DNA of 64,000 nt from Nitrospinaceae bacterium (GTDB lineage Bacteria; Nitrospinota; Nitrospinia; Nitrospinales; VA-1). The stretch's first letter is position 1. The number at the start of each line of letters is the position of its first letter. The translations under genes were made by a program, and so were the position numbers. The stretch lies in NCBI GenBank assembly GCA_029261455.1, contig JAJDBH010000116.1, positions 1 through 64,000 on the forward strand, read 5' to 3'. Below, in pieces: positions 1-64,000 of this stretch. The notes beneath the pieces are model-generated. The model did no database searches. It was given only the letters and a program-made list of their open reading frames with translations, and had not been told where the DNA came from.

Positions 1-47
1 TTTAAATAACCTGTTGCCTGAAAAGGTACTCCGTCTGGAGGTTAGGA

Positions 48-986
48 ATGAATATAGCACTCACCGGTATCACCGGAATGGTGGGTTCCCATCTTATTAA
101 AAAACTTATTGAAGAGAACCCAGAAGGTTCTCCCTACAACATCCGAGCTCTGATCCGCGAAGGCAGTGTGGTGGAACATTTAAAAACCTTTGAGGATGTG
201 GACTACATCATTGGTGGTTTAGAAGATCGCGAATCCCTTGCAAAGCTTGTGCAGGATGTGGATGTGCTGGTACATCTGGCTCATTTTCCGGGTCCAGTTC
301 AGGCCGTTGATGAACTGGTGAAGGTAAATGTCAATGGCACTTTTGACTTACTGGAAGAAGCTAAAAAGGCAAAGGTCAAGCAAGTGGTGTTCATGAGTGC
401 ATGTACCGTTTTTGGGGAAATACTTCCTTCGGTGGATAAGGAACACCCACTGGATGAAAATCACCCGGTCTTGCCGAGTAGTCTTTATGGCTCTATCAAG
501 TCCTCAATTGAAGGATTTTGCCACTATTACCATAAAAGCCGTGCGTTTGATGTCACCATTTTGCGGCCGGTAACTGTGTATGGAGTGCGACCTCAGCTTG
601 ATAAGTCCGAATGGTTTCAAACGGTTGACTTCCTCGCGACAAACTACAACGTCGACCTTAAAGGTAGTACCAAATATGTCGCAGTAGGCTCAGTGGTGCA
701 GGCTATTCAGAAGGTCTTGGGGAATGCAGAGGCATCTGGGAAAACCTATCATCTGATTGATGGACATATTCATAACCTGGACCTGGGAAAACTGATTGCA
801 GAAACCATCGATTCATTTGGTGAATGCGAAGGTGTCATGGGGGAAGATGGCGTGCCGATGTCCAATCAGGCGGCCAAAGATCTTGGCGTCGAGTTTCCCG
901 GTCAAGAGCGCATTGTCGAATATATAAAGCTCATCCATAAGCTTCAGGGCGAATATGGTGGCGAACGAAATATTCAAAACTGGTAG
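48..986 (+). CDS. NAD-dependent epimerase/dehydratase (extended SDR family)
   Basis: N-terminal Rossmann motif MNIALTGITGMVGSHL; YGSIKSS (YxxxK); ILRPVTVYG. Confidence 0.85.
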   Translation: MNIALTGITGMVGSHLIKKLIEENPEGSPYNIRALIREGSVVEHLKTFEDVDYIIGGLEDRESLAKLVQDVDVLVHLAHFPGPVQAVDELVKVNVNGTFDLLEEAKKAKVKQVVFMSACTVFGEILPSVDKEHPLDENHPVLPSSLYGSIKSSIEGFCHYYHKSRAFDVTILRPVTVYGVRPQLDKSEWFQTVDFLATNYNVDLKGSTKYVAVGSVVQAIQKVLGNAEASGKTYHLIDGHIHNLDLGKLIAETIDSFGECEGVMGEDGVPMSNQAAKDLGVEFPGQERIVEYIKLIHKLQGEYGGERNIQNW

Positions 987-997
987 AGGGATCAAAC

Positions 998-1504
998 GTG
1001 TCGTTAATTACATCTAAATCTTTCATTGATCGATTGATCCAAGAGAACTTTAATTTCTTCACTGGAGTTCCCTGCTCGCTTTTATCGGGGCTGATCTCCC
1101 ACTTGGAAGAGGTTGAAGAAGCTAAATATATTCCTTCGGTGAGAGAAGATGCTGCGGTGGGTCTTTGTGCAGGCGCCTACATGGCTGGTTCCATGCCTGT
1201 CCTGCTGATGCAGAACTCGGGGCTGGGTTATTGCCTTAATGCGTTCACCTCTCTCAACCTGATTTACCGTATTCCCGTTCTGGTCATTATGAGTTGGCGG
1301 GGCCAGGGAGGAAAAGATGCTCCTGAACACATCATCATGGGGGACATCAATCAAAAACTCTTGGAAACGGCAGGTATGGACTATTCGGTTTTAAAACCGG
1401 AAAACCTGGACCAGGTTCTTGAAACGGCCATGCGAAAAATTAATGAGGAAAAGCTTCCCTACACGCTTATTGTCGAGAAAGGATTGTTTGATGAAAGGCA
1501 CTGA
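998..1504 (+). CDS. Phosphonopyruvate/sulfopyruvate decarboxylase, N-terminal (PYR) TPP-binding subunit
   Basis: NFFTGVPCSLLSGLI, REDAAVGLCAGAYMAG, LMQNSGLGYCLNAFTSL typical of the Ppd/ComD family; GTG start. Confidence 0.75.
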   Translation: MSLITSKSFIDRLIQENFNFFTGVPCSLLSGLISHLEEVEEAKYIPSVREDAAVGLCAGAYMAGSMPVLLMQNSGLGYCLNAFTSLNLIYRIPVLVIMSWRGQGGKDAPEHIIMGDINQKLLETAGMDYSVLKPENLDQVLETAMRKINEEKLPYTLIVEKGLFDERH

Positions 1505-2048
1505 GGCATTTCAGGAATTACTGCCCTTATTGGGAGACGAACCCGTGGTGCATGCAAATGGATTCATTTGCCGGGAATCGTTTTCAATAAAAGACCGGGA
1601 AGAGAATTTTTATATGATTGGCTCTATGGGGCTGGCATCTTCTATTGGGCTGGGTGTGGCTTTATGTCAACCGGATCGCAAGGTGATTGTGCTGGATGGC
1701 GATGGCAATGTGCTGATGTCTATGGGCACGCTTGCCATGATTGCAGCAGAAGCTCCGAAAAACCTGGTGCACGTCGTGATCGACAATGAAGTGTATGAGT
1801 CAACAGGAAAGCAGCGTTCTATTTCTAATGCGGTTCCTTTGGAGCAGGTTGCCAAAAGTGCTGGCTATCGGCAGGCAGTGAGAGTTGATAAAAGAGAAGA
1901 AATCAAACCGGCTTTTGAAATGCTGATGAATTCTGAAGGGCCGGTTTTTCTGCTGATCAAAGTGGATCCCTGTTTTGACCCGAAAACAGGTCGCGTGACG
2001 CATACCCCGGAAGAAATTACCGAACGATTCATGAAAACCTTAGGCTAG
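1491..2048 (+). CDS. Phosphonopyruvate/sulfopyruvate decarboxylase, C-terminal (PP) TPP-binding subunit
   Basis: YMIGSMGLASSIGLGVAL and GDGNVLMSMGTLAMI TPP motif; ATG at 1491 overlaps upstream gene by 14 nt; the listed ORF start at 1419 is too far upstream. Confidence 0.75.
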   Translation: MKGTEAFQELLPLLGDEPVVHANGFICRESFSIKDREENFYMIGSMGLASSIGLGVALCQPDRKVIVLDGDGNVLMSMGTLAMIAAEAPKNLVHVVIDNEVYESTGKQRSISNAVPLEQVAKSAGYRQAVRVDKREEIKPAFEMLMNSEGPVFLLIKVDPCFDPKTGRVTHTPEEITERFMKTLG

Positions 2049-2164
2049 GTGTGGGGCTGTGATATTACTAGCTTTCATGCAAATGGCTATGTCTCCAACT
2101 GATAAGCAAGCAATTACATAAGTCTTAAAAGAGACCTCTATATTTTGCCCACCAGATAAGTGGG

Positions 2165-2404
2165 CTATGCCAGAAGATCGACTGCTCCGCCCGAGCCTGA
2201 TTCCGATGATACTGTATTACCTTCTTCGCTACTCAGTTCAGCAGCTTGATTGACCGGAGGGATTGGGCTGGCCTGTGCTTCCTCTGTGTTGGTGCCTTGA
2301 GCTTGGTTAGATGTGGATGTTGCGCGAGCGTCTTTGCTGCCTTCGCTTGTTTCTGCGGTCGGTTTTTGAGCGGCAGAAAAATTTCCCAGACTTGAAACTT
2401 CCAT
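2165..2404 (-). CDS. Small Ser/Ala/Gln-rich hypothetical protein
   Basis: 79-aa ORF upstream-adjacent to the FlaG-like gene on the same strand; low complexity. Confidence 0.45.
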   Translation of the reverse strand: MEVSSLGNFSAAQKPTAETSEGSKDARATSTSNQAQGTNTEEAQASPIPPVNQAAELSSEEGNTVSSESGSGGAVDLLA

Positions 2405-2455
2405 AACGTATCTCCTCTATATTAGAAAACCTGTTTTACTTGTTTAGGGAAAAAC

Positions 2456-2800
2456 CTATTCCGTAATATCATTGATTCCATCCCGAACGGCGTTTTTCAA
2501 TTGTATTTGTTCTTCAGTAGGAACGGATTTAACCACCTTCTGGGTCTTAGGGTCGATGACTTTAAGAACCACATCGTTTTCATCCGTTACTGATAGCTTT
2601 CTTTGTTCGCTACTCACAGATGCTTGTCCGCTCGGTGCACCCTCTGATAGAGTCTTCGCTTCAGGAGACAGATCGACAGAGTCTCCTGATGGTTTTGGAT
2701 CGGGAGTTGGAGTTATTTTAGATCCAGAACCTGAAGAAGACCGCTGTTTGGGTTTAAGAGCTTCCGGATTTCCCGCTGAGTTAACTGCTTGGCTATCCAT
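2456..2800 (-). CDS. FlaG-like domain protein
   Basis: C-terminal LSVTDENDVVLKVIDPKTQKVVKSVPTEEQIQL resembles the FlaG core (V-K-V-I-D-x-x-T-x-x-V-I/V-x-x-I/V-P-x-E). Confidence 0.55.
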   Translation of the reverse strand: MDSQAVNSAGNPEALKPKQRSSSGSGSKITPTPDPKPSGDSVDLSPEAKTLSEGAPSGQASVSSEQRKLSVTDENDVVLKVIDPKTQKVVKSVPTEEQIQLKNAVRDGINDITE

Positions 2801-3109
2801 GATCGTTACCTCTACTTCTTTGTTAATAAACCTTCTCGTAAGTTATTGAAAATAAGGGCAAAAATAATTCCGTGCAGGACTTTCCATTTTTTGCCTAGTA
2901 CTCGCACTCTTCTTAACGGCACTCTGTGGTTTAACTTTAGAATATTTTTAAAAATTTTTCCTTTTTGTGAGTCTGGGGTTTTCAGATCGATAAGGTTTGA
3001 ATAATACGGTTTGAACAGTTATGATATCGCCCTGAAAAACAATTGAAAATAAAGTGATTCAGGGAATTTTCTCTGAAATTAATGAATATTTAATAGCCAT
3101 CTATCTTGC

Positions 3110-4858
3110 ATGAAAGAATTTCGTAAAATACTGAAATACGCTCGGCCTTATACCAAAAGCCTTGTTTTTGCATTTCTTTGCCTGTCTCTAACATCGTTGA
3201 TAAATCTTGTATTGCCTTTGATAGTCCGCAATATGATTAACGCTGTGATCGTATTAAAAGATAGCGAGGTGCTGGATGGCTTGGCATGGGATTTAATCAT
3301 CATCATTGGCCTTCAGGCTGTATTTGCGGTCACTCATAATTATATCTTTGGCTTCGTGGGTCACAGAATGACTACAGATTTTCGTGTTGAATTTTTTTCT
3401 CATATTCAATCACTTTCATTGCGCTTTTTTCAGGAACGTCGGGTGGGAGAAATTTTATCCCGCATGAGCAACGATATCTCAGTGATCGAGAATGCGCTGG
3501 TGACCATTCCCGTTGCTTTACTACGCCAAAGTATCACCTTGCTCGGGGCGATGACGATCATACTGTATTTGAATTGGAAGTTGACCGGGCTCATTTTGCT
3601 CATCCTGCCTCCTTTGATGATTTTTGCGCGGGTCTTTGGACGGCGTTTGAAAATGTTTTCAGAAAAGCTTCAGGATCATGTGGCGCAGGCGGTGGTGGTT
3701 CTTGAGGAAGTAATCTCGTCTATCAAGATTGTAAAATCCTTCACCCGCGAGCCTTATGAGCGGAGCCGTTTTCAAGGCAAAATTGAGACGGCCTTTGATA
3801 GAGCGGTGGATAAGCTCAAGGTGTCTTCCTTTTTTGGTCCGTTTATTTTAGGGCTCACCTTTTTGGTTTCCGCGTTGTTGATCTGGTATGGCGGATATCA
3901 GGTGATGCAGGGAACGACCACTCCCGGCGAACTGGCGGCTTTTTTTCTATACGCTCTGATTATTGCTGGGCCCATTGGAACTTTCATCCGATTGTATACT
4001 CAGGTTCAGGAGGCCTCGGGTGCTATCAGCAGGGTCTATGAGATTCTTGATACCCAACCGATGATCCAAAACCCGGAAAACCCGGTTCCATTTGGAGATT
4101 TAGAGGGACACATCCAGTTCGAAAAAGTCTCTTTCGGTTACAGGGACAAGACAGAGGTGATTCATGATGTCAGCTTGGATATTCTTCCTGGGCAGACCGC
4201 TGCTCTGGTTGGGCCCAGCGGGGCGGGCAAGTCGACTCTCATTAAGCTATTGTTCCGTTTCTTCGATCCTTCTACCGGGGCGATCCGTCTGGACGGGCAC
4301 GATATCCGCACGTTGGACCGGGAAAGATTTTTAAGTCAGATTGCTCTGGTTCCACAGGAAACACTTCTGTTCGGAGGAACGGTGAAGGAAAATATCCTTT
4401 ATGGAAAGCTGGATGCAACAGACTCAGAGCTAAAAGAAGCCGCACAAAAGGCTAACGCGCATGAGTTCATCATGAATATGGAAAAAGGTTATGACACGGT
4501 TGTTGGGGAAAAGGGAGCGAAGCTTTCTGGGGGAGAAAGACAGAGAATAGCCATTGCCCGGGCTATTTTGAAGAACCCAAAAATTCTGGTTCTGGATGAG
4601 GCGACATCTTCTTTAGATAACAGGTCCGAATCCCTAATACAGGACGCTTTGGAGACCTTAATGGCCCATCGCACGACTTTTATCATTGCGCATCGCCTGA
4701 GCACAATCCATAAAGCAGATCAGATTATTGTTCTGGATAAGGGGAATATCGTCGAAGCGGGTCAGCATGAGGACTTAATGAGCCAGAAAGGCTTATATCA
4801 CAATCTATATACTCTGAAAATGCTCGATCCTGCCGCGCATGAAGGCGCGGATCAATAA
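3110..4858 (+). CDS. msbA: ABC transporter, fused permease/ATPase, MsbA-like
   Basis: N-terminal 6-TM ABC exporter; Walker A GPSGAGKST; signature LSGGERQRIAIARA; Walker B ILVLDEATSSLD. Confidence 0.85.
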   Translation: MKEFRKILKYARPYTKSLVFAFLCLSLTSLINLVLPLIVRNMINAVIVLKDSEVLDGLAWDLIIIIGLQAVFAVTHNYIFGFVGHRMTTDFRVEFFSHIQSLSLRFFQERRVGEILSRMSNDISVIENALVTIPVALLRQSITLLGAMTIILYLNWKLTGLILLILPPLMIFARVFGRRLKMFSEKLQDHVAQAVVVLEEVISSIKIVKSFTREPYERSRFQGKIETAFDRAVDKLKVSSFFGPFILGLTFLVSALLIWYGGYQVMQGTTTPGELAAFFLYALIIAGPIGTFIRLYTQVQEASGAISRVYEILDTQPMIQNPENPVPFGDLEGHIQFEKVSFGYRDKTEVIHDVSLDILPGQTAALVGPSGAGKSTLIKLLFRFFDPSTGAIRLDGHDIRTLDRERFLSQIALVPQETLLFGGTVKENILYGKLDATDSELKEAAQKANAHEFIMNMEKGYDTVVGEKGAKLSGGERQRIAIARAILKNPKILVLDEATSSLDNRSESLIQDALETLMAHRTTFIIAHRLSTIHKADQIIVLDKGNIVEAGQHEDLMSQKGLYHNLYTLKMLDPAAHEGADQ

Positions 4859-4904
4859 TTCCGACTATCTAATATTTTAAGGCTGAAGAAATAGGAGGGT
4901 GGGG

Positions 4905-5318
4905 TTATTCTCCCGGATCGGCACCAATTAAAAACCCTACCAAATGTGCCTTTTTCTCCGCGTCGCCACGATAATAGGTACGCACCAGTTTCTGGATCAA
5001 TTCATTCAATGCTGGGTCTTCCCCGTAAGTTTCCATGGCTTCATTGACGCAAGGTTCTTCCCCACCTGGTGCATGCTGCGTCTTATTGATAGGCCCCTTA
5101 CCCGTTAACAGCCAAATTATATTAAGGTCTGTGTGCTGATAAAGTTTTGCAATCGTATCTGCTGAAGGCAAAGACTTGTTGTTCTCAATATCAGATAATG
5201 ACCCTTGGGAGATTTTGATCAATTTTGCCAACTCGAAAGACTTGAGAGGTAAAGTTTTTCTCCACTGGCGGAGCCGAGACCCTAAAAATTTAGCTGTTCC
5301 TGATTTTTTTTCTTGCAT
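4905..5318 (-). CDS. XRE-family helix-turn-helix regulator
   Basis: SFELAKLIKISQGSLSDIENNKSLPSADTIAKL HTH motif. Confidence 0.8.
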   Translation of the reverse strand: MQEKKSGTAKFLGSRLRQWRKTLPLKSFELAKLIKISQGSLSDIENNKSLPSADTIAKLYQHTDLNIIWLLTGKGPINKTQHAPGGEEPCVNEAMETYGEDPALNELIQKLVRTYYRGDAEKKAHLVGFLIGADPGE

Positions 5319-5660
5319 TTTACTGTATACCGAATTATGATTAATAATGCCTAGTTCTAACCTTGGGTAATTTAAAGGTTTATAACCTAAAAATAAGCTT
5401 TAAACACGTACTACAATGTTTAAGACTTTATTTAACCTCTGGAATATTAAAGAACCTGATTCCCCAAATCTTCAGAGTGTAACCAAGTTCGAGCGGGAAA
5501 GCATAGGAGGTTGACTACCTAACCTTGTAATCATTTGTACTTCTATCATTCCTCAAATTATTGGAGCCGTCAATCTTTTTTCCAGTTTTAGCTGCTTTAA
5601 AATTTTTACACTTTTGTAAAAAATACTATGACAAGAAAGAGAGTGTTTATGGGGGGCTAA

Positions 5661-7313
5661 TTAGAAATCCATGGGTGAGGGCGAGTTTTTAGGTAAAAGA
5701 ATTTGAAAAAACCCTACTTTTTCCTGAAAGCCATAATGGTCTAAGAGGAATTTGTAGAGATGCGGGGCATAATGTAAAAGTCGTCTTTCTTCTTTTCCAT
5801 CAATGGCGATATCTACAAAAATCACCACTTTGGGTGGATTTTTTTTCAATATTGCGACCAGCTCTTTTTCTTTTGATTCCTCCAGCATGCCCGGTAAAAT
5901 CCATTCATAGGGTGTCGGATTGGTCCGGTCAGAGAGAAAATAAAAAATAGGATTCAGTGGCAAAGCCAGAATAGTGTCCCCTTTTTGCGAATACAGGTCT
6001 ATTTTTTCAATGACCTCTTTAATCCACTTTGCTTCTGCGGGGTTGGTGTAGATATCCACCTTATCTAGAGTTAGGCGAGTGGTCTCCAGTTTCATGGCAC
6101 CGATGCTACCGGCATAAAAACCGTGATGTGTGTTCATCTCAAAATAAAACAAAAAGGGTAGGAAAACGGTGAGAAGGTTCAAGGGCAACCGAGTTAAAAG
6201 GCTCTTGTGCTCAACTTGATTTTGAGAGGAAAGAACCTTCTCCCTGATTCGATACAACAAATAACAAAATAGCAAATAGAAAGGAGGCAGGGTTCTTAGT
6301 AAATTGTCGAATCCTGCTCGCCATATAACCAGACCAAAGGAGCAAACCCCGAATAGCAGAATGGAAATAACTGTCAGGTTACCAGCATGAAGCGGTTCTT
6401 TTTTAAGAACGAGTTGATAAAAAAGAAGGGCCGCTGCAATGCTGCAGATCAAAATGGGTAGATAGAACAAAACCCTTTCAAACATCTGGTGGTACCCGAC
6501 TTCTTTGAGAAGCGTGAGAAAAGGAAAAATCTCTGGAAACGGGTTACCCCAGACCTCATGCGCATCGATGACCATTTTGAACACTTGCATGAAATAGCCG
6601 TCCTGCCCAAGATAGATCCCACATGCAATTGCCGTGATAGAGACCCCGGTTGCCAGATAGTAATTTTTGCGGGGGAAATGTGCTGTCTTTTTTTCCGGAA
6701 AAAAATGAGTTCGCCATTGTTTCTGGCTGAACATCAAGGCCACCACTGTCAGGCTAATTAGTGTCGAAAAGAGAGTCACTTCGAATTTAAAAAAGGCACT
6801 TAAGAAAATGCCTACACCCAAACCTGCTAAAGACCCAAGATTTTTTTTGTATAAAAAGTTTGTAATGAGATAGAGGTTCAGAACGACAAAGAAAGTGAAG
6901 AAACGATTGTAATACATCGAAGGAGCGGAAAGCATGAACAGAGCCGCAAGCAACGCAAAGCCGGCTGGCATGATTTTCCGCCCGATGGAATAAACCATTA
7001 AGACCATAGGTGGTGTAATTAGCAGAACAGAAATACGCAGGCTTTGAATATCTACCCCGAATAGTTTGAAAAACAGCATTCCATACCAATATCGACCGGG
7101 GAGGTAGCCATTGGGATTGAAATCTATAAGTGCTCTTTCCCCGTTAAGAGTTCTTAGGGTTCCATTGGCATACCCCCCTTCGTCCCAAATATTAAGTCCA
7201 TATTTGGAGAAGGACCAGAAATAAGCCAACAGCGCTAGATAGAGTATTGAAACCCGGCCCCATTGTTTAGCCGGGACGACATGATCGCCGTCTGGGTTGG
7301 AAGGGTTATTCAT
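5661..7313 (-). CDS. GT39/PMT-like polytopic membrane glycosyltransferase
   Basis: WDEGGYANGTLRTLNGERALIDFNPNGYLPGRYWYGMLFFKLFG (acidic first-loop motif) plus many TM segments. Confidence 0.65.
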   Translation of the reverse strand: MNNPSNPDGDHVVPAKQWGRVSILYLALLAYFWSFSKYGLNIWDEGGYANGTLRTLNGERALIDFNPNGYLPGRYWYGMLFFKLFGVDIQSLRISVLLITPPMVLMVYSIGRKIMPAGFALLAALFMLSAPSMYYNRFFTFFVVLNLYLITNFLYKKNLGSLAGLGVGIFLSAFFKFEVTLFSTLISLTVVALMFSQKQWRTHFFPEKKTAHFPRKNYYLATGVSITAIACGIYLGQDGYFMQVFKMVIDAHEVWGNPFPEIFPFLTLLKEVGYHQMFERVLFYLPILICSIAAALLFYQLVLKKEPLHAGNLTVISILLFGVCSFGLVIWRAGFDNLLRTLPPFYLLFCYLLYRIREKVLSSQNQVEHKSLLTRLPLNLLTVFLPFLFYFEMNTHHGFYAGSIGAMKLETTRLTLDKVDIYTNPAEAKWIKEVIEKIDLYSQKGDTILALPLNPIFYFLSDRTNPTPYEWILPGMLEESKEKELVAILKKNPPKVVIFVDIAIDGKEERRLLHYAPHLYKFLLDHYGFQEKVGFFQILLPKNSPSPMDF

Positions 7314-7316
7314 GGC

Positions 7317-8498
7317 TCATTCTTTGAAAAATGCCCGCATCTCCTGGGCGAGACTCTTATTTTCTTCAAGAATACTTTCAAAGTTTGGACTGATTTCTCC
7401 TGGAACTTGTAACCTTTGCTTCACCTTGAAAATTCGTGCGAGGGATTGGTCGATAGTGGGGCGAGGAATGACTCCACCTTCAATGTCTCGAATCAGGGCA
7501 TCCTGAAGTGTTGTTACTTTTTCCAGGTCGTGGCAAATGAGGAAAATATCAACTCCGGCACGGGTTCCCAGTTCAGGAATGGATTCCACCTCATCTTTGA
7601 TGGCCTGCATTTCCAGATCGTCTGACATGATCAGCCCTTCAAAACCCAGAGAATTTCTCAACACATCATTCATAATAGTAGGGGAAAAAGTGGCAGGGCG
7701 GTCAGCATCCCAAGCCGGGTAGACCACATGTGCTGTCATGAGGACCTCCAGCCCTTGCTTGATGGCGTGATGGAAAGGGGGCAACTCAATTTGTTCCAGT
7801 GACTCTCGCGTTCGTTCAACCCTAGGCAGGGTGAGGTGAGAATCCTGGGAGGTATCTCCGTGTCCGGGAAAATGTTTGCCAACCGGGATGACCCCGGCGT
7901 CATAAAATCCGAGAATCAATTCAGCACCTAAACGTGCCACCTTTTCTGCATCACTATCCAGAGCCCTGTGTCCAATGATGGGGTTTGCAGGGTTGGAGTG
8001 GACATCAAGAACCGGAGCGTAGTCCATATTCACTCCGACCGCTCGCAACTCTTTTCCCATTCCAAGTCCGAACCGGTAAGCCAGTTCATTTGAGTCGGCT
8101 TGACCCAGGCAAGACATGGGAGGAAACTGGGTAAAAGGTGCGCCCAGTCGAGCGACTCTTCCGCCCTCTTGATCTACCGAAATGAACAGCGGAGGAATTT
8201 CCGGGTTGTCTGATGTTAACGACTGGAGGTCGTGTATCAATTGCCGCAATTGATCAGGATTCTTGAAATTGCGCTCGAACAGAATCAAGCCGCCAATGCC
8301 CTGCTGAACAATCAGTTCTTCCGTGCGGGTATTGAGGGTGGTTCCCTCAAACCCTGATACAATCATTTGGCCGGTTTGTTGTTTCAGCGAGAGCAAAAGG
8401 AATAAGAGTCGTGTTGATGAACAGGGTTTGCCATTACTGCAAGCGGGCATCGTTGCCCGGTTCGGCACCCGTATGTTACCATAACTTAATAACGACAA
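7317..8498 (-). CDS. nagZ: Beta-N-acetylhexosaminidase (glycoside hydrolase family 3)
   Basis: QEGGRVARLGAPFTQFPPM, GVNMDYAPVLDVHSNPANPIIGHRAL, KHFPGHGDTSQDSHLTLP; exact start uncertain (could lie near 8400). Confidence 0.85.
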   Translation of the reverse strand: MSLLSYGNIRVPNRATMPACSNGKPCSSTRLLFLLLSLKQQTGQMIVSGFEGTTLNTRTEELIVQQGIGGLILFERNFKNPDQLRQLIHDLQSLTSDNPEIPPLFISVDQEGGRVARLGAPFTQFPPMSCLGQADSNELAYRFGLGMGKELRAVGVNMDYAPVLDVHSNPANPIIGHRALDSDAEKVARLGAELILGFYDAGVIPVGKHFPGHGDTSQDSHLTLPRVERTRESLEQIELPPFHHAIKQGLEVLMTAHVVYPAWDADRPATFSPTIMNDVLRNSLGFEGLIMSDDLEMQAIKDEVESIPELGTRAGVDIFLICHDLEKVTTLQDALIRDIEGGVIPRPTIDQSLARIFKVKQRLQVPGEISPNFESILEENKSLAQEMRAFFKE

Positions 8499-8564
8499 AC
8501 AAAATGAGGAGCAGAATTTTAAAGCTTCTTATTAAACGTTTTATAATTAGAGACCTTTATATAT

Positions 8565-9815
8565 ATGTTACGCAGAGTGGTGATCACCGGCCTCGGCGCA
8601 GTCAGCCCGAATGGCATCGGTTTGAAAAATTTTTGGGAAAATACCTGTAAAGGCATCAGTGGCATAGACCGTATTGCCAGCTTCGATGCTTCTGCCCTGA
8701 CATGTCAGATTGCCGGTGAAGTGAGCCAGTTCGATCCGTCGTTATATTTTTCCGCGTCAGATTTAAAAAAATTACCAAGGTCGGTTCCTCTGGCTGTCGC
8801 GGCGACGAAGGAAGCACTCGCGAATGCCGGGATTGATCTATCTGCTTTTTCTGAGGAAGATTTTGAAGGTCTGGGGGTTCTGGTCGGGAGCGGTGGGTCG
8901 GGATTCGATTTCTCCGAAAAACAGTTTGAAATTTATTTCTCCAATCAGAAAAATAAAATCAGCCCTTACGCCATCTCTAATTCGCTGGTGGGAATGCTTT
9001 CGAGCGAAATTTCCATGTACTTCGGATTTCAGGGTCGGAGTCATGTGATTTCTAACGGTTGCACCAGTTCCTCCGATGCCTTGGGTTACGCTTTCAATAC
9101 AATCAGGTTCGGGCAGGAAGACTGGTTCGTTTCCGGTGGGGTGGAATCCTGTGTCACTCCGGCGATGATGCATGGTTTCGAAAGAATGAAGGTCAATCCC
9201 ATGAACTATAACGAATCCCCCACACGCGGCTCGCGTCCCTTCAACAAAGATCGCGAAGGCTTCGTGCTCGCCGAGGGTGCCTGGACAATCATTCTGGAAG
9301 AAATGGAACACGCCAAGGCGCGAGGAGCAGAGATCATTGCAGAAGTTGTTGGCTACGGCACGACCTGTGATGCCTATCATCGAGTTGCCATCATGCCCGA
9401 CGGCAAACAATCTTCGCGAGCCTTGAACCTTGCTTTGAAGGACGCCAAGTTGAATAAAGATGAAGTGGACTATATCAATTTTCACGGCACCTCAACAATG
9501 CTCAATGATAAAGTCGAAACGCTGGCGGTCAAACGAACCTTTAACAGCCATGCCATGAATATTCCGGCTAGTTCCACAAAGTCCATGGTCGGGCACCCGC
9601 AAGGGGCATCTGGAGCATTGGGAGTGACCGTTTCGGCCCTGTCCCTGAAAAATGGATTCATGACCCCCACCATTAATATGGAAAACCCGGACCCGGAATG
9701 CGATATGGATTATGTTTCTAATGTGGGAAGAGAAGGCAAACTGAATATTGCCATCAGCAATTGCATTTCATTCGGGTCAAAAAATTCCGCCATCATTTTG
9801 AAGAAATTTACTTAG
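8565..9815 (+). CDS. Beta-ketoacyl-ACP synthase II (FabF-like)
   Basis: VVITGLGAVSPNG; Cys in SNGCTSSSDALG; His in NFHGTST; His in MVGHPQGASG. Confidence 0.85.
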   Translation: MLRRVVITGLGAVSPNGIGLKNFWENTCKGISGIDRIASFDASALTCQIAGEVSQFDPSLYFSASDLKKLPRSVPLAVAATKEALANAGIDLSAFSEEDFEGLGVLVGSGGSGFDFSEKQFEIYFSNQKNKISPYAISNSLVGMLSSEISMYFGFQGRSHVISNGCTSSSDALGYAFNTIRFGQEDWFVSGGVESCVTPAMMHGFERMKVNPMNYNESPTRGSRPFNKDREGFVLAEGAWTIILEEMEHAKARGAEIIAEVVGYGTTCDAYHRVAIMPDGKQSSRALNLALKDAKLNKDEVDYINFHGTSTMLNDKVETLAVKRTFNSHAMNIPASSTKSMVGHPQGASGALGVTVSALSLKNGFMTPTINMENPDPECDMDYVSNVGREGKLNIAISNCISFGSKNSAIILKKFT

Positions 9816-9819
9816 AGCT

Positions 9820-10401
9820 ATGAAATTTTTTAAACTCACATCAAAGTCACTTGCGCTCGTTTTGCTGCTGGCGCTTGCCAGCTGCGCCGAGAAACTGGTG
9901 GATGTGAATGTCACCATCGTTGACCAAAAAACCGCGTTGGAAAATCAAATACTCGGCAGTTACGAAGAACTGGGCAACGATGTCTTGCTTCTCGCGTCGG
10001 TGCGGTCAGTAGATGAAGAGGGAAAACTCAAACCGACCACCGAGATCCCGAAAGGCAAGTTGAAAGCGCTGAGAGCCATACAACGTCAGGAGTTCAATCG
10101 GGACGATATCCAGGAATTTAAAAAATCCCAGGTGGCGGGAGAAGGTAATGACGGATTGCTGAAATTTTTTGAAACGGAGCGGACAAAAACCGAGGCCAAG
10201 TTCAAAGAGTTTGCCACAGCCATTATTGCCGAAGAGAATGAAGATCGATTAGTGATATTAAAAAGAATCGTAGCGACCAACGAAAACTTTGCGGATAGAG
10301 ACCTTCCCAAGGTCCAGAAAATCTCCGCCAGTCTGAATCGCGACAACGCCAAACCCGGCGAAAAATTCCAACTAGAAACCGGCGAGTGGCGTAGTAACTA
10401 A
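9820..10401 (+). CDS. Lipoprotein, DUF1318/YdbL-like
   Basis: Lipobox LALASC; VNVTIVDQKTALENQILGSYEELG. Confidence 0.6.
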   Translation: MKFFKLTSKSLALVLLLALASCAEKLVDVNVTIVDQKTALENQILGSYEELGNDVLLLASVRSVDEEGKLKPTTEIPKGKLKALRAIQRQEFNRDDIQEFKKSQVAGEGNDGLLKFFETERTKTEAKFKEFATAIIAEENEDRLVILKRIVATNENFADRDLPKVQKISASLNRDNAKPGEKFQLETGEWRSN

Positions 10402-10442
10402 AAACCTTTTTTAACCACCGATAAACACAGATAGATTTTATT

Positions 10443-10473
10443 CCCCCCTGACAAGGGGGGCTAGGGGGGTTGC
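10443..10473. repeat. GC-rich palindromic dispersed repeat CCCCCTGACAAGGGGGGCTAGGGGGGTT
   Basis: Near-exact inverted copy at 11604-11636; related copies at 29026, 37367 and 37440. Confidence 0.8.
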
Positions 10474-10515
10474 TTTGTTTGTCTGAAGTGATTGACCTGG
10501 TTTTCCTTGTTGTCT

Positions 10516-10549
10516 TTGCGAGCCGCTGAAAGCGGCGCGGCAATCCAGG
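10516..10549. repeat. Dispersed REP-like repeat TTGCGAGCCGCTGAAAGCGGCGCGGCAATCCAGG
   Basis: Related copies at 29103-29145 and 35975-36045. Confidence 0.75.
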
Positions 10550-10646
10550 TTTTTTTTAGTTGCTGGTCCTTCCTCGTTTTAGACCATTGACGGCTTCGGA
10601 CTTCCGTTATAGGGTTGGCAATCAAAAGTATTACTAGATTCGGTCA

Positions 10647-11543
10647 TTGGTACTTATGCAAATAATCATAGATTGGTTAATTGAAAAACGGTTTCTTTTG
10701 GGTTCTCTCGCTGCCTTGGTTGTGATCTTTCGTTATTTTGTGGAAATTCCAAAGGCCTTCAAGTCAGTCGAGCTTTCTGCTGAGGATATTGCCCGCAAGG
10801 TGATTGAAAAGCAGGGTGATAAAAAAGTTGAGGTTCTGGAAGAGCAGATGAAGCAGTTGACTCTTACCGTGGAAGACTTAAAAAACAGGCGCACGGAGCC
10901 AGACGCCTCGCCCGGTATCGATAGTGCCTTAAAAGAACTCGAAGACGGCAACACAGGCAAAGCGGAAAATATCTTCCGTCAGGTATTGCAGGATAAAGTA
11001 AAAGAAGGCAAAGAGGCGAATCGGGAGGCCGCCGAAGCGGCGCGGCATCTGGGAGCCCTGGCTTTTCTCCATGATACCAGGAGTGCCTTGGACGCTTATC
11101 AACAGGCAGTTGAGCTTGACCCAGAAAACCCCGATGGCTGGAACCAGTTGGGACACTTGCAAAGACGAATAGGAGAATTGAATGCTGCAATACAATCCTA
11201 CAACCATGTCCTGCAGATAGGCGAAGCAGGGGGACAAAAGAAATGGCTTGCCGTTGCCACCGGCAACTTGGGTCTTATTTATAAGACCCGCGGCGAGTTG
11301 GAGAAGGCCGAGGAGCATTACAGGAAGTCATTGGCGATCAATGAGGAGTTGGGCAGGAAGGAAGGCATGGCCAGCGATTACGGCAACCTGGGAAATATTT
11401 ATCAGACCCGCGGCGAGTTGGAGGAGGCTCGTGATGTTTGGGGAAAGTCGAAAAGCTTGTTCCTTGCTTTAGGTGCTGACCACATGGCAGAAAAAGTCCA
11501 GGGGTTGATTGATGGTCTAGATTCGTCTGAAGGTATTGAGTGA
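10647..11543 (+). CDS. Membrane-anchored tetratricopeptide repeat protein
   Basis: N-terminal TM; TPR units with 40-residue spacing (LGLIYKTRGELEKAEEHYRKSLAINEELGRKEG...LGNIYQTRGELEEA). Confidence 0.8.
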   Translation: MVLMQIIIDWLIEKRFLLGSLAALVVIFRYFVEIPKAFKSVELSAEDIARKVIEKQGDKKVEVLEEQMKQLTLTVEDLKNRRTEPDASPGIDSALKELEDGNTGKAENIFRQVLQDKVKEGKEANREAAEAARHLGALAFLHDTRSALDAYQQAVELDPENPDGWNQLGHLQRRIGELNAAIQSYNHVLQIGEAGGQKKWLAVATGNLGLIYKTRGELEKAEEHYRKSLAINEELGRKEGMASDYGNLGNIYQTRGELEEARDVWGKSKSLFLALGADHMAEKVQGLIDGLDSSEGIE

Positions 11544-11603
11544 GTTTTCCTCTTCAGGGCAAGAATGCAAAGGTTGAATATCACTAGTTCATTATGACAA
11601 GCT

Positions 11604-11637
11604 AACCCCCCTCAGTCCCCCCTTGTCAGGGGGGAAG
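11604..11637. repeat. Inverted copy of the CCCCCTGACAAGGGGGG repeat
   Basis: AACCCCCCTCAGTCCCCCCTTGTCAGGGGGGAAG is nearly the reverse complement of 10441-10473. Confidence 0.8.
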
Positions 11638-11746
11638 TACTATCGCTATTTTTTGGAACGAAACCCCCGTGTGGTCAATCACCCCAGCCCTCTTTTAGAA
11701 ATAGGGAGCAAGTCTTACCCCATTGGCCCTACGCCGAGTGGGTGAG

Positions 11747-11998
11747 TTATCTATAAGGCATCTTGTTGCCTTCGAGTTGTTTTACGATATCGGCTTCGAA
11801 CTGGTTTTCTACCCGGACAAATTCTTCGAACTCTCTCGGACTTTTGAATTCAAAAACTTTGGGTTCTTTTTGTCCGCAAATTTCTTCATCCTGCTCAACC
11901 GTTAACATATTATTTTCTACGGACCGTATCACGAATTTTTTCCGCGTTTGAAATTTGGCGAAAATCTCCTGATAAACGGGCTCTAGATTAAGTGCCAT
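11747..11998 (-). CDS. Hypothetical protein (83 aa)
   Basis: ATG preceded by GGAG Shine-Dalgarno on the minus strand. Confidence 0.55.
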   Translation of the reverse strand: MALNLEPVYQEIFAKFQTRKKFVIRSVENNMLTVEQDEEICGQKEPKVFEFKSPREFEEFVRVENQFEADIVKQLEGNKMPYR

Positions 11999-12458
11999 GA
12001 AACGTCTCCAAATATTCCATATTTATTTTACTGGGGCCTCTAGCAATCGAAAGCTTTTTGCTTTGCAATTCACCACCCTGAAAATAAGGGTGGCTCATGG
12101 CAGCTTTGATTTTTAGTGGACCCTAGCTGAATAGTAGAATTTTAACTTTCCTCAAAAGTAAAATCAAACTAATTGCACCGACTTGGCGTGGGGCTGTGAT
12201 GTACCCTTTCCATAAACTTCATGCCCCGGAGGGGTGCAGCTGGCAATATGTTTTTTCTGTGTTCAATTGGTATCTCGGCTGATAGAGCCATTGTTCTCTG
12301 TCCATCTGTGGCTAACCAATTTTTCATGATCCATCCCTTAACAGTTTTGAGATTTTATGTTAGTCTATGCTCAGTAATGCGGTGAGTGATTCCTTCCACC
12401 GTTCTACCAGGTCTCACCTGCCGTCTACCCTCGACCGTTTTATTTATTTTTTCTTATC

Positions 12459-13904
12459 ATGCGAATATCCCTCAAGCGTTTAGCAGAAACACTCATTCAA
12501 GAGTCGAGCACCCCATTCAGTGCGGAAGAGTTTGCCAAAAGTCTGGAAGGGCGATGGCAAAAAGAAGTTTCTGATTCTGCCATGAAGCGGCTGAAGAAAG
12601 TTCTACTCAACCATTCTTCGTTGATCGGCATCCATGACAGTAATTTTATTCCCTTTCGCGCTGTGGTTGAAAAGATCGGTCACGTATCTTTATCAATGCA
12701 GTTGGGGAAATGGGAGTTGAAGGAGGGTGTCTTGATCCCGGGGCATCGTTTGATTCCTTTCCTGCCGACGAACCTTAAAGAGAGTGAGTTGACTTTTCAG
12801 GACCCGGATGGGAATGAAATTCCCAAGTTGAAAAAATCTTATTTTATTCAGGACATCATTCCTTTTTATCAGTACTGCGGGGGTGCGCATTTTCCCGAAG
12901 AAATCAAGATCAATGAATGGATTCCCGGGAAAAGTCGTATGACGGTCACGGTCTGGGACATGACTTCTTTATACAAGAGTTTCTCATCCCGGCCGGGGGA
13001 TGCTGTTTTGATTGATCTGGTTGACTATGATAAGGGAATCTATCGGGTGCGCCCCTACTCCTCGCGGCAATATCGGTTGGATCGGTTGCGCATGCGGGCG
13101 CTTTATATTGCTTTGGCGACTCAGATGGACCCTCTTTGCCAGGACGAAAAATTTTGTTCTACCGGACTGGAAAAACAATTGTTACGCATCCTCTTTTCTG
13201 TGGATGCGAAAGTGTTTCGCGAGGTGGAGGTTTTTTCTGTCACGGACTTTCTGGAGTCTCTCAAGGAATGGACCATTGTCGGGTGTGAGGCTGGCGGGGT
13301 GCAGATGGTTCCTGTATGGCAAGAAGAACCGGGGCCTCTCGTTCGTTCCGGTGCCAACCGGGCGGTAAAGGGCGAGCTGGGATCACTGAATAAAATATTT
13401 CAGGATTTGCAATTGGCTTTTGACGCTTTAGAGTTTAAATCCATACTTTATACAGTCATGTCTTCGGACAAATACAAACTGGAGGCGGTTTTTTTCCTGT
13501 TGTTCGGGGGCCAGGGTGATTTGTTCAAGGACAAAAAACAGCATGAAGTATTTTATGGTTATTTGCGGGAACTATTGTTCAAAATCTGTGAGGATCTTAA
13601 AATCCGCGAGTCGCATTTGATCGCGAATTTGCGTGAACAATGCGTGGATCTTAAATTGAGTCTGGTCGGGGTTTTGCGGTTTCTGGAAGATCAGGAAGTT
13701 GGACTGGAAGACCTGCCGGCAGACTTATTGAGCCAGATTATCGAGCTGGATCATTTTTGTACTGATGCGCTGCACCAGTTTGCTGAGCGGGAACGGCCAC
13801 CGGAGCTGAAGTTTATCCGTGAAGTACGTATTGCTTTGAAAGTGGTGTTGCCGCAACTTGCGATAGTGGAAGAGGAAGTCTATTCCCGCCTGGCGATTTA
13901 TTAA
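12459..13904 (+). CDS. Hypothetical protein (481 aa), possible N-terminal winged-helix-like segment
   Basis: Long uninterrupted ORF filling the gap between annotated neighbours; no family recognised. Confidence 0.75.
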   Translation: MRISLKRLAETLIQESSTPFSAEEFAKSLEGRWQKEVSDSAMKRLKKVLLNHSSLIGIHDSNFIPFRAVVEKIGHVSLSMQLGKWELKEGVLIPGHRLIPFLPTNLKESELTFQDPDGNEIPKLKKSYFIQDIIPFYQYCGGAHFPEEIKINEWIPGKSRMTVTVWDMTSLYKSFSSRPGDAVLIDLVDYDKGIYRVRPYSSRQYRLDRLRMRALYIALATQMDPLCQDEKFCSTGLEKQLLRILFSVDAKVFREVEVFSVTDFLESLKEWTIVGCEAGGVQMVPVWQEEPGPLVRSGANRAVKGELGSLNKIFQDLQLAFDALEFKSILYTVMSSDKYKLEAVFFLLFGGQGDLFKDKKQHEVFYGYLRELLFKICEDLKIRESHLIANLREQCVDLKLSLVGVLRFLEDQEVGLEDLPADLLSQIIELDHFCTDALHQFAERERPPELKFIREVRIALKVVLPQLAIVEEEVYSRLAIY

Positions 13905-13970
13905 CCACTCGGCGTGGGGCCGACTGGATTAGCTTTCATTGGCGAGCAACAGTTTTTCTCGGCTGGATGA
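13905..13970. repeat. Dispersed GGCGTGGGGC...TTCTCGGCTG repeat, copy between convergent genes
   Basis: Related copies at 2045-2105, about 12184, 26683-26760 and 28938-28995. Confidence 0.5.
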
Positions 13971-15314
13971 GTCTTTGCTATCTGCCTCCCTCGCTAGAGG
14001 GCCGTTGAGGGAATGACCGGAAACACTTTCGACCTGCACCTTGACCGTATCTCCGGCTTTTAATGTCTCTTCCCCACCTTGAATATTTGCGCCCCAGTAT
14101 TGCGGATTCCTGCCCTTGAAGGTATAGCCCGGTTTAGATGACCGGCCTTCTATCAGCACTTCAACATTTTTACCGATAAAAGCTTGACCCTGCTCGGCGG
14201 TCAACCGACTTTGCAGGGCGATGGTTTCCTGTAGTCTGCGTTTTTTGGTTTCTTCAGGAACCGAATCGGGCAATTCATTCGCCGGGGTTCCGGGTCTGGG
14301 ACTGTAAGAAAACATGAAGCTACTGCTGTAGCCAACCTCTTGCATAATTTTCAGTGTATCGTCAAAGGCTTCATCTGATTCACCGGGAAACCCAACAATG
14401 ATATCGGTGGAGATGGATATGTCGGGCACTTCTGATTTCAATTCTAATAGTAAATCTCTATACTCTTCAATTGTGTGGTCGCGGCGCATGGCTTGGAGCA
14501 CTTCGTTGTTACCGCTCTGAACAGGGAGATGTAGATGGTTCACCAGAATGTCAATATCCCGGTAGGCGCTAATGGTCTCGCGGGTGAAATCGTTGGGGTG
14601 GCTGGTGGTGAACCGCAATCTTTCTACTCCGGGAATTTTAGCGACGCCGTACAAAAGCTCATGAAACGGTATGGGGTTCTCCAGCCCTCGCTTGCCGTAT
14701 GAATTTACATTTTGCCCGAGTAGAATGATTTCTTTCGCACCGTGATCGACCAGGTGACGGATTTCTCCATAGAGTTCCTCTGGCTCTCGCGACTTTTCTC
14801 TTCCTCGAGTGAACGGAACCACGCAAAAGGTGCAAAATTTATCGCATCCTTTAATGATGTTTACAAACGCGCTGGGTCCGGGAGATTTGGGTAAGGCCAG
14901 TTCGGATATAGAGTAAGCTTTTTCCTTATCAAAACCGGTCCAGACGAAAGATTTTCCAGTATCGCGCACCCGTTCCACAGCCTCTGCAATTCCATCCACT
15001 TGGTCCGGGCCCATCACGAAATCCAGATAGGGCATCCGTTGCAGCAATTTCTTACCATCCTGCTGGCCGAGACACCCGGTTAAGCCCAGAATAAGGTCTG
15101 GGTTGGCCATTTTTAAAGGCTTTAAGCTACCAAACAGGGAGAACGTTTTTTGTTCAGCCTTTTCCCGTATTGAACAGGTATTGACCAGAATCAGGTCTGC
15201 ATCCTCTTTTTCCTGAGTGCGTCGGTAACCGGAATGGAACAGGATGAGTTCCATCCTGTCCGTATCGGCGACATTCATCTGACAGCCAAAAGTATCTAAA
15301 TAGACTTGTTTCAT
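13929..15314 (-). CDS. miaB: tRNA-2-methylthio-N6-dimethylallyladenosine synthase
   Basis: MKQVYLDTFGCQMNVADT; radical-SAM CDKFCTFCVVPFTRGRE; C-terminal TRAM-like domain; start set at MKQVYL. Confidence 0.95.
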   Translation of the reverse strand: MKQVYLDTFGCQMNVADTDRMELILFHSGYRRTQEKEDADLILVNTCSIREKAEQKTFSLFGSLKPLKMANPDLILGLTGCLGQQDGKKLLQRMPYLDFVMGPDQVDGIAEAVERVRDTGKSFVWTGFDKEKAYSISELALPKSPGPSAFVNIIKGCDKFCTFCVVPFTRGREKSREPEELYGEIRHLVDHGAKEIILLGQNVNSYGKRGLENPIPFHELLYGVAKIPGVERLRFTTSHPNDFTRETISAYRDIDILVNHLHLPVQSGNNEVLQAMRRDHTIEEYRDLLLELKSEVPDISISTDIIVGFPGESDEAFDDTLKIMQEVGYSSSFMFSYSPRPGTPANELPDSVPEETKKRRLQETIALQSRLTAEQGQAFIGKNVEVLIEGRSSKPGYTFKGRNPQYWGANIQGGEETLKAGDTVKVQVESVSGHSLNGPLAREADSKDSSSREKLLLANES

Positions 15315-15466
15315 AAGGAAGAATGTAAGGGAATCGTCTGATCTTTGCAACCGACATTTGGTCGGGACTGAAATTTATGACAAAAGGGTCGCCTTTTTAC
15401 CGCAATATGAATTTAAACAAATTTATAGTAATTAATATTGAATTTAGGGTTATTCAGGGAATTTTA

Positions 15467-15496
15467 TTGACAAGTTGATGCCTTTAAAAGTAACAT
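15467..15496 (+). promoter_or_regulatory. Putative sigma70-type promoter (TTGACA-18-TAACAT)
   Basis: Exact -35 hexamer with a moderate -10, upstream of the XRE gene at 15573. Confidence 0.35.
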
Positions 15497-15572
15497 TTAT
15501 GTATTCCACAAAAAGTATTTAAATAAGCAGGACCAAATTGGGTCAGAACCATCTTAATGGAGGGGATTAACT

Positions 15573-15824
15573 GTGGCCAACACCAACAGCGTCCGGGAAA
15601 TTCGGGAAGCTAAAATGATGAGCAAGGCCGAGTTGGCTCGAAAGGCAAGTGTGACCGTTCAAACGATTGATCGTATTGAAAAGGGGAACGACTGTCGACT
15701 CGATACCAAGCGGAAGATTATTTTAGCTCTTGGGTACAAACTCGCAGACCGGACAAGAATTTTTGATTCTGCAAATGACAACTCTGCTTCAGTGCAGGAA
15801 AAAGGAAAGTCAAAAAATTCCTGA
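15573..15824 (+). CDS. Small XRE-family HTH protein
   Basis: MSKAELARKASVTVQTIDRIEKGNDCRLDTKRKIILALGY; GTG start. Confidence 0.75.
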   Translation: MANTNSVREIREAKMMSKAELARKASVTVQTIDRIEKGNDCRLDTKRKIILALGYKLADRTRIFDSANDNSASVQEKGKSKNS

Positions 15825-16085
15825 ATTTTTATAGGGATTTCTATTTTGAAGGTTGGAGCATGTTAATACATGTTGAAAAAATAGGGGCTTTATTCAATAC
15901 ATCTCAAAACGCTTATCGGAATAAGCGTGAGGGACTTGAGTGCTGAACAGAAAGAAAGCTTGCAGATGATATTGATGAATTTTTATGGAAAGTGATAAAA
16001 AATCATTCACCTAAATTGGCGGGGACCATGTATAGCTATTTTTAAAGGCCTTATTTTAATTAAGGTTATGAGTAATAAGCCGGTT

Positions 16086-16101
16086 TGGTACAAGGCTTGC
16101 T
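16086..16101 (+). promoter_or_regulatory. Putative sigma-54 (-24/-12) promoter upstream of pilM
   Basis: TGGTACAAGGCTTGCT matches TGGYRYRNNNNTTGCW; GG/GC dinucleotides correctly spaced. Confidence 0.6.
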
Positions 16102-16161
16102 GTTTTTGAAGGTATATCAGCCCTTTTGAGGGTGAATATTACAGAATTTTTTTGGGATTTT

Positions 16162-17322
16162 ATGTTTCTATCGAAAAAAAGTCCATTAGTGGCCATCGAC
16201 ATTGGATCTTCTTCCATCAAGCTGGTTCAGTTGACTGAATTTAAAGAAGGCCAGTATGAACTGACTCGTTTTGGCATGATGCCGTTGGAAGAGGAATGCA
16301 TTGTTGAAGGGGCGATTAAAAAGCCCGATCAGGTAGCGGCGGCCTTGAAAAATTTAATCAAAGCTGAAAAAATTCAAAGCCGTTTTGCCGTTTCTGCAGT
16401 TGCTGGAGAAGCGGTTTTCATAAAGAAAATAAAAGTTCCGGTAATGTCGGAGGAGGAGCTTTCTGCAAAGATAACCCAGGAAGCGGAGCAGTACATTCCT
16501 TTCGATATTGACGATGTGGCTCTCGACTTCCAAATACTGGGTGCGTTAAATGCTGAAAAGGAAAGGGGGACCGAAGGTTCGGAAGATTCGGAAGAATCTG
16601 AACCTACTGTTGATTCCCCTCAAGATAATGGGGAGCAAAAAGAGGACTCGAATGAGGAAGGGGAAATGATGGAAGCCCTTTTGGTCGCGGTTCAGAGGGA
16701 CGTCATTGATGAGAGGACGAATATTCTTCTGGAAGCAGATTTGAAACCTGCCATCATTGATTTAGATGTGTTTGCATTGATGAATGCGGCACAGTTGACC
16801 ACTGACTTGTCATCAATGGGCACCATAGCTCTGATTGATCTGGGAGATTCTTTCACTCATATCAATATTATCCAAGATGGGGCAATGGGTTATACCCGAG
16901 ATATCCCTGTTGGGGGAGGGTATTTGACCAATATACTCATGTCAAAATTTCAGATTCCCTTTAAACAAACCCTTGACATAAAACGGGGCAAGTTCCCTTC
17001 AAGTATTAAAGAAGAGGAAGTAGTCGAAGTTATTCTCCGAGCCTACAAAAAAGTTTTAGAGGAGGTTCAAAAATCATTCGAATATTTCAGCACCCTGTCT
17101 GATCGCAAGATCGAGCGAGTTTTGTTGTGCGGGGGGGGGAGTATGATTCGGGGACTAGATGGATATTTTGCTGATCATCTAAAAATGCCCGTAGAGATTC
17201 TGGACCCAATGCAGGGGGTTAAAATAAATCCTAAAAACTTTGATCAATCATTGATCGATGAAATGAGCGGGTTATCCACAGTTGCCTTGGGTTTAGCTAC
17301 AAGGAGGTTTGACTATAAATGA
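16162..17322 (+). CDS. pilM: Type IV pilus assembly protein PilM
   Basis: VAIDIGSSSIKLVQL actin-like fold; GDSFTHINII; LLCGGGSMIRGLDGY; start at MFLSKKSPLV. Confidence 0.92.
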   Translation: MFLSKKSPLVAIDIGSSSIKLVQLTEFKEGQYELTRFGMMPLEEECIVEGAIKKPDQVAAALKNLIKAEKIQSRFAVSAVAGEAVFIKKIKVPVMSEEELSAKITQEAEQYIPFDIDDVALDFQILGALNAEKERGTEGSEDSEESEPTVDSPQDNGEQKEDSNEEGEMMEALLVAVQRDVIDERTNILLEADLKPAIIDLDVFALMNAAQLTTDLSSMGTIALIDLGDSFTHINIIQDGAMGYTRDIPVGGGYLTNILMSKFQIPFKQTLDIKRGKFPSSIKEEEVVEVILRAYKKVLEEVQKSFEYFSTLSDRKIERVLLCGGGSMIRGLDGYFADHLKMPVEILDPMQGVKINPKNFDQSLIDEMSGLSTVALGLATRRFDYK

Positions 17323-17984
17323 TTCGAATCAATCTCCATGACTATCGATATGAGCTAAGAAAAATTGAGATCCAGAAGCGGGTGGTTAAATGTGCTGCGA
17401 TCATTACTGCGGCGTTCTTTTTTGTTATAGCCATTTGGTTGATGGAGCAGGCTCGCCTGGATTCGATAAGACTTGAGACGATCAACCTGGAGTCACAGGT
17501 TGCGGCTTTGAAAAGTCAGTATAAAAAGGTCAAAGCCATGGAAGCCAAACAGAACCGTATGCAGACTATCATTGCGGGGATTGAAGGTTTAAGAGAAAAA
17601 CAAATGCCCGCGAACATAATTGTCAGCGATTTGAATATGACAGTTCCTGACGATCTTTGGTTGTCTTCTATCATACAGAAGGATGCCGAAAGTCTTCGGG
17701 CAAAGAAAATTCCTGTCATCATGTTTGGTGACCCCGCTAAGAAGAAAAAGAAAAAGAAAAGGAAAAAGAAAAAGGGAGCGATAAGCCCCACAAAAGAATT
17801 TGTAGAAGTTTCGGGCTATGCCCTGACTGAAAAAGGGGTGGTGGAGTATGTGAAAAGGTTGCAGGAACTTCCTTATTATGAATCTACTTTCCTTTATAAA
17901 TCAGCCCAGGTAGTTATTGGGGGAGAGGCGATTTACAACTTTATTATTTATTGCTATATGCCGGAAAAGAAGAAATCGGCTTAA
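17319..17984 (+). CDS. pilN: Type IV pilus assembly protein PilN
   Basis: MIRINLHDYR N-terminus, single TM, position directly after pilM; ATGA overlap. Confidence 0.9.
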   Translation: MIRINLHDYRYELRKIEIQKRVVKCAAIITAAFFFVIAIWLMEQARLDSIRLETINLESQVAALKSQYKKVKAMEAKQNRMQTIIAGIEGLREKQMPANIIVSDLNMTVPDDLWLSSIIQKDAESLRAKKIPVIMFGDPAKKKKKKKRKKKKGAISPTKEFVEVSGYALTEKGVVEYVKRLQELPYYESTFLYKSAQVVIGGEAIYNFIIYCYMPEKKKSA

Positions 17985-17993
17985 TCAAAGACT

Positions 17994-18668
17994 ATGGAAC
18001 AATTGTTCGATAAATTACCCTACGATGATCTAGAGGATATTCAGTTCATCCATTTGCTTGCAGGAGCAATAGGTATAGGCTTTGTACTTTTCCTTATCTA
18101 TTTTTTCACCTTGCACAGCGTTGCAAATGAGGAATATGAGAGCCTCCTCAAACAGAAGGATGGGGCAGAGAGAACCCTTCGACGATACAAAGCAACCGTT
18201 GCTAAAGAAGACGTGGTGGCAAAAAATGTGGCTCGCGTTAAGGGACAGTTTGATGCGTTTAAAAACCAAATGCCCAGTCAGGATGAGCTTCCCGATTTGA
18301 TACAACAGATAGCTGAATTTGGAAAGCATAGAAAAATCAAGATGGTTGCTCTCACTATGCAGGAGGGTAAAGTTGGAGATTTTTATAAAGAGATTCCCTT
18401 GAAAGTCCAGATAGATGGGGAATTATGGGTCACGCTCGATTTCATTGAATATATGCAGAATCTTTTACGTCTGGTTAATTTTGAAGATCTAATACTCCAG
18501 GGGCAGAGCGCGTCCAACTCTAGAAGAAATACTGCGGGTGCTACAGTGGGCTCTTTGAATACCACGTTAATAGCAAAGACTTACTCGTTTATTGAGGGTT
18601 CAGAAAATCGTTCGCCCAAAAAAAAGAAATCGCCAACTAAGGCGGTAAACAAGAAAAAAGGGCATTGA
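17994..18668 (+). CDS. pilO: Type IV pilus assembly protein PilO
   Basis: Single TM, coiled coil, LWVTLDFIEYMQNLLRLVNFEDLIL; position after pilN. Confidence 0.88.
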   Translation: MEQLFDKLPYDDLEDIQFIHLLAGAIGIGFVLFLIYFFTLHSVANEEYESLLKQKDGAERTLRRYKATVAKEDVVAKNVARVKGQFDAFKNQMPSQDELPDLIQQIAEFGKHRKIKMVALTMQEGKVGDFYKEIPLKVQIDGELWVTLDFIEYMQNLLRLVNFEDLILQGQSASNSRRNTAGATVGSLNTTLIAKTYSFIEGSENRSPKKKKSPTKAVNKKKGH

Positions 18669-18694
18669 GGTCTTTTAAAGGATGATGTTTGAAC

Positions 18695-20179
18695 ATGAGA
18701 GCTAGGTTATATTTGAAAATTTCATTTTTCCTGTGGATAGTTTTGGCAGGGCTCCAGCCTATTGTAGCTTCTGCAATGACTCCTCCTGCTCAGGAAGATC
18801 TGCGTTCTCGAAACTATAGGCTTAATACGTTATTCAAATATAGTGGCCTTAAAGATGTTTTAGGGAACATTGAATCTATTGTACAAATTTCAAAAAATAT
18901 TAGTGAGGATGCCTTAGCTCCAGGGCAAGGTGAATTTGCACGGGAAATTATGAACCAGGCATATTCCTCTGGTAAATTTTTCAGTGTTTTGAGGAAACCT
19001 TTTAATGAAGATTACAAACCTCAGCATGTTCACTCGGCAACTCAATGGTATAGAAGCACATTGGGAAAAAAAATATTAAAGCTTGAGGCAGAAGCGAATG
19101 ACCCCGTCAACCGGATAGCGCTGGAAGAATTCGTGAAAAAAATATCAAATACTCCTCCGAGTGAGATGCGAATAAGGTTGGTGGAGAGAATCGAGAACTC
19201 TGCTCATTTGACGAAATCCGGAAAAACGCTTTTTCTGGGGTATGTCAAATTGATGCAGCCCTTTAATAAAAATATTGATAGAAAAGAAGCTGGCAAATTT
19301 TTGAGAGTGTTAGAGAAAAGCATTACTGAACCCATGCGGGAAGTGGTTTTGCGGAGCCTGCTTTTTAGTTTTAGAAATCTTAAAGATAAAGAGATCGAAG
19401 AATATGCCCGGTTTTTAAATTCCGACTCCGGTCAGTGGTTCAACCAGAAGGTCTTCAACGGTTTTAAGAAAGGGGTTAAGCGAGCTTTATATAAAGCAGG
19501 TCTAATTCAAGTCGATTTGTTGAAAGAAATCGACTCTGGTGGACCAGATTACCCTTTGTTAAAGGACATGGTTCCACCCGGACAAAGATATCTACTGATT
19601 GGGAAACGAGATCCTTTTCAGCCTCTAGTAAACAATAAGGGGCTGGTTGTTTTTACTGAACCCGATTTACGCAGGTTTGAAGCCCGATTGTTTGGGGCCG
19701 AGTTAAAAGATATTCCACCCGTTGCCTTGCAGGTTTTTGAGGAAATTGAAGACCGACACCCCAAACTTTATAAAAAATTAAAGTACTTCGAGTTCTTGTT
19801 CAATAACCAGGAAAAACTGGAAGATCTGGAAGATGAAGAATATGCCCAGGTTGTAGCGGATTATCGCGATGCGCTGGAGAAGTCTTCTGAAATCAGAATG
19901 GATGAGTCGCCCTTGCAGGTTGACTATAATTCTCTGAGAATGACAGGAATCATCAAGAAAAAAATGGAAGCGGTGGCCATGTTCGAGATTGAGACAACCG
20001 GATATGCGGTGAAAAAAGGCGACAGGATTGGTCCTTTCTTCGGGTACGTGAAAGAAATACAGGGCGATCAGGTAATTGTGATCGAAGAGTTCAGGGATTA
20101 CCTCGGTAATATCCTGACAAATAAAAAAATTATTCAATTTTCACAGAGCACACCCATCGAGGGTAATACGAACTCATGA
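18695..20179 (+). CDS. pilP: PilP-domain protein with large DUF2059-like N-terminal module
   Basis: C-terminal GIIKKKMEAVAMFEIETTGYAVKKGDRIGPFFGYVKEIQGDQVIVIEEFRDYLG is PilP-like; N-terminal signal peptide and ATQWYRSTLGKKILKLEAEA resembling DUF2059; locus position between pilO and pilQ. Confidence 0.75.
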   Translation: MRARLYLKISFFLWIVLAGLQPIVASAMTPPAQEDLRSRNYRLNTLFKYSGLKDVLGNIESIVQISKNISEDALAPGQGEFAREIMNQAYSSGKFFSVLRKPFNEDYKPQHVHSATQWYRSTLGKKILKLEAEANDPVNRIALEEFVKKISNTPPSEMRIRLVERIENSAHLTKSGKTLFLGYVKLMQPFNKNIDRKEAGKFLRVLEKSITEPMREVVLRSLLFSFRNLKDKEIEEYARFLNSDSGQWFNQKVFNGFKKGVKRALYKAGLIQVDLLKEIDSGGPDYPLLKDMVPPGQRYLLIGKRDPFQPLVNNKGLVVFTEPDLRRFEARLFGAELKDIPPVALQVFEEIEDRHPKLYKKLKYFEFLFNNQEKLEDLEDEEYAQVVADYRDALEKSSEIRMDESPLQVDYNSLRMTGIIKKKMEAVAMFEIETTGYAVKKGDRIGPFFGYVKEIQGDQVIVIEEFRDYLGNILTNKKIIQFSQSTPIEGNTNS

Positions 20180-22095
20180 GAAAACAAATGTTCAAAAAAT
20201 CCCATTATTTAATGATAGCTTTTATTTTATTATTTTTGACTGCTTGGCCTGCAAATTCTGCAGTCCTGCTGGGAGACCATCAACAATCGTCTTCATCGGG
20301 CATTAATGGGGATAAAAGGACAGCTCCATTAATGATGTTGGCTCAAAACCAGAGCGGGGGCACAAGTAGTATGCCTTTGGGAGAAATTGTTTCTCTCAAC
20401 ACAAAAGAAGATGGGCAAAGCTCTATTGTTTCTATCGAATCTAATCAGTCTGTTCAATACACGGCGTTTAAACTTCTGAACCCGCTGCGACTCGTTTTAG
20501 ATTTCCCGAAAATGGATAAAGGAAACCTGATCAGCCGCATTCAGGTTGATAAAGGGATCGTGAATTCCATCCGCCCCATACATTTTAAAGAGGCGGGTGT
20601 ATTGCGCTTGGAAATAGTTCTCAACCAATCAGCAGACTATGAAATTAAAAAACCCTCAAAAAACAAACTAATCGTTCGTCTGCAGTCTTCAGGGAAGGCG
20701 TCAGGTCAGGAAATGGCTCAGTTTCAGCCTGTGAAGGAGACAGCTTCTTCCAATGCCCCTATGAAAAGTGACGCATTATCTACATCATCTGTAGGAGAGA
20801 AGCTTGATGCGTATGATGCTGCTAAAGATACGTGTTATCCCATGTTATATGGAAAGAAAGAAACAGTTTCTCTGGATTTTCAAAACGCGGATGTCCGTAA
20901 CCTTTTTAGAATATTTGCGGAAATAAGTGGATTCAATGTCATTCTTTCTCCTGAAGTAGGGGGTTCCGTAAATATTAGAATGATGGATGTGGCTTGGAAT
21001 GAGGCGATGGAAATTATTCTCACCAACAGCAGTCTGGGACGGGAATGCTTTGGGAACAATATTGTTCGCATTGTTACCAAAGCTGTTCTTCAGGCTGAGG
21101 ATAGCGCTCGCGTTTCTGAAAAAGCCCGCGCGGTGGCCGACAGAGCCAATGAGCGTAATGCGCAAGACCTGGTCACCGAGGTGATTCGTATTGACAATGC
21201 AGATATTACCGAACTCTCAACGAGCCTTACTGCCTTAAAGAGTAGCCGCACTGACGCTCAAATTACCGTGGACACTCGTACGAATACACTAATTATAAAT
21301 GATTTGCGTGAACATGTGGATGACATGCTTGCGACCGTAAGGGTTTTGGATGTTCCCACACCTCAGGTTTTGATTGAAGCAAAGCTTGTTGATATTACAA
21401 AAAATTTCAGCCAACAATTGGGAGTACAATGGGGCTTGACGGGTGATGTTTTTCCAAGCAACCCTAATTCTACGCTAATTTCCTCATCTACCCAGTCGAC
21501 TTCTAATTTTTTAGTGGATTTAGCGGACACTACAAAAACATCTGCTGGAAGTAATGCGGGAATCGGTCTTTTGCTGGGAGATTTGATACCGGGGATGGCA
21601 TTGAATCTCCAGCTGGAAGCTTTGGAGACCGAAAATAAAGCACGAGTACTTGCTTCCCCTAGAGTCATAGTTGCAGATAATAAGGAAGCTAGGATTGAAA
21701 GTGGAGAAACTATACCTTATCAGGTTAATTCGGCCGAGGGTAACTCCATCCAGTTTATCGATGCAGAGCTCAGTCTCAGGGTCACTCCTCATGTGACTTC
21801 TGATGGAAATGTTTATTTGACCATCGATACCACTAATAATAAAGACAGTGGAACAAGAATTCAAAATGTCCCAGTCATAACGACCAGTGAAACGCATACG
21901 GAAGTTTTAGTGGGGAATGGAGACACCACTGTTCTAGGAGGTATCTATAAAAGCAGCAAAAGTGAGAACACAGAGTCGGTCCCATTTTTCTCTAAAATAC
22001 CCATATTGGGACTATTATTTGAAAGTTATAATGATGCCGATTTGATCTCTGAGCTTATGGTGTTTATCACTCCTACCATCATTGAAACAAATTGA
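20176..22095 (+). CDS. pilQ: Type IV pilus secretin PilQ
   Basis: AMIN domain; VSLDFQNADVRNLFRIFAEISGFNVILSPEV; secretin core VLASPRVIVADNKEARIESGETIPYQ...VPFFSKIPILGLLF. Confidence 0.95.
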   Translation: MRKQMFKKSHYLMIAFILLFLTAWPANSAVLLGDHQQSSSSGINGDKRTAPLMMLAQNQSGGTSSMPLGEIVSLNTKEDGQSSIVSIESNQSVQYTAFKLLNPLRLVLDFPKMDKGNLISRIQVDKGIVNSIRPIHFKEAGVLRLEIVLNQSADYEIKKPSKNKLIVRLQSSGKASGQEMAQFQPVKETASSNAPMKSDALSTSSVGEKLDAYDAAKDTCYPMLYGKKETVSLDFQNADVRNLFRIFAEISGFNVILSPEVGGSVNIRMMDVAWNEAMEIILTNSSLGRECFGNNIVRIVTKAVLQAEDSARVSEKARAVADRANERNAQDLVTEVIRIDNADITELSTSLTALKSSRTDAQITVDTRTNTLIINDLREHVDDMLATVRVLDVPTPQVLIEAKLVDITKNFSQQLGVQWGLTGDVFPSNPNSTLISSSTQSTSNFLVDLADTTKTSAGSNAGIGLLLGDLIPGMALNLQLEALETENKARVLASPRVIVADNKEARIESGETIPYQVNSAEGNSIQFIDAELSLRVTPHVTSDGNVYLTIDTTNNKDSGTRIQNVPVITTSETHTEVLVGNGDTTVLGGIYKSSKSENTESVPFFSKIPILGLLFESYNDADLISELMVFITPTIIETN

Positions 22096-22173
22096 ACCTA
22101 GCGCAAGAACAGGTTTTAATTAAGGTTGTTAAAACAGTTCTTATGGAAATTCTCAATAAAAGATAACAGGACT

Positions 22174-23244
22174 ATGCAACGATTAAATATCGACTTGGGT
22201 GAAAGAAGCTACGATATTCTCATAGGATCAGGTCTTAGAGCACAGGTAGGGGAGTTTCTAAAGTCTGTCCTTAAACCAAGCCGGATTGTAATAATCACCC
22301 ATCCTTCGATTAACAGTCTATACGGTGAAGAAGTGGCAGATGGGTTTATCGCTCAAGGGTGGACCACCGACATCATCGAAGTCCCTGAAGGCGAATCCTC
22401 GAAGAATCTGGGTCAGGCCGAAAAATTATATGACCGACTGCTCGAATTGAATTGCGATAGAAAATCTGTTCTGGTTGCTTTAGGTGGCGGGGTGATTGGT
22501 GACCTCGTGGGTTTTGTCGCGGCAACCTATCAGAGGGGAATTCCTTTCGTACAAGTGCCAACGACTTTACTTTCTCAGGTCGACAGTAGTGTTGGAGGGA
22601 AAACAGCGGTCAATCATCCCAAGGGAAAAAATATGATTGGGGCATTTTACCAACCACGCCTGGTAGTGGCAGACCTGGAAACTCTCAGAACGCTTCCGCA
22701 GAAAGAATTTAGGGCAGGCTTGGCGGAGGTTGTTAAATATGGAGTCATCGCCGATGAGAATTTTTTTGAATTTTTAGAAACCCGCTATGAGAAAATTCTC
22801 AATCTTGACTCAGAATGCCTTTCTCATATCATAGAGACCTCCTGTTCTATAAAAGCAAGGGTGGTTGAAAAGGATGAGAGGGAAAGCCATTATCGAATGA
22901 TTCTCAATTTCGGTCATACATTTGGTCACGCTATTGAATCATTGACGGAGTACTCCCGGTTTATCCATGGAGAGGCAGTATCTATGGGTATGGTGCGCGC
23001 GGCACAGCTGTCTCATTCAGTTGGGAAATGTTCGGAAGAGACCCCGAATCGCCTGGAAGCGTTACTAAAAAATTTAGGCCTGCCGGTAGATATGCCGGAA
23101 TTGGATTCTTCAGCCGTGCTTGAATCTTTGTATCACGACAAGAAGACCATGGACCGTAAAATAAAATTTATTTTAGTTAATGATATAGGTTCTATCGAAA
23201 TCGTAGATCAAGTGTCAGAAGTGGAAATTTTAAAAGTCCTTTGA
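22174..23244 (+). CDS. aroB: 3-dehydroquinate synthase
   Basis: GGGVIGDLVGFVAATYQRGIPFVQVPTTLLSQVDSSVGGKTAVNHPKGKNMIGAFYQP; start at MQRLNIDLGERSYDILIG. Confidence 0.97.
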   Translation: MQRLNIDLGERSYDILIGSGLRAQVGEFLKSVLKPSRIVIITHPSINSLYGEEVADGFIAQGWTTDIIEVPEGESSKNLGQAEKLYDRLLELNCDRKSVLVALGGGVIGDLVGFVAATYQRGIPFVQVPTTLLSQVDSSVGGKTAVNHPKGKNMIGAFYQPRLVVADLETLRTLPQKEFRAGLAEVVKYGVIADENFFEFLETRYEKILNLDSECLSHIIETSCSIKARVVEKDERESHYRMILNFGHTFGHAIESLTEYSRFIHGEAVSMGMVRAAQLSHSVGKCSEETPNRLEALLKNLGLPVDMPELDSSAVLESLYHDKKTMDRKIKFILVNDIGSIEIVDQVSEVEILKVL

Positions 23245-23265
23245 GTCGGTTATCAGGATTAAAGC

Positions 23266-23925
23266 ATGTTAGCCAGACAAACATTTTTGAAATCAGTATT
23301 GGTTTTTATCGCATTGATATGGGTCGTCGATGCAGAAGCCGCGATTTATAAATGGAAAGATGATAAAGGTAAAACCTTTTTCACCGATGACCCCACCAAG
23401 GTTCCGGAAGCCTACCGTAAAAAACCTTTTATAAATAGTTCCTCAAAACCCAAGGAAAAAGAATTTACGGTTGATAAAGTTGATGTGCCCAGCAAAAAAG
23501 GTGACATCGAAAGTAAAAAAAAGGAAGGTGACGAGAAGGAAGGTTTAACAGAAGCGCAACGTTCTGATGCAGAAGCCATACGGGTTTATTTAAAAGTAGC
23601 TATCCCCCGATACGAAAAATATTATAAAACTCCGGCCAGTCGGCAAAAATTCGGCGTTCTAAAAGCAGAAATTGCAGAGAATGTGCCTTCAAAAAAGTCT
23701 CTTTTTGAGCAAGTCAGTAAGCACGACATTCCTTTGTTTCAAGGGATTTCAGGGTTTTTAAAAACGAGTATCGACGAAGATGAAAAAACCGAAAAATTAG
23801 TGCGTCCTTCCAAGTACACGGTCAAGAAAAGAACTTGGCTAATAATAAAGCGATTGAAATCTGAGGCTGAGCAGGAAAAACAGTTTTTGGAAAAACTTAC
23901 CGCTGCCCTCGACGAAAAAAAATAA
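23266..23925 (+). CDS. Secreted DUF4124 domain protein
   Basis: Signal peptide then AAIYKWKDDKGKTFFTDDPTKVP. Confidence 0.7.
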   Translation: MLARQTFLKSVLVFIALIWVVDAEAAIYKWKDDKGKTFFTDDPTKVPEAYRKKPFINSSSKPKEKEFTVDKVDVPSKKGDIESKKKEGDEKEGLTEAQRSDAEAIRVYLKVAIPRYEKYYKTPASRQKFGVLKAEIAENVPSKKSLFEQVSKHDIPLFQGISGFLKTSIDEDEKTEKLVRPSKYTVKKRTWLIIKRLKSEAEQEKQFLEKLTAALDEKK

Positions 23926-24061
23926 TTCTCAGTTTTATAATATAATTAAAGTCCTATACCTTTTTAGCTTCAGCGAGACATGGGGTCTTTATTGGGAAAC
24001 TGTTCTCTTTCCACTCAGTTTCCTTGCCAATCCTCAGTTGCGGGGTTAAATTGATAATGGC

Positions 24062-24079
24062 GGACGATGTAGATCGTCC
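24062..24079 (+). promoter_or_regulatory. Perfect 7-bp stem-loop GGACGAT-GTAG-ATCGTCC in the ALDH leader
   Basis: Exact inverted repeat followed by TGTCTTTT; terminator or leader element. Confidence 0.45.
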
Positions 24080-24121
24080 TGTCTTTTATAATTTTTCTGC
24101 AATCCCTTGGAGGATACGACC

Positions 24122-25609
24122 ATGGCAATCAAAACCTATAAAAATTTTATAGATGGGAAATGGGTAGCTTCTTCCAGCGGTGAGACCTTTGATAATATTA
24201 ACCCCGCTAACCATAAAGAAATTCTCGGACGTTTTCAGAAATCCAATGCAAGTGACCTGAACAAAGCCGTGAAATCAGCCGTCAAGGCTCAGGAAGGATG
24301 GAGAAACCTCCCCGCACCGAAGCGCGGAGAAATTCTTTTCCGGGTGGGTGAGTTGTTGGTCAAACATAAAGAATCGCTAGCAAAGGATATGACTCGTGAA
24401 ATGGGAAAAGTCCTTAACGAAACCCGTGGCGATGTTCAGGAGGCAATTGACCTGACCTATTACACAGCGGGAGAAGGCAGACGATTGCTAGGAGAAACCG
24501 TACCCTCTGAACTGAATAACAAGTTTTGTATGACGGTACGAATGCCGGTGGGAGTGGTGGCGGCAATCACTCCTTGGAATTTTCCCATTGCTATTCCATC
24601 CTGGAAACTGATTCCTGCTTTGGTTTGCGGTAATACCGTAGTGTTCAAGCCAGCTAGTGATACCCCTCTTTCGGCGTATCGTTTTGTGAAGCTCTTTGAA
24701 GAGGCAGGCTTGCCACCGGGAGTGCTAAACTTTGTCACCGGTTCAGGAACAGAAATCGGCGAACCTCTCATAGAGCATCACAACATCAATCTGGTTTCTT
24801 TCACTGGCTCTACAGATACCGGAGCGGTGGTGGCACATAAATGTGCATGGAACATGAAACAATATTCCCTGGAGATGGGTGGAAAAAATGCCATCATCGT
24901 GATGGACGATGCCGATCTTGACCTTGCTGTAGAAGGCGTGATTTGGGGAGCGTTTGGGACGACCGGGCAGCGGTGTACGGCTTGTAGTCGTGTCATTGTG
25001 CATAAAAAAGTTCTGAGAAAATTTACCAGCCGCCTCCTCAAGCGAACTAAAACACTTCGGCTGGGAGATGGGCTCAAAAACACCACCGATGTTGGGCCAC
25101 TGATCAACGAGGCGCAACGCCAAAAGGTTTTGAGTTATTGCAAGCTGGGTGTGGAAGAAGGTGCAAAGTTGCTTCTTGGTGGCAATGTTTATAAAAAAGG
25201 TAATTGCCGAGGTGGGTTTTTCTTTGAGCCAACGTTGTTTGCGGGGGTGTCTCCAAAGATGCGTATTGCGCAGGAAGAAATATTCGGCCCGGTGTTAAGC
25301 ATACTGGAATGCAAGAGCTTGGAGAACGCAGTGGAAATCGTCAACGACTCCAGGTTTGGCTTGTCATCGGCTATTTATACTCGGGATGTGAACCGGGCTT
25401 TTAAAGCTATTGAAAAACTCGATACAGGACTTACCTACATCAACTCTTCAACCATAGGGGCGGAAGTGCAACTGCCATTTGGAGGTACCAAGGGAACAGG
25501 CAACGGTCACCGCGAAGCCGGGACCACTGCGCTGGAAATTTTCACTGAATGGAAATCTGTTTTTGTCGATTACAGTGGGGCTCTGCAAAAAGCCCAGATA
25601 GAGGACTGA
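24122..25609 (+). CDS. Aldehyde dehydrogenase family protein
   Basis: [59 protein letters not shown] catalytic Cys; ATG preceded by GGAGG. Confidence 0.92.
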
Positions 25610-25917
25610 AAAAACCAATTTAAAAACTCCAATAGATTCGTGATTATTGATTAACGGTTTCTATGTTAGTATTCCTACCACCAGCCGCTACTCATTTTTG
25701 TAGCCACTGCCTGCAGTACTGCTGTAGTTCTTTGTGCATTAAGCAGAAGTGCCACGGAGAAAAGCTTTAACCCTAAATCCAAAAGCGCAACGGCTCTTCT
25801 CCGATCAGGAGTTGATAGACCTATCGGCGGCCTCTCTCGCTTTCACGGAGAAAAGTTATCATCCAAATTCCAGAAGCACAGCCAAACAATTATGCGGAGC
25901 AGTCTGACTCTTCACGC

Positions 25918-26682
25918 TTGAAATTTTCTATATTATCCAGCGGTAGTGGTGGTAACTCGCTTTATATTGAGGCGGATGGAAAACGTATTTTGATTGATGC
26001 CGGGCTGAGCGAAAAAAAACTCTCTCAACGCATGGCTCATATTGACCGATCCTTCAGTGGGCTGGACGCGGTGTTCGCCACGCATGAACATTCTGACCAC
26101 ATTCGCGGAATAGGTCCGCTTTTAAGGAAACATCAGCTTCAGCTTTTCACGACTGAGGGAACTTATAGACGAGCTGGCCATTCGATGGGAACGCTTCCCG
26201 GCTTCAATACAATCCGCGCTGATGAGCCGATTCAATTTGGTGAGTTGGTGGTGGAACCTTATGCCACTCCTCATGATGCAGAAGAATCGGTGGCTTTTGT
26301 CATCCATTACCGGGGGTTGCGGCTGGGACTTGCCACCGACTTGGGGCAAGTAACAACAGAGGTCAAAAATAAACTGCAAAAACTAGATGTCCTGCTCATC
26401 GAGTCTAATCACGATGTGGATATGCTGGACGCCGGACCTTATCCCTGGGTTACCAAGAGAAGAATTAAAAGCGATGTCGGGCATCTTTCCAATGAAGCCT
26501 GTGGTGAATTATTATCATCGGTCACACATTCAGGATTGCGGCTCGTCGTGTTGATGCATATGAGCGAAACTAATAATCACCCAGAACTGGCTCGGATCAC
26601 AGCTCGTCAGGCTTTGGGTCAAGACACCCCTGAATTGATTATCGCGGAACAAAATCACCCCACCCCGTTAATGGCGTTATAG
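25918..26682 (+). CDS. MBL-fold metallo-hydrolase, YycJ/WalJ-like
   Basis: MKFSILSSGSGGNSLYIE; THEHSDHIRGIGPL; LATDLGQVT; SNHDVDML; TTG start. Confidence 0.9.
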   Translation: MKFSILSSGSGGNSLYIEADGKRILIDAGLSEKKLSQRMAHIDRSFSGLDAVFATHEHSDHIRGIGPLLRKHQLQLFTTEGTYRRAGHSMGTLPGFNTIRADEPIQFGELVVEPYATPHDAEESVAFVIHYRGLRLGLATDLGQVTTEVKNKLQKLDVLLIESNHDVDMLDAGPYPWVTKRRIKSDVGHLSNEACGELLSSVTHSGLRLVVLMHMSETNNHPELARITARQALGQDTPELIIAEQNHPTPLMAL

Positions 26683-26819
26683 CAGGCGAGCGGCCGGTGG
26701 CAATTTTGCAATTGCTCTGTTTGGCGAGTAAGCAGTCATCCCGACTGAAAAAGGTTTTAGCTCCTTTATTTTTAAAGAGGCCTAGGGTGATTAACCTTCA
26801 GGGTGTGGCTCAATAATTT

Positions 26820-28130
26820 ATGAATGATATTCGAGATAAAGTAATAGGCAGTTTTTTTGGCATGGCAGTTGGCGATGCCATGGGCCGACCTGCGAAAGGG
26901 TTGAAGTCCGCCGCCGTCCAGCAGATTTTCGGAGCGATGGATGATTTTAAAGATGTGCGCCCGATTATGGGAAAGGGAATTAAAAATTATCGCATGCAAG
27001 GGCTGTATGGCGCACCTACCCAATGCGCTCTGGCAGTGGGCGATGCCTTGCTTGAAAACAAAAAACAGTTCCTGCAAAAATCGGTCAAAAACTTTCAGGA
27101 ACTTGCAAAATCCGGCCCAGAAGGTTATTTCGGGATTTACCGCAATCACTCGGCCTGTTTGTGGCGAGCGGTGGACCTGTTAGAAGGCGAACTGGTCTCA
27201 GCGCAGAACTCTTCAACCTCCTTATTTGTCAATTTGGCCGTTCCCTTGGCCCTGTTCCAAGGGAAATGGTCTAAAACTTTAGCCGGGCAATGTTTTGATG
27301 TTTGCTTGTTGATGAGTCAAAACCGGTTTGAAGTTGTGGGAACCGTACTAACTGGATTTTTAGTGACCCGGTTTTTGGCCCTGGATTCCGAAGAGAACCC
27401 TCTGGTGCCTTTAGATATTTTGCAGGAGGCGGAAGAAGTATGTCGCCAGGCAGAAGAGGAGTATCAGCAAAGATTCCCATCGTCGGAGGATGGGGGCATT
27501 AAAGGGGCAGACGCTATGAGCGGTGCCTTGAAAGGTTTAGCTGAAAAATTTCACGAACCGGATGCCCTGCAATGGCTCTGCGAATATTCTAACCCTTTCA
27601 CCAAACAAGAAATTCATCACCCTTCGCAAGGGTTTGTGATGAACTTGCTCCCTCTCGCATTATATTGCGTGCTTCATCCATCCGAACCGAATTTTGCTTC
27701 TACCCTCACGCATTCCCTGAGTCATGGTCGAGAAACGGAAATGCTGGGTGCCTTGGTGGGAGCCTGGGCCGGAGCACTGTATGGATTCGATAATATCCCG
27801 CTTTCCTGGAAAAGTGGATTGGTCAATGCGAAGGAAATCCGATTGCGAGCAGAAGCCTTGTCGGTTCGACGCGGGAAAAAAGAGCAAAAAGACCTATTCA
27901 ATATGGAATCGGGGCTGACCATCAAGGAGTTTGAAGAAGGCAAACGCAACTTGCCAAAAGGAACGAAAAAAGGGATTCAGCTAAATTCATCGGATCTCTG
28001 GGATGATGAGGAAGAGGAGTCTTCTATGCCATCGAAAGAGGATAGAGCTCAATGGAGGCAATTCCAGAAAGAAAAAACCAAATCAAAACGGGACCGCCGT
28101 AAAAATATTCCATCTTTGGACGATACTTAG
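26820..28130 (+). CDS. ADP-ribosylglycohydrolase-fold protein, probable pseudoenzyme
   Basis: GMAVGDAMGRPAKG; ETEMLGALVGAWAGALYGFDNIPLSW aligns with DraG C-terminal motif, but metal ligands are substituted. Confidence 0.75.
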   Translation: MNDIRDKVIGSFFGMAVGDAMGRPAKGLKSAAVQQIFGAMDDFKDVRPIMGKGIKNYRMQGLYGAPTQCALAVGDALLENKKQFLQKSVKNFQELAKSGPEGYFGIYRNHSACLWRAVDLLEGELVSAQNSSTSLFVNLAVPLALFQGKWSKTLAGQCFDVCLLMSQNRFEVVGTVLTGFLVTRFLALDSEENPLVPLDILQEAEEVCRQAEEEYQQRFPSSEDGGIKGADAMSGALKGLAEKFHEPDALQWLCEYSNPFTKQEIHHPSQGFVMNLLPLALYCVLHPSEPNFASTLTHSLSHGRETEMLGALVGAWAGALYGFDNIPLSWKSGLVNAKEIRLRAEALSVRRGKKEQKDLFNMESGLTIKEFEEGKRNLPKGTKKGIQLNSSDLWDDEEEESSMPSKEDRAQWRQFQKEKTKSKRDRRKNIPSLDDT

Positions 28131-28316
28131 CTGTTATTGGGCGAAAAACTGACGGAAAAACAAACCCCTTCCTCCTCCCCCTGGACTGCCAGTAACCCCT
28201 TAAATGATTGAAACTAAATGTTTAATTTTTTTGCGTTTGGGGTTACAATACGAACATCCCATAGCCTGAGTATTGGATTTTTATCCAAGGCCTTTTGAAT
28301 TTGGAAGGAGAAACCG

Positions 28317-28940
28317 GTGAATATTTTAGTTTCATTTATTTTTTGTTTGATGCTCCCTGCGGGGGTGTTGGCAGATACGAAGCCGACTGAAAATCCAGCC
28401 GCTAAACCTACCACAATGGCGAAGGCGGAAATTGCTAAAGAGCCAGCCGTTAAGTCCAATGTTCCGGCTGAAAAAAATGCAAAACAAGCCCCAGCAAAGG
28501 CCGAGAAGAAAAAACCGGAAGGACTGGTCATAGGCAAAAACCTCAAAGTAGGGATGTCTTTGGAAGAAGCGATTAAATTGCTTGGTATTCCTCGCTCCAT
28601 CAAGGTCAAGCGTGGAACGGAATCGACACTCGATAGCATTTCTATTGAATATGCTAGCCATGGAGTTATCATACATTTTCTGAATGGAAAAAGTAAAATT
28701 GAGGCTTTGGAAATTCAGCCCCAGTTTGCAGGCCGCTTTGCGGACGGTGTCAAAATGGGAGCAAAGGTTGCGACTATGATTGACAAGTATGGAGTGCCTC
28801 AATCGATGAATGCGAGCTTGGCAAGATATCCTGCAAAAGGAATATATTTCTCCCTCAAAGAAAATGTATTGATCGCGGCGCATGTCTTTGCCAAAAACAG
28901 CAAACTTCTCAGCCACCAACTCTACAAAAACCACCGCTAG
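28317..28940 (+). CDS. Secreted protein, Ala/Lys/Pro-rich linker plus SmpA/OmlA-like repeats
   Basis: Signal peptide; KVGMSLEEAIKLLGIPRSI and KMGAKVATMIDKYGVPQSM. Confidence 0.55.
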   Translation: MNILVSFIFCLMLPAGVLADTKPTENPAAKPTTMAKAEIAKEPAVKSNVPAEKNAKQAPAKAEKKKPEGLVIGKNLKVGMSLEEAIKLLGIPRSIKVKRGTESTLDSISIEYASHGVIIHFLNGKSKIEALEIQPQFAGRFADGVKMGAKVATMIDKYGVPQSMNASLARYPAKGIYFSLKENVLIAAHVFAKNSKLLSHQLYKNHR

Positions 28941-29102
28941 GCGCGGGGCCAGTGTGCAAGGGCTTTATCTAGCGAACTAACATTCTTCTCGGCTGAAAAA
29001 GCTAGTTTACCACTTCCCTATATGATCCCCCCTGATAAGGGAGGCTTTGCATAACCTATCATTTACTGGCTCACCCATCTGAATATTAAAAACTACACTA
29101 TT

Positions 29103-29145
29103 CGTCGTCGCGAGCGACTGAAAGGAGCGTGGCGATCCAGTACCG
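29103..29145. repeat. Dispersed REP-like repeat, copy 2
   Basis: CGTCGTCGCGAGCGACTGAAAGGAGCGTGGCGATCCAG. Confidence 0.7.
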
Positions 29146-29271
29146 TGATGCGTTCTCATTAGCCAGAGGGAAGTTTAGTTTTTGACGACCGCGCCAGTGT
29201 GACGCTGGACCCAATGAGCCGTAGTTTTTCTAGTCGAGTTCATCTTCTTGTACGCTCACTTAACGCTATTA

Positions 29272-30489
29272 CTATTTGCCACCGGCGGCTCCGCCGGAGA
29301 GGGCGAATATTTCGTCTCGGGTGAGTTCGAAGTGAGCCCCTTGTTTTCCTGACTGCTGTGCAGTTTCCAGTAACAAAGAGTGTAGCAGAGGGTGTTGTGG
29401 TGAGTTGTTTTCTAAGAGCTCCAAGGCTTTATCTTCCTGCCCGTGTTCCAGATAGAGAGTAGACAATAGAAGTATCAGCAGGGGTCGATCTTCTGTTGTT
29501 TCCAGAGACTCCTCGTAGGTGCGTAAGAGATCCTGATATTCATCGGACTCCCTGAGAGCGATTTGTGATCGAACCAGGCAGGATGTATTGCCGGTTTTTT
29601 GGAATCCGGTTTTCCAGATTTTTAACGCTTGTTTTTGTTTGCCAGACTCTAGATAGATATCGCCTAAAGACAAATAAGCCGGTAAGCATTGTTCAGAAGT
29701 TCGAATTGCTTGTTTAAGTTCGGAAATAGCGTTGTCCCGGTTTCCTGCTTGCAGGTTTTTCTTGCCGAGTTCAAAAAGGAATTGGGCCAGATGGGTTTGT
29801 TCTTTTTTCAATTCCTCATTATTTTCCCGTAGAAGAGGCAAAATTCGTTTTTGCAGGACACATACTTTTTTCCAGTCTTCCTGCTTTGAATAAATATCAC
29901 GAAGCTGAAGTAAGGGGGCGATCGTTCCCGGATTCATCGCTTGCATTTTTTGGAGCAGTGCAATTTCTTCGCTTTGGCGACCGGTTTTGGAATAGGTGTT
30001 AGCCAGATCAAAGAGGGCATGGATGTTTTGCGGTTCAAGGGTTAAAGCTTTTTTATGGAAAATTTCAGCCTGATCAGGTTTTCCAGTAGAAGATAAGATT
30101 CGACCCATCAGGTTGAGTGATCCGACATGCTCGGGTGATGTATCGAGGAGTTTCTCAATGATACTTTTTGCTTTATCGGTCTTGCCGCAGATGAAAAGAC
30201 TTTCTCCCTTTTTGAATAGAATTTCAGTCTTGCTGATTTTTTTTGCGATTCGTTTTTTCTTGAAATTTACTTTCCACCGCGCCAATGCGCTTTTAAAATT
30301 AAAAGTCCAGAACATGAAAACCGTAACGATCACACCGATAAGAATAGAACCTAGCAGAAGGAGAACGGTTGGCAACTTCAGCGATTGGTTTTGGGTGATA
30401 TGAACTACGGAATCATGAGGGTTCAAGAACGCCGTATAAATGGAGAGCAGTGCAAAAATAAGGAAGACAATGATTTGCTTCAAGGACAC
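29272..30489 (-). CDS. Tetratricopeptide repeat membrane protein (LapB-like architecture)
   Basis: N-terminal TM helices followed by multiple TPRs (GSLNLMGRILSSTGKPDQAEIFHKKALTLEPQN). Confidence 0.7.
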   Translation of the reverse strand: MSLKQIIVFLIFALLSIYTAFLNPHDSVVHITQNQSLKLPTVLLLLGSILIGVIVTVFMFWTFNFKSALARWKVNFKKKRIAKKISKTEILFKKGESLFICGKTDKAKSIIEKLLDTSPEHVGSLNLMGRILSSTGKPDQAEIFHKKALTLEPQNIHALFDLANTYSKTGRQSEEIALLQKMQAMNPGTIAPLLQLRDIYSKQEDWKKVCVLQKRILPLLRENNEELKKEQTHLAQFLFELGKKNLQAGNRDNAISELKQAIRTSEQCLPAYLSLGDIYLESGKQKQALKIWKTGFQKTGNTSCLVRSQIALRESDEYQDLLRTYEESLETTEDRPLLILLLSTLYLEHGQEDKALELLENNSPQHPLLHSLLLETAQQSGKQGAHFELTRDEIFALSGGAAGGK

Positions 30490-30491
30490 GC

Positions 30492-30884
30492 TTAATTCTC
30501 CTCGAACGAGTTTTCGTCATTGATGCTAATGACCTTACTATTCTTTTCCATTTCGCTCAAGCATTGGGTGCAGAATTCTGTGTATGGGACCACTTCCAGC
30601 CGGGCTTCGGGAATAACACTTTCGCATTGGGCGCAGATGCCATATTCTCCGTCGCTAATTTTTTTGATTGCCAAGTCAACTTGCTTAAGCTTCTTCCATT
30701 CTTGTTCGCCCAGCTCTCCTTCAAGTTGACGGCTGTAGGCGCGTGCGGCATCATCGCTGATATCGGCAATTTGTCCGATTTCACTTTCTTTAACGCTCTG
30801 GTTTGATTTTTCAACGTCCCCGAGTAACTCGGATCGTATGGATTCCAATTGGGAATGTAATTTAGTTATTTTTTTTTTGTTCAT
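30492..30884 (-). CDS. TraR/DksA-family zinc finger protein
   Basis: ISDGEYGICAQCESVIPEARLEVVPYTEFCTQC four-cysteine zinc finger. Confidence 0.88.
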   Translation of the reverse strand: MNKKKITKLHSQLESIRSELLGDVEKSNQSVKESEIGQIADISDDAARAYSRQLEGELGEQEWKKLKQVDLAIKKISDGEYGICAQCESVIPEARLEVVPYTEFCTQCLSEMEKNSKVISINDENSFEEN

Positions 30885-30925
30885 TTTGATGTTGGTTAAT
30901 TTTGATGTTGGTTAAAGGAGGATAT

Positions 30926-31279
30926 TTATTGGCCTACTGCCTTGATAACAGGAACATCGCCCCAGAGACGCTCGAGGTCGTATTGAAGACGGGCTTCTTT
31001 ATGAAAAACATGTACTATCAAATCTCCTAGATCTACCACTATCCAGTTGCCTCCTGAATAACCTTCTATAGCCAAGGGCTTATTGTGAGTCTGGTAACAA
31101 TTGTCCAGGATCGCATCAACAATAGATTGAACGTGGACTTTGGAGTTCCCGCTGCAAATCATGAAAAAATCAGTCAGGTCTGAGCGATTACGCAAGTCCA
31201 GAATGAGAATGTCAAAAGCCTTTTTGTCCGAGGCAGAATCTACAGCTAACTGTTGCAGAGCACTTAATTGATCTATCAT
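30926..31279 (-). CDS. rsfS: Ribosome silencing factor
   Basis: DKKAFDILILDLRNRSDLTDFFMICSGNSKVHVQSIVDAI; NWIVVDLGDLIVHVFHKEAR. Confidence 0.94.
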   Translation of the reverse strand: MIDQLSALQQLAVDSASDKKAFDILILDLRNRSDLTDFFMICSGNSKVHVQSIVDAILDNCYQTHNKPLAIEGYSGGNWIVVDLGDLIVHVFHKEARLQYDLERLWGDVPVIKAVGQ

Positions 31280-31286
31280 TTAAACC

Positions 31287-31973
31287 TTAATTGGGAGGGG
31301 ACTCAGTCCGGTATAATCGGTGGTGCATAATATAATGATCAACTGCAGGGGGCAACAAATTTTTGATTTCTTTTCCTGCCTGAACCTTATGCCGGATTTC
31401 TCTGGATGAAATATTTGGTGTTGGAATTTGATATAAGCGTATGGTTTTTTCGGTGGTGGTGCTCAAAGTCATAGGCAGTATTAAATCATTATTTTCCTGC
31501 GGAGTTTTTTTGAGCCCAAGCTTTTGGCTCAACTTATCTGGAACCTCTAACTTGATGCCTGGTCGTGTACTCACCAACACGTGACAAAGTTTTAATATGT
31601 TGATAAAACTTTTCCAAGTGTCCATCAGCATGAAGGCATCGGCACCTAGAATCAAAAAAAGCTCCCAATCAGGGTGTTTTTTCTTTAGCCGGGATAAGGT
31701 ATCAATGGTGTATGAGACCCCACCCTTCTGAACCTCCAATAACTCTATGGAAAACGCGGTTTCCTGTTCAAGGGCCAGCTCAAGCATGGCTACTCGATGG
31801 AGCGAAGAGGTGGGTAGAGCATCTAGCTTATGCGGCGACTGACTAACAGGAACGAATAAAACCTTTTGTAAATCAAATAGTTGTGCTGTTTTCACAGCAA
31901 GGTCAAGATGCCCGTTGTGGATAGGGTCAAACGACCCACCTAACAAACCCACTCGTTTTAATTCATTAGTCAT
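31287..31973 (-). CDS. nadD: Nicotinate-nucleotide adenylyltransferase
   Basis: GLLGGSFDPIHNGHL; FILGADAFMLMDTWKSF; NISSREIRHKVQAGKEI. Confidence 0.95.
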   Translation of the reverse strand: MTNELKRVGLLGGSFDPIHNGHLDLAVKTAQLFDLQKVLFVPVSQSPHKLDALPTSSLHRVAMLELALEQETAFSIELLEVQKGGVSYTIDTLSRLKKKHPDWELFLILGADAFMLMDTWKSFINILKLCHVLVSTRPGIKLEVPDKLSQKLGLKKTPQENNDLILPMTLSTTTEKTIRLYQIPTPNISSREIRHKVQAGKEIKNLLPPAVDHYIMHHRLYRTESPPN

Positions 31974-32077
31974 ATACAGTAAATCGTTTCATAAACCTCG
32001 AAACTTGGCAAGGGATAATGAGGTTAAAGAGAGCCATTTTTTCAAAACAGCTCGTCTACTGACAAAATTTGGTGAAA

Positions 32078-32100
32078 AAACTGACAATTTTTGTCAGTTT
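32078..32100 (+). promoter_or_regulatory. Perfect 10-bp inverted repeat AAACTGACAA-TTT-TTGTCAGTTT upstream of pilA
   Basis: Exact palindrome; extra ACTGACAAAATTT half-site at 32059; candidate activator (enhancer) site. Confidence 0.6.
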
Positions 32101-32202
32101 AGGTGTGGGTTTCAAAGTTTAAAAACTCTCCTAACAGATAATAAATTCCTAACACATTAAAAGTAAAGGCGTTATAATAAATAACCGCAACAATTGAATA
32201 GA

Positions 32203-32218
32203 AGGCATGAGGATTGCT
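32203..32218 (+). promoter_or_regulatory. Putative sigma-54 promoter upstream of pilA
   Basis: AGGCATGAGGATTGCT; GG-N10-GC spacing; 70 nt before the pilA start. Confidence 0.6.
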
Positions 32219-32287
32219 TTATACTTGAGCAATTGGAGAAATAGTTTATAGAAAGCTTGTATATTTAACCTAACGGAGGAGAAAAAA

Positions 32288-32677
32288 ATGTCATCCAAGT
32301 TTAGAAAAGTTCAAGGAGAAAAGGGTTTTACCCTTATTGAATTGGTAATTGTTATCGCGATTATCGGTATTTTGGCGGCCATCGCGATTCCTCAGTTCAG
32401 TGCTTATAAGAACAGAGCTTATCAATCTGACGCAAAAGGTAACCTGCATAATATCTTTTTGGCATGCAAAGCTTATTGGGCAGATACCGCGGGTACGAAT
32501 GCATGTACTACAGCCATTGTTGCAGGTGCTTCTTATGGATTTGTATCTTCGCCAAGCGTTACCGTTGTTATTACTGCTGGAACAGATGATGAGGCGGACT
32601 TTGAAGCAACAGCGGTTCATGCTTCAGACGGGACCTCCACAGCGTATACTATTGATGAAAATGGTGCCATCAGCTAG
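32288..32677 (+). CDS. pilA: Type IV major pilin
   Basis: Prepilin site EKG|FTLIELVIVIAIIGILAAIAIPQFSAYKNRAY; good Shine-Dalgarno CGGAGG. Confidence 0.93.
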   Translation: MSSKFRKVQGEKGFTLIELVIVIAIIGILAAIAIPQFSAYKNRAYQSDAKGNLHNIFLACKAYWADTAGTNACTTAIVAGASYGFVSSPSVTVVITAGTDDEADFEATAVHASDGTSTAYTIDENGAIS

Positions 32678-32696
32678 TAGTTATTTTTGCTAACGG

Positions 32697-32738
32697 AAAT
32701 CCCCACTCTTCTTTTTTAACGGAGGGTGGGGATTTTTC
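32697..32738 (+). terminator. Rho-independent terminator of pilA
   Basis: AAATCCCCAC ... GTGGGGATTT 10-bp stem followed by a T-tract. Confidence 0.85.
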
Positions 32739-32833
32739 TTTTAAAAAGAAAGTGACAAGCTCCGCGCTATGGTTTTAGGGGCATAAAACCGAGGGGTATC
32801 ATAATTTTTTCATTCCCAGTTTGGATTTGTCGG

Positions 32834-35053
32834 TTGAATAAAGATTTGACAGCTATTCTGGTATTGATGGCACTTTTTTTGACTTTGTTTTTCCCGGTTT
32901 TATTTGAAGGTAAAACTTTCTTCTTCAGGGACATATTGCACTTTGGTTATCCTTTTAAGCACTTCATCTGGAAAACCTGGGGGGAGGGTGCCCTACCACT
33001 CTGGAACATGCAAATTTCCAGTGGAATACCTTTCTTCTCTTTATATCACCCCGGAGTTTTTTATCCGCCGAACTTGATTTTTCTGTTGGAAGATTTTGGT
33101 ACGGCCTTCAATACCTGTTTTTTGCTTCACCATTTCGTCCTGACCTTCTCCGTATACAGATTGGCCCGGTTTTGGGGGCTATCGCCGGAAGCTTCTTTAG
33201 GTTCTGCTGGGACGGCTCTTTTGGGTGGTTATTTTCTTTCCCTAGCATCTATTTACAATCATTTTCAGGCAGCAGTATGGTTGCCACTGACGCTCTTAAA
33301 TTTAAACCGTTTTCTATTGGAAAAAAAGCGGGCTGATTTTCTGGCGACCGTTTTGTTTTTCGCTTTTATGGTTCTTGCTGGTAGTCCAGAAACCTGCGTT
33401 TTTACAGTAGCAATCCTGTGGGGTTATTCTGTGTTTGTGGTACCAGGGAAATCCACCTACAGTTCCTTTTTTTCACGGACAGGAATGTTTATCGGGGTGA
33501 TACTTTTGAGCCTGGGTTTGTCTGCTATCCAGCTTATCCCTACTGCAGAGTTGGTAAAGGAGTCGGTGCGTTCGTCCGGCGTGAATTTTGAGACTAATTC
33601 GGCAATGTCTTTATCGCCTTCTGCGTTATCGGCGATGGTTCTTCCTGAAAACTATTTTGGCTTTATGAATACAGCCAATTTTTCCAAGCAATTTTTTTTG
33701 CAAAGTTATTTTATGGGTCTAGTTCCTTTGGGGCTTATGCTCGCCGGTTTATTCTCTGGGATTAAAAACCGGGCGTTCTGGTTCTGGAGTGTTTTGTTTT
33801 TTGCAGGAATCTTTTTTGCACTTGGCCGATTTAACCCCATCTATTCCTGGTTTTATGATTGGGTTCCGGTGCTAAATTTTTTCCGATTCCCAGAAAAGTT
33901 CTTTTTCCTTTCTGCTTTCTCTATGGTTTTTCTGGTGGGAATAGGACTGGATGCTTTGGGGGGTAGGCACGCAGGAATCCGTCAAGTACCTTCTATGCTC
34001 GCTGTGTTTATCTTGCTGGTTTTTCTGGTGTGGACCATGGTGATGGAGCCCGGGAGGGAATGGATAACGGGGTTGGTAACTATATTTATCCTTGCAACTC
34101 TTTTTGCCCTGGCTTCAACCGCAACAAAGGGTGCAATGGCATTCAGGGTTCTTGTGGTATCTCTTTTGATTTTGGAGTTGTGGGCTCGGAACGTTTCGTT
34201 ATTGCCAGTGGTCGACCGGTCGTTCTTCGAAAGAAGTCCTGAACTCTATAACAAATTAGAAAGGTCGCAAGATTTTTATCGGATTTATGGGGGAAGATTG
34301 CTTGATGATGAAGAGTTACCTACCGCCAACCAGTTCCCCCTGAGAGAATCTCTTATGGCTTCGCATCTTGCGTTGAAAAATCTCCTTCGTCCGAATTTGG
34401 GAATGATTTATGGAATGAGCTATGCAAATGGACTTACTGGATTGGAACTGAACGATGGGTGGTTATGGACAGAACTTTTTATCAAGTCCCCACCGGATAA
34501 ACGAATCCGTATATTAGAACGAAGCAATGTGAAATACTGGATTACAGATGAAGGAAGGGATCTTGCCTCTATGGGTTTAAAGCCAGTCGAGGTTTTTGAC
34601 AATGCTCTACCGAGGGCATTCATAGTGGGCGGGTCACAGCGTGGGCGGGAGCCTCATTTATTAAATACTTATTATAGCGATTTGTTTGACCCTCTAAAGG
34701 AAGTTTTGCTGGCCGAAGAAGTACAAATCCAAACACGGAGTAATTTTTCCGGGCAGGTGAATAAAATAACCTATTCTCCCAACAAGGTTGAATTATCTAC
34801 AGACCAGAATGGAGAAGGGTTTCTGGTTTTGCTGGATACTTACTTCCCTGGCTGGAAGGTGGAGGTGGATGGCAAGCCTGAACGCATTTATCGCGCCAAT
34901 TATTTCTATCGGGGCGTCAAGTTGGCACCGGGCAGTCACTCTATAGAATTTTCTTATGAGCCTGTTGGGTTAAAAACAGGTGCTATCATTAGCAGTGTGA
35001 CATTTATTCTATTGTTATTTTTATACTTCAAACCTATGAGAACTGTTCAATGA
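32834..35053 (+). CDS. YfhO-family polytopic membrane protein
   Basis: Multiple TM segments; FPVLFEGKTFFFRDILHFGYPFKHFIW; C-terminal LLDTYFPGWKVEVDGKPERIYRANYFYRGVKLAPGSHSIEFSYEP. Confidence 0.8.
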   Translation: MNKDLTAILVLMALFLTLFFPVLFEGKTFFFRDILHFGYPFKHFIWKTWGEGALPLWNMQISSGIPFFSLYHPGVFYPPNLIFLLEDFGTAFNTCFLLHHFVLTFSVYRLARFWGLSPEASLGSAGTALLGGYFLSLASIYNHFQAAVWLPLTLLNLNRFLLEKKRADFLATVLFFAFMVLAGSPETCVFTVAILWGYSVFVVPGKSTYSSFFSRTGMFIGVILLSLGLSAIQLIPTAELVKESVRSSGVNFETNSAMSLSPSALSAMVLPENYFGFMNTANFSKQFFLQSYFMGLVPLGLMLAGLFSGIKNRAFWFWSVLFFAGIFFALGRFNPIYSWFYDWVPVLNFFRFPEKFFFLSAFSMVFLVGIGLDALGGRHAGIRQVPSMLAVFILLVFLVWTMVMEPGREWITGLVTIFILATLFALASTATKGAMAFRVLVVSLLILELWARNVSLLPVVDRSFFERSPELYNKLERSQDFYRIYGGRLLDDEELPTANQFPLRESLMASHLALKNLLRPNLGMIYGMSYANGLTGLELNDGWLWTELFIKSPPDKRIRILERSNVKYWITDEGRDLASMGLKPVEVFDNALPRAFIVGGSQRGREPHLLNTYYSDLFDPLKEVLLAEEVQIQTRSNFSGQVNKITYSPNKVELSTDQNGEGFLVLLDTYFPGWKVEVDGKPERIYRANYFYRGVKLAPGSHSIEFSYEPVGLKTGAIISSVTFILLLFLYFKPMRTVQ

Positions 35054-35973
35054 GACTTGTCAGTTTACTTCCTTCAGCAACCGAAATTATAGTGAAACTG
35101 GGGTTAGAGAAAAACCTGGTGGGCGTGTCGCATGAATGCGATTATCCCGAGACGGTGAAGTCTCTTCCTCGCCTCACTTCGACCCGTGTTAATCCGTCGC
35201 TCGATAGCTCAGCCATTCATGAATCTGTTCTTGAGGTGATGAAAAACGCCGTTTCGGTTTATGACCTCGATGTGGAATTGTTGAAATCCCTAAAACCCGA
35301 TTTCATCGTGACGCAGGATTTATGCGATGTATGTGCTGTTTCATTTTCGCAGGTGGAAGAAGCTTGCCGCGAACTCGTGGGCGCAAAAATTATTTCTCTC
35401 AGACCTAAAATGCTGGGAGATATCTGGAACGATGTTCTAAACACTGCCGAGACGCTGGGGGTGAAACAAAAAGGATATGAGTTTTTAGAAGAAGTCGATC
35501 AGCAAACTCAGGTTGTGCGTGAACGCTTGGTGGGTTTTGAAAAAAAGAAACCGAAAGTTTTGACAATAGAATGGATCGACCCCATTTATGTCGGAGGCAT
35601 GTGGTTGCCGGAAATGATCGATATTGCCGGGGGCCAGGTTTGCATCGCCGAGAGCGGTCAACCTGCACCCGTTGTTGACCGGGAAACCTTAACTAAGATC
35701 AACCCTGATGTTGTGATCGTGAAACCCTGCGGTTATAAACTGGACCAGACCTTGAAAGAAATGGAATTACTGAAAAAGCAAATTCCGGACTGGCAATCAG
35801 GAACTCGAGTTTATCTGGTAGATGGAAACTCCTATTTCAACCGACCAGGCCCACGCATTCTCGACTCTCTGGAAATACTCGCTCATTGCACCCACCCAGA
35901 CCTGTTCCCGGAATTTGGCATGCAGTATGCTGAAGGACTCATCACATTGGAGCCGGGGCTAAAACTTCCATAG
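35050..35973 (+). CDS. Cobalamin-binding/BtuF-like periplasmic-binding-fold protein lacking a signal peptide
   Basis: MRLVSLLPSATEIIVKLGLEKNLVGVSHECDYP; ATGA overlap with upstream gene. Confidence 0.8.
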   Translation: MRLVSLLPSATEIIVKLGLEKNLVGVSHECDYPETVKSLPRLTSTRVNPSLDSSAIHESVLEVMKNAVSVYDLDVELLKSLKPDFIVTQDLCDVCAVSFSQVEEACRELVGAKIISLRPKMLGDIWNDVLNTAETLGVKQKGYEFLEEVDQQTQVVRERLVGFEKKKPKVLTIEWIDPIYVGGMWLPEMIDIAGGQVCIAESGQPAPVVDRETLTKINPDVVIVKPCGYKLDQTLKEMELLKKQIPDWQSGTRVYLVDGNSYFNRPGPRILDSLEILAHCTHPDLFPEFGMQYAEGLITLEPGLKLP

Positions 35974-35974
35974 C

Positions 35975-36045
35975 TCGTCATCGCGAGCTGCGAAGCGGCG
36001 TGGCGATCCAGAACCTGGATTGCTTCACTTCGTTCGCAAAGACGA
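35975..36045. repeat. REP-like inverted repeat between convergent genes
   Basis: CGTCATCGCGAGCTGCGAAGCGGCGTGGCGATCCAG-AAC-CTGGATTGCTTCACTTCGTTCGCAAAGACG folds back on itself. Confidence 0.8.
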
Positions 36046-36063
36046 TCCGGTGATTCTGGCAGA

Positions 36064-37350
36064 TCACCGACGAAACTGGCGGCGGATGGCTAACAACATC
36101 AAGGCTATGATGGTGGGGCCGATCAAGTGTTGCACAGCAACGAAGAATTTGGGAAAGTAAGGTATGCCTTTCAGTTGAAAGTCGCGCTCCCAGCGTTGCA
36201 AAGTTAATACTTTAAAACTGAATAGCGCAGAACCTTGAAATGCATGGATGGGATCTTGATACCATTGCGTCAACTGTACGATTTGTTGCTGATCCGCTAC
36301 TTTCGGTTCAACCCAGAACAAATTCAAGCAGGTAAAAACCAGCCACACAGCCAGAAAACTTGCCAGCGATTGTTGCCACTTTTCACCGTAGCCGGAAACT
36401 ATTTTGTAGAGTTGAGTGAGGTTGAAATACCTTAAAGAAGGCAGAAATTTTGAAATGGGTCTTTCTTTCCATTCCAGCATTTTGGCTTTGCGCCGCATTT
36501 CCAACTCACCGTAATGGAAGTCACCTGCGCGATGAAAATCAAGTTGGCCCTCGAAATTTTCTCTGAGCTTGCGATATAAAATGCTGACCTGACTATAATA
36601 ATCACGGTTGTATTCTACTTCACGATATTTTTTATGAATTATTTTACTTCTTTCTTCATCCGCTAGGTATTCTCGATTAAAGAACTGGTTTTGAGTTTGA
36701 CGGAACCTCACGTTTTTAAAACCTATTTTTTCCAGATCGGAGTAAAGAAACAATACGTTTCCCAAGGTGGATACATCAACAAACTCTATGTAGCCATGAG
36801 AGTCAATTTTGACTCTTTCAAACATACTTGTTTGACCCTCTTCAAAGGTGGTTTTTTCAAAGCTTATTTTTCCAGGACCTGAAAAAGTTGAGTTACTAAA
36901 GCTCATACCCTCTTTCCCTGAAAAAATAACGCGAAGGAAGCTAGCGCCCTCAAAAAATTGCGCACGATCAAAAATCACACCTCCCTTGCCAGTGAACCGA
37001 GCCATAAAAAAATCTGTTATTTCCTCACAGTGAAATTGAGCTTGATAAAAATTCACCCTTCCATCCCCAGAAAAGTGGGACCTGCGGAAGCTTATTTTTT
37101 CTTTGCCGTGAAATTTGGCAGCAGTGAAATTTACTTCACCCCCAGTAAATTTGGCAGTATAGAAGGTCACGCCATTTAAAAATTCCGCCCGGGCAAAGTT
37201 TGCTGTTCCTGTAAAAATTGCACCTGAAAAATTTATTTTCACTTTGAAGGTATATTCGCGAAAATCGACATCCCCGATTTTTACACCACCGAATTGTTCA
37301 CCACGGGCGAGCTTTCTAAGTACTTCTTTTTGGGTCAGAGGTTCGGGCAT
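36064..37350 (-). CDS. Degenerate pentapeptide-repeat-like beta-helix protein with channel-like C-terminal TM segments
   Basis: Repeating F..A.F.GK..(I/V).F units; C-terminal QHLIGPTIIALMLLAIRRQFRR. Confidence 0.7.
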   Translation of the reverse strand: MPEPLTQKEVLRKLARGEQFGGVKIGDVDFREYTFKVKINFSGAIFTGTANFARAEFLNGVTFYTAKFTGGEVNFTAAKFHGKEKISFRRSHFSGDGRVNFYQAQFHCEEITDFFMARFTGKGGVIFDRAQFFEGASFLRVIFSGKEGMSFSNSTFSGPGKISFEKTTFEEGQTSMFERVKIDSHGYIEFVDVSTLGNVLFLYSDLEKIGFKNVRFRQTQNQFFNREYLADEERSKIIHKKYREVEYNRDYYSQVSILYRKLRENFEGQLDFHRAGDFHYGELEMRRKAKMLEWKERPISKFLPSLRYFNLTQLYKIVSGYGEKWQQSLASFLAVWLVFTCLNLFWVEPKVADQQQIVQLTQWYQDPIHAFQGSALFSFKVLTLQRWERDFQLKGIPYFPKFFVAVQHLIGPTIIALMLLAIRRQFRR

Positions 37351-37366
37351 GGTTTATAGCCTTCGT

Positions 37367-37470
37367 TCCCTTCCTGATAAGAGGGGTTAGGGGAGATTTG
37401 TTGAATAAACCCCTAAAAATGTAATTACATTTTGCAACCCTCTGGGTCCTCCCTTATCAGGGGGGAAATC
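37367..37470. repeat. Pair of inverted CCCTGATAAGGGGG-type repeats
   Basis: CCCTTCCTGATAAGAGGGGTTAGGGG ... CCCTCTGGGTCCTCCCTTATCAGGGGGG. Confidence 0.75.
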
Positions 37471-37603
37471 AACTGGAGAGAAGCATATTAATTTCGCCAT
37501 AGCCTATCACGAACATCCCTGTGGTGAAATTCTCTGTTCAGTCAGCCTAGGGCTCATATCATTATCTGATTGATATTAAAGGCCTAATTGGTTAAAATGC
37601 GGC

Positions 37604-39211
37604 ATGGCTATTGATAAAGATTTCATTGTAATCGGGTCTGGTGTGGCGGGGCTGACGTTTGCTCTTAAGGTTTGTAAATTTGGTTCTGTTGGCATCATTA
37701 CCAAAGACGCGTTGGAGGAGTCGGCGACCAAATATGCTCAGGGCGGTATCGCCTCGGTGATGGCGGAAGACGACTCGTTTGAATTGCATGTTCAGGACAC
37801 GATGGAAACCGGACGCGGACTTTGCCATGAAGATTTTGTTCGTATTGCTTGCCGTGAGGGTCCGGCTCGGATTCGGGAATTGATCGGACTCGGTGCCAAG
37901 TTTGACCGCATTCGAGGGGCTGAATTTGACCTGGGAAAAGAAGGTGGGCACTCCAAACGCCGCATTCTGCATGCGAATGACTTCACTGGTTGGGAGATTG
38001 AACGCACTCTCATTGAAGCGGTTCACGCTCAGGATAATATAGAAATATTTGAACATCACATGGCGATTGACCTCATCACGCGCGCGCGTCTTGATGAAAA
38101 AGTTGATCCTGGAAGCGATGAAGACGAAGCCCTGGGGCTTTACGTGTTGAACCACTTGACACAAAAGGTGGAGACGATGGTTGGCCGGGTCATTTTCATG
38201 GCGACCGGCGATGGTGTTGCCGTGGCTTATCGGGCAGGAGCAAAAATCGCCAACATGGAATTTTTTCAGTTCCACCCCACTTGCTTGTTTCACCCGAAAG
38301 CGAAGTCGTTTCTCATTTCGGAAACGGTGCGGGGCGAGGGCGGGATTTTGCGTCTGCAAAACGGCGAGACGTTCATGGAGAACTACCATTCTTTAGGTTG
38401 TCTGGCTCCCCGTGATGTGGTGGCGCGAGCGATTGATTACGAAATGAAAAAGAGCGGCGATGACTACGTCCTTCTGGATGCGACGCATCTTGAGGGTTAC
38501 CGCATTCGCGAACGCTTCCCTAATATTTATAAAACCTGTCTGGAATTCGGATTCGATATGGCGCAGGAACCTGTTCCTGTAGTGCCAGCGGCGCATTATA
38601 TGTGCGGCGGACTCGTAGTGGATGCCTGTGGGCAGACGAATATCAAACGACTTTTTGCCAGTGGAGAGGTGTGTTTCTCAGGCTTGCATGGTGCCAATCG
38701 GCTGGCCTCCAACTCTTTGCTGGAAGGACTGGTGCTCTCGCACCGTGCGGTGGAGAAGGCGGTTGCCTTGTTCAAAGAATCCCGAGGAGTGAGCCAGACG
38801 CACCGGATTCCTGAATGGGACCCCGGAAGCGCGGTAGACAGTGACGAGTCGGTTGTGGTTTCACACAACTGGGATGAGATTCGCCGATTGATGTGGAACT
38901 ATGTTGGCATTGTCCGTTCCACCAAGCGTTTGAAACGTGCAGAAAGTCGCATCGAACTTTTATTGGAAGAGATCCAGGAATATTACTGGAACTTTAAAAT
39001 TACCAAGGACACTCTGGAACTGAGAAATATTGCCATTACGGCGCAGTTGATCATTCAGGGAGCTATGACCCGCAAAGAAAGTCGGGGCTTGCACTACAAC
39101 CTAGACTACCCGGAACCCGATGACGCGAATTGGAAACATGACACAGTTTTCCATAACACCAGTCACCGATTGATAACCCAAACCAACCCGAGAATTGTGA
39201 CCCATGAGTGA
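37604..39211 (+). CDS. nadB: L-aspartate oxidase
   Basis: DFIVIGSGVAGLTFALKV; ATKYAQGGIASV; HYMCGGLVVDACGQTNIKRLFASGEVCFSGLHGANRLASNSLLEGLV. Confidence 0.95.
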   Translation: MAIDKDFIVIGSGVAGLTFALKVCKFGSVGIITKDALEESATKYAQGGIASVMAEDDSFELHVQDTMETGRGLCHEDFVRIACREGPARIRELIGLGAKFDRIRGAEFDLGKEGGHSKRRILHANDFTGWEIERTLIEAVHAQDNIEIFEHHMAIDLITRARLDEKVDPGSDEDEALGLYVLNHLTQKVETMVGRVIFMATGDGVAVAYRAGAKIANMEFFQFHPTCLFHPKAKSFLISETVRGEGGILRLQNGETFMENYHSLGCLAPRDVVARAIDYEMKKSGDDYVLLDATHLEGYRIRERFPNIYKTCLEFGFDMAQEPVPVVPAAHYMCGGLVVDACGQTNIKRLFASGEVCFSGLHGANRLASNSLLEGLVLSHRAVEKAVALFKESRGVSQTHRIPEWDPGSAVDSDESVVVSHNWDEIRRLMWNYVGIVRSTKRLKRAESRIELLLEEIQEYYWNFKITKDTLELRNIAITAQLIIQGAMTRKESRGLHYNLDYPEPDDANWKHDTVFHNTSHRLITQTNPRIVTHE

Positions 39212-41552
39212 AGAAAAAACTGTACATATACTGATCCGAGATTTTTTTGGTGTGGTTGCACTTGCCTTCACGGTATTCAGCGTGATGGCGTTGATAACCT
39301 TTTCGCCGGACGATCCTTCCTTCAATAAAAGTGTTACAGATGCGAACGTGACAAACTCTGCTGGCATGGTCGGAGCTTATTTTTCCGATGGTCTGGCTCG
39401 TGTTTTTGGAAGCGGCTCGTTTTTCTTCCCGGTGATCACTTTGTTTTTGAGTTGGGCTTTGGTTCGTGGAAAAGATTTCCATAACCTGCCATTGATATTA
39501 AGCTCGGGATTTTTGTTTTTGGTTGGCCTGTGTTCTTTGCTGGCAATTCAGTTTGAGGTTGATCCATTTTTTGGCTCGGCGGTTCCGGTCGGTGGATTGA
39601 TCGGTCATGGTCTGGGCGGATTTCTAGTGACCTGGTTGAATGCTTCTGGGGCAGTGCTGACCTTGGTCACTTTATTGTTCGTAGCCTTTCTGGTGATGAC
39701 GCGCATTCCGGTTAATGTGCTGGTAGAGGGAGTAGGGAAAATTTTCAAGGCTCTGGCTACAGCGTCAATATTGACGGGTGTCGGAACAAAAAATATGGTG
39801 TTAAAAATTCTATCGTCTTCGCGGAGTATGATCGGAAAATTTCAAACGGTGCGAGAGGAGATGCGGGAGATTAATAAAGCGGCTGTGCAGCCAGTGATCG
39901 TCACGCGCAATCGTCCTGAGAAGGTTGTGAAAGATGAAGAGAAACCAGGAAAAAAGAAAACCAAGGAAGAGAAAGCCGAGTTTGTGGTTCAGGATAATTT
40001 TGAGTTCATGAGTTCAACGGGCAAATATCAGGTTCCCCCACTTTCACTGCTGGAGGACCCACCGCCGGGCAGGGACACGCAGGACGATAAAGCCCGGAAT
40101 GAAATTCTTGCCAGCAGCGCAATTCTGGAAAAAAAATTATTAGATTTTGGCATTGAAGGGCGAGTGGTACAGGTGCTGCCTGGTCCAGTCATTACTTTGT
40201 TTGAGTATGAACCGGCTCCGGGAATCAAGGTCAGCCGAATAGTTTCTTTGGCGGACGATCTGTCCCTGGCCTTGCGTTGTGTAGGGCTTCGCATTCTGGC
40301 ACCCGTACCGGGCAAGCCAGTGGTGGGCATTGAGATTCCCAATACACGGCGCGAGACAATTTATTTTAAAGATGTCATGACTTCGGATGTGTTTCAGGAA
40401 TCGGTATCTAAACTCACTCTTGTAATTGGAAAAGATATTACCGGAGAACCGGCAGTGCAGGATCTGGCGAAGACCCCGCATTTACTCATGGCGGGTTCAA
40501 CCGGTTCGGGCAAGAGTGTCGGGCTCAACGCTATGATTTGCAGTATCCTTTTGAATGCTACGCCGGATGAAGTAAAAATGATCATGATTGATCCGAAAAT
40601 GCTGGAGTTATCGATTTATGATGGTATTCCGCATCTTATTTCTCCGGTGGTGACCAATCCTAAAAAAGCTGCGGCTGCGCTTCAGTGGGCGGTCAACGAA
40701 ATGGAATCGCGTTACAAAATGATGGCCGGATGTGGAGTGCGTAATATTAACGGCTTTAACGACCATGCAGAGAAACTCCAGAAAGAATATGACCTGGAAC
40801 TTAAGAAACGCGAAATAGCCAATAAAGGGGTCAAGCCTGTCAGTGCTGAAGATGCGGAGGAGGAAGACGAGGATATCTTGCCGGAACCTCCCGCCAAGCT
40901 CCCTTTTGTTGTCATTCTGATTGATGAATTGGCCGATCTTATGATGGTCGCATCCAAAGGAGTGGAAGACTCGTTAACCCGGTTGGCGCAGATGGCGCGA
41001 GCGGCAGGTATCCATCTGATCGTTGCTACGCAACGTCCTTCAGTGGATGTTTTGACGGGAATCATCAAGGCAAATTTCCCCACACGCATGTCTTATAAAG
41101 TCACTTCGAGAGTGGACTCCAGAACTATTTTGGATGCCATGGGTGCCGACAAACTTCTCGGTAAAGGCGATATGTTGTTTCTGCCTCCGGGAACTTCAAA
41201 ACTTCATCGACTGCATGGTGTTATGGTCAGTGATGAGGAGATACAGCGCATAGTGGACTATATTAAGAAACAGGCGAAACCAAATTATCTGGAAGATATT
41301 TTCGAGTCGGCTATTGAAGACGGGAATAGTGGCGGAGAAGAGGAAGAACCGTTTGATGAAAAATATGATGAAGCGCTTGCCATTGTCGCCAAAGACAGGC
41401 AGGCTTCCATTTCTTATATTCAACGGCGTTTAAGAATAGGCTATAATCGGGCTGCACGAATCATTGAAACCATGGAGCGAGAAGGGGTGGTGGGTCCGTC
41501 TGACGGAGTCAGGCCTCGCGAAGTCTATGTCAGCCCGATCGAAACTGAATAG
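39204..41552 (+). CDS. ftsK: DNA translocase FtsK/SpoIIIE
   Basis: N-terminal TM; Walker A AGSTGSGKSVGLNAMI; VILIDELADLMM; C-terminal gamma domain RRLRIGYNRAARIIETMEREGVVGPSDG. Confidence 0.96.
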   Translation: MSEEKTVHILIRDFFGVVALAFTVFSVMALITFSPDDPSFNKSVTDANVTNSAGMVGAYFSDGLARVFGSGSFFFPVITLFLSWALVRGKDFHNLPLILSSGFLFLVGLCSLLAIQFEVDPFFGSAVPVGGLIGHGLGGFLVTWLNASGAVLTLVTLLFVAFLVMTRIPVNVLVEGVGKIFKALATASILTGVGTKNMVLKILSSSRSMIGKFQTVREEMREINKAAVQPVIVTRNRPEKVVKDEEKPGKKKTKEEKAEFVVQDNFEFMSSTGKYQVPPLSLLEDPPPGRDTQDDKARNEILASSAILEKKLLDFGIEGRVVQVLPGPVITLFEYEPAPGIKVSRIVSLADDLSLALRCVGLRILAPVPGKPVVGIEIPNTRRETIYFKDVMTSDVFQESVSKLTLVIGKDITGEPAVQDLAKTPHLLMAGSTGSGKSVGLNAMICSILLNATPDEVKMIMIDPKMLELSIYDGIPHLISPVVTNPKKAAAALQWAVNEMESRYKMMAGCGVRNINGFNDHAEKLQKEYDLELKKREIANKGVKPVSAEDAEEEDEDILPEPPAKLPFVVILIDELADLMMVASKGVEDSLTRLAQMARAAGIHLIVATQRPSVDVLTGIIKANFPTRMSYKVTSRVDSRTILDAMGADKLLGKGDMLFLPPGTSKLHRLHGVMVSDEEIQRIVDYIKKQAKPNYLEDIFESAIEDGNSGGEEEEPFDEKYDEALAIVAKDRQASISYIQRRLRIGYNRAARIIETMEREGVVGPSDGVRPREVYVSPIETE

Positions 41553-42432
41553 AGTTTTCTGCAAATTTGTTGTCCAGTTCGCGCTGGTTCTTTTTGTTGT
41601 ATTTTTTGCAGTGCAAGCCAGTCTCGCGGGTATTTTTTCTTATCGGGATGACAAAGGCGCGATCCATTTCACCGATGATATCTCCAAAATTCCCAAACAG
41701 TACCGCGACAACGAACAAGGCGTTCGCAAGCACCGTGAGGCCCGAGGTGCGTATCGGGCAACTCCAAAACCTTCTGCCGCTATAGAACTTCCCGGATCAG
41801 TTTCATCAAATGGGGAAGTCCAGATTCCTCTCATACCCGCTGGTGGTGGCAACTTTCTTGTTGATACCATTCTCAATGGTCGCGTCAAGGCCCGGTTAAT
41901 GCTGGATACTGGCGCCTCCCTCATCACACTTACTGAAGAAATCGGCAATAAACTAGGGATATCACCTTACTCTGGTGCTGCCGAGTTGCCTTTCAATACT
42001 GCGGGTGGGGAAGATTGGATGCCGCTGGTGGCGCTCGATATGGTTGCGGTAGGTTCTGCCGAAACCCGGTTGGTTGAAGCGTCTATCAACAGCCACATTA
42101 AAGGAATTGATGGATTGCTGGGAATGAGTTTTCTTGGCGACTTCCGTTTTGAAATCGACCGCACTAATAAACGCCTCACTTTAAAACCGCCGCAAAATCA
42201 GAATGAATTAGTTTGGGATGGTAAGCCGGGAAATTGGTGGAAAAGTCGGTTCGAACATTATGACACGACCATCAAGGGTTATTCTTCCCGTGCAAGTTTT
42301 CTTCAGCGACGTGGGCATGCAAAGGCTCCGAACATGCAAAAGACCGTGGATTTTTACAAAAAACTGCGGCAAAAATTAGAAACCCGGGCTTCCATTTCCG
42401 GTGTGCCGGCTCGGTTCCGGCCGTCCTCGTAA
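41527..42432 (+). CDS. Secreted DUF4124 plus retropepsin-like aspartyl protease
   Basis: Signal peptide; GIFSYRDDKGAIHFTDDISKIP; ARLMLDTGASLITLTEEIGNKLG; GIDGLLGMSFLGDFRFEID; start within ftsK 3' end. Confidence 0.8.
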   Translation: MSARSKLNRVFCKFVVQFALVLFVVFFAVQASLAGIFSYRDDKGAIHFTDDISKIPKQYRDNEQGVRKHREARGAYRATPKPSAAIELPGSVSSNGEVQIPLIPAGGGNFLVDTILNGRVKARLMLDTGASLITLTEEIGNKLGISPYSGAAELPFNTAGGEDWMPLVALDMVAVGSAETRLVEASINSHIKGIDGLLGMSFLGDFRFEIDRTNKRLTLKPPQNQNELVWDGKPGNWWKSRFEHYDTTIKGYSSRASFLQRRGHAKAPNMQKTVDFYKKLRQKLETRASISGVPARFRPSS

Positions 42433-42438
42433 GGGGCC

Positions 42439-43203
42439 ATGCAAGGTTCTCAACATGACCGGTTTCTCTTTGTCTTGTTAGGTGCCAGTAATCTGGCGCG
42501 AGGCTACTCCGCTTTGACCCGCCAGATATCCAAGAATATTTCAGCAAGTGAGTTTATCAATGCGTTGGGTCCGGGCCGGGGTTATTGTGCTCGCGGAGGA
42601 CTGTTCAATTTCACCTATTCCCCCATTGGCGAATGTCGGGTCATGGAGTCCGCTAAAGTTTATGCGGAAAGTGGTTTTCGGATGACGGTGCTCTTGACGG
42701 ATGTCGGCAACGACATCATGTATGGAAGCCCTGAGTCCTTGCTCATCGAATGTCTGGATACTCTGATCGAAAAATCCCTGGGATTGAATGCTGAAGTTTT
42801 TGTGACTTCCATCCATGTGGATGTCTCCAAAGATATGAGCAAGACGTCTTTCAAATTATTGAAATCCATCTTTTATCCAAACAGTCCGGTGAGCTTTGAT
42901 CAGGCTGATTCGGCGGTGAAAAAGCTGAATCATTATCTTGCGGAAAAATCTAAGCAAAATGAGCGAGTCCATTTAGTGAGCGGACTGGGCGCATTCTGCG
43001 GTATGGATAAAATCCATTTCGGCCTGTTCAAAGGTCATCTTGCCTGGTCACGGGTCGGGAACGCAATGCTAATGGAGATGGGTGTGACTCCGGCTGGAAA
43101 TATAGGGCTTGGTTCCATATTAGTCTCCTTACTCAAAAACCTCAACCGCCTGATTACTTCTGACATGTTGAGAGTTATAAAAAAGCCAACAGGATTTTTC
43201 TAG
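42439..43203 (+). CDS. SGNH-hydrolase-like protein
   Basis: LLGASNLARGY (block I-like), TDVGNDIMYG (GxND), DKIHFG (DxxH). Confidence 0.55.
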   Translation: MQGSQHDRFLFVLLGASNLARGYSALTRQISKNISASEFINALGPGRGYCARGGLFNFTYSPIGECRVMESAKVYAESGFRMTVLLTDVGNDIMYGSPESLLIECLDTLIEKSLGLNAEVFVTSIHVDVSKDMSKTSFKLLKSIFYPNSPVSFDQADSAVKKLNHYLAEKSKQNERVHLVSGLGAFCGMDKIHFGLFKGHLAWSRVGNAMLMEMGVTPAGNIGLGSILVSLLKNLNRLITSDMLRVIKKPTGFF

Positions 43204-43212
43204 GAATTTTTT

Positions 43213-43959
43213 ATGGGATATTGTTTTGCGGTCATCCGAATAGGAATGTATGCCCTGGTGTTTGGGGTGTTCGTGCTAATCGGAGCGTGCGGGCATGTTT
43301 TGTTTTTTATGTCACCGCCACGGTTATTAAGGTGGATCGCTTATTTCGCGCAAGTGTGGGCTCGCGTGACCTGTAGGGTTCTAAATATCCAAGTGCGGAT
43401 TGAGGGAAATGCTGCTATAAAACCGGGATCGCTGATCGTTGCGAACCATATAGGTTCGCCGGATATTTTTGTTTTGGGCGCAACTTTTAAAGGATTTTTT
43501 GTCTCAAAATCCGAGATCGCCGACTGGCCGTTGTTTGGTTGGCTGGTACGATTGGGGAAGACTGTATTCGCCGACCGGAGCAAACGCCATCAGGTAAAAA
43601 CTCTCATCGGGGAAATTAAGCAGCGATTAAACAGTGGGCATAATGTGATCCTGTTTCCCGAAGCCCAGGCGACGGATGGAACCGATGTGGTGCCTTTCAA
43701 ATCGGCGGTTTTTGAGTCGGCGGTTCTTGCGAGCCGTCCTGTCGTGCCTGTGGAGATTTGCTATCATGACGATCATCAGCCGACCATTGCCTATTACGGA
43801 GATAGCTTCATCAGCCATATTATGACTTTACTGAAAGCGCCACGGCTTTTAGCGACGGTAACGGTCCTTCCTGAAATTTCAGCAGGTGAGGATCGGCAAA
43901 CTCTGGCAGAAAAAAGTTATAAGGCCATTCACGATAAGCATATGTCTAATAACGGGTAA
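43213..43959 (+). CDS. plsC: 1-acyl-sn-glycerol-3-phosphate acyltransferase-like
   Basis: VANHIGSPDIFVL (NHxxxxD variant); FPEAQATDGTDVVPFKSAVFESA. Confidence 0.82.
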   Translation: MGYCFAVIRIGMYALVFGVFVLIGACGHVLFFMSPPRLLRWIAYFAQVWARVTCRVLNIQVRIEGNAAIKPGSLIVANHIGSPDIFVLGATFKGFFVSKSEIADWPLFGWLVRLGKTVFADRSKRHQVKTLIGEIKQRLNSGHNVILFPEAQATDGTDVVPFKSAVFESAVLASRPVVPVEICYHDDHQPTIAYYGDSFISHIMTLLKAPRLLATVTVLPEISAGEDRQTLAEKSYKAIHDKHMSNNG

Positions 43960-44040
43960 TGTTTTTATGATGGACTTTAAAATCAAAATGACGTTACATT
44001 AGTCCCACTTAAAGGCAAGATTAAGCCGTGGCAATTTACC

Positions 44041-44062
44041 AGTGGAGGTAATCCACTTTTTT
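44041..44062 (+). terminator. Short intrinsic terminator-like hairpin AGTGGA-GGTAA-TCCACT-TTTTT
   Basis: Perfect 6-bp stem, 5-nt loop, T5 tract, downstream of plsC. Confidence 0.5.
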
Positions 44063-44075
44063 CAAGGGATTTAAA

Positions 44076-44582
44076 ATGATCCATCCTTTTAAAGGTAAGA
44101 AACCTGAGATCGACGACTCTTCTCTAGTTGTAGACAGTGCGCAGATCATTGGTGATGTGAAGATTGGTGAAGAGAGTAGTGTGTGGTTCAACGCGGTGAT
44201 TCGCGGCGATGTCAATCATATCCGCATTGGCAAGCGCACGAATATTCAGGATGGTTGTGTTCTGCATGTGGCGCGTAAAACCCTGCCACTGATTATTGGC
44301 GATGAAGTGACAGTGGGGCACAACGTCACCTTGCACGCCTGCACGATTGGATCGCAATGCTTGATAGGCATGGGCGCGATTGTTATGGATGGAACGGAGG
44401 TGGGGGAGCAGTCCATTGTCGGTGCGGGTTCTCTAGTGACCCCGAACACGAAGGTTCCCCCGAAGAGCCTTGTGCTGGGATCTCCAGCGAAGGTAAAGCG
44501 GGAATTGACCGATGAAGAAATTCGCGGTATCCGCGAATCGGCAGCCAATTATGTTGGCGATATTGAAACTTACCTCGATTAA
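44076..44582 (+). CDS. Gamma-carbonic-anhydrase family protein
   Basis: Left-handed beta-helix hexapeptides; VWFNAVIRGDVNHIRIGKRTNIQDGCVLHV; VTVGHNVTLHACTIG. Confidence 0.92.
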   Translation: MIHPFKGKKPEIDDSSLVVDSAQIIGDVKIGEESSVWFNAVIRGDVNHIRIGKRTNIQDGCVLHVARKTLPLIIGDEVTVGHNVTLHACTIGSQCLIGMGAIVMDGTEVGEQSIVGAGSLVTPNTKVPPKSLVLGSPAKVKRELTDEEIRGIRESAANYVGDIETYLD

Positions 44583-44587
44583 AACTG

Positions 44588-45469
44588 ATGACTGAATCTG
44601 CCCCGTTCAAGGTTCCCATTGCGGTGCTTGGTGGCAGTGGGGCCTACCATCTTCTTACTGGTCAGGCCCTTGGCCAGGAAAAGGACTGTCAAGTTCTGCA
44701 AACTCCTTATGGCAAAAGCGCACCCATTCACCATTTCAGTTCTGAAAGCCAGGATTTTTTATTTTTATCGCGTCACGGTGAAACCGATTATTCCCTCACC
44801 GCGCCCTTTGTCAATTACCGCGCTAATATTTATGCTCTGAGGCAATGCGGGGTCGAGCGGGTGATAGCGTGGTCGGGTCCGGGAATCATCAACACCACTT
44901 TCAAGCCGGGAGATTTTGTGGTGCCGAACGATATCATCGACGAAACGAGAAATAGGGAGACTACATTTTTTAAGGATCAAGGGATCGGGTTCATCCGCAT
45001 GAACGAACCTTTTTGTCCGCAAATTGCTTCAGCCCTGCACGATATTTTGCATTCAAGCGGACTACCTCATCATGAGCAAGCGGTATATGCCTGTACAGAA
45101 GGACCCCGTTTGGAAACCCCGGCAGAGATCCGTAAACTGCGTTTACTGGGTGCCGACTTGGTGGGCATGACTCTGGCGCCGGAAGCCTTCCTGGCTCGGG
45201 AAATGGAAATGTGCTACACGCCGTTCTGCTATTTGACCAATTATGCCGAAGGGGTGAAACCCCGAGAGTTTAAAAAGGGAGAATTGTTTGAAGGGATGCA
45301 AACCGAAGAGGAACGAAAACAGGTTGACGCGGCAATACAAAAATTTCCTCAATTGATCGGAACGGTATTTGAAAGATTGCAAGGTATTGATCGAACTTGC
45401 AACTGCCCGGAGGCCCTACGGCGTTACAAGGATAAAGGCATGCTACCGTGCGAGAGAAATTTGCAATGA
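44588..45469 (+). CDS. mtnP: S-methyl-5'-thioadenosine phosphorylase family
   Basis: VAVLGGSGAYHLL-type start; FLSRHGETDYSLTAPFVNYRANIYALRQCGVERVIA; EGPRLETPAEIRKLRLLGADLVGMT. Confidence 0.88.
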   Translation: MTESAPFKVPIAVLGGSGAYHLLTGQALGQEKDCQVLQTPYGKSAPIHHFSSESQDFLFLSRHGETDYSLTAPFVNYRANIYALRQCGVERVIAWSGPGIINTTFKPGDFVVPNDIIDETRNRETTFFKDQGIGFIRMNEPFCPQIASALHDILHSSGLPHHEQAVYACTEGPRLETPAEIRKLRLLGADLVGMTLAPEAFLAREMEMCYTPFCYLTNYAEGVKPREFKKGELFEGMQTEEERKQVDAAIQKFPQLIGTVFERLQGIDRTCNCPEALRRYKDKGMLPCERNLQ

Positions 45470-45537
45470 CTCATTCAATCGGGCTATCTCGTTGCTTACC
45501 AGTGCAAGTTTTTGCTAATTGCCTCTACGGCTAGTAG

Positions 45538-45828
45538 TTAGTCGGGCCAAGCTTCGAATCCGCCGGTCATGCTATAAACTTCTTTGAACCCTTGTTGTGA
45601 AAGGTATTCGGCGGCACCACGACTGGAGTTGCCGTGGTAACAGCAAACGATCAGAGGTTTTTCCTTATCGGTAGTTTCGATATACTCTTTCACATTGCCA
45701 TCGTTCAGGGAAACTGCGTTGGGAATGTGCCCGGCAGCGTATGACCCGGGGTCTCGAATGTCGACTACATTCGCCGAATCTTCTTCAACCATTTCTTGTG
45801 CTTTTTGAGCCGCAATTTCTTTAAACAT
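45538..45828 (-). CDS. glpE: Rhodanese/thiosulfate sulfurtransferase GlpE-like
   Basis: VVDIRDPGSYAAGHIPNAVSL; PLIVCCYHGNSSRGAAEYL catalytic Cys. Confidence 0.9.
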   Translation of the reverse strand: MFKEIAAQKAQEMVEEDSANVVDIRDPGSYAAGHIPNAVSLNDGNVKEYIETTDKEKPLIVCCYHGNSSRGAAEYLSQQGFKEVYSMTGGFEAWPD

Positions 45829-45899
45829 GGTTTGTAGTCCTTTATGAAGTTAAGATATCTGTGTATATGATGACTCACTTTTAAAAAAGTTCCAATAAA

Positions 45900-46571
45900 A
45901 TGCCACTTTCTGAGTTGGAAACAAAATTTAATAGCGCGAAAGAAAAAGCTTCTCCAGTTGAAATGGTGGAAGCAATCATTCCATTGGCCAATGCTTACCA
46001 GCAAGTGCGAAAGTATGATTCTGCCGTACATTGTTTGCAGACAGCGTTACCGATTATTCGGGAAAAGGGAGAGGCCGATCAGGAGGCGGTGATTTTGACT
46101 GCGCTTGGAACGGCTTTCTGGGAAAAAGCTCAATTGCAAAAAGCATTGGACCAGTTCAGTCTGGCTTTGAGTTTGTTTAAAAAGTCCGGTGACAAGATGG
46201 GCGAGAGGGCTATTTTTGCGATGGTAGGCGTTACGTTCTGGCGGAAGTGTGAATGGCAAAGGGCATTAGAAATTTTTACTGACGTGTGGAGCGAGGCCGA
46301 CGGACTGAAAATTGATGATCGGTTTGCTTCCGTGCAAGGAGCATTGGAAAGAGGAACAGTCACTTTGCAGAATCGGGTGCGGATGGGGCGCGAGCTTCAA
46401 GACGCATTGAAAATTCTTCAGCCTCTGTTTTCCGTATGTGTTTTGTATCGGACGTTGGGAGACCGTGAGCAATTTGACCTTTGCTTTGATGAAGCTGTGG
46501 CTTTAGCAGAATCTTTAAATAAAACTGATATCCTCAATGCCGCTAAAGACTTAAGTCAGTTGGTGAACTGA
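45900..46571 (+). CDS. Cytoplasmic TPR-type protein
   Basis: ALGTAFWEKAQLQKALDQFSLALSLFKKSGDKMGERAIFAMVGVTFWRKCEWQRALEIF. Confidence 0.7.
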   Translation: MPLSELETKFNSAKEKASPVEMVEAIIPLANAYQQVRKYDSAVHCLQTALPIIREKGEADQEAVILTALGTAFWEKAQLQKALDQFSLALSLFKKSGDKMGERAIFAMVGVTFWRKCEWQRALEIFTDVWSEADGLKIDDRFASVQGALERGTVTLQNRVRMGRELQDALKILQPLFSVCVLYRTLGDREQFDLCFDEAVALAESLNKTDILNAAKDLSQLVN

Positions 46572-47475
46572 TATTGAACCAGGTCAGTTCGTTTTTGTTG
46601 TGGAACAGGTGCCGCACCTGACTACCGGGGATGGCGGCAAACTTGTCAGCGATTAGAAGATCGGGTTTGCCTTTAAATTTAATCGTGCAGATGAAGTTTT
46701 TACAGATGCCCGATTCCACCCATTTTAGTATCCACTCATAAAGTTTTTCCGGGTAACAAATAACATCCGAGAACAGCCAATCAATGCGGCGACCTTTAAA
46801 TTCCTCCGGCATCAGCGTGAAAGCATCGCGTTTCTGAAACGAGACTCCCGGCAATTTAGCGACGGATGGAGAAAGCGGGGAACGGTCGATACTCAAAACC
46901 TCCGCGCCGCATTGGTTCACCACCCAAGCCCACCCACCTGGACTACCCCCTACATCTATACAAAACTCCCCCGGTTGTGGTGTTGTGCCAGTTAGAGTGA
47001 GAGCTTCATAAAGTTTTAAGTAAGCGCGATTGGGCGGACCATTTTTATCTTCGACAAAATGTGCTTCTCCGTTCGGAAGAGGATTCGAACAATCTGCCGA
47101 GGCGAGCAATGTGTTTTCATCCAGCAGGGTGAAGCTCCCTAAAGGGGAAGTTGATAATGGAGAAGGAAAACTCTTAGGTTTAGAGTTCACTGGCGGAAGT
47201 TTATCCAGAATCAGTCTGGCTCTGCGGTGCAGGGTGTGCGAATAAAGGCACCAGTTCCGCTGAATAGTTTTCAATTGTTTTGCCGCATCGTTGATCGATT
47301 CGATATGGAGAATTTGGGGATTGCGCCAGATATTCTGTGCCCAGTGAGCATTTTTTACAGGTTTGGAGGAAAGCACCAATTGATCGTGGATGCCTGTAGT
47401 TCCTTCCAGTTCTTGAAGCAAGGGATCGAGAAACCCTTCCGGTGCGAGATAAGCTGATTTAATTTCACGAGTCAT
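46543..47475 (-). CDS. RlmM/FtsJ-like SAM-dependent RNA methyltransferase
   Basis: RAYLKLYEALTLTG...FCIDVGGSPGGWAWVVNQCGAEVLSIDRSPL; DWLFSDVICYPEKLYEWILKWVESG; CTIKFKG. Confidence 0.8.
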   Translation of the reverse strand: MTREIKSAYLAPEGFLDPLLQELEGTTGIHDQLVLSSKPVKNAHWAQNIWRNPQILHIESINDAAKQLKTIQRNWCLYSHTLHRRARLILDKLPPVNSKPKSFPSPLSTSPLGSFTLLDENTLLASADCSNPLPNGEAHFVEDKNGPPNRAYLKLYEALTLTGTTPQPGEFCIDVGGSPGGWAWVVNQCGAEVLSIDRSPLSPSVAKLPGVSFQKRDAFTLMPEEFKGRRIDWLFSDVICYPEKLYEWILKWVESGICKNFICTIKFKGKPDLLIADKFAAIPGSQVRHLFHNKNELTWFNISSPTDLSL

Positions 47476-47847
47476 GGAATGGGATGATACCGGTTGGCAT
47501 AGATTAGCTCAAGCTTTAAGGTTATGACTATCTTAAGCTAAGGGTTGCTATTTGGTTTTCAGGGTGAAAGATAAAAGGTTTTTTCTGCAATCTGGTAGCC
47601 AGGATTGAAAGAAGATGCCTTTAAGCCCTCAAAACATCCGAATATCAATATTCTGTCTGTGTGGAGCTTGTTCTTGAGTTTTAGTATGGTTGAGGTCCGC
47701 ATATATCCCTATAGGGAAAATAATGAAGCTTGGTGAAACTCGGTCAGATTGTAATAAGGTAAAAAAAACAAGTATTTAGCGATAAAAATAAAAAAATGTA
47801 TTATAATGCGTGTCAGATTTTGACGTACAGGATTATTTTTTTTTATT

Positions 47848-47863
47848 GACCTAGAATTAGGTC
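47848..47863 (+). promoter_or_regulatory. Perfect inverted repeat GACCTA-GAAT-TAGGTC upstream of histidine kinase
   Basis: Exact 6-bp stem, 4-nt loop, about 40 nt before the start codon. Confidence 0.4.
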
Positions 47864-47903
47864 GCAAGAGTTTGAGAGTTAACTCAGTAAGAGAGGTAAG
47901 GTA

Positions 47904-49124
47904 TTGATTAATATCCCTATCGACCTGCATGCCTTTGTCGAAAGTTTGATGGTTAATGTTTTTATTGCAGATAAGGACTTCAATATCGTTTTTATGAATG
48001 CCTGCGCCAGAAAATCCCTAAAAGCTGTTGAGCCAACTCTTCAGGATGAATTTAAGATAAATATTGACGATATCCTTGGTGAGCCCATTCACCGATTTCA
48101 CAGAGATCCCGGAAAAGTTGAGGCAATTCTGACAAATCCTTCGATGCTTCCTCATCAAGCCGAGTTTGAATTTGGAGGCATTACTTTAAGGTCTGAGATC
48201 AATGCTATTCCAGATAAATCAGGACAGTTGGCAGGCTATGTGGTGAATTGGGTAGATGTTACGGAGAGTACTAGTCTGGAAAGAAACCTGAAGATTAAAC
48301 TGAAGGAATTACACGATGTTAATCAGAAGTTACTAAAGCATACCCGGCAAACAGAACAAGATGAGATAGAGTTGAAAGAGGTCTATGCAGAGCAGCATAA
48401 AATGCATGCCTATCTGAATACTAAATTAGCGGAACTGAAACAAAGTAATCAGGATCTGGAAAGCTTTGCCACCATTGCCTCGCACGATTTAATGGCCCCG
48501 GTTAGAAAAATCATAAACTTTACCGAAACATTGCTTGAAAGTGGCACCCGTTTTACTAAAGAAGATGAATTTATACTGGATAAAGTATTGCGTGCTGGAA
48601 AGAAAATGCACCTGTTGATCGATGATATTTTGGGATACTCCCGGTTAGCAGGTCATTCCGTTACTTTTGACAGGGTTAACCTGAACGATGTCATGTCCGA
48701 AGTTAAGGCTGTTTTGTCGGACCAAATTAGGGCAGTAAACGGTGAGGTTGAGAGTGAGTCGTTACCCATCATCGAAGCCAATAAGGCCCAAATGGTGCAG
48801 TTGTTACAAAACCTGATTTCCAATTCTCTCAAATACCGGAAGGAAAATATTCCTCCTGAGGTGAAAATTTCATCCACTGTGGGAGATGAAGGGTTTATAA
48901 CAATTTGTTTGAAGGATAATGGTATGGGAATCAAGGATGAATATGCAGACCTTGTATTCCAGCCTTTTGAGAGGCTCAACCCCCAGATAGAGGGAGCTGG
49001 TATGGGGCTTGCCATTTGTAAAAAGGTTGTGGTCAGCCACGGAGGAGATATAGCAGTAAAGAGCCTTCCGGGTGAGGGTGGATCTATGTTTAATATTAAA
49101 CTTCCAGAAAGGCATGGCAAATGA
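47904..49124 (+). CDS. PAS-domain sensor histidine kinase
   Basis: PAS N-terminus; SFATIASHDLMAPVRKI H-box; NLISNSLKYRKENIPP N-box; KDNGMGIKDEYADLVFQPFERL; TTG start. Confidence 0.9.
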   Translation: MINIPIDLHAFVESLMVNVFIADKDFNIVFMNACARKSLKAVEPTLQDEFKINIDDILGEPIHRFHRDPGKVEAILTNPSMLPHQAEFEFGGITLRSEINAIPDKSGQLAGYVVNWVDVTESTSLERNLKIKLKELHDVNQKLLKHTRQTEQDEIELKEVYAEQHKMHAYLNTKLAELKQSNQDLESFATIASHDLMAPVRKIINFTETLLESGTRFTKEDEFILDKVLRAGKKMHLLIDDILGYSRLAGHSVTFDRVNLNDVMSEVKAVLSDQIRAVNGEVESESLPIIEANKAQMVQLLQNLISNSLKYRKENIPPEVKISSTVGDEGFITICLKDNGMGIKDEYADLVFQPFERLNPQIEGAGMGLAICKKVVVSHGGDIAVKSLPGEGGSMFNIKLPERHGK

Positions 49125-49576
49125 CTAAATCGGTTAAAAGCCTTAAAGACAGGGTGACGGTATTGGTGGTGGAGGATGATGCCGACGATTTCAGTTTATT
49201 GGAAGGCACGGTGAAAAACTGTTGTGATAAAGCTTTAATACACTGGGTACAGGATGGTGATAAAGCGATAGACTATTTGTTCCAGAAGGGGGAATACCAG
49301 GATGTAACTCTATACCCTGAGCCGGGTCTGATTTTTCTGGATATCAGAGTTCCCAAGAAAAACGGATTAGAGATTGCCAAAATCATCAAGAATGACCCAC
49401 GTTTGAAAAAGGTTCCGACAATCATGTTGACCACCTCTTCTTCCTCCTCAGATGTTTTACTTGCTTATGAAAATGGAGCTAACAGCTACTTCAAAAAACC
49501 AGAAGGTTCTGAAGAAATGGAACAATTTAAAAAAGCCATCAGCCTTTTCTGGTCCTCGGTCCTGCTTTATCCCTAG
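49121..49576 (+). CDS. Rcp1-like single-domain response regulator
   Basis: VLVVEDDADDFSLLEGTV; LIFLDIRVPKKNGLEI; TIMLTTSSSSSDVLLAYENGANSYFKKP. Confidence 0.92.
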   Translation: MTKSVKSLKDRVTVLVVEDDADDFSLLEGTVKNCCDKALIHWVQDGDKAIDYLFQKGEYQDVTLYPEPGLIFLDIRVPKKNGLEIAKIIKNDPRLKKVPTIMLTTSSSSSDVLLAYENGANSYFKKPEGSEEMEQFKKAISLFWSSVLLYP

Positions 49577-49815
49577 AGAAAGTTTTGGCAGGCTCACCAC
49601 AAATTTAAGTGATGTTACCTTCTCCTTTGGCAAATGCAGGTTATTTTTCGCCTAATCCCTTGACGATATTTAGATGAGACTTGAATCAGATTCCTGAGCA
49701 GGATACTATGTATCTCAATAAAATTAGGCTAGTCCAATTCTCTATAATAGTTTTTAAATAACCTGCTTGCAGATCCCCAATAATTTGTGAATTAGACACG
49801 GGATACCAGGACTTT

Positions 49816-50196
49816 TTGATGACAAAAATCCTTCTTGTTGAAGATAATGAAATGAACCGAGACATGCTGTCTCGGCGTTTGGCGCGCAAGGGCTTTGAAG
49901 TCCTCATTGCTGTGGATGGGCTGGAGGGAGTGAACATGGCCCGCTCGGAATCGCCTGACTTGATTCTCATGGATATGAGTCTGCCTGTGATGGATGGATG
50001 GGAAGCCGTCCGCACATTGAAAGATGATCCTGAAACCCAGGCCATCCCAGTTTTAGGTCTTTCGGCGCACGCCATGACTCCAGACCGGGATAAGGCTATC
50101 AATGCGGGTTGTGATGACTACGATACCAAGCCGGTAGATATCAAACGCTTGTTAGGGAAAATTCAAGCTTTGTTAGGTCAAGATGATGCCGGCTGA
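49816..50196 (+). CDS. Single-domain response regulator (CheY/DivK-like)
   Basis: ILLVEDNEMNRDMLSRRL; LILMDMSLPVMDGWEAVR; VLGLSAHAMTPDRDKAINAGCDDYDTKPVD. Confidence 0.93.
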   Translation: MMTKILLVEDNEMNRDMLSRRLARKGFEVLIAVDGLEGVNMARSESPDLILMDMSLPVMDGWEAVRTLKDDPETQAIPVLGLSAHAMTPDRDKAINAGCDDYDTKPVDIKRLLGKIQALLGQDDAG

Positions 50197-50545
50197 GCAG
50201 GAACCTGTTTTGAATAAGCAGGCCGCTTTAGAGCTTTGCGATGATGATGAAGAGCTTTTTCTCGAAATTGTAGAGGCTTATTTTGAAGATGCCACCGAGC
50301 ATTCTCGGCAACTTCTTTATGCTCTGGAGGCAGGGGATGCCCACGAGGTGGAAGAAAGGGCGCATGCGCTAAAAGGAGCGTCCGCTAATATTTGTGCAGG
50401 ACCGGTCCAAGAGGCCGCGCTCCAATTGGAACGGGCTGGTCGAAACAAAGACCTGACCCAGGCTCCCCAGCTTTATAAAGTATTCAAAACAGAATTCAAG
50501 CGGTTGATGGAATATCTCAAGTCCCTGCTTTCAGGGGGCGGATGA
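50183..50545 (+). CDS. Hpt-domain phosphotransfer protein
   Basis: EVEERAHALKGASANICAGPVQEAALQLE contains the phospho-His AHALKG motif; overlaps the upstream receiver gene. Confidence 0.88.
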   Translation: MMPAEQEPVLNKQAALELCDDDEELFLEIVEAYFEDATEHSRQLLYALEAGDAHEVEERAHALKGASANICAGPVQEAALQLERAGRNKDLTQAPQLYKVFKTEFKRLMEYLKSLLSGGG

Positions 50546-50676
50546 AGCTTTTTCCTTTGATTTTTCCTGCTGTAACTTGACAACTTGGAAGGAATACAGT
50601 ATAAAATTCAATTCACTATTATTTGTCGCCCATTATTGGGGACGAGTTTTCAACGCTCAATATAAAGGAGCAGTTT

Positions 50677-50940
50677 TTGGCTAATCATAAATCTGCATTG
50701 AAGCGCAACCGGCAGAACCCGAAAAAAAATGAAAGAAATAAAGGCTTCCGTACTTTGGTCAGGACGTTATCTAAAAAAGTACGAACTGAAGCTGAGGCAG
50801 GTAACAAAGAGCAGGCCGAAAAAGAATTAAAGGCCGCTGTGAAAATCATTGCCAAGGTTGGTGGTAAAGGTATTCTCCACGCTCGGGCCGCATCCCGAAA
50901 AATTTCCGGTCTCACCCGGTTGGTCAACCGTACTGCTTAA
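50677..50940 (+). CDS. rpsT: 30S ribosomal protein S20
   Basis: ANHKSALKRNRQNPKKNERNKGFRTLVRTLSKKVR; AARKISGLTRLVN; TTG start after AAAGGAG. Confidence 0.93.
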   Translation: MANHKSALKRNRQNPKKNERNKGFRTLVRTLSKKVRTEAEAGNKEQAEKELKAAVKIIAKVGGKGILHARAASRKISGLTRLVNRTA

Positions 50941-50976
50941 CCATTTGATCAATCTCCCCCGCTCAAATCAAAAGCT

Positions 50977-51972
50977 CTAGTGGCAGAGGTTAAGGATAAG
51001 GCTTTGCATCACTGCTAAGGGGTCTTGCGAAGTGGACTTCAAACTTCTGTCGGCTTTGACCAATTCCAAATATCCTGTGCGTAGTTGTTGTGTGCTGAAC
51101 CGGCGAGTATGTTGCAAGGCTTTGTCGACTACATAAGGGTTGGCTCCCATGGCTTTTGCAATCTGACCTGATGGCAGGTTTTTTCCCTGAAAATGTTTTA
51201 CCTCCCAGATCATTCGAAACTGCCAGGCAATAGTGCCCAGAATTTTTATGGGTTCTTCCCCGTGGTCAATTTGGTTGTTGAGAAGGCGGAGTGCTGCTTC
51301 CGGATTTTTTGTTTTTAACGCATCGGTAAGAGCAAAAACATTTTCCATTTTACTTTCCCCCACCACTTCAGCGACATCCTTTTCTGAGATAGATTTGTTT
51401 GCTCCGGCATAGAGGAGTGTTTTTTCTAATTCTTTTGCCAGAATTCCCGGACGAGCCCCCACTCTATTTACCAGAAAACGTGCCGCATCAGAGGATAGCG
51501 AATAATTGCTTTCTTCAGCACGTTTCCGAAGCCAGTTTGTCAGTTCATTTTCTTTGGGGGCTTCGCAGGCAACTGCGTTTTTTAACCCTGTCAGTGTTTT
51601 AAATATTTTTCTTTTGCGGTCCACCTTGTTGGAGGCAATGACCAAACAAGCTTCAGGAATAGGGGACTGTGCATAGTCAATGAGAGCTTGAGCCTCCTTG
51701 TCTTGAGGAATGGCTTCTTGCAGGTTGCGCACTATCACCAGTTTTACTCCACCCAGAAAAGACAGGGTTTTTACAGACCCCAGCCAGTGGTTCACCGTGC
51801 TTTCACGGGCATCGAAGTTTTCCAGATTGAAATCCCGGTTATCATCGGTGATCACTTGTTGAATCAAAGCTTGAATGATTTCAGCCTGGTAAAAAATTTC
51901 AGGACCGTAGAGAAAATAGAAAGGTTCTATTTGGCCTTTGGAAATTTTCTGAATTAAATTGTCAGGGGTCAC
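50977..51972 (-). CDS. holA: DNA polymerase III subunit delta
   Basis: FLYGPEIFYQAEIIQALI; LVIVRNLQEAIPQDKEAQALIDYAQSP; adjacent to lptE and leuS. Confidence 0.88.
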   Translation of the reverse strand: MTPDNLIQKISKGQIEPFYFLYGPEIFYQAEIIQALIQQVITDDNRDFNLENFDARESTVNHWLGSVKTLSFLGGVKLVIVRNLQEAIPQDKEAQALIDYAQSPIPEACLVIASNKVDRKRKIFKTLTGLKNAVACEAPKENELTNWLRKRAEESNYSLSSDAARFLVNRVGARPGILAKELEKTLLYAGANKSISEKDVAEVVGESKMENVFALTDALKTKNPEAALRLLNNQIDHGEEPIKILGTIAWQFRMIWEVKHFQGKNLPSGQIAKAMGANPYVVDKALQHTRRFSTQQLRTGYLELVKADRSLKSTSQDPLAVMQSLILNLCH

Positions 51973-51986
51973 GATGGAGTAAAAAG

Positions 51987-52499
51987 TTAAAACTGGTTAA
52001 TGAGCAGGCTCACTAATCGGTTGCCCAGTACTCGATAAGCCTCTTCTAGGGCAGCTAACCGGGCCGACTCGTTGTTAACAATATCTGTACTGGCTGTGTA
52101 GTTCCATTCGGTTTTTAAATTTTGTTTCAGGTAGGGTTTGTTGTTCACTTTGTCGATCACTTCAACATCCACCCCCAAGACTATAATATAACCCGTGGCA
52201 AAATTGTCGGAAGTGAACGAGACAGTCTTCAATTCATAGTAAAGTAAGTTTCCCTTCATCACCATGTCGGCCTGACCCTTCCGGACAATCTTTACTCTTC
52301 CATCCGTAATGTAGGAATCAATAATGGCACTTGTTAATTCCCGATGAATTTCCGGTTGGGAAGAGCTATTGGTGAACACGGGTATGGAAAGAGTTTTTAA
52401 ATGATCCGGTAGGGTAGAACCTGTCCCTATAAGATGATACCCACACCCATTGAGGAGTAAAGAGATCAATAGCCATAATTTGAAAGACAAAATTTTCAT
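51987..52499 (-). CDS. lptE: LPS assembly lipoprotein LptE-like
   Basis: Lipobox LLLNGCGYHLIGTGSTLPDHLKTLSIPVFTN; between leuS and holA. Confidence 0.85.
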   Translation of the reverse strand: MKILSFKLWLLISLLLNGCGYHLIGTGSTLPDHLKTLSIPVFTNSSSQPEIHRELTSAIIDSYITDGRVKIVRKGQADMVMKGNLLYYELKTVSFTSDNFATGYIIVLGVDVEVIDKVNNKPYLKQNLKTEWNYTASTDIVNNESARLAALEEAYRVLGNRLVSLLINQF

Positions 52500-55003
52500 T
52501 GGATAACGATGTTCACAAGTTTTTTGGGGATGACGATAACTTTTTTGATTTCTTTACCCTGAGTCCACTCCTGGATTTTAGGATCCTCCAGAGACCGGGT
52601 TTTTAACTCGTCTTCGCTTATGTTAGATGCAACCGAAATTTTCTGTCTCACCTTACCATTGACTTGGAGGACGATCAATATTTCATCAGTTTGCGTCAAA
52701 GCCTCGTTATATTGGGGCCAAGTCCACTGGCCGAGAGTTTTAGTGAGTCCCATTTCAGACGCCATCTCCTCGGCAATGTGCGGAGCGAAAGGTGATAATG
52801 TCAGGATTAATGTTTCCAGAGCTTCCCGCATGGCCATTCGCGCTGATTCATCTCGGTTGTTTTCCCACCATTCCTTGAAGCTGAAGAGATGGTTGACCAG
52901 TTCCATAATCGCGGCAATGGCCGTATTGAATTGTACTCTTGTTTCAATGTCATCGGTCACTCGTCGGATGGTGATATGAGTCATTCTCCGAAGAGCTTTA
53001 ATTTCTGGAATCGTGGTTGTGAAAGACTCATCCGGTAATGTCACTGTTTTGGTTTCTTCGGTGAATTCGCTAAAAATGCGCCACACTCTTTTTAAAAACC
53101 GCGAGCACCCTTCCACGCCTTGATCGCTCCACTCCAGATCTTTCACAGGTGGGGCAGCAAAGAGAATAAAGATTCGGGCCGTGTCGGCACCGTAGTTGTT
53201 GATGATTTCGTCAGGGTCCACGACATTACCCTTAGACTTGGACATCTTTGCTCCATCCTTAATCACCATTCCTTGTGTCAGCAGGTGATCAAAAGGCTCG
53301 AGTGCTTGAGTCAAACCAAGATCGTTCAGCACCAGATTGAAGAATCGGGAATAAAGTAGATGCAATATGGCGTGCTCAATACCACCAACATATTGATCGA
53401 CCGGCATCCAGTAATTGCTATTCTCCTTACTGAAGGGGGCTTCTTCCATTCGAGGTGATGTGTAGCGATCAAAATACCAGGAAGAGCAAAGAAAAGTATC
53501 GAGCGTGTCGGTATCACGTCGGGCATCGGCTCCGCATTTCGGGCAGGATGCTTTATAGAAAGACTCCAAGGTGTGCAAAGGAGACTGACCGTTTTCCCCC
53601 AATTGGGCGTCGAGAGGCAATTCGACCGGCAATTGACTTTCAGGGACGGGTACGATTCCGCAATTTGAACAATGGATGACGGGAATAGGCGTTCCCCAAT
53701 AACGTTGCCGGGAGACTCCCCAATCGCGAAGCCGGTAATTGATCGTAGCTTTTCCGATGCCTTCTTTTTCCAGATGCTGGCAAACTGCTTTGCGGGCTTC
53801 CTGACCGATTAGTCCATCGAAAGAAGCGGAATTTACCATTGCACCATCCGCTGTGAATGCTTGAGTGTCTGCATCAACCGGACCGGATTCAGGGTGGATG
53901 ACCACTCGGACAGGTAAATCATATTTGCGGGCAAAATCGAGATCCCGCTGATCGTGAGCGGGCACAGACATGATCGCGCCGGTTCCATATTCCATGAGTA
54001 CAAAGTTGGCCGTCCATACTGGAATGGATTCTCCAGTCAAGGGGTTCACGGCATAAGCACCGGTGAATACACCTTCTTTTTCGCCGCCCTCACTGGTTCG
54101 GGCTATGGTGTCTTGTACTTTTACTTTTTTCACAAAAGCGTCAATAGCTTTTTCTTGTTCGGTTCCGCGTGAAAGTTTCTCGGTGAGTGGGTGTTCGGGA
54201 GCCAGCACCATGAACATGGCTCCATATAAGGTGTCGGGGCGGGTGGTAAACACCTTAATAACTTCGTCACTTTGCTGGACTTTAAAGTCCACTTCAGCGC
54301 CAAAACTTTTGCCAATCCAATTGGTTTGCATGGTCAGCACTTGTTCCGGCCATTTTCCCGCAAGGGATTTACAACCTTCCAAGAGTCGGTCAGCATAGTC
54401 GGTGATTTTGAAGAACCATCCTTCTTGCTGTTTTTGCAGGACTTCGTTATCGCATCTCCAACAACAGCCATCGACAACCTGTTCGTTGGCGAGCACTGTT
54501 TGGCAGTCTTCACACCAGTTGATGGTCGAGTTTTTTCGGTAGGCGATGCCTTTTTCCAGGAACTTTAGAAAAAACCATTGATTCCATTTATAATAGCCGG
54601 GGTGGCAAGTTGCGATTTCTCGGTCCCAGTCGTAGCTGAGTCCCAACGCCTTAATCTGCTTGCGCATGGTGCGAATATTTTCAAACGTCCATTCTGCGGG
54701 ATGGGTCTTGTTTTTAATGGCGGCGTTCTCAGCCGGCATTCCAAATGCGTCCCAACCCAGCGGATGCAGTACGTTATAGCCTTGCATGCGTTTGAATCGG
54801 GCCAGCGCATCACCGATGGTATAGTTGCGCACATGACCCATGTGGATTCTTCCAGATGGATAAGGAAACATTTCCAGTAGATAATATTTTTCTTTGGAAG
54901 AGTCTAACTCGACTTTAAACGACTTATTTTCTTCCCAGTAAGCCTGCCATTTGGCTTCGATGGAATTGGGTTCGTAGGGGTTCATAGGTTGAGCATTATC
55001 CAT
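52496..55003 (-). CDS. leuS: Leucyl-tRNA synthetase
   Basis: EMFPYPSGRIHMGHVRNYTIGDALAR; KMSKSKGNVVDPDEIINNYGADTARIFILF. Confidence 0.98.
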   Translation of the reverse strand: MDNAQPMNPYEPNSIEAKWQAYWEENKSFKVELDSSKEKYYLLEMFPYPSGRIHMGHVRNYTIGDALARFKRMQGYNVLHPLGWDAFGMPAENAAIKNKTHPAEWTFENIRTMRKQIKALGLSYDWDREIATCHPGYYKWNQWFFLKFLEKGIAYRKNSTINWCEDCQTVLANEQVVDGCCWRCDNEVLQKQQEGWFFKITDYADRLLEGCKSLAGKWPEQVLTMQTNWIGKSFGAEVDFKVQQSDEVIKVFTTRPDTLYGAMFMVLAPEHPLTEKLSRGTEQEKAIDAFVKKVKVQDTIARTSEGGEKEGVFTGAYAVNPLTGESIPVWTANFVLMEYGTGAIMSVPAHDQRDLDFARKYDLPVRVVIHPESGPVDADTQAFTADGAMVNSASFDGLIGQEARKAVCQHLEKEGIGKATINYRLRDWGVSRQRYWGTPIPVIHCSNCGIVPVPESQLPVELPLDAQLGENGQSPLHTLESFYKASCPKCGADARRDTDTLDTFLCSSWYFDRYTSPRMEEAPFSKENSNYWMPVDQYVGGIEHAILHLLYSRFFNLVLNDLGLTQALEPFDHLLTQGMVIKDGAKMSKSKGNVVDPDEIINNYGADTARIFILFAAPPVKDLEWSDQGVEGCSRFLKRVWRIFSEFTEETKTVTLPDESFTTTIPEIKALRRMTHITIRRVTDDIETRVQFNTAIAAIMELVNHLFSFKEWWENNRDESARMAMREALETLILTLSPFAPHIAEEMASEMGLTKTLGQWTWPQYNEALTQTDEILIVLQVNGKVRQKISVASNISEDELKTRSLEDPKIQEWTQGKEIKKVIVIPKKLVNIVIQ

Positions 55004-55104
55004 AGAAAAAGGTTAAATCAAATTAAAGAGTACAAATTTTAACATAAAGCCGATGACAAAACATTTGCTAGTAAACCATTACACGTTGGCTAAAGCCTAA
55101 TGAT

Positions 55105-56526
55105 ATGACAGAACTTTCGGGAACTATTGCGATTGTTTTCACTTTTTATGTGCTGGCCATGCTGGGTATAGGAGTGTGGACATCTCGGGTGACCCGTTCA
55201 CCTTTGGATTTTTTTCTCGCTGACCGGTCGTTGAAGGCCTGGGTGACGGCTATTTCTTCTACTGCAAGTTCCGAAAGCGCATGGGCCGTGTTGGGGACCG
55301 TGGGCTTGGCTTATAAGGAAGGTTTGTCTGCAATATGGTTTCTGCCCGGTTGCCTATTGGGCTATCTGGTTAATTGGTTATTCATTGCCGAGCGACTGCG
55401 CAAACATTCTGAAGAGAATCAGGCCATCACCTTACCAGATTATTTTGAAAACCATTTTGGTGACAAGAGTCATGTCTTGCGTATGATTTCGGTGGTGATT
55501 ATTTTTTCCTGCATGATGGCTTATGTAGCGGCACAGTTTACGGCCATCGGAAAAACTTTCGACGCTATTTTTGGCATTCCTCATATTATTAGTATTTCTG
55601 TGGGCGGGGCGATTGTGCTCGTTTATACCATGATGGGCGGAGTGCGCGCTGTAGCCTGGACCGACTTTGCGCAAGGAATCATTATGGTGTTGGGACTGGT
55701 TATTCTTTCGCTGGTGGCTCTGACCAGTTTGGGTGGTTTTTCGGGAATGATAGCGGAAGTGGGAAAAGTATCTCCTGAAACATTACAGTGGATGGGAGGA
55801 AAATCCACAGCGGTTTTTTTTGGTTCTACGGTGGGTTTGTTGGGGATTGGACTTGGCTACCCCGGCCAACCGCATGTCGTTACCCGATACATGGCGGCGA
55901 AAAATACAGAGACCATTGAAAAAGGAACATGGATTGCTTTAGGCTGGGGGCTGATGGTTTATTCTTCTTCCATTCTGTTGGGCATTTGTGGGCAGGCTCT
56001 TTTTCCGGGTCTGGAAGACCCCGAACACCTGTTCCCCAAAGCGGCGGAACAATTATTGCCGACCTTGTTGACGGCGGTGGTTCTGACAGGAGTGTTGGCT
56101 GCCATCATGTCCACGGTGTCGGCACAGATTCTGGTTGCCGCCTCGGCAGTGGCTCATGATGTCTATTCCAAAATGCTTAAGAAAACTTTATCGCATGAGA
56201 CGATTCTCAGGGTCAGCCGGATAACGGTGTTGGTGCTGGGGCTGGGGGCTATGTTTATTGCTCTGGGAGAAACACGGGTGATTTTCTGGTTCGTGTTATT
56301 TGCCTGGTCGGGACTGGGAGCAAGTTTTGGTCCACTGATTTTGTTCACTCTGTATTCGAAAGATATAACCCGGCAGGGAGCCATAGCAGGAATGCTGACC
56401 GGATTTTTAACAACTCTGATCTGGAAAGTTACAGGACTGTCAGATACCTTGGTTTATGAACTGGTTCCGGCTTTTTTTGTCGCCACCCTGTCCATTTATT
56501 TTGTCAGCAAAATAACTTCTAAATGA
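55105..56526 (+). CDS. putP: Sodium:solute symporter, PutP-like
   Basis: SSS-family multi-TM; STASSESAWAVLGTVGLAYKEG; GYPGQPHVVTRYMAAKN; ILVAASAVAHDVYSK. Confidence 0.88.
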   Translation: MTELSGTIAIVFTFYVLAMLGIGVWTSRVTRSPLDFFLADRSLKAWVTAISSTASSESAWAVLGTVGLAYKEGLSAIWFLPGCLLGYLVNWLFIAERLRKHSEENQAITLPDYFENHFGDKSHVLRMISVVIIFSCMMAYVAAQFTAIGKTFDAIFGIPHIISISVGGAIVLVYTMMGGVRAVAWTDFAQGIIMVLGLVILSLVALTSLGGFSGMIAEVGKVSPETLQWMGGKSTAVFFGSTVGLLGIGLGYPGQPHVVTRYMAAKNTETIEKGTWIALGWGLMVYSSSILLGICGQALFPGLEDPEHLFPKAAEQLLPTLLTAVVLTGVLAAIMSTVSAQILVAASAVAHDVYSKMLKKTLSHETILRVSRITVLVLGLGAMFIALGETRVIFWFVLFAWSGLGASFGPLILFTLYSKDITRQGAIAGMLTGFLTTLIWKVTGLSDTLVYELVPAFFVATLSIYFVSKITSK

Positions 56527-56571
56527 TCATCTAGGTGATACGTTCAAATTGATTCTCGTGACTGACTGGCA

Positions 56572-57822
56572 TTAAGTTTTTTTAGCAAGTGGCAATTCGA
56601 CATAAAAATGGCTCCCTTCACCTGGCTTGCTGCTCAGGCCGATAGTTCCTCCCATCAATTCGATCAACTCCTTGGTTACCGTGAGGCCGATGCCTGTCCC
56701 ATCTACATCCGAATATTCTTTTCCTAATCGAACAAAAGGCTCAAATAGTTTGGTCTGGTCTTCAGCGGTTATTCCAAGACCGGTATCTATAACATCGACC
56801 TGAATGCTTTCTCGATTTAATGGTTTGCAAGCCACAGTGACGGAACCATCTTTGCGGTTATATTTGATGGCATTGGAGACAAGATTATAAAGAATCTGCC
56901 GCAAGCGCAGTTTATCAGCCCAGGCTGTCATGTTGATGGAAGAGTCCAACACTATGGACAGATGTATTTCGTATTCCTCAGCTATGGGTTGTAAGATAGC
57001 TTTCATTTCCTTTATCAAGGTGAAGACATTTACAGGCTCAAGGTTTAGGGTCATATTTCCCGATTCCACCTTGGCAAGATCGAGAACTTCACTGATGAGT
57101 TCGAGAAGGTGATTTCCAGCAGTTAAGATATGATCAAGTTGTTCTTGTTGAAGCGGGGTTAAATTATTTTCAGTATCTATTTTTAATAATTGCGTAAAAC
57201 CCAGCACGGCGTTCATGGGGGTTCTCAACTCATGGCTCATTTTTGCGAGAAAATCAGACTTGGCGTGGTTCGCCTTTTCAGCCTCGTCTTTGGCATGTAG
57301 CAAAGCTTCCTCGGCTTTTTTCTTCTCGGTAATATTTTGCGCATAAACGTTCACGCAGTCTTTGTCTTGAACATGGTTGATAACGAAAGAATAAAACTGG
57401 CCTGAAACCCGGCATTCCACTTCCAGGGATTTTTGAAGCTCAAAGACACATGAGATATTCTTAGAAAACATTTCAGGGAGGACTCGGCCCACTCCCGTTT
57501 CCCATTTATCCAGTATGTATTTGCTGGCTAGGTTTGCATAAAGAATTTTGCCTTCTCCGGAGATCCTGAAAATCGGATTGGGATTTTCGTTGGGAAAGCT
57601 AGTCAGGTTTTGATTCTGCTTTTCCAGTTTTTCCAACACAGCAATTTCTTTCAGAAGTTGGTGATTATACTCTTCCAGTTCTCTAGTGCGAATCCTCACC
57701 TGTTTTTCTAAATCTTCATGTATTGATATTAGAGCTTCTTCTCCAATGTTGTGGCCAGAAGGAAATATTTTTTTAAAGTCTTCGAAATCTTGCATAGTCG
57801 TTTTAATTTTGGTGGAGAACAT
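56572..57822 (-). CDS. PAS-containing cytoplasmic sensor histidine kinase
   Basis: AKMSHELRTPMNAVLGFTQLL; NLVSNAIKYNRKDGSV; DTGLGITAEDQTKLFEPF; GTGIGLTVTKELIELMGG. Confidence 0.93.
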   Translation of the reverse strand: MFSTKIKTTMQDFEDFKKIFPSGHNIGEEALISIHEDLEKQVRIRTRELEEYNHQLLKEIAVLEKLEKQNQNLTSFPNENPNPIFRISGEGKILYANLASKYILDKWETGVGRVLPEMFSKNISCVFELQKSLEVECRVSGQFYSFVINHVQDKDCVNVYAQNITEKKKAEEALLHAKDEAEKANHAKSDFLAKMSHELRTPMNAVLGFTQLLKIDTENNLTPLQQEQLDHILTAGNHLLELISEVLDLAKVESGNMTLNLEPVNVFTLIKEMKAILQPIAEEYEIHLSIVLDSSINMTAWADKLRLRQILYNLVSNAIKYNRKDGSVTVACKPLNRESIQVDVIDTGLGITAEDQTKLFEPFVRLGKEYSDVDGTGIGLTVTKELIELMGGTIGLSSKPGEGSHFYVELPLAKKT

Positions 57823-57984
57823 AACTCGTAATCAAATTATAGTGAGACCTTAAAGAGGCATCCCTATATTAGGGTAAAGTATGTGCTTTCATTATTCTAG
57901 TAAACGTACAGAGATAGGACGGAATTCCAAAAATTTAAAATAATGAAAGCTATTTGTAAATAATAATAGGCAAACGCGGTGGGT

Positions 57985-60198
57985 TCAAGCTAGATATCTA
58001 TTTACTGTATCCAAAAAAGATTTGATTTCGATAGGCTTGGAAATGTATTCGGTGAAACCAGCGGACAGGCCTTTTTTAATATCCGATGCCATGCTATCGG
58101 CACTCAACGCGATGACAGGAATGGCATCAATAGACGGATCTGTCTTGATAATATTTAAAGCCTCATAACCGTCTATTCCTGGTAAATTGATATCCATTAA
58201 AATCAAATCTGGTTTGTGAGCTTTTGTCAGTTCGATCCCCAAACTTGCATCAGGGGCTTGTAAAAGTTTGACGTTGTGGCGGGACAAAATGGCCGCGACC
58301 AACTCCATATTCGCAGGGTTATCTTCAACATAGAGAATTGTGAAATATTTTTCCTGATTTTTATGGCTGGGCAACTCCGGCCAAACGGCTAGCTCTGAAT
58401 TTTTGGGAGAGGGGAGGTTTTTGCCGGTAGGAAGGGTTATGGAAAAGCAACTTCCCTGCCCTTCTTCACTTTCAACATTGAGGGTCCCTTTCATTAGTAG
58501 AACTAGTTTTTGGGAAATGGTTAATCCAATACCGGTACCTTCTATAGCATCAATACCAGAGTCAACTCGCTGGAAGGGTTTGAAGATACTTTCTATGTTG
58601 TCTGGGTGGATTCCGATTCCAGTATCCTGAATGCTGATTTGAACTTCATGGTCATTTGATTTTTTACAGGTGAGGGAAATACTACCTCCATAGCAATTAT
58701 ATTTGATAGCGTTATGCATTAAGTTCAGCAAAACTTGTTTTAGCCGAACTCGATCGGCTGTGACAACCAGCTCGGGGGCACCTGGTGGCAATGCATTGAC
58801 ACTCAGGTTTTTTGCATCCAATAGGGGTTTAAGTAATTCAAGCACTTCAGAAATTAAGGGGTATGTGTGAACCTCTTCGATAGAGAGTGATATTTTTCCT
58901 GACTCGATTTTGGACAGGTCGAGAATTTCGTTTATGAGTTCCAGCAAATGTTCTCCGGCCTTCAAAATATGTCGAACATTGTTTTGCTGGACGGGTTTTA
59001 AAGGGTTCTCCTGATCCATCTCCAGCAATTGGCTGAAACCCAGAATGGCGTTCATCGGTGTTCGGAGTTCATGGCTCATACGTGTTAGGAATTCAGACTT
59101 TGCCCGGTTTGATTTTTCCGCTTCTACCTTGGCCAGAATGGCTTCTTTCTTGGCGTTTTCCTGTTCAGTGATATCAAGCGCCATTTCCATCACTAATGAG
59201 CTGCCATCAATATCTGTGAAAGGAGTGCAAACGGTGAAATAAGTTCGCCCATCCTTCGCACTCCAGATGGTAGTTTCATTTTCGCCATGATCAAAAACCT
59301 TGAAAGTGGTGCAAACCTCACAGGGTTGAGTCCGTTTATGCATCAAGTCATGGCAAAGCCGTTCTTGAGGGTCTCCGAATTTTTCACGAAAAACTTTGTT
59401 GGCGAATGGCACGGTATAATCTGATGCCTGCAAATGAAACGCAATGGGAAGTGAATCGAGCATTTGGTATAGGTTCTGTCGCTCTTGATGAATTTTTTTC
59501 TGGGCCCTTTCCTTTTCTGCAATTTCGATTTGGAGGGCTTTGTTTGCCAATTCCAACTCATTTTTGGCAATGGCTTTGGATAAAGAAACTCCTAATCCAA
59601 TTGACAAAAATAATGATATGAATGCAATTGCATAAATTGTTTTCTCGTAACGGCTGATCCTTTCCAGTGCGGTTCGATGGAGGTACTCCATTTCTTCTTT
59701 TTGGATTTCAATAGCTTTATTCAAAGCAGTTGTAACAAAATCAACACTTTCTTCGTATTGTTGAAAAACCTGGCTGGAAACGGTGCCAGTTTTCTCGTAT
59801 TCCTCAAACATGGTTTTGGCCTGTTTGACCAAAACAATGTGTTCTGCAATTATCTTTTCATATAGAACTCTTTCTTCTTCTTCTCTGAATTCACCCAGCG
59901 CGTTAATGGTTTGCTCGGCAATGGGAAAGAACCTTTCTGGATTTTGTATAAAATGCTCCTCCCATTGCAAAAATTCTTCTTTTTCATGGGTGTCACCGGA
60001 AACCACATAAGCGAAACTTTCTTCTACCGCAGCTTTGAATTTTGTGTGTAGAGACTGTATGGAATGAAGTCCCTCCGAGCGGAATCCGCCGATTTCCTTC
60101 AATTCGTTTTCTAAGGGGCGGACACTCAGGAAGATTGCGGTAATTATGAAAATGCTCAATACCGCAAAGCTTAAAGTAATTCGTGTTCCTACTTTCAT
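57985..60198 (-). CDS. Membrane hybrid sensor histidine kinase/response regulator
   Basis: Two TM flanking a sensory domain; PAS; TRMSHELRTPMNAILGFSQLL; C-terminal receiver ILYVEDNPANMELVAAIL...LILMDINLPGIDGYEAL. Confidence 0.93.
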   Translation of the reverse strand: MKVGTRITLSFAVLSIFIITAIFLSVRPLENELKEIGGFRSEGLHSIQSLHTKFKAAVEESFAYVVSGDTHEKEEFLQWEEHFIQNPERFFPIAEQTINALGEFREEEERVLYEKIIAEHIVLVKQAKTMFEEYEKTGTVSSQVFQQYEESVDFVTTALNKAIEIQKEEMEYLHRTALERISRYEKTIYAIAFISLFLSIGLGVSLSKAIAKNELELANKALQIEIAEKERAQKKIHQERQNLYQMLDSLPIAFHLQASDYTVPFANKVFREKFGDPQERLCHDLMHKRTQPCEVCTTFKVFDHGENETTIWSAKDGRTYFTVCTPFTDIDGSSLVMEMALDITEQENAKKEAILAKVEAEKSNRAKSEFLTRMSHELRTPMNAILGFSQLLEMDQENPLKPVQQNNVRHILKAGEHLLELINEILDLSKIESGKISLSIEEVHTYPLISEVLELLKPLLDAKNLSVNALPPGAPELVVTADRVRLKQVLLNLMHNAIKYNCYGGSISLTCKKSNDHEVQISIQDTGIGIHPDNIESIFKPFQRVDSGIDAIEGTGIGLTISQKLVLLMKGTLNVESEEGQGSCFSITLPTGKNLPSPKNSELAVWPELPSHKNQEKYFTILYVEDNPANMELVAAILSRHNVKLLQAPDASLGIELTKAHKPDLILMDINLPGIDGYEALNIIKTDPSIDAIPVIALSADSMASDIKKGLSAGFTEYISKPIEIKSFLDTVNRYLA

Positions 60199-60381
60199 AA
60201 ACCGAGATGCCCTATATGAATATTAAAATAATTAGCAGAATTTAACTCTGATGAAGGAGAACTATTATTTGTGCTTGGTTTCATTTTTTTCGCGTTAAAA
60301 ATGGGGACTTATTATTTTGAGATTGTTTACACAGTCTAAAGGTTTTTAGAGGGGCGGAGTTTTTTTTATTGGTTGGGGGGA

Positions 60382-61647
60382 TTAAATTGTCAGGGTTTTC
60401 GAAATGATTTTAGCCATTTTTTCAGAGGCGCCTTTTTGCTCCGTGGTGAAGGAGAGGGCTTTTTCTGCTAGTTCTTGGCGTAGGCTTTCGTTTTCCAGCA
60501 AGCTATGCACTTTTTCTTTGATATCCTTAGAGTTCTTCACCGTAATAGCTAGCCCCAGTTCATGTGCTTTGTCGGCGACATGACCGATATTTTCAATAAA
60601 AGGTCCATGCATAACTGGCAGGCCGTATGACAGCGGTTCGATCAGGCTGTGGCCTCCACCAGGTTTTAAAAGGCTTTTGCCAATGAGAGCTACTTGCCCT
60701 AAGGAGTAAACCTGAGCTAGTTCACCCATCGTATCAAGGAGGATGACAGTTTTTGCATGTTCCATTAAGGACCGGAGGGTGAATGAAATGTTTTTCTTTT
60801 TAAGGAGCGTGACCACTTCTTCTACTCGTTCAATTCTGCGTGGCGCAAGGATCAAAACCAGATTGGGGTGCTCAGCTTTCAATTGCTGATGTGTTTCCAA
60901 AATAATTTCTTCCTCACCGGCATGGGTGCTGCCTGCTACCCATACTGGCGTGTCTTTCTTAAGCTTGAAAGTTTTTCGCAATTGTTCTTTCTCTGCATCG
61001 GTCAGTGGTTGTTGCGCGTCATATTTAGGATCGCCCATCACCTCAATACGCTCCCGGTCCACACCTAGAGTTAGTGCAGCTTTTTCCCCATTGTCGTTTT
61101 GCATGCCAAGGTGATGAAACTTTTGAAAGGTGTCTTTGAAAAGGGAGCCAGCGATAAGGTATCGTCGAGCGGACCTTTCAGATAAACGGCCGTTGAATAA
61201 AAGAATCGGGATTTTTTTTCTATATAACAGGTCGATCAAGCCGGGCCAGAACCCAGTGTCGGTGACGACATGAAGATCGGGATTGATTCGTTTCAATGCC
61301 AGTTGAGTGAAGGGTAGGCAATCAAGCGGATGAAAAAACACATAGTCGGCGATGCTCATTTTGAGTGCTGCGGCATAGCCCGAGTCAGTGGTTACAGAAA
61401 GCGCGATAGTGAGTGTGGGGTTTTGCTCACGCACCCGTTTGAGGACGGGTGTGGCGGCTACGACCTCTCCCATCGAAAGCGCATGCAACCAGAGGGTTTT
61501 CCCGTCCGAATTTTTTATGGTAGGAACCCATCCAAAATGATGGATCAGCCCTTTCCACTTATGTTTGGAGGACAACGCTATGAGTGAGAACAGGGGGAGA
61601 AGAAGGATTGCGACAAAAAGTGATAGAAGGTGATAAAAATAAATCAT
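60382..61647 (-). CDS. waaA: 3-deoxy-D-manno-octulosonic acid transferase-like, divergent copy
   Basis: LWLHALSMGEVVAATPVLKRVREQNPTLTIALSVTTDSGY; PGGGHSLIEPLSYGLPVMHGPFIENI; start set at MIYFYHLLSLF. Confidence 0.82.
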   Translation of the reverse strand: MIYFYHLLSLFVAILLLPLFSLIALSSKHKWKGLIHHFGWVPTIKNSDGKTLWLHALSMGEVVAATPVLKRVREQNPTLTIALSVTTDSGYAAALKMSIADYVFFHPLDCLPFTQLALKRINPDLHVVTDTGFWPGLIDLLYRKKIPILLFNGRLSERSARRYLIAGSLFKDTFQKFHHLGMQNDNGEKAALTLGVDRERIEVMGDPKYDAQQPLTDAEKEQLRKTFKLKKDTPVWVAGSTHAGEEEIILETHQQLKAEHPNLVLILAPRRIERVEEVVTLLKKKNISFTLRSLMEHAKTVILLDTMGELAQVYSLGQVALIGKSLLKPGGGHSLIEPLSYGLPVMHGPFIENIGHVADKAHELGLAITVKNSKDIKEKVHSLLENESLRQELAEKALSFTTEQKGASEKMAKIISKTLTI

Positions 61648-61678
61648 CAAAACGGGTGTCCCATATAGGAGGATATGC

Positions 61679-62920
61679 CTAGGTTGAGCGGATGAGCTCA
61701 ATGTTCCTTCTTAATGCGCCGCTGTTGGCCTTGACTGTTTTTTCTGCAGCTTGGCTCAGCTTCTGGCGTTCGTCCGGGTTCATCAGTAACCGTTTTAAAA
61801 CATCGTAGAGTTCTTCTATATTTTGCAGTTGCAGGCCTCCTTCGGACTGCTTGAAAAGTTTGGCTTCTTCCTCAAAATTATTCATAAATTTGCCGAACAG
61901 AACCGGCTTTCCCAATGCCGCTGGCTCGAGAATATTGTGACCGCCAAACCGGGGATTGAATCCACCTCCAACATAAGCCACAGTTGCGCTTTTGTAGAAG
62001 GCGTTGAGTTTTCCCAGACTGTCTACCAGTAAGACGCTACAGTTTGTCAAGTCATCCTGTTTAGAGAGCAAGGCATACTCCACTTCGAACTCCCGGATAA
62101 GATCTTCGACTTCGCGGCACCTTTCCATATGTCTGGGGGCAATCACCCCGATAAGGTTGGGGAACTCTTTTTGAAGTTGAACCAGTGCCTCCATGATCGG
62201 GCCTTCTTCTCCAGGGCGGGTAGAACCAAAAACCAGGACCATGGAGTCGGCTTTCCATTGCGGCTGGAACTTATCCTCCGTTTCAATAGAGGTCACATCG
62301 AATTTTATGTTTCCTGTAGCCAGAACTTTTTCCTTAGCTACGCCTAACTGCAAAAACCGGTCTGCATCCGTTTGAGATCGCATTGAAAACTGTCCGATCG
62401 ATTCAGTCATCCATAACAGGAAGGCCGGGAACTTTCCATAGCTCTGAACAGATTTTTCCGAGACCCGTCCATTTACCTGGATGACCGGAATGCTTCGGCG
62501 TTTACATAGGCGCAGTAAAGAAGGCCATAACTCTGCTTCGATCAGAACCAGTTTAGAAGGCTGTAAACGATCAAAGACAGGATTCAGCCAGAACGGGAAG
62601 TCCAGTGGCAGTCTAAATACATTGGGAAGTTTTTCTTCTAAGGCTAATGCATAACCGGTGGGGGTAAACGTAGACAGGGCTATTGGGCGGGATTCCCCTT
62701 CCTTGATAAGACCTGCAATGAGGATTTTAGCCAGACGAACTTCTCCAACCGATGAGGCATGAATCCACAACGTATCTTTTAGCTCTGGCAGGGAGTTGGC
62801 TCCCTTCATTCTCCCCTTTATTTCATTGCGGAAAGAGGAAGAGACCAAGGCTCTTAAAATAAGAAAAGGAGAAGCCAAAAGCAGTAGCCCTCCTACAAGA
62901 ATATAATACAAAAAATCCAT
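61679..62920 (-). CDS. waaA: 3-deoxy-D-manno-octulosonic acid transferase
   Basis: LWIHASSVGEVRLAKILI; LIEAELWPSLLRLCKRRSIPVIQVNGRVSEKS; GGHNILEPAALGKPVLFGKFMNNF. Confidence 0.9.
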   Translation of the reverse strand: MDFLYYILVGGLLLLASPFLILRALVSSSFRNEIKGRMKGANSLPELKDTLWIHASSVGEVRLAKILIAGLIKEGESRPIALSTFTPTGYALALEEKLPNVFRLPLDFPFWLNPVFDRLQPSKLVLIEAELWPSLLRLCKRRSIPVIQVNGRVSEKSVQSYGKFPAFLLWMTESIGQFSMRSQTDADRFLQLGVAKEKVLATGNIKFDVTSIETEDKFQPQWKADSMVLVFGSTRPGEEGPIMEALVQLQKEFPNLIGVIAPRHMERCREVEDLIREFEVEYALLSKQDDLTNCSVLLVDSLGKLNAFYKSATVAYVGGGFNPRFGGHNILEPAALGKPVLFGKFMNNFEEEAKLFKQSEGGLQLQNIEELYDVLKRLLMNPDERQKLSQAAEKTVKANSGALRRNIELIRST

Positions 62921-63030
62921 AAGCTGGGAGTATACTCCTAAAACATTAGAGGGCCTCTAAAAATTGCGAATTTTTAGAATACTAAAGTATTGATTGTTCG
63001 AACAGCCCGTTTAAGTCTGAGCAAAAAATC

Positions 63031-64000
63031 ATGTCTGAAATTTTTTATAAAATTATATCGCCTGATCGCAAATGGTACTGGTTTCCGGTTTTTGCAATCT
63101 TGATACTCATTTCTTTTGTTTATTCATTGGGCCACCATTTTCGTCTTTGGGCTTATAGATGGGGAGTGTTTCCGAGCCGCAAGCTCAATTGCCGGGTGAT
63201 CAGCGTTGGCAACCTGACCTTGGGGGGAACAGGAAAAACCCCATTTGTTATGATGATTGCCGAAACTCTCAGGGGAAATGGACTAAAACCTGCCATTCTC
63301 AGCCGAGGTTATGGGGGGAAATCTGGCAACCCGGTCAATGTGGTCTGTGATGGGAAGCAGACGCTTCTTTCCCCGGAATGGGTAGGTGATGAAGCGGTTA
63401 TGATGGCGGAAAAACTCAAAAACGTTCCGGTATTAACCGGTCCGGACCGTTATCAGACGGGGCGGTATGCGCTCGAGCATTTTGATGTCGATACTCTGGT
63501 TCTGGATGATGGATTTCAACATCTGGCATTAAATCGCGATCTGGACATTTTGCTTTTCGACCATTTCAGGCCTCTGGGTAACGGTCATTTGTTTCCGGCA
63601 GGAGAACTGCGCGAACCTGCAGGAGCAACACGAAGAGCAGATATGGTTTGCTTCACCCATTATTCTGGTGGTGCCATCAACTTTGATCCAGACCTTTTGG
63701 GTTCTGTTCCGCAGGTGAAGACACATCTTCGTCTGGACTCCATAATTCGTATGGATGATGAGGAAGTGTTGGATACGGAAATTTTTAAGAAAGAACCGGT
63801 CGCGGCGTTTTGTGGAATCGCCAAGCCGGAAGGGTTCAGACAGATTTTGCGGGACTCGCAGATTCAGCCAAAGTTTTTCAAATCCTTTCCTGATCATCAT
63901 CCTTACACTATGCAGGACATTAAAGAATTGGAAGCCCGTGCGATAAAAGAGGGCGCTCGGTTTATCCTGCTCCCGGAAAAAGATGCAGTGAAACTCAAGG
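63031..64000 (+). CDS. lpxK: Tetraacyldisaccharide 4'-kinase, truncated by window edge
   Basis: My translation from ATG 63031: ...LNCRVISVGNLTLGGTGKTPFVMMIAETLRGNGLKPAILSRGYGGK; LVLDDGFQHLALNRDLDILLFD; frame open to 64000. Confidence 0.93.
   Translation, partial: MSEIFYKIISPDRKWYWFPVFAILILISFVYSLGHHFRLWAYRWGVFPSRKLNCRVISVGNLTLGGTGKTPFVMMIAETLRGNGLKPAILSRGYGGKSGNPVNVVCDGKQTLLSPEWVGDEAVMMAEKLKNVPVLTGPDRYQTGRYALEHFDVDTLVLDDGFQHLALNRDLDILLFDHFRPLGNGHLFPAGELREPAGATRRADMVCFTHYSGGAINFDPDLLGSVPQVKTHLRLDSIIRMDDEEVLDTEIFKKEPVAAFCGIAKPEGFRQILRDSQIQPKFFKSFPDHHPYTMQDIKELEARAIKEGARFILLPEKDAVKLK

Follow-up and report, generated by a model that had tools for sequence, protein, structure and literature searches.

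In the type IVa pilus machine, the unstructured N-terminus of PilP contacts PilN and PilO, and its homology-region (HR) domain contacts the N0 domain of PilQ (PMC3441751, PMC5285504, PMC4471445). The family (PF04351) is represented by structures from N. meningitidis (2IVW) and P. aeruginosa (2LC4 and 2Y4X), and by the M. xanthus model 3JC8. The HR fold recurs in GspC of type II secretion (3OSS), where it likewise meets the N0 domain of a secretin; GspC is membrane-anchored and carries an extra PDZ or coiled-coil domain at its C-terminus. DUF2059 (PF09832), a domain called uncharacterised in the literature, is represented by secreted, helical proteins such as PA0856 (2X3O and 3OAO) and BPSL2520 (6F03).

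The DNA analysed here is a stretch of 64,000 nucleotides from a Nitrospinaceae bacterium, referred to below as the window, where a pilP-type gene at 18695-20179 (+) forms a single intact open reading frame of 494 codons followed by a stop. Its product resembles the type IVa PilP proteins in its HR beta domain, its RDPF-type hinge and the position of its gene between pilO and pilQ, and differs from them by a two-unit helical module of ~265 residues before the hinge, a helical insert after it, the lack of a lipobox, and a length of 494 residues as opposed to under 200. The module shares with the DUF2059 proteins, in its unit 1, an SGL-type head and an FY-SPLG-K motif, and is likewise secreted and, as modelled, helical, but it consists of two diverged tandem units fused to PilP, the second of which is mostly unrecognised by Pfam. 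GspC offers a further parallel in that each protein has one extra periplasmic domain, although the module is N-terminal here and the operon is pilMNOPQ. NCBIfam contains no model for a DUF2059–PilP fusion, which is apparently undescribed in the openly searchable literature, where a single paper names PilP as well as DUF2059, each of them once.

A PilP protein in a pil operon

The pilP-type gene is preceded by pilM (16126-17322, +; PF11104, E 6.9e-67), pilN (17319-17984, +; PF05137, E 4.2e-8) and pilO (17994-18668, +; PF04350, E 3.9e-18), and followed by the pilQ secretin gene (20176-22095, +), which encodes AMIN, N0, N1 and secretin domains (PF00263, E 9.9e-46; PF11741, E 2.4e-8; PF21305, E 6.6e-6) and whose ATG overlaps the pilP stop codon (ATGA). 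With aroB downstream of pilQ, the order pilM-N-O-P-Q-aroB is seen both in the window and across the order, and the gene thus occupies the place between pilO and pilQ that is expected of a pilP. Translation could alternatively begin at an in-frame TTG at 18689. The genome also contains a number of ATPases of the pilus type, as well as pilin-like signals; among named organisms, the nearest are Nitrospina sp. and further Nitrospinaceae. In the part of PilN that is expected to be periplasmic there is a long run of lysine and arginine (KKKKKKKKRKKKK), and the middle of PilM contains an acidic insert; both are possibly lineage-specific loops. Far downstream, two waaA-like (Kdo-transferase) genes lie adjacent and overlapping on the minus strand (60382-61701 and 61679-62920).

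The protein begins with a signal peptide (residues 1-27; 18695-18775, +) that ends in an A-S-A site and has no lipobox. A signal-like hydrophobic core followed by an AxA-type site is present in all 22 homologues, and a lipobox in none of the 22, i.e., the N-terminal lipid attachment site expected of PilP is missing throughout. A strict lipobox is, however, also missing from most of the plain PilP proteins of sister families. Its absence is therefore not decisive for membership in PilP and is not tied to the fusion, and the loss of the lipobox as a consequence of the fusion was ruled out on the same grounds.

The hinge (residues 291-312; 19565-19630, +) contains the invariant motif R305 D306 P307 F308 and is the most conserved segment of the protein, with a mean pairwise identity of 56%. 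It is found in the plain PilP of sister families as well and, by analogy, is the probable contact with PilN and PilO. A helical insert (residues 331-402; 19685-19900, +), modelled with a pLDDT of about 77-87, separates the RDPF motif from the beta domain. The same insert occurs in a sister family, in a plain PilP of 223 aa (L067), and its origin therefore predates the N-terminal fusion.

The C-terminus is a true PilP HR domain (residues 403-484; 19901-20146, +), the part expected to bind PilQ through its N0 domain. The PilP profile PF04351 aligns with residues 408-475 (E 1.5e-7; 31.9 bits versus a cut-off of 25.6), and it also matches all 22 homologues. An hmmsearch of the PDB with a profile built from these homologues returned N. 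meningitidis PilP (2IVW, E 1.1e-10) together with four further PilP entries, and AlphaFold modelled most of residues 338-477 with a pLDDT around 77-88. In Foldseek, the top ranks were taken by six PilP chains (3jc8, 2lc4, 2ivw and 2y4x; E 2e-5 to 5e-4), with the HR domains of GspC ranking below (3oss, E 0.07). The T2SSC profile gave a weak match in 4 of the 22 homologues. An identification as GspC was rejected, since the PilP structures rank above 3oss and the gene context is pilMNOPQ and not gsp.

A first-pass annotation of the window had described this gene as a PilP with a signal peptide, no lipobox and a C-terminal PilP beta domain, all of which agrees with the results above. Its length of 495 residues referred to the same gene and included the stop codon, and the helical insert had been overlooked.

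The N-terminal module and its distribution

The module fills the space between the signal peptide and the hinge (residues 28-290; 18776-19564, +), and is composed of two related units. In unit 1, PF09832 matches residues 107-139 (19013-19111, +), including the motif WYRSTLGKKI, with an E of 6.3e-5 and a score of 23.3 bits, just below the curated cut-off of 23.6. The same profile is matched by 21 of the 22 homologues (best E 1.7e-10), and several relatives exceed the cut-off, the best with 41.2 bits. The second signature, in unit 2 (residues 231-254, DKEIEEYARFLNSDSGQWFNQKVF; 19385-19456, +), has S243 and W248 invariant in the 22 homologues; searched alone, unit 2 matches PF09832 in five of them (best E 3e-4), and unit 2 of the protein in the window has no Pfam match. 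Compared with each other, the profiles of the two units scored 24.4, whereas none of 100 column shuffles exceeded 17.8; the alignment spans 102 columns and has both motifs in register. Judged from these profiles, both signatures are real and the second is likely, though not certainly, a DUF2059 domain. The two DUF2059-like signatures are those that had been proposed in the first pass; taken alone, the second is weak.

AlphaFold models of the module, whether within the full protein or alone, were all-helical and had a pLDDT below 50. The matches of the module in the PDB sequence search were to the solved DUF2059 structures 2X3O, 3OAO and 6F03, and were weak (E 0.006-0.02; for 2x3o/3oao, E 0.006 over 36 residues); a match to cytochrome c in the same search was set aside as a chance helical match. 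A DUF2059 match in a transposase-like gene of the same genome (G000:C58) was also judged to be due to chance. Separately, a free-standing DUF2059 protein of ~175 aa is conserved across the order (L070 2417-2938 in the window's own genome; L074-L092). It is not detected by the profile of the PilP module, and between the module and the free-standing protein of the same genome only a short head segment aligns (hhalign probability 37%), which does not establish kinship.

The distribution of the fusion was surveyed in 57 genomes, all of them Nitrospinota. A PilP match was present in 44, and the module profile matched 34, always within the pilP gene; the sole case in which the gene is split (G019) lies at contig ends. 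A free-standing gene for the module was found in none of the 57. In the families f1, f2 and f4, 34 of the 35 genomes with PilP carried the module; in the exception, G006, a fragment of an orphan paralogue was all that was present. None of the 11 PilP-less genomes of these families had the module. It was absent from family f3 (G038) and from families f5, f7, f8 and f9. No homologues of the module were found on plasmids, nor any homologues in viral contigs. In a tree of PilM, PilO and PilQ, all carriers of the fusion form one clade (SH-aLRT 96) that adjoins f3, so that a single gain after f3 had branched off is indicated, i.e., one that the tree places in the common ancestor of three Nitrospinales families, within the Nitrospinota genomes surveyed. 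Selection has since maintained the module: comparison of close relatives gave a dN/dS of about 0.2 for unit 1 and unit 2 alike, as expected under purifying selection.

Possible roles of the module

The evidence supports reading the gene in the window as one for a type IVa PilP, with a DUF2059-like module and in the right operon. By homology with PilP proteins that have been solved and tested, the C-terminal HR domain would dock on PilQ at its N0 domain, and the RDPF hinge would hold PilP to PilN and PilO. Because hinge and HR domain are both kept, docking to PilN/PilO and PilQ is probably unchanged. In the ancestor of the three families, a periplasmic helical protein of two DUF2059-like units would have been placed behind the signal peptide and ahead of the hinge, and the module would now stand in for the lipid anchor and the disordered arm of other PilPs. 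Exported without lipidation, each PilP subunit would contribute one folded helical block at the secretin base, and the blocks, surrounding it, might act as a collar or spacer that stiffens the PilNO–PilQ bridge, or anchor the bridge to another part of the envelope. Of the readings considered, a structural periplasmic collar close to the side of the bridge that faces the inner membrane is favoured and ranks first, and we regard it as evenly balanced between right and wrong. The first-pass annotation had suggested a previously undescribed adaptor that links the PilNO–PilQ bridge to envelope components. Of this, a real PilP with a DUF2059-like module, in the right operon and apparently undescribed, is supported. 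For a link to envelope components beyond PilNO and PilQ, no partner, ligand or confident fold of the module was found.

Second in rank, and clearly less probable than the collar, is a targeting or anchoring domain that would bind peptidoglycan, lipid or an outer-membrane component, thereby positioning the machine and taking over the work of an AMIN domain or of the lipid anchor. AMIN domains are required for positioning in Pseudomonas (PMC5285504), and PilQ has two of them in the sister families tested and one in the carriers of the fusion, f3 and f5; the missing lipobox of the PilP in the window would also fit. The loss of one AMIN domain is, however, common to f3 and f5, both of which are without the DUF2059-like module. 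It thus precedes the gain of the module and does not by itself explain it, and a swap of the module for the lost AMIN domain is not supported. Moreover, no peptidoglycan- or lipid-binding motif was found in the module.

A role as chaperone or assembly factor, in which the module would serve while PilQ or pilins are assembled and be absent from the workings of the finished machine, is unlikely and ranks third. A helical periplasmic module joined to a PilQ-binding protein would suit such a role, and the overlap of the pilP stop with the pilQ start has the same tendency; but overlaps of this kind are common in bacterial operons, and no similarity of the module to known pilotins or chaperones was found.

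The low mean pairwise identity of the module (23-27%, lower than that of hinge and beta domain) could be taken to mean that a chance fusion left behind a useless but tolerated passenger. This is very improbable, as the module is retained in every clearly assembled operon pilP of the three families, invariant residues are present in both of its units among the 22 homologues, and the dN/dS values given above point to purifying selection. Finally, a sequencing or assembly error that joined two genes, a concern raised in the first pass, has practically no chance of being the explanation and was ruled out, because 34 of the 57 genomes share this open frame, among them independently deposited Nitrospina contigs.

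PilP as a carrier of added domains

PilP is unusually modular in Nitrospinota, and the fusion in the window is one of several kinds. An orphan gene outside any pil operon encodes two secretin N0 domains of the PilQ type, then the helical insert and the beta domain of PilP, and is present in five genomes of the Nitrospina genus to which the window belongs, including the genome of the window itself (L031 6281-7705, on G000:C100; also L046, L047, L048 and L068). In genus g3, a chimera of the order AMIN-N0-N1-PilP (L032 4835-6478, L033 7963-9546, L040 6882-8525) corresponds to the periplasmic half of a secretin, without the pore, joined to PilP, and is located between the DUF2059–PilP gene and pilQ. 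In family f3, which splits off immediately before the fusion clade, a plain PilP of 278 aa (L034, 5901-6734) is followed by an N0-N0-PilP chimera (6803-8326) and then by pilQ. These chimeras (L031, L032, L034) have the same PilP insert and beta domain as the gene in the window, but carry N0-N0 or AMIN-N0-N1 of PilQ instead of the DUF2059-like module, and have separate origins. The orphan groups with the PilP and PilQ N0 of its own genus, apart from the f3 and g3 chimeras (98/91 in the tree of the PilP part, 90/91 in that of the N0 part), which argues that PilQ–PilP chimeras arose at least three separate times. They may have originated when pilPQ was duplicated in tandem and an internal segment was then deleted, which would put the PilQ part ahead of the PilP part, in a gene between pilP and pilQ.

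Further enlargements are seen in other families. The PilP proteins of f5, encoded in pil operons, have 867-890 aa (L042 6459-9128, 890 aa; L043 5928-8528, 867 aa), and one of them carries DUF3352, the remaining sequence being unassigned. In two f9 genomes, an extra domain without a name, of some 140-170 residues, precedes the hinge (L063 4233-5372, L065 722-1828), and these proteins have a lipobox-like site, S-A-G-C or S-V-G-C. Among the secretins themselves, two adjoining genes follow pilP in L041 (8506-10425 and 10406-11923), the second without a recognised AMIN domain.

It is tempting, if distinctly speculative, to see in PilP an exchangeable carrier through which the pilus machine has gained whole layers: in Nitrospinales a collar resembling DUF2059, in another family a block resembling DUF3352, and, on at least three occasions, the N0/N1 domains of PilQ. 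The chimeras could then form adaptor rings stacked between PilP and PilQ, or else compete for the interface of the two. That N0 became fused to PilP repeatedly and independently suggests that altering the PilP–PilQ interface is useful.

The usual picture of PilP is that of a small lipoprotein whose arm is disordered; across a whole lineage of marine nitrite oxidisers, a conserved block replaces this arm. The fusion gives a first functional context for a DUF2059-like domain, and predicts that extra density would be seen at the level of PilP and PilNO in tomograms.
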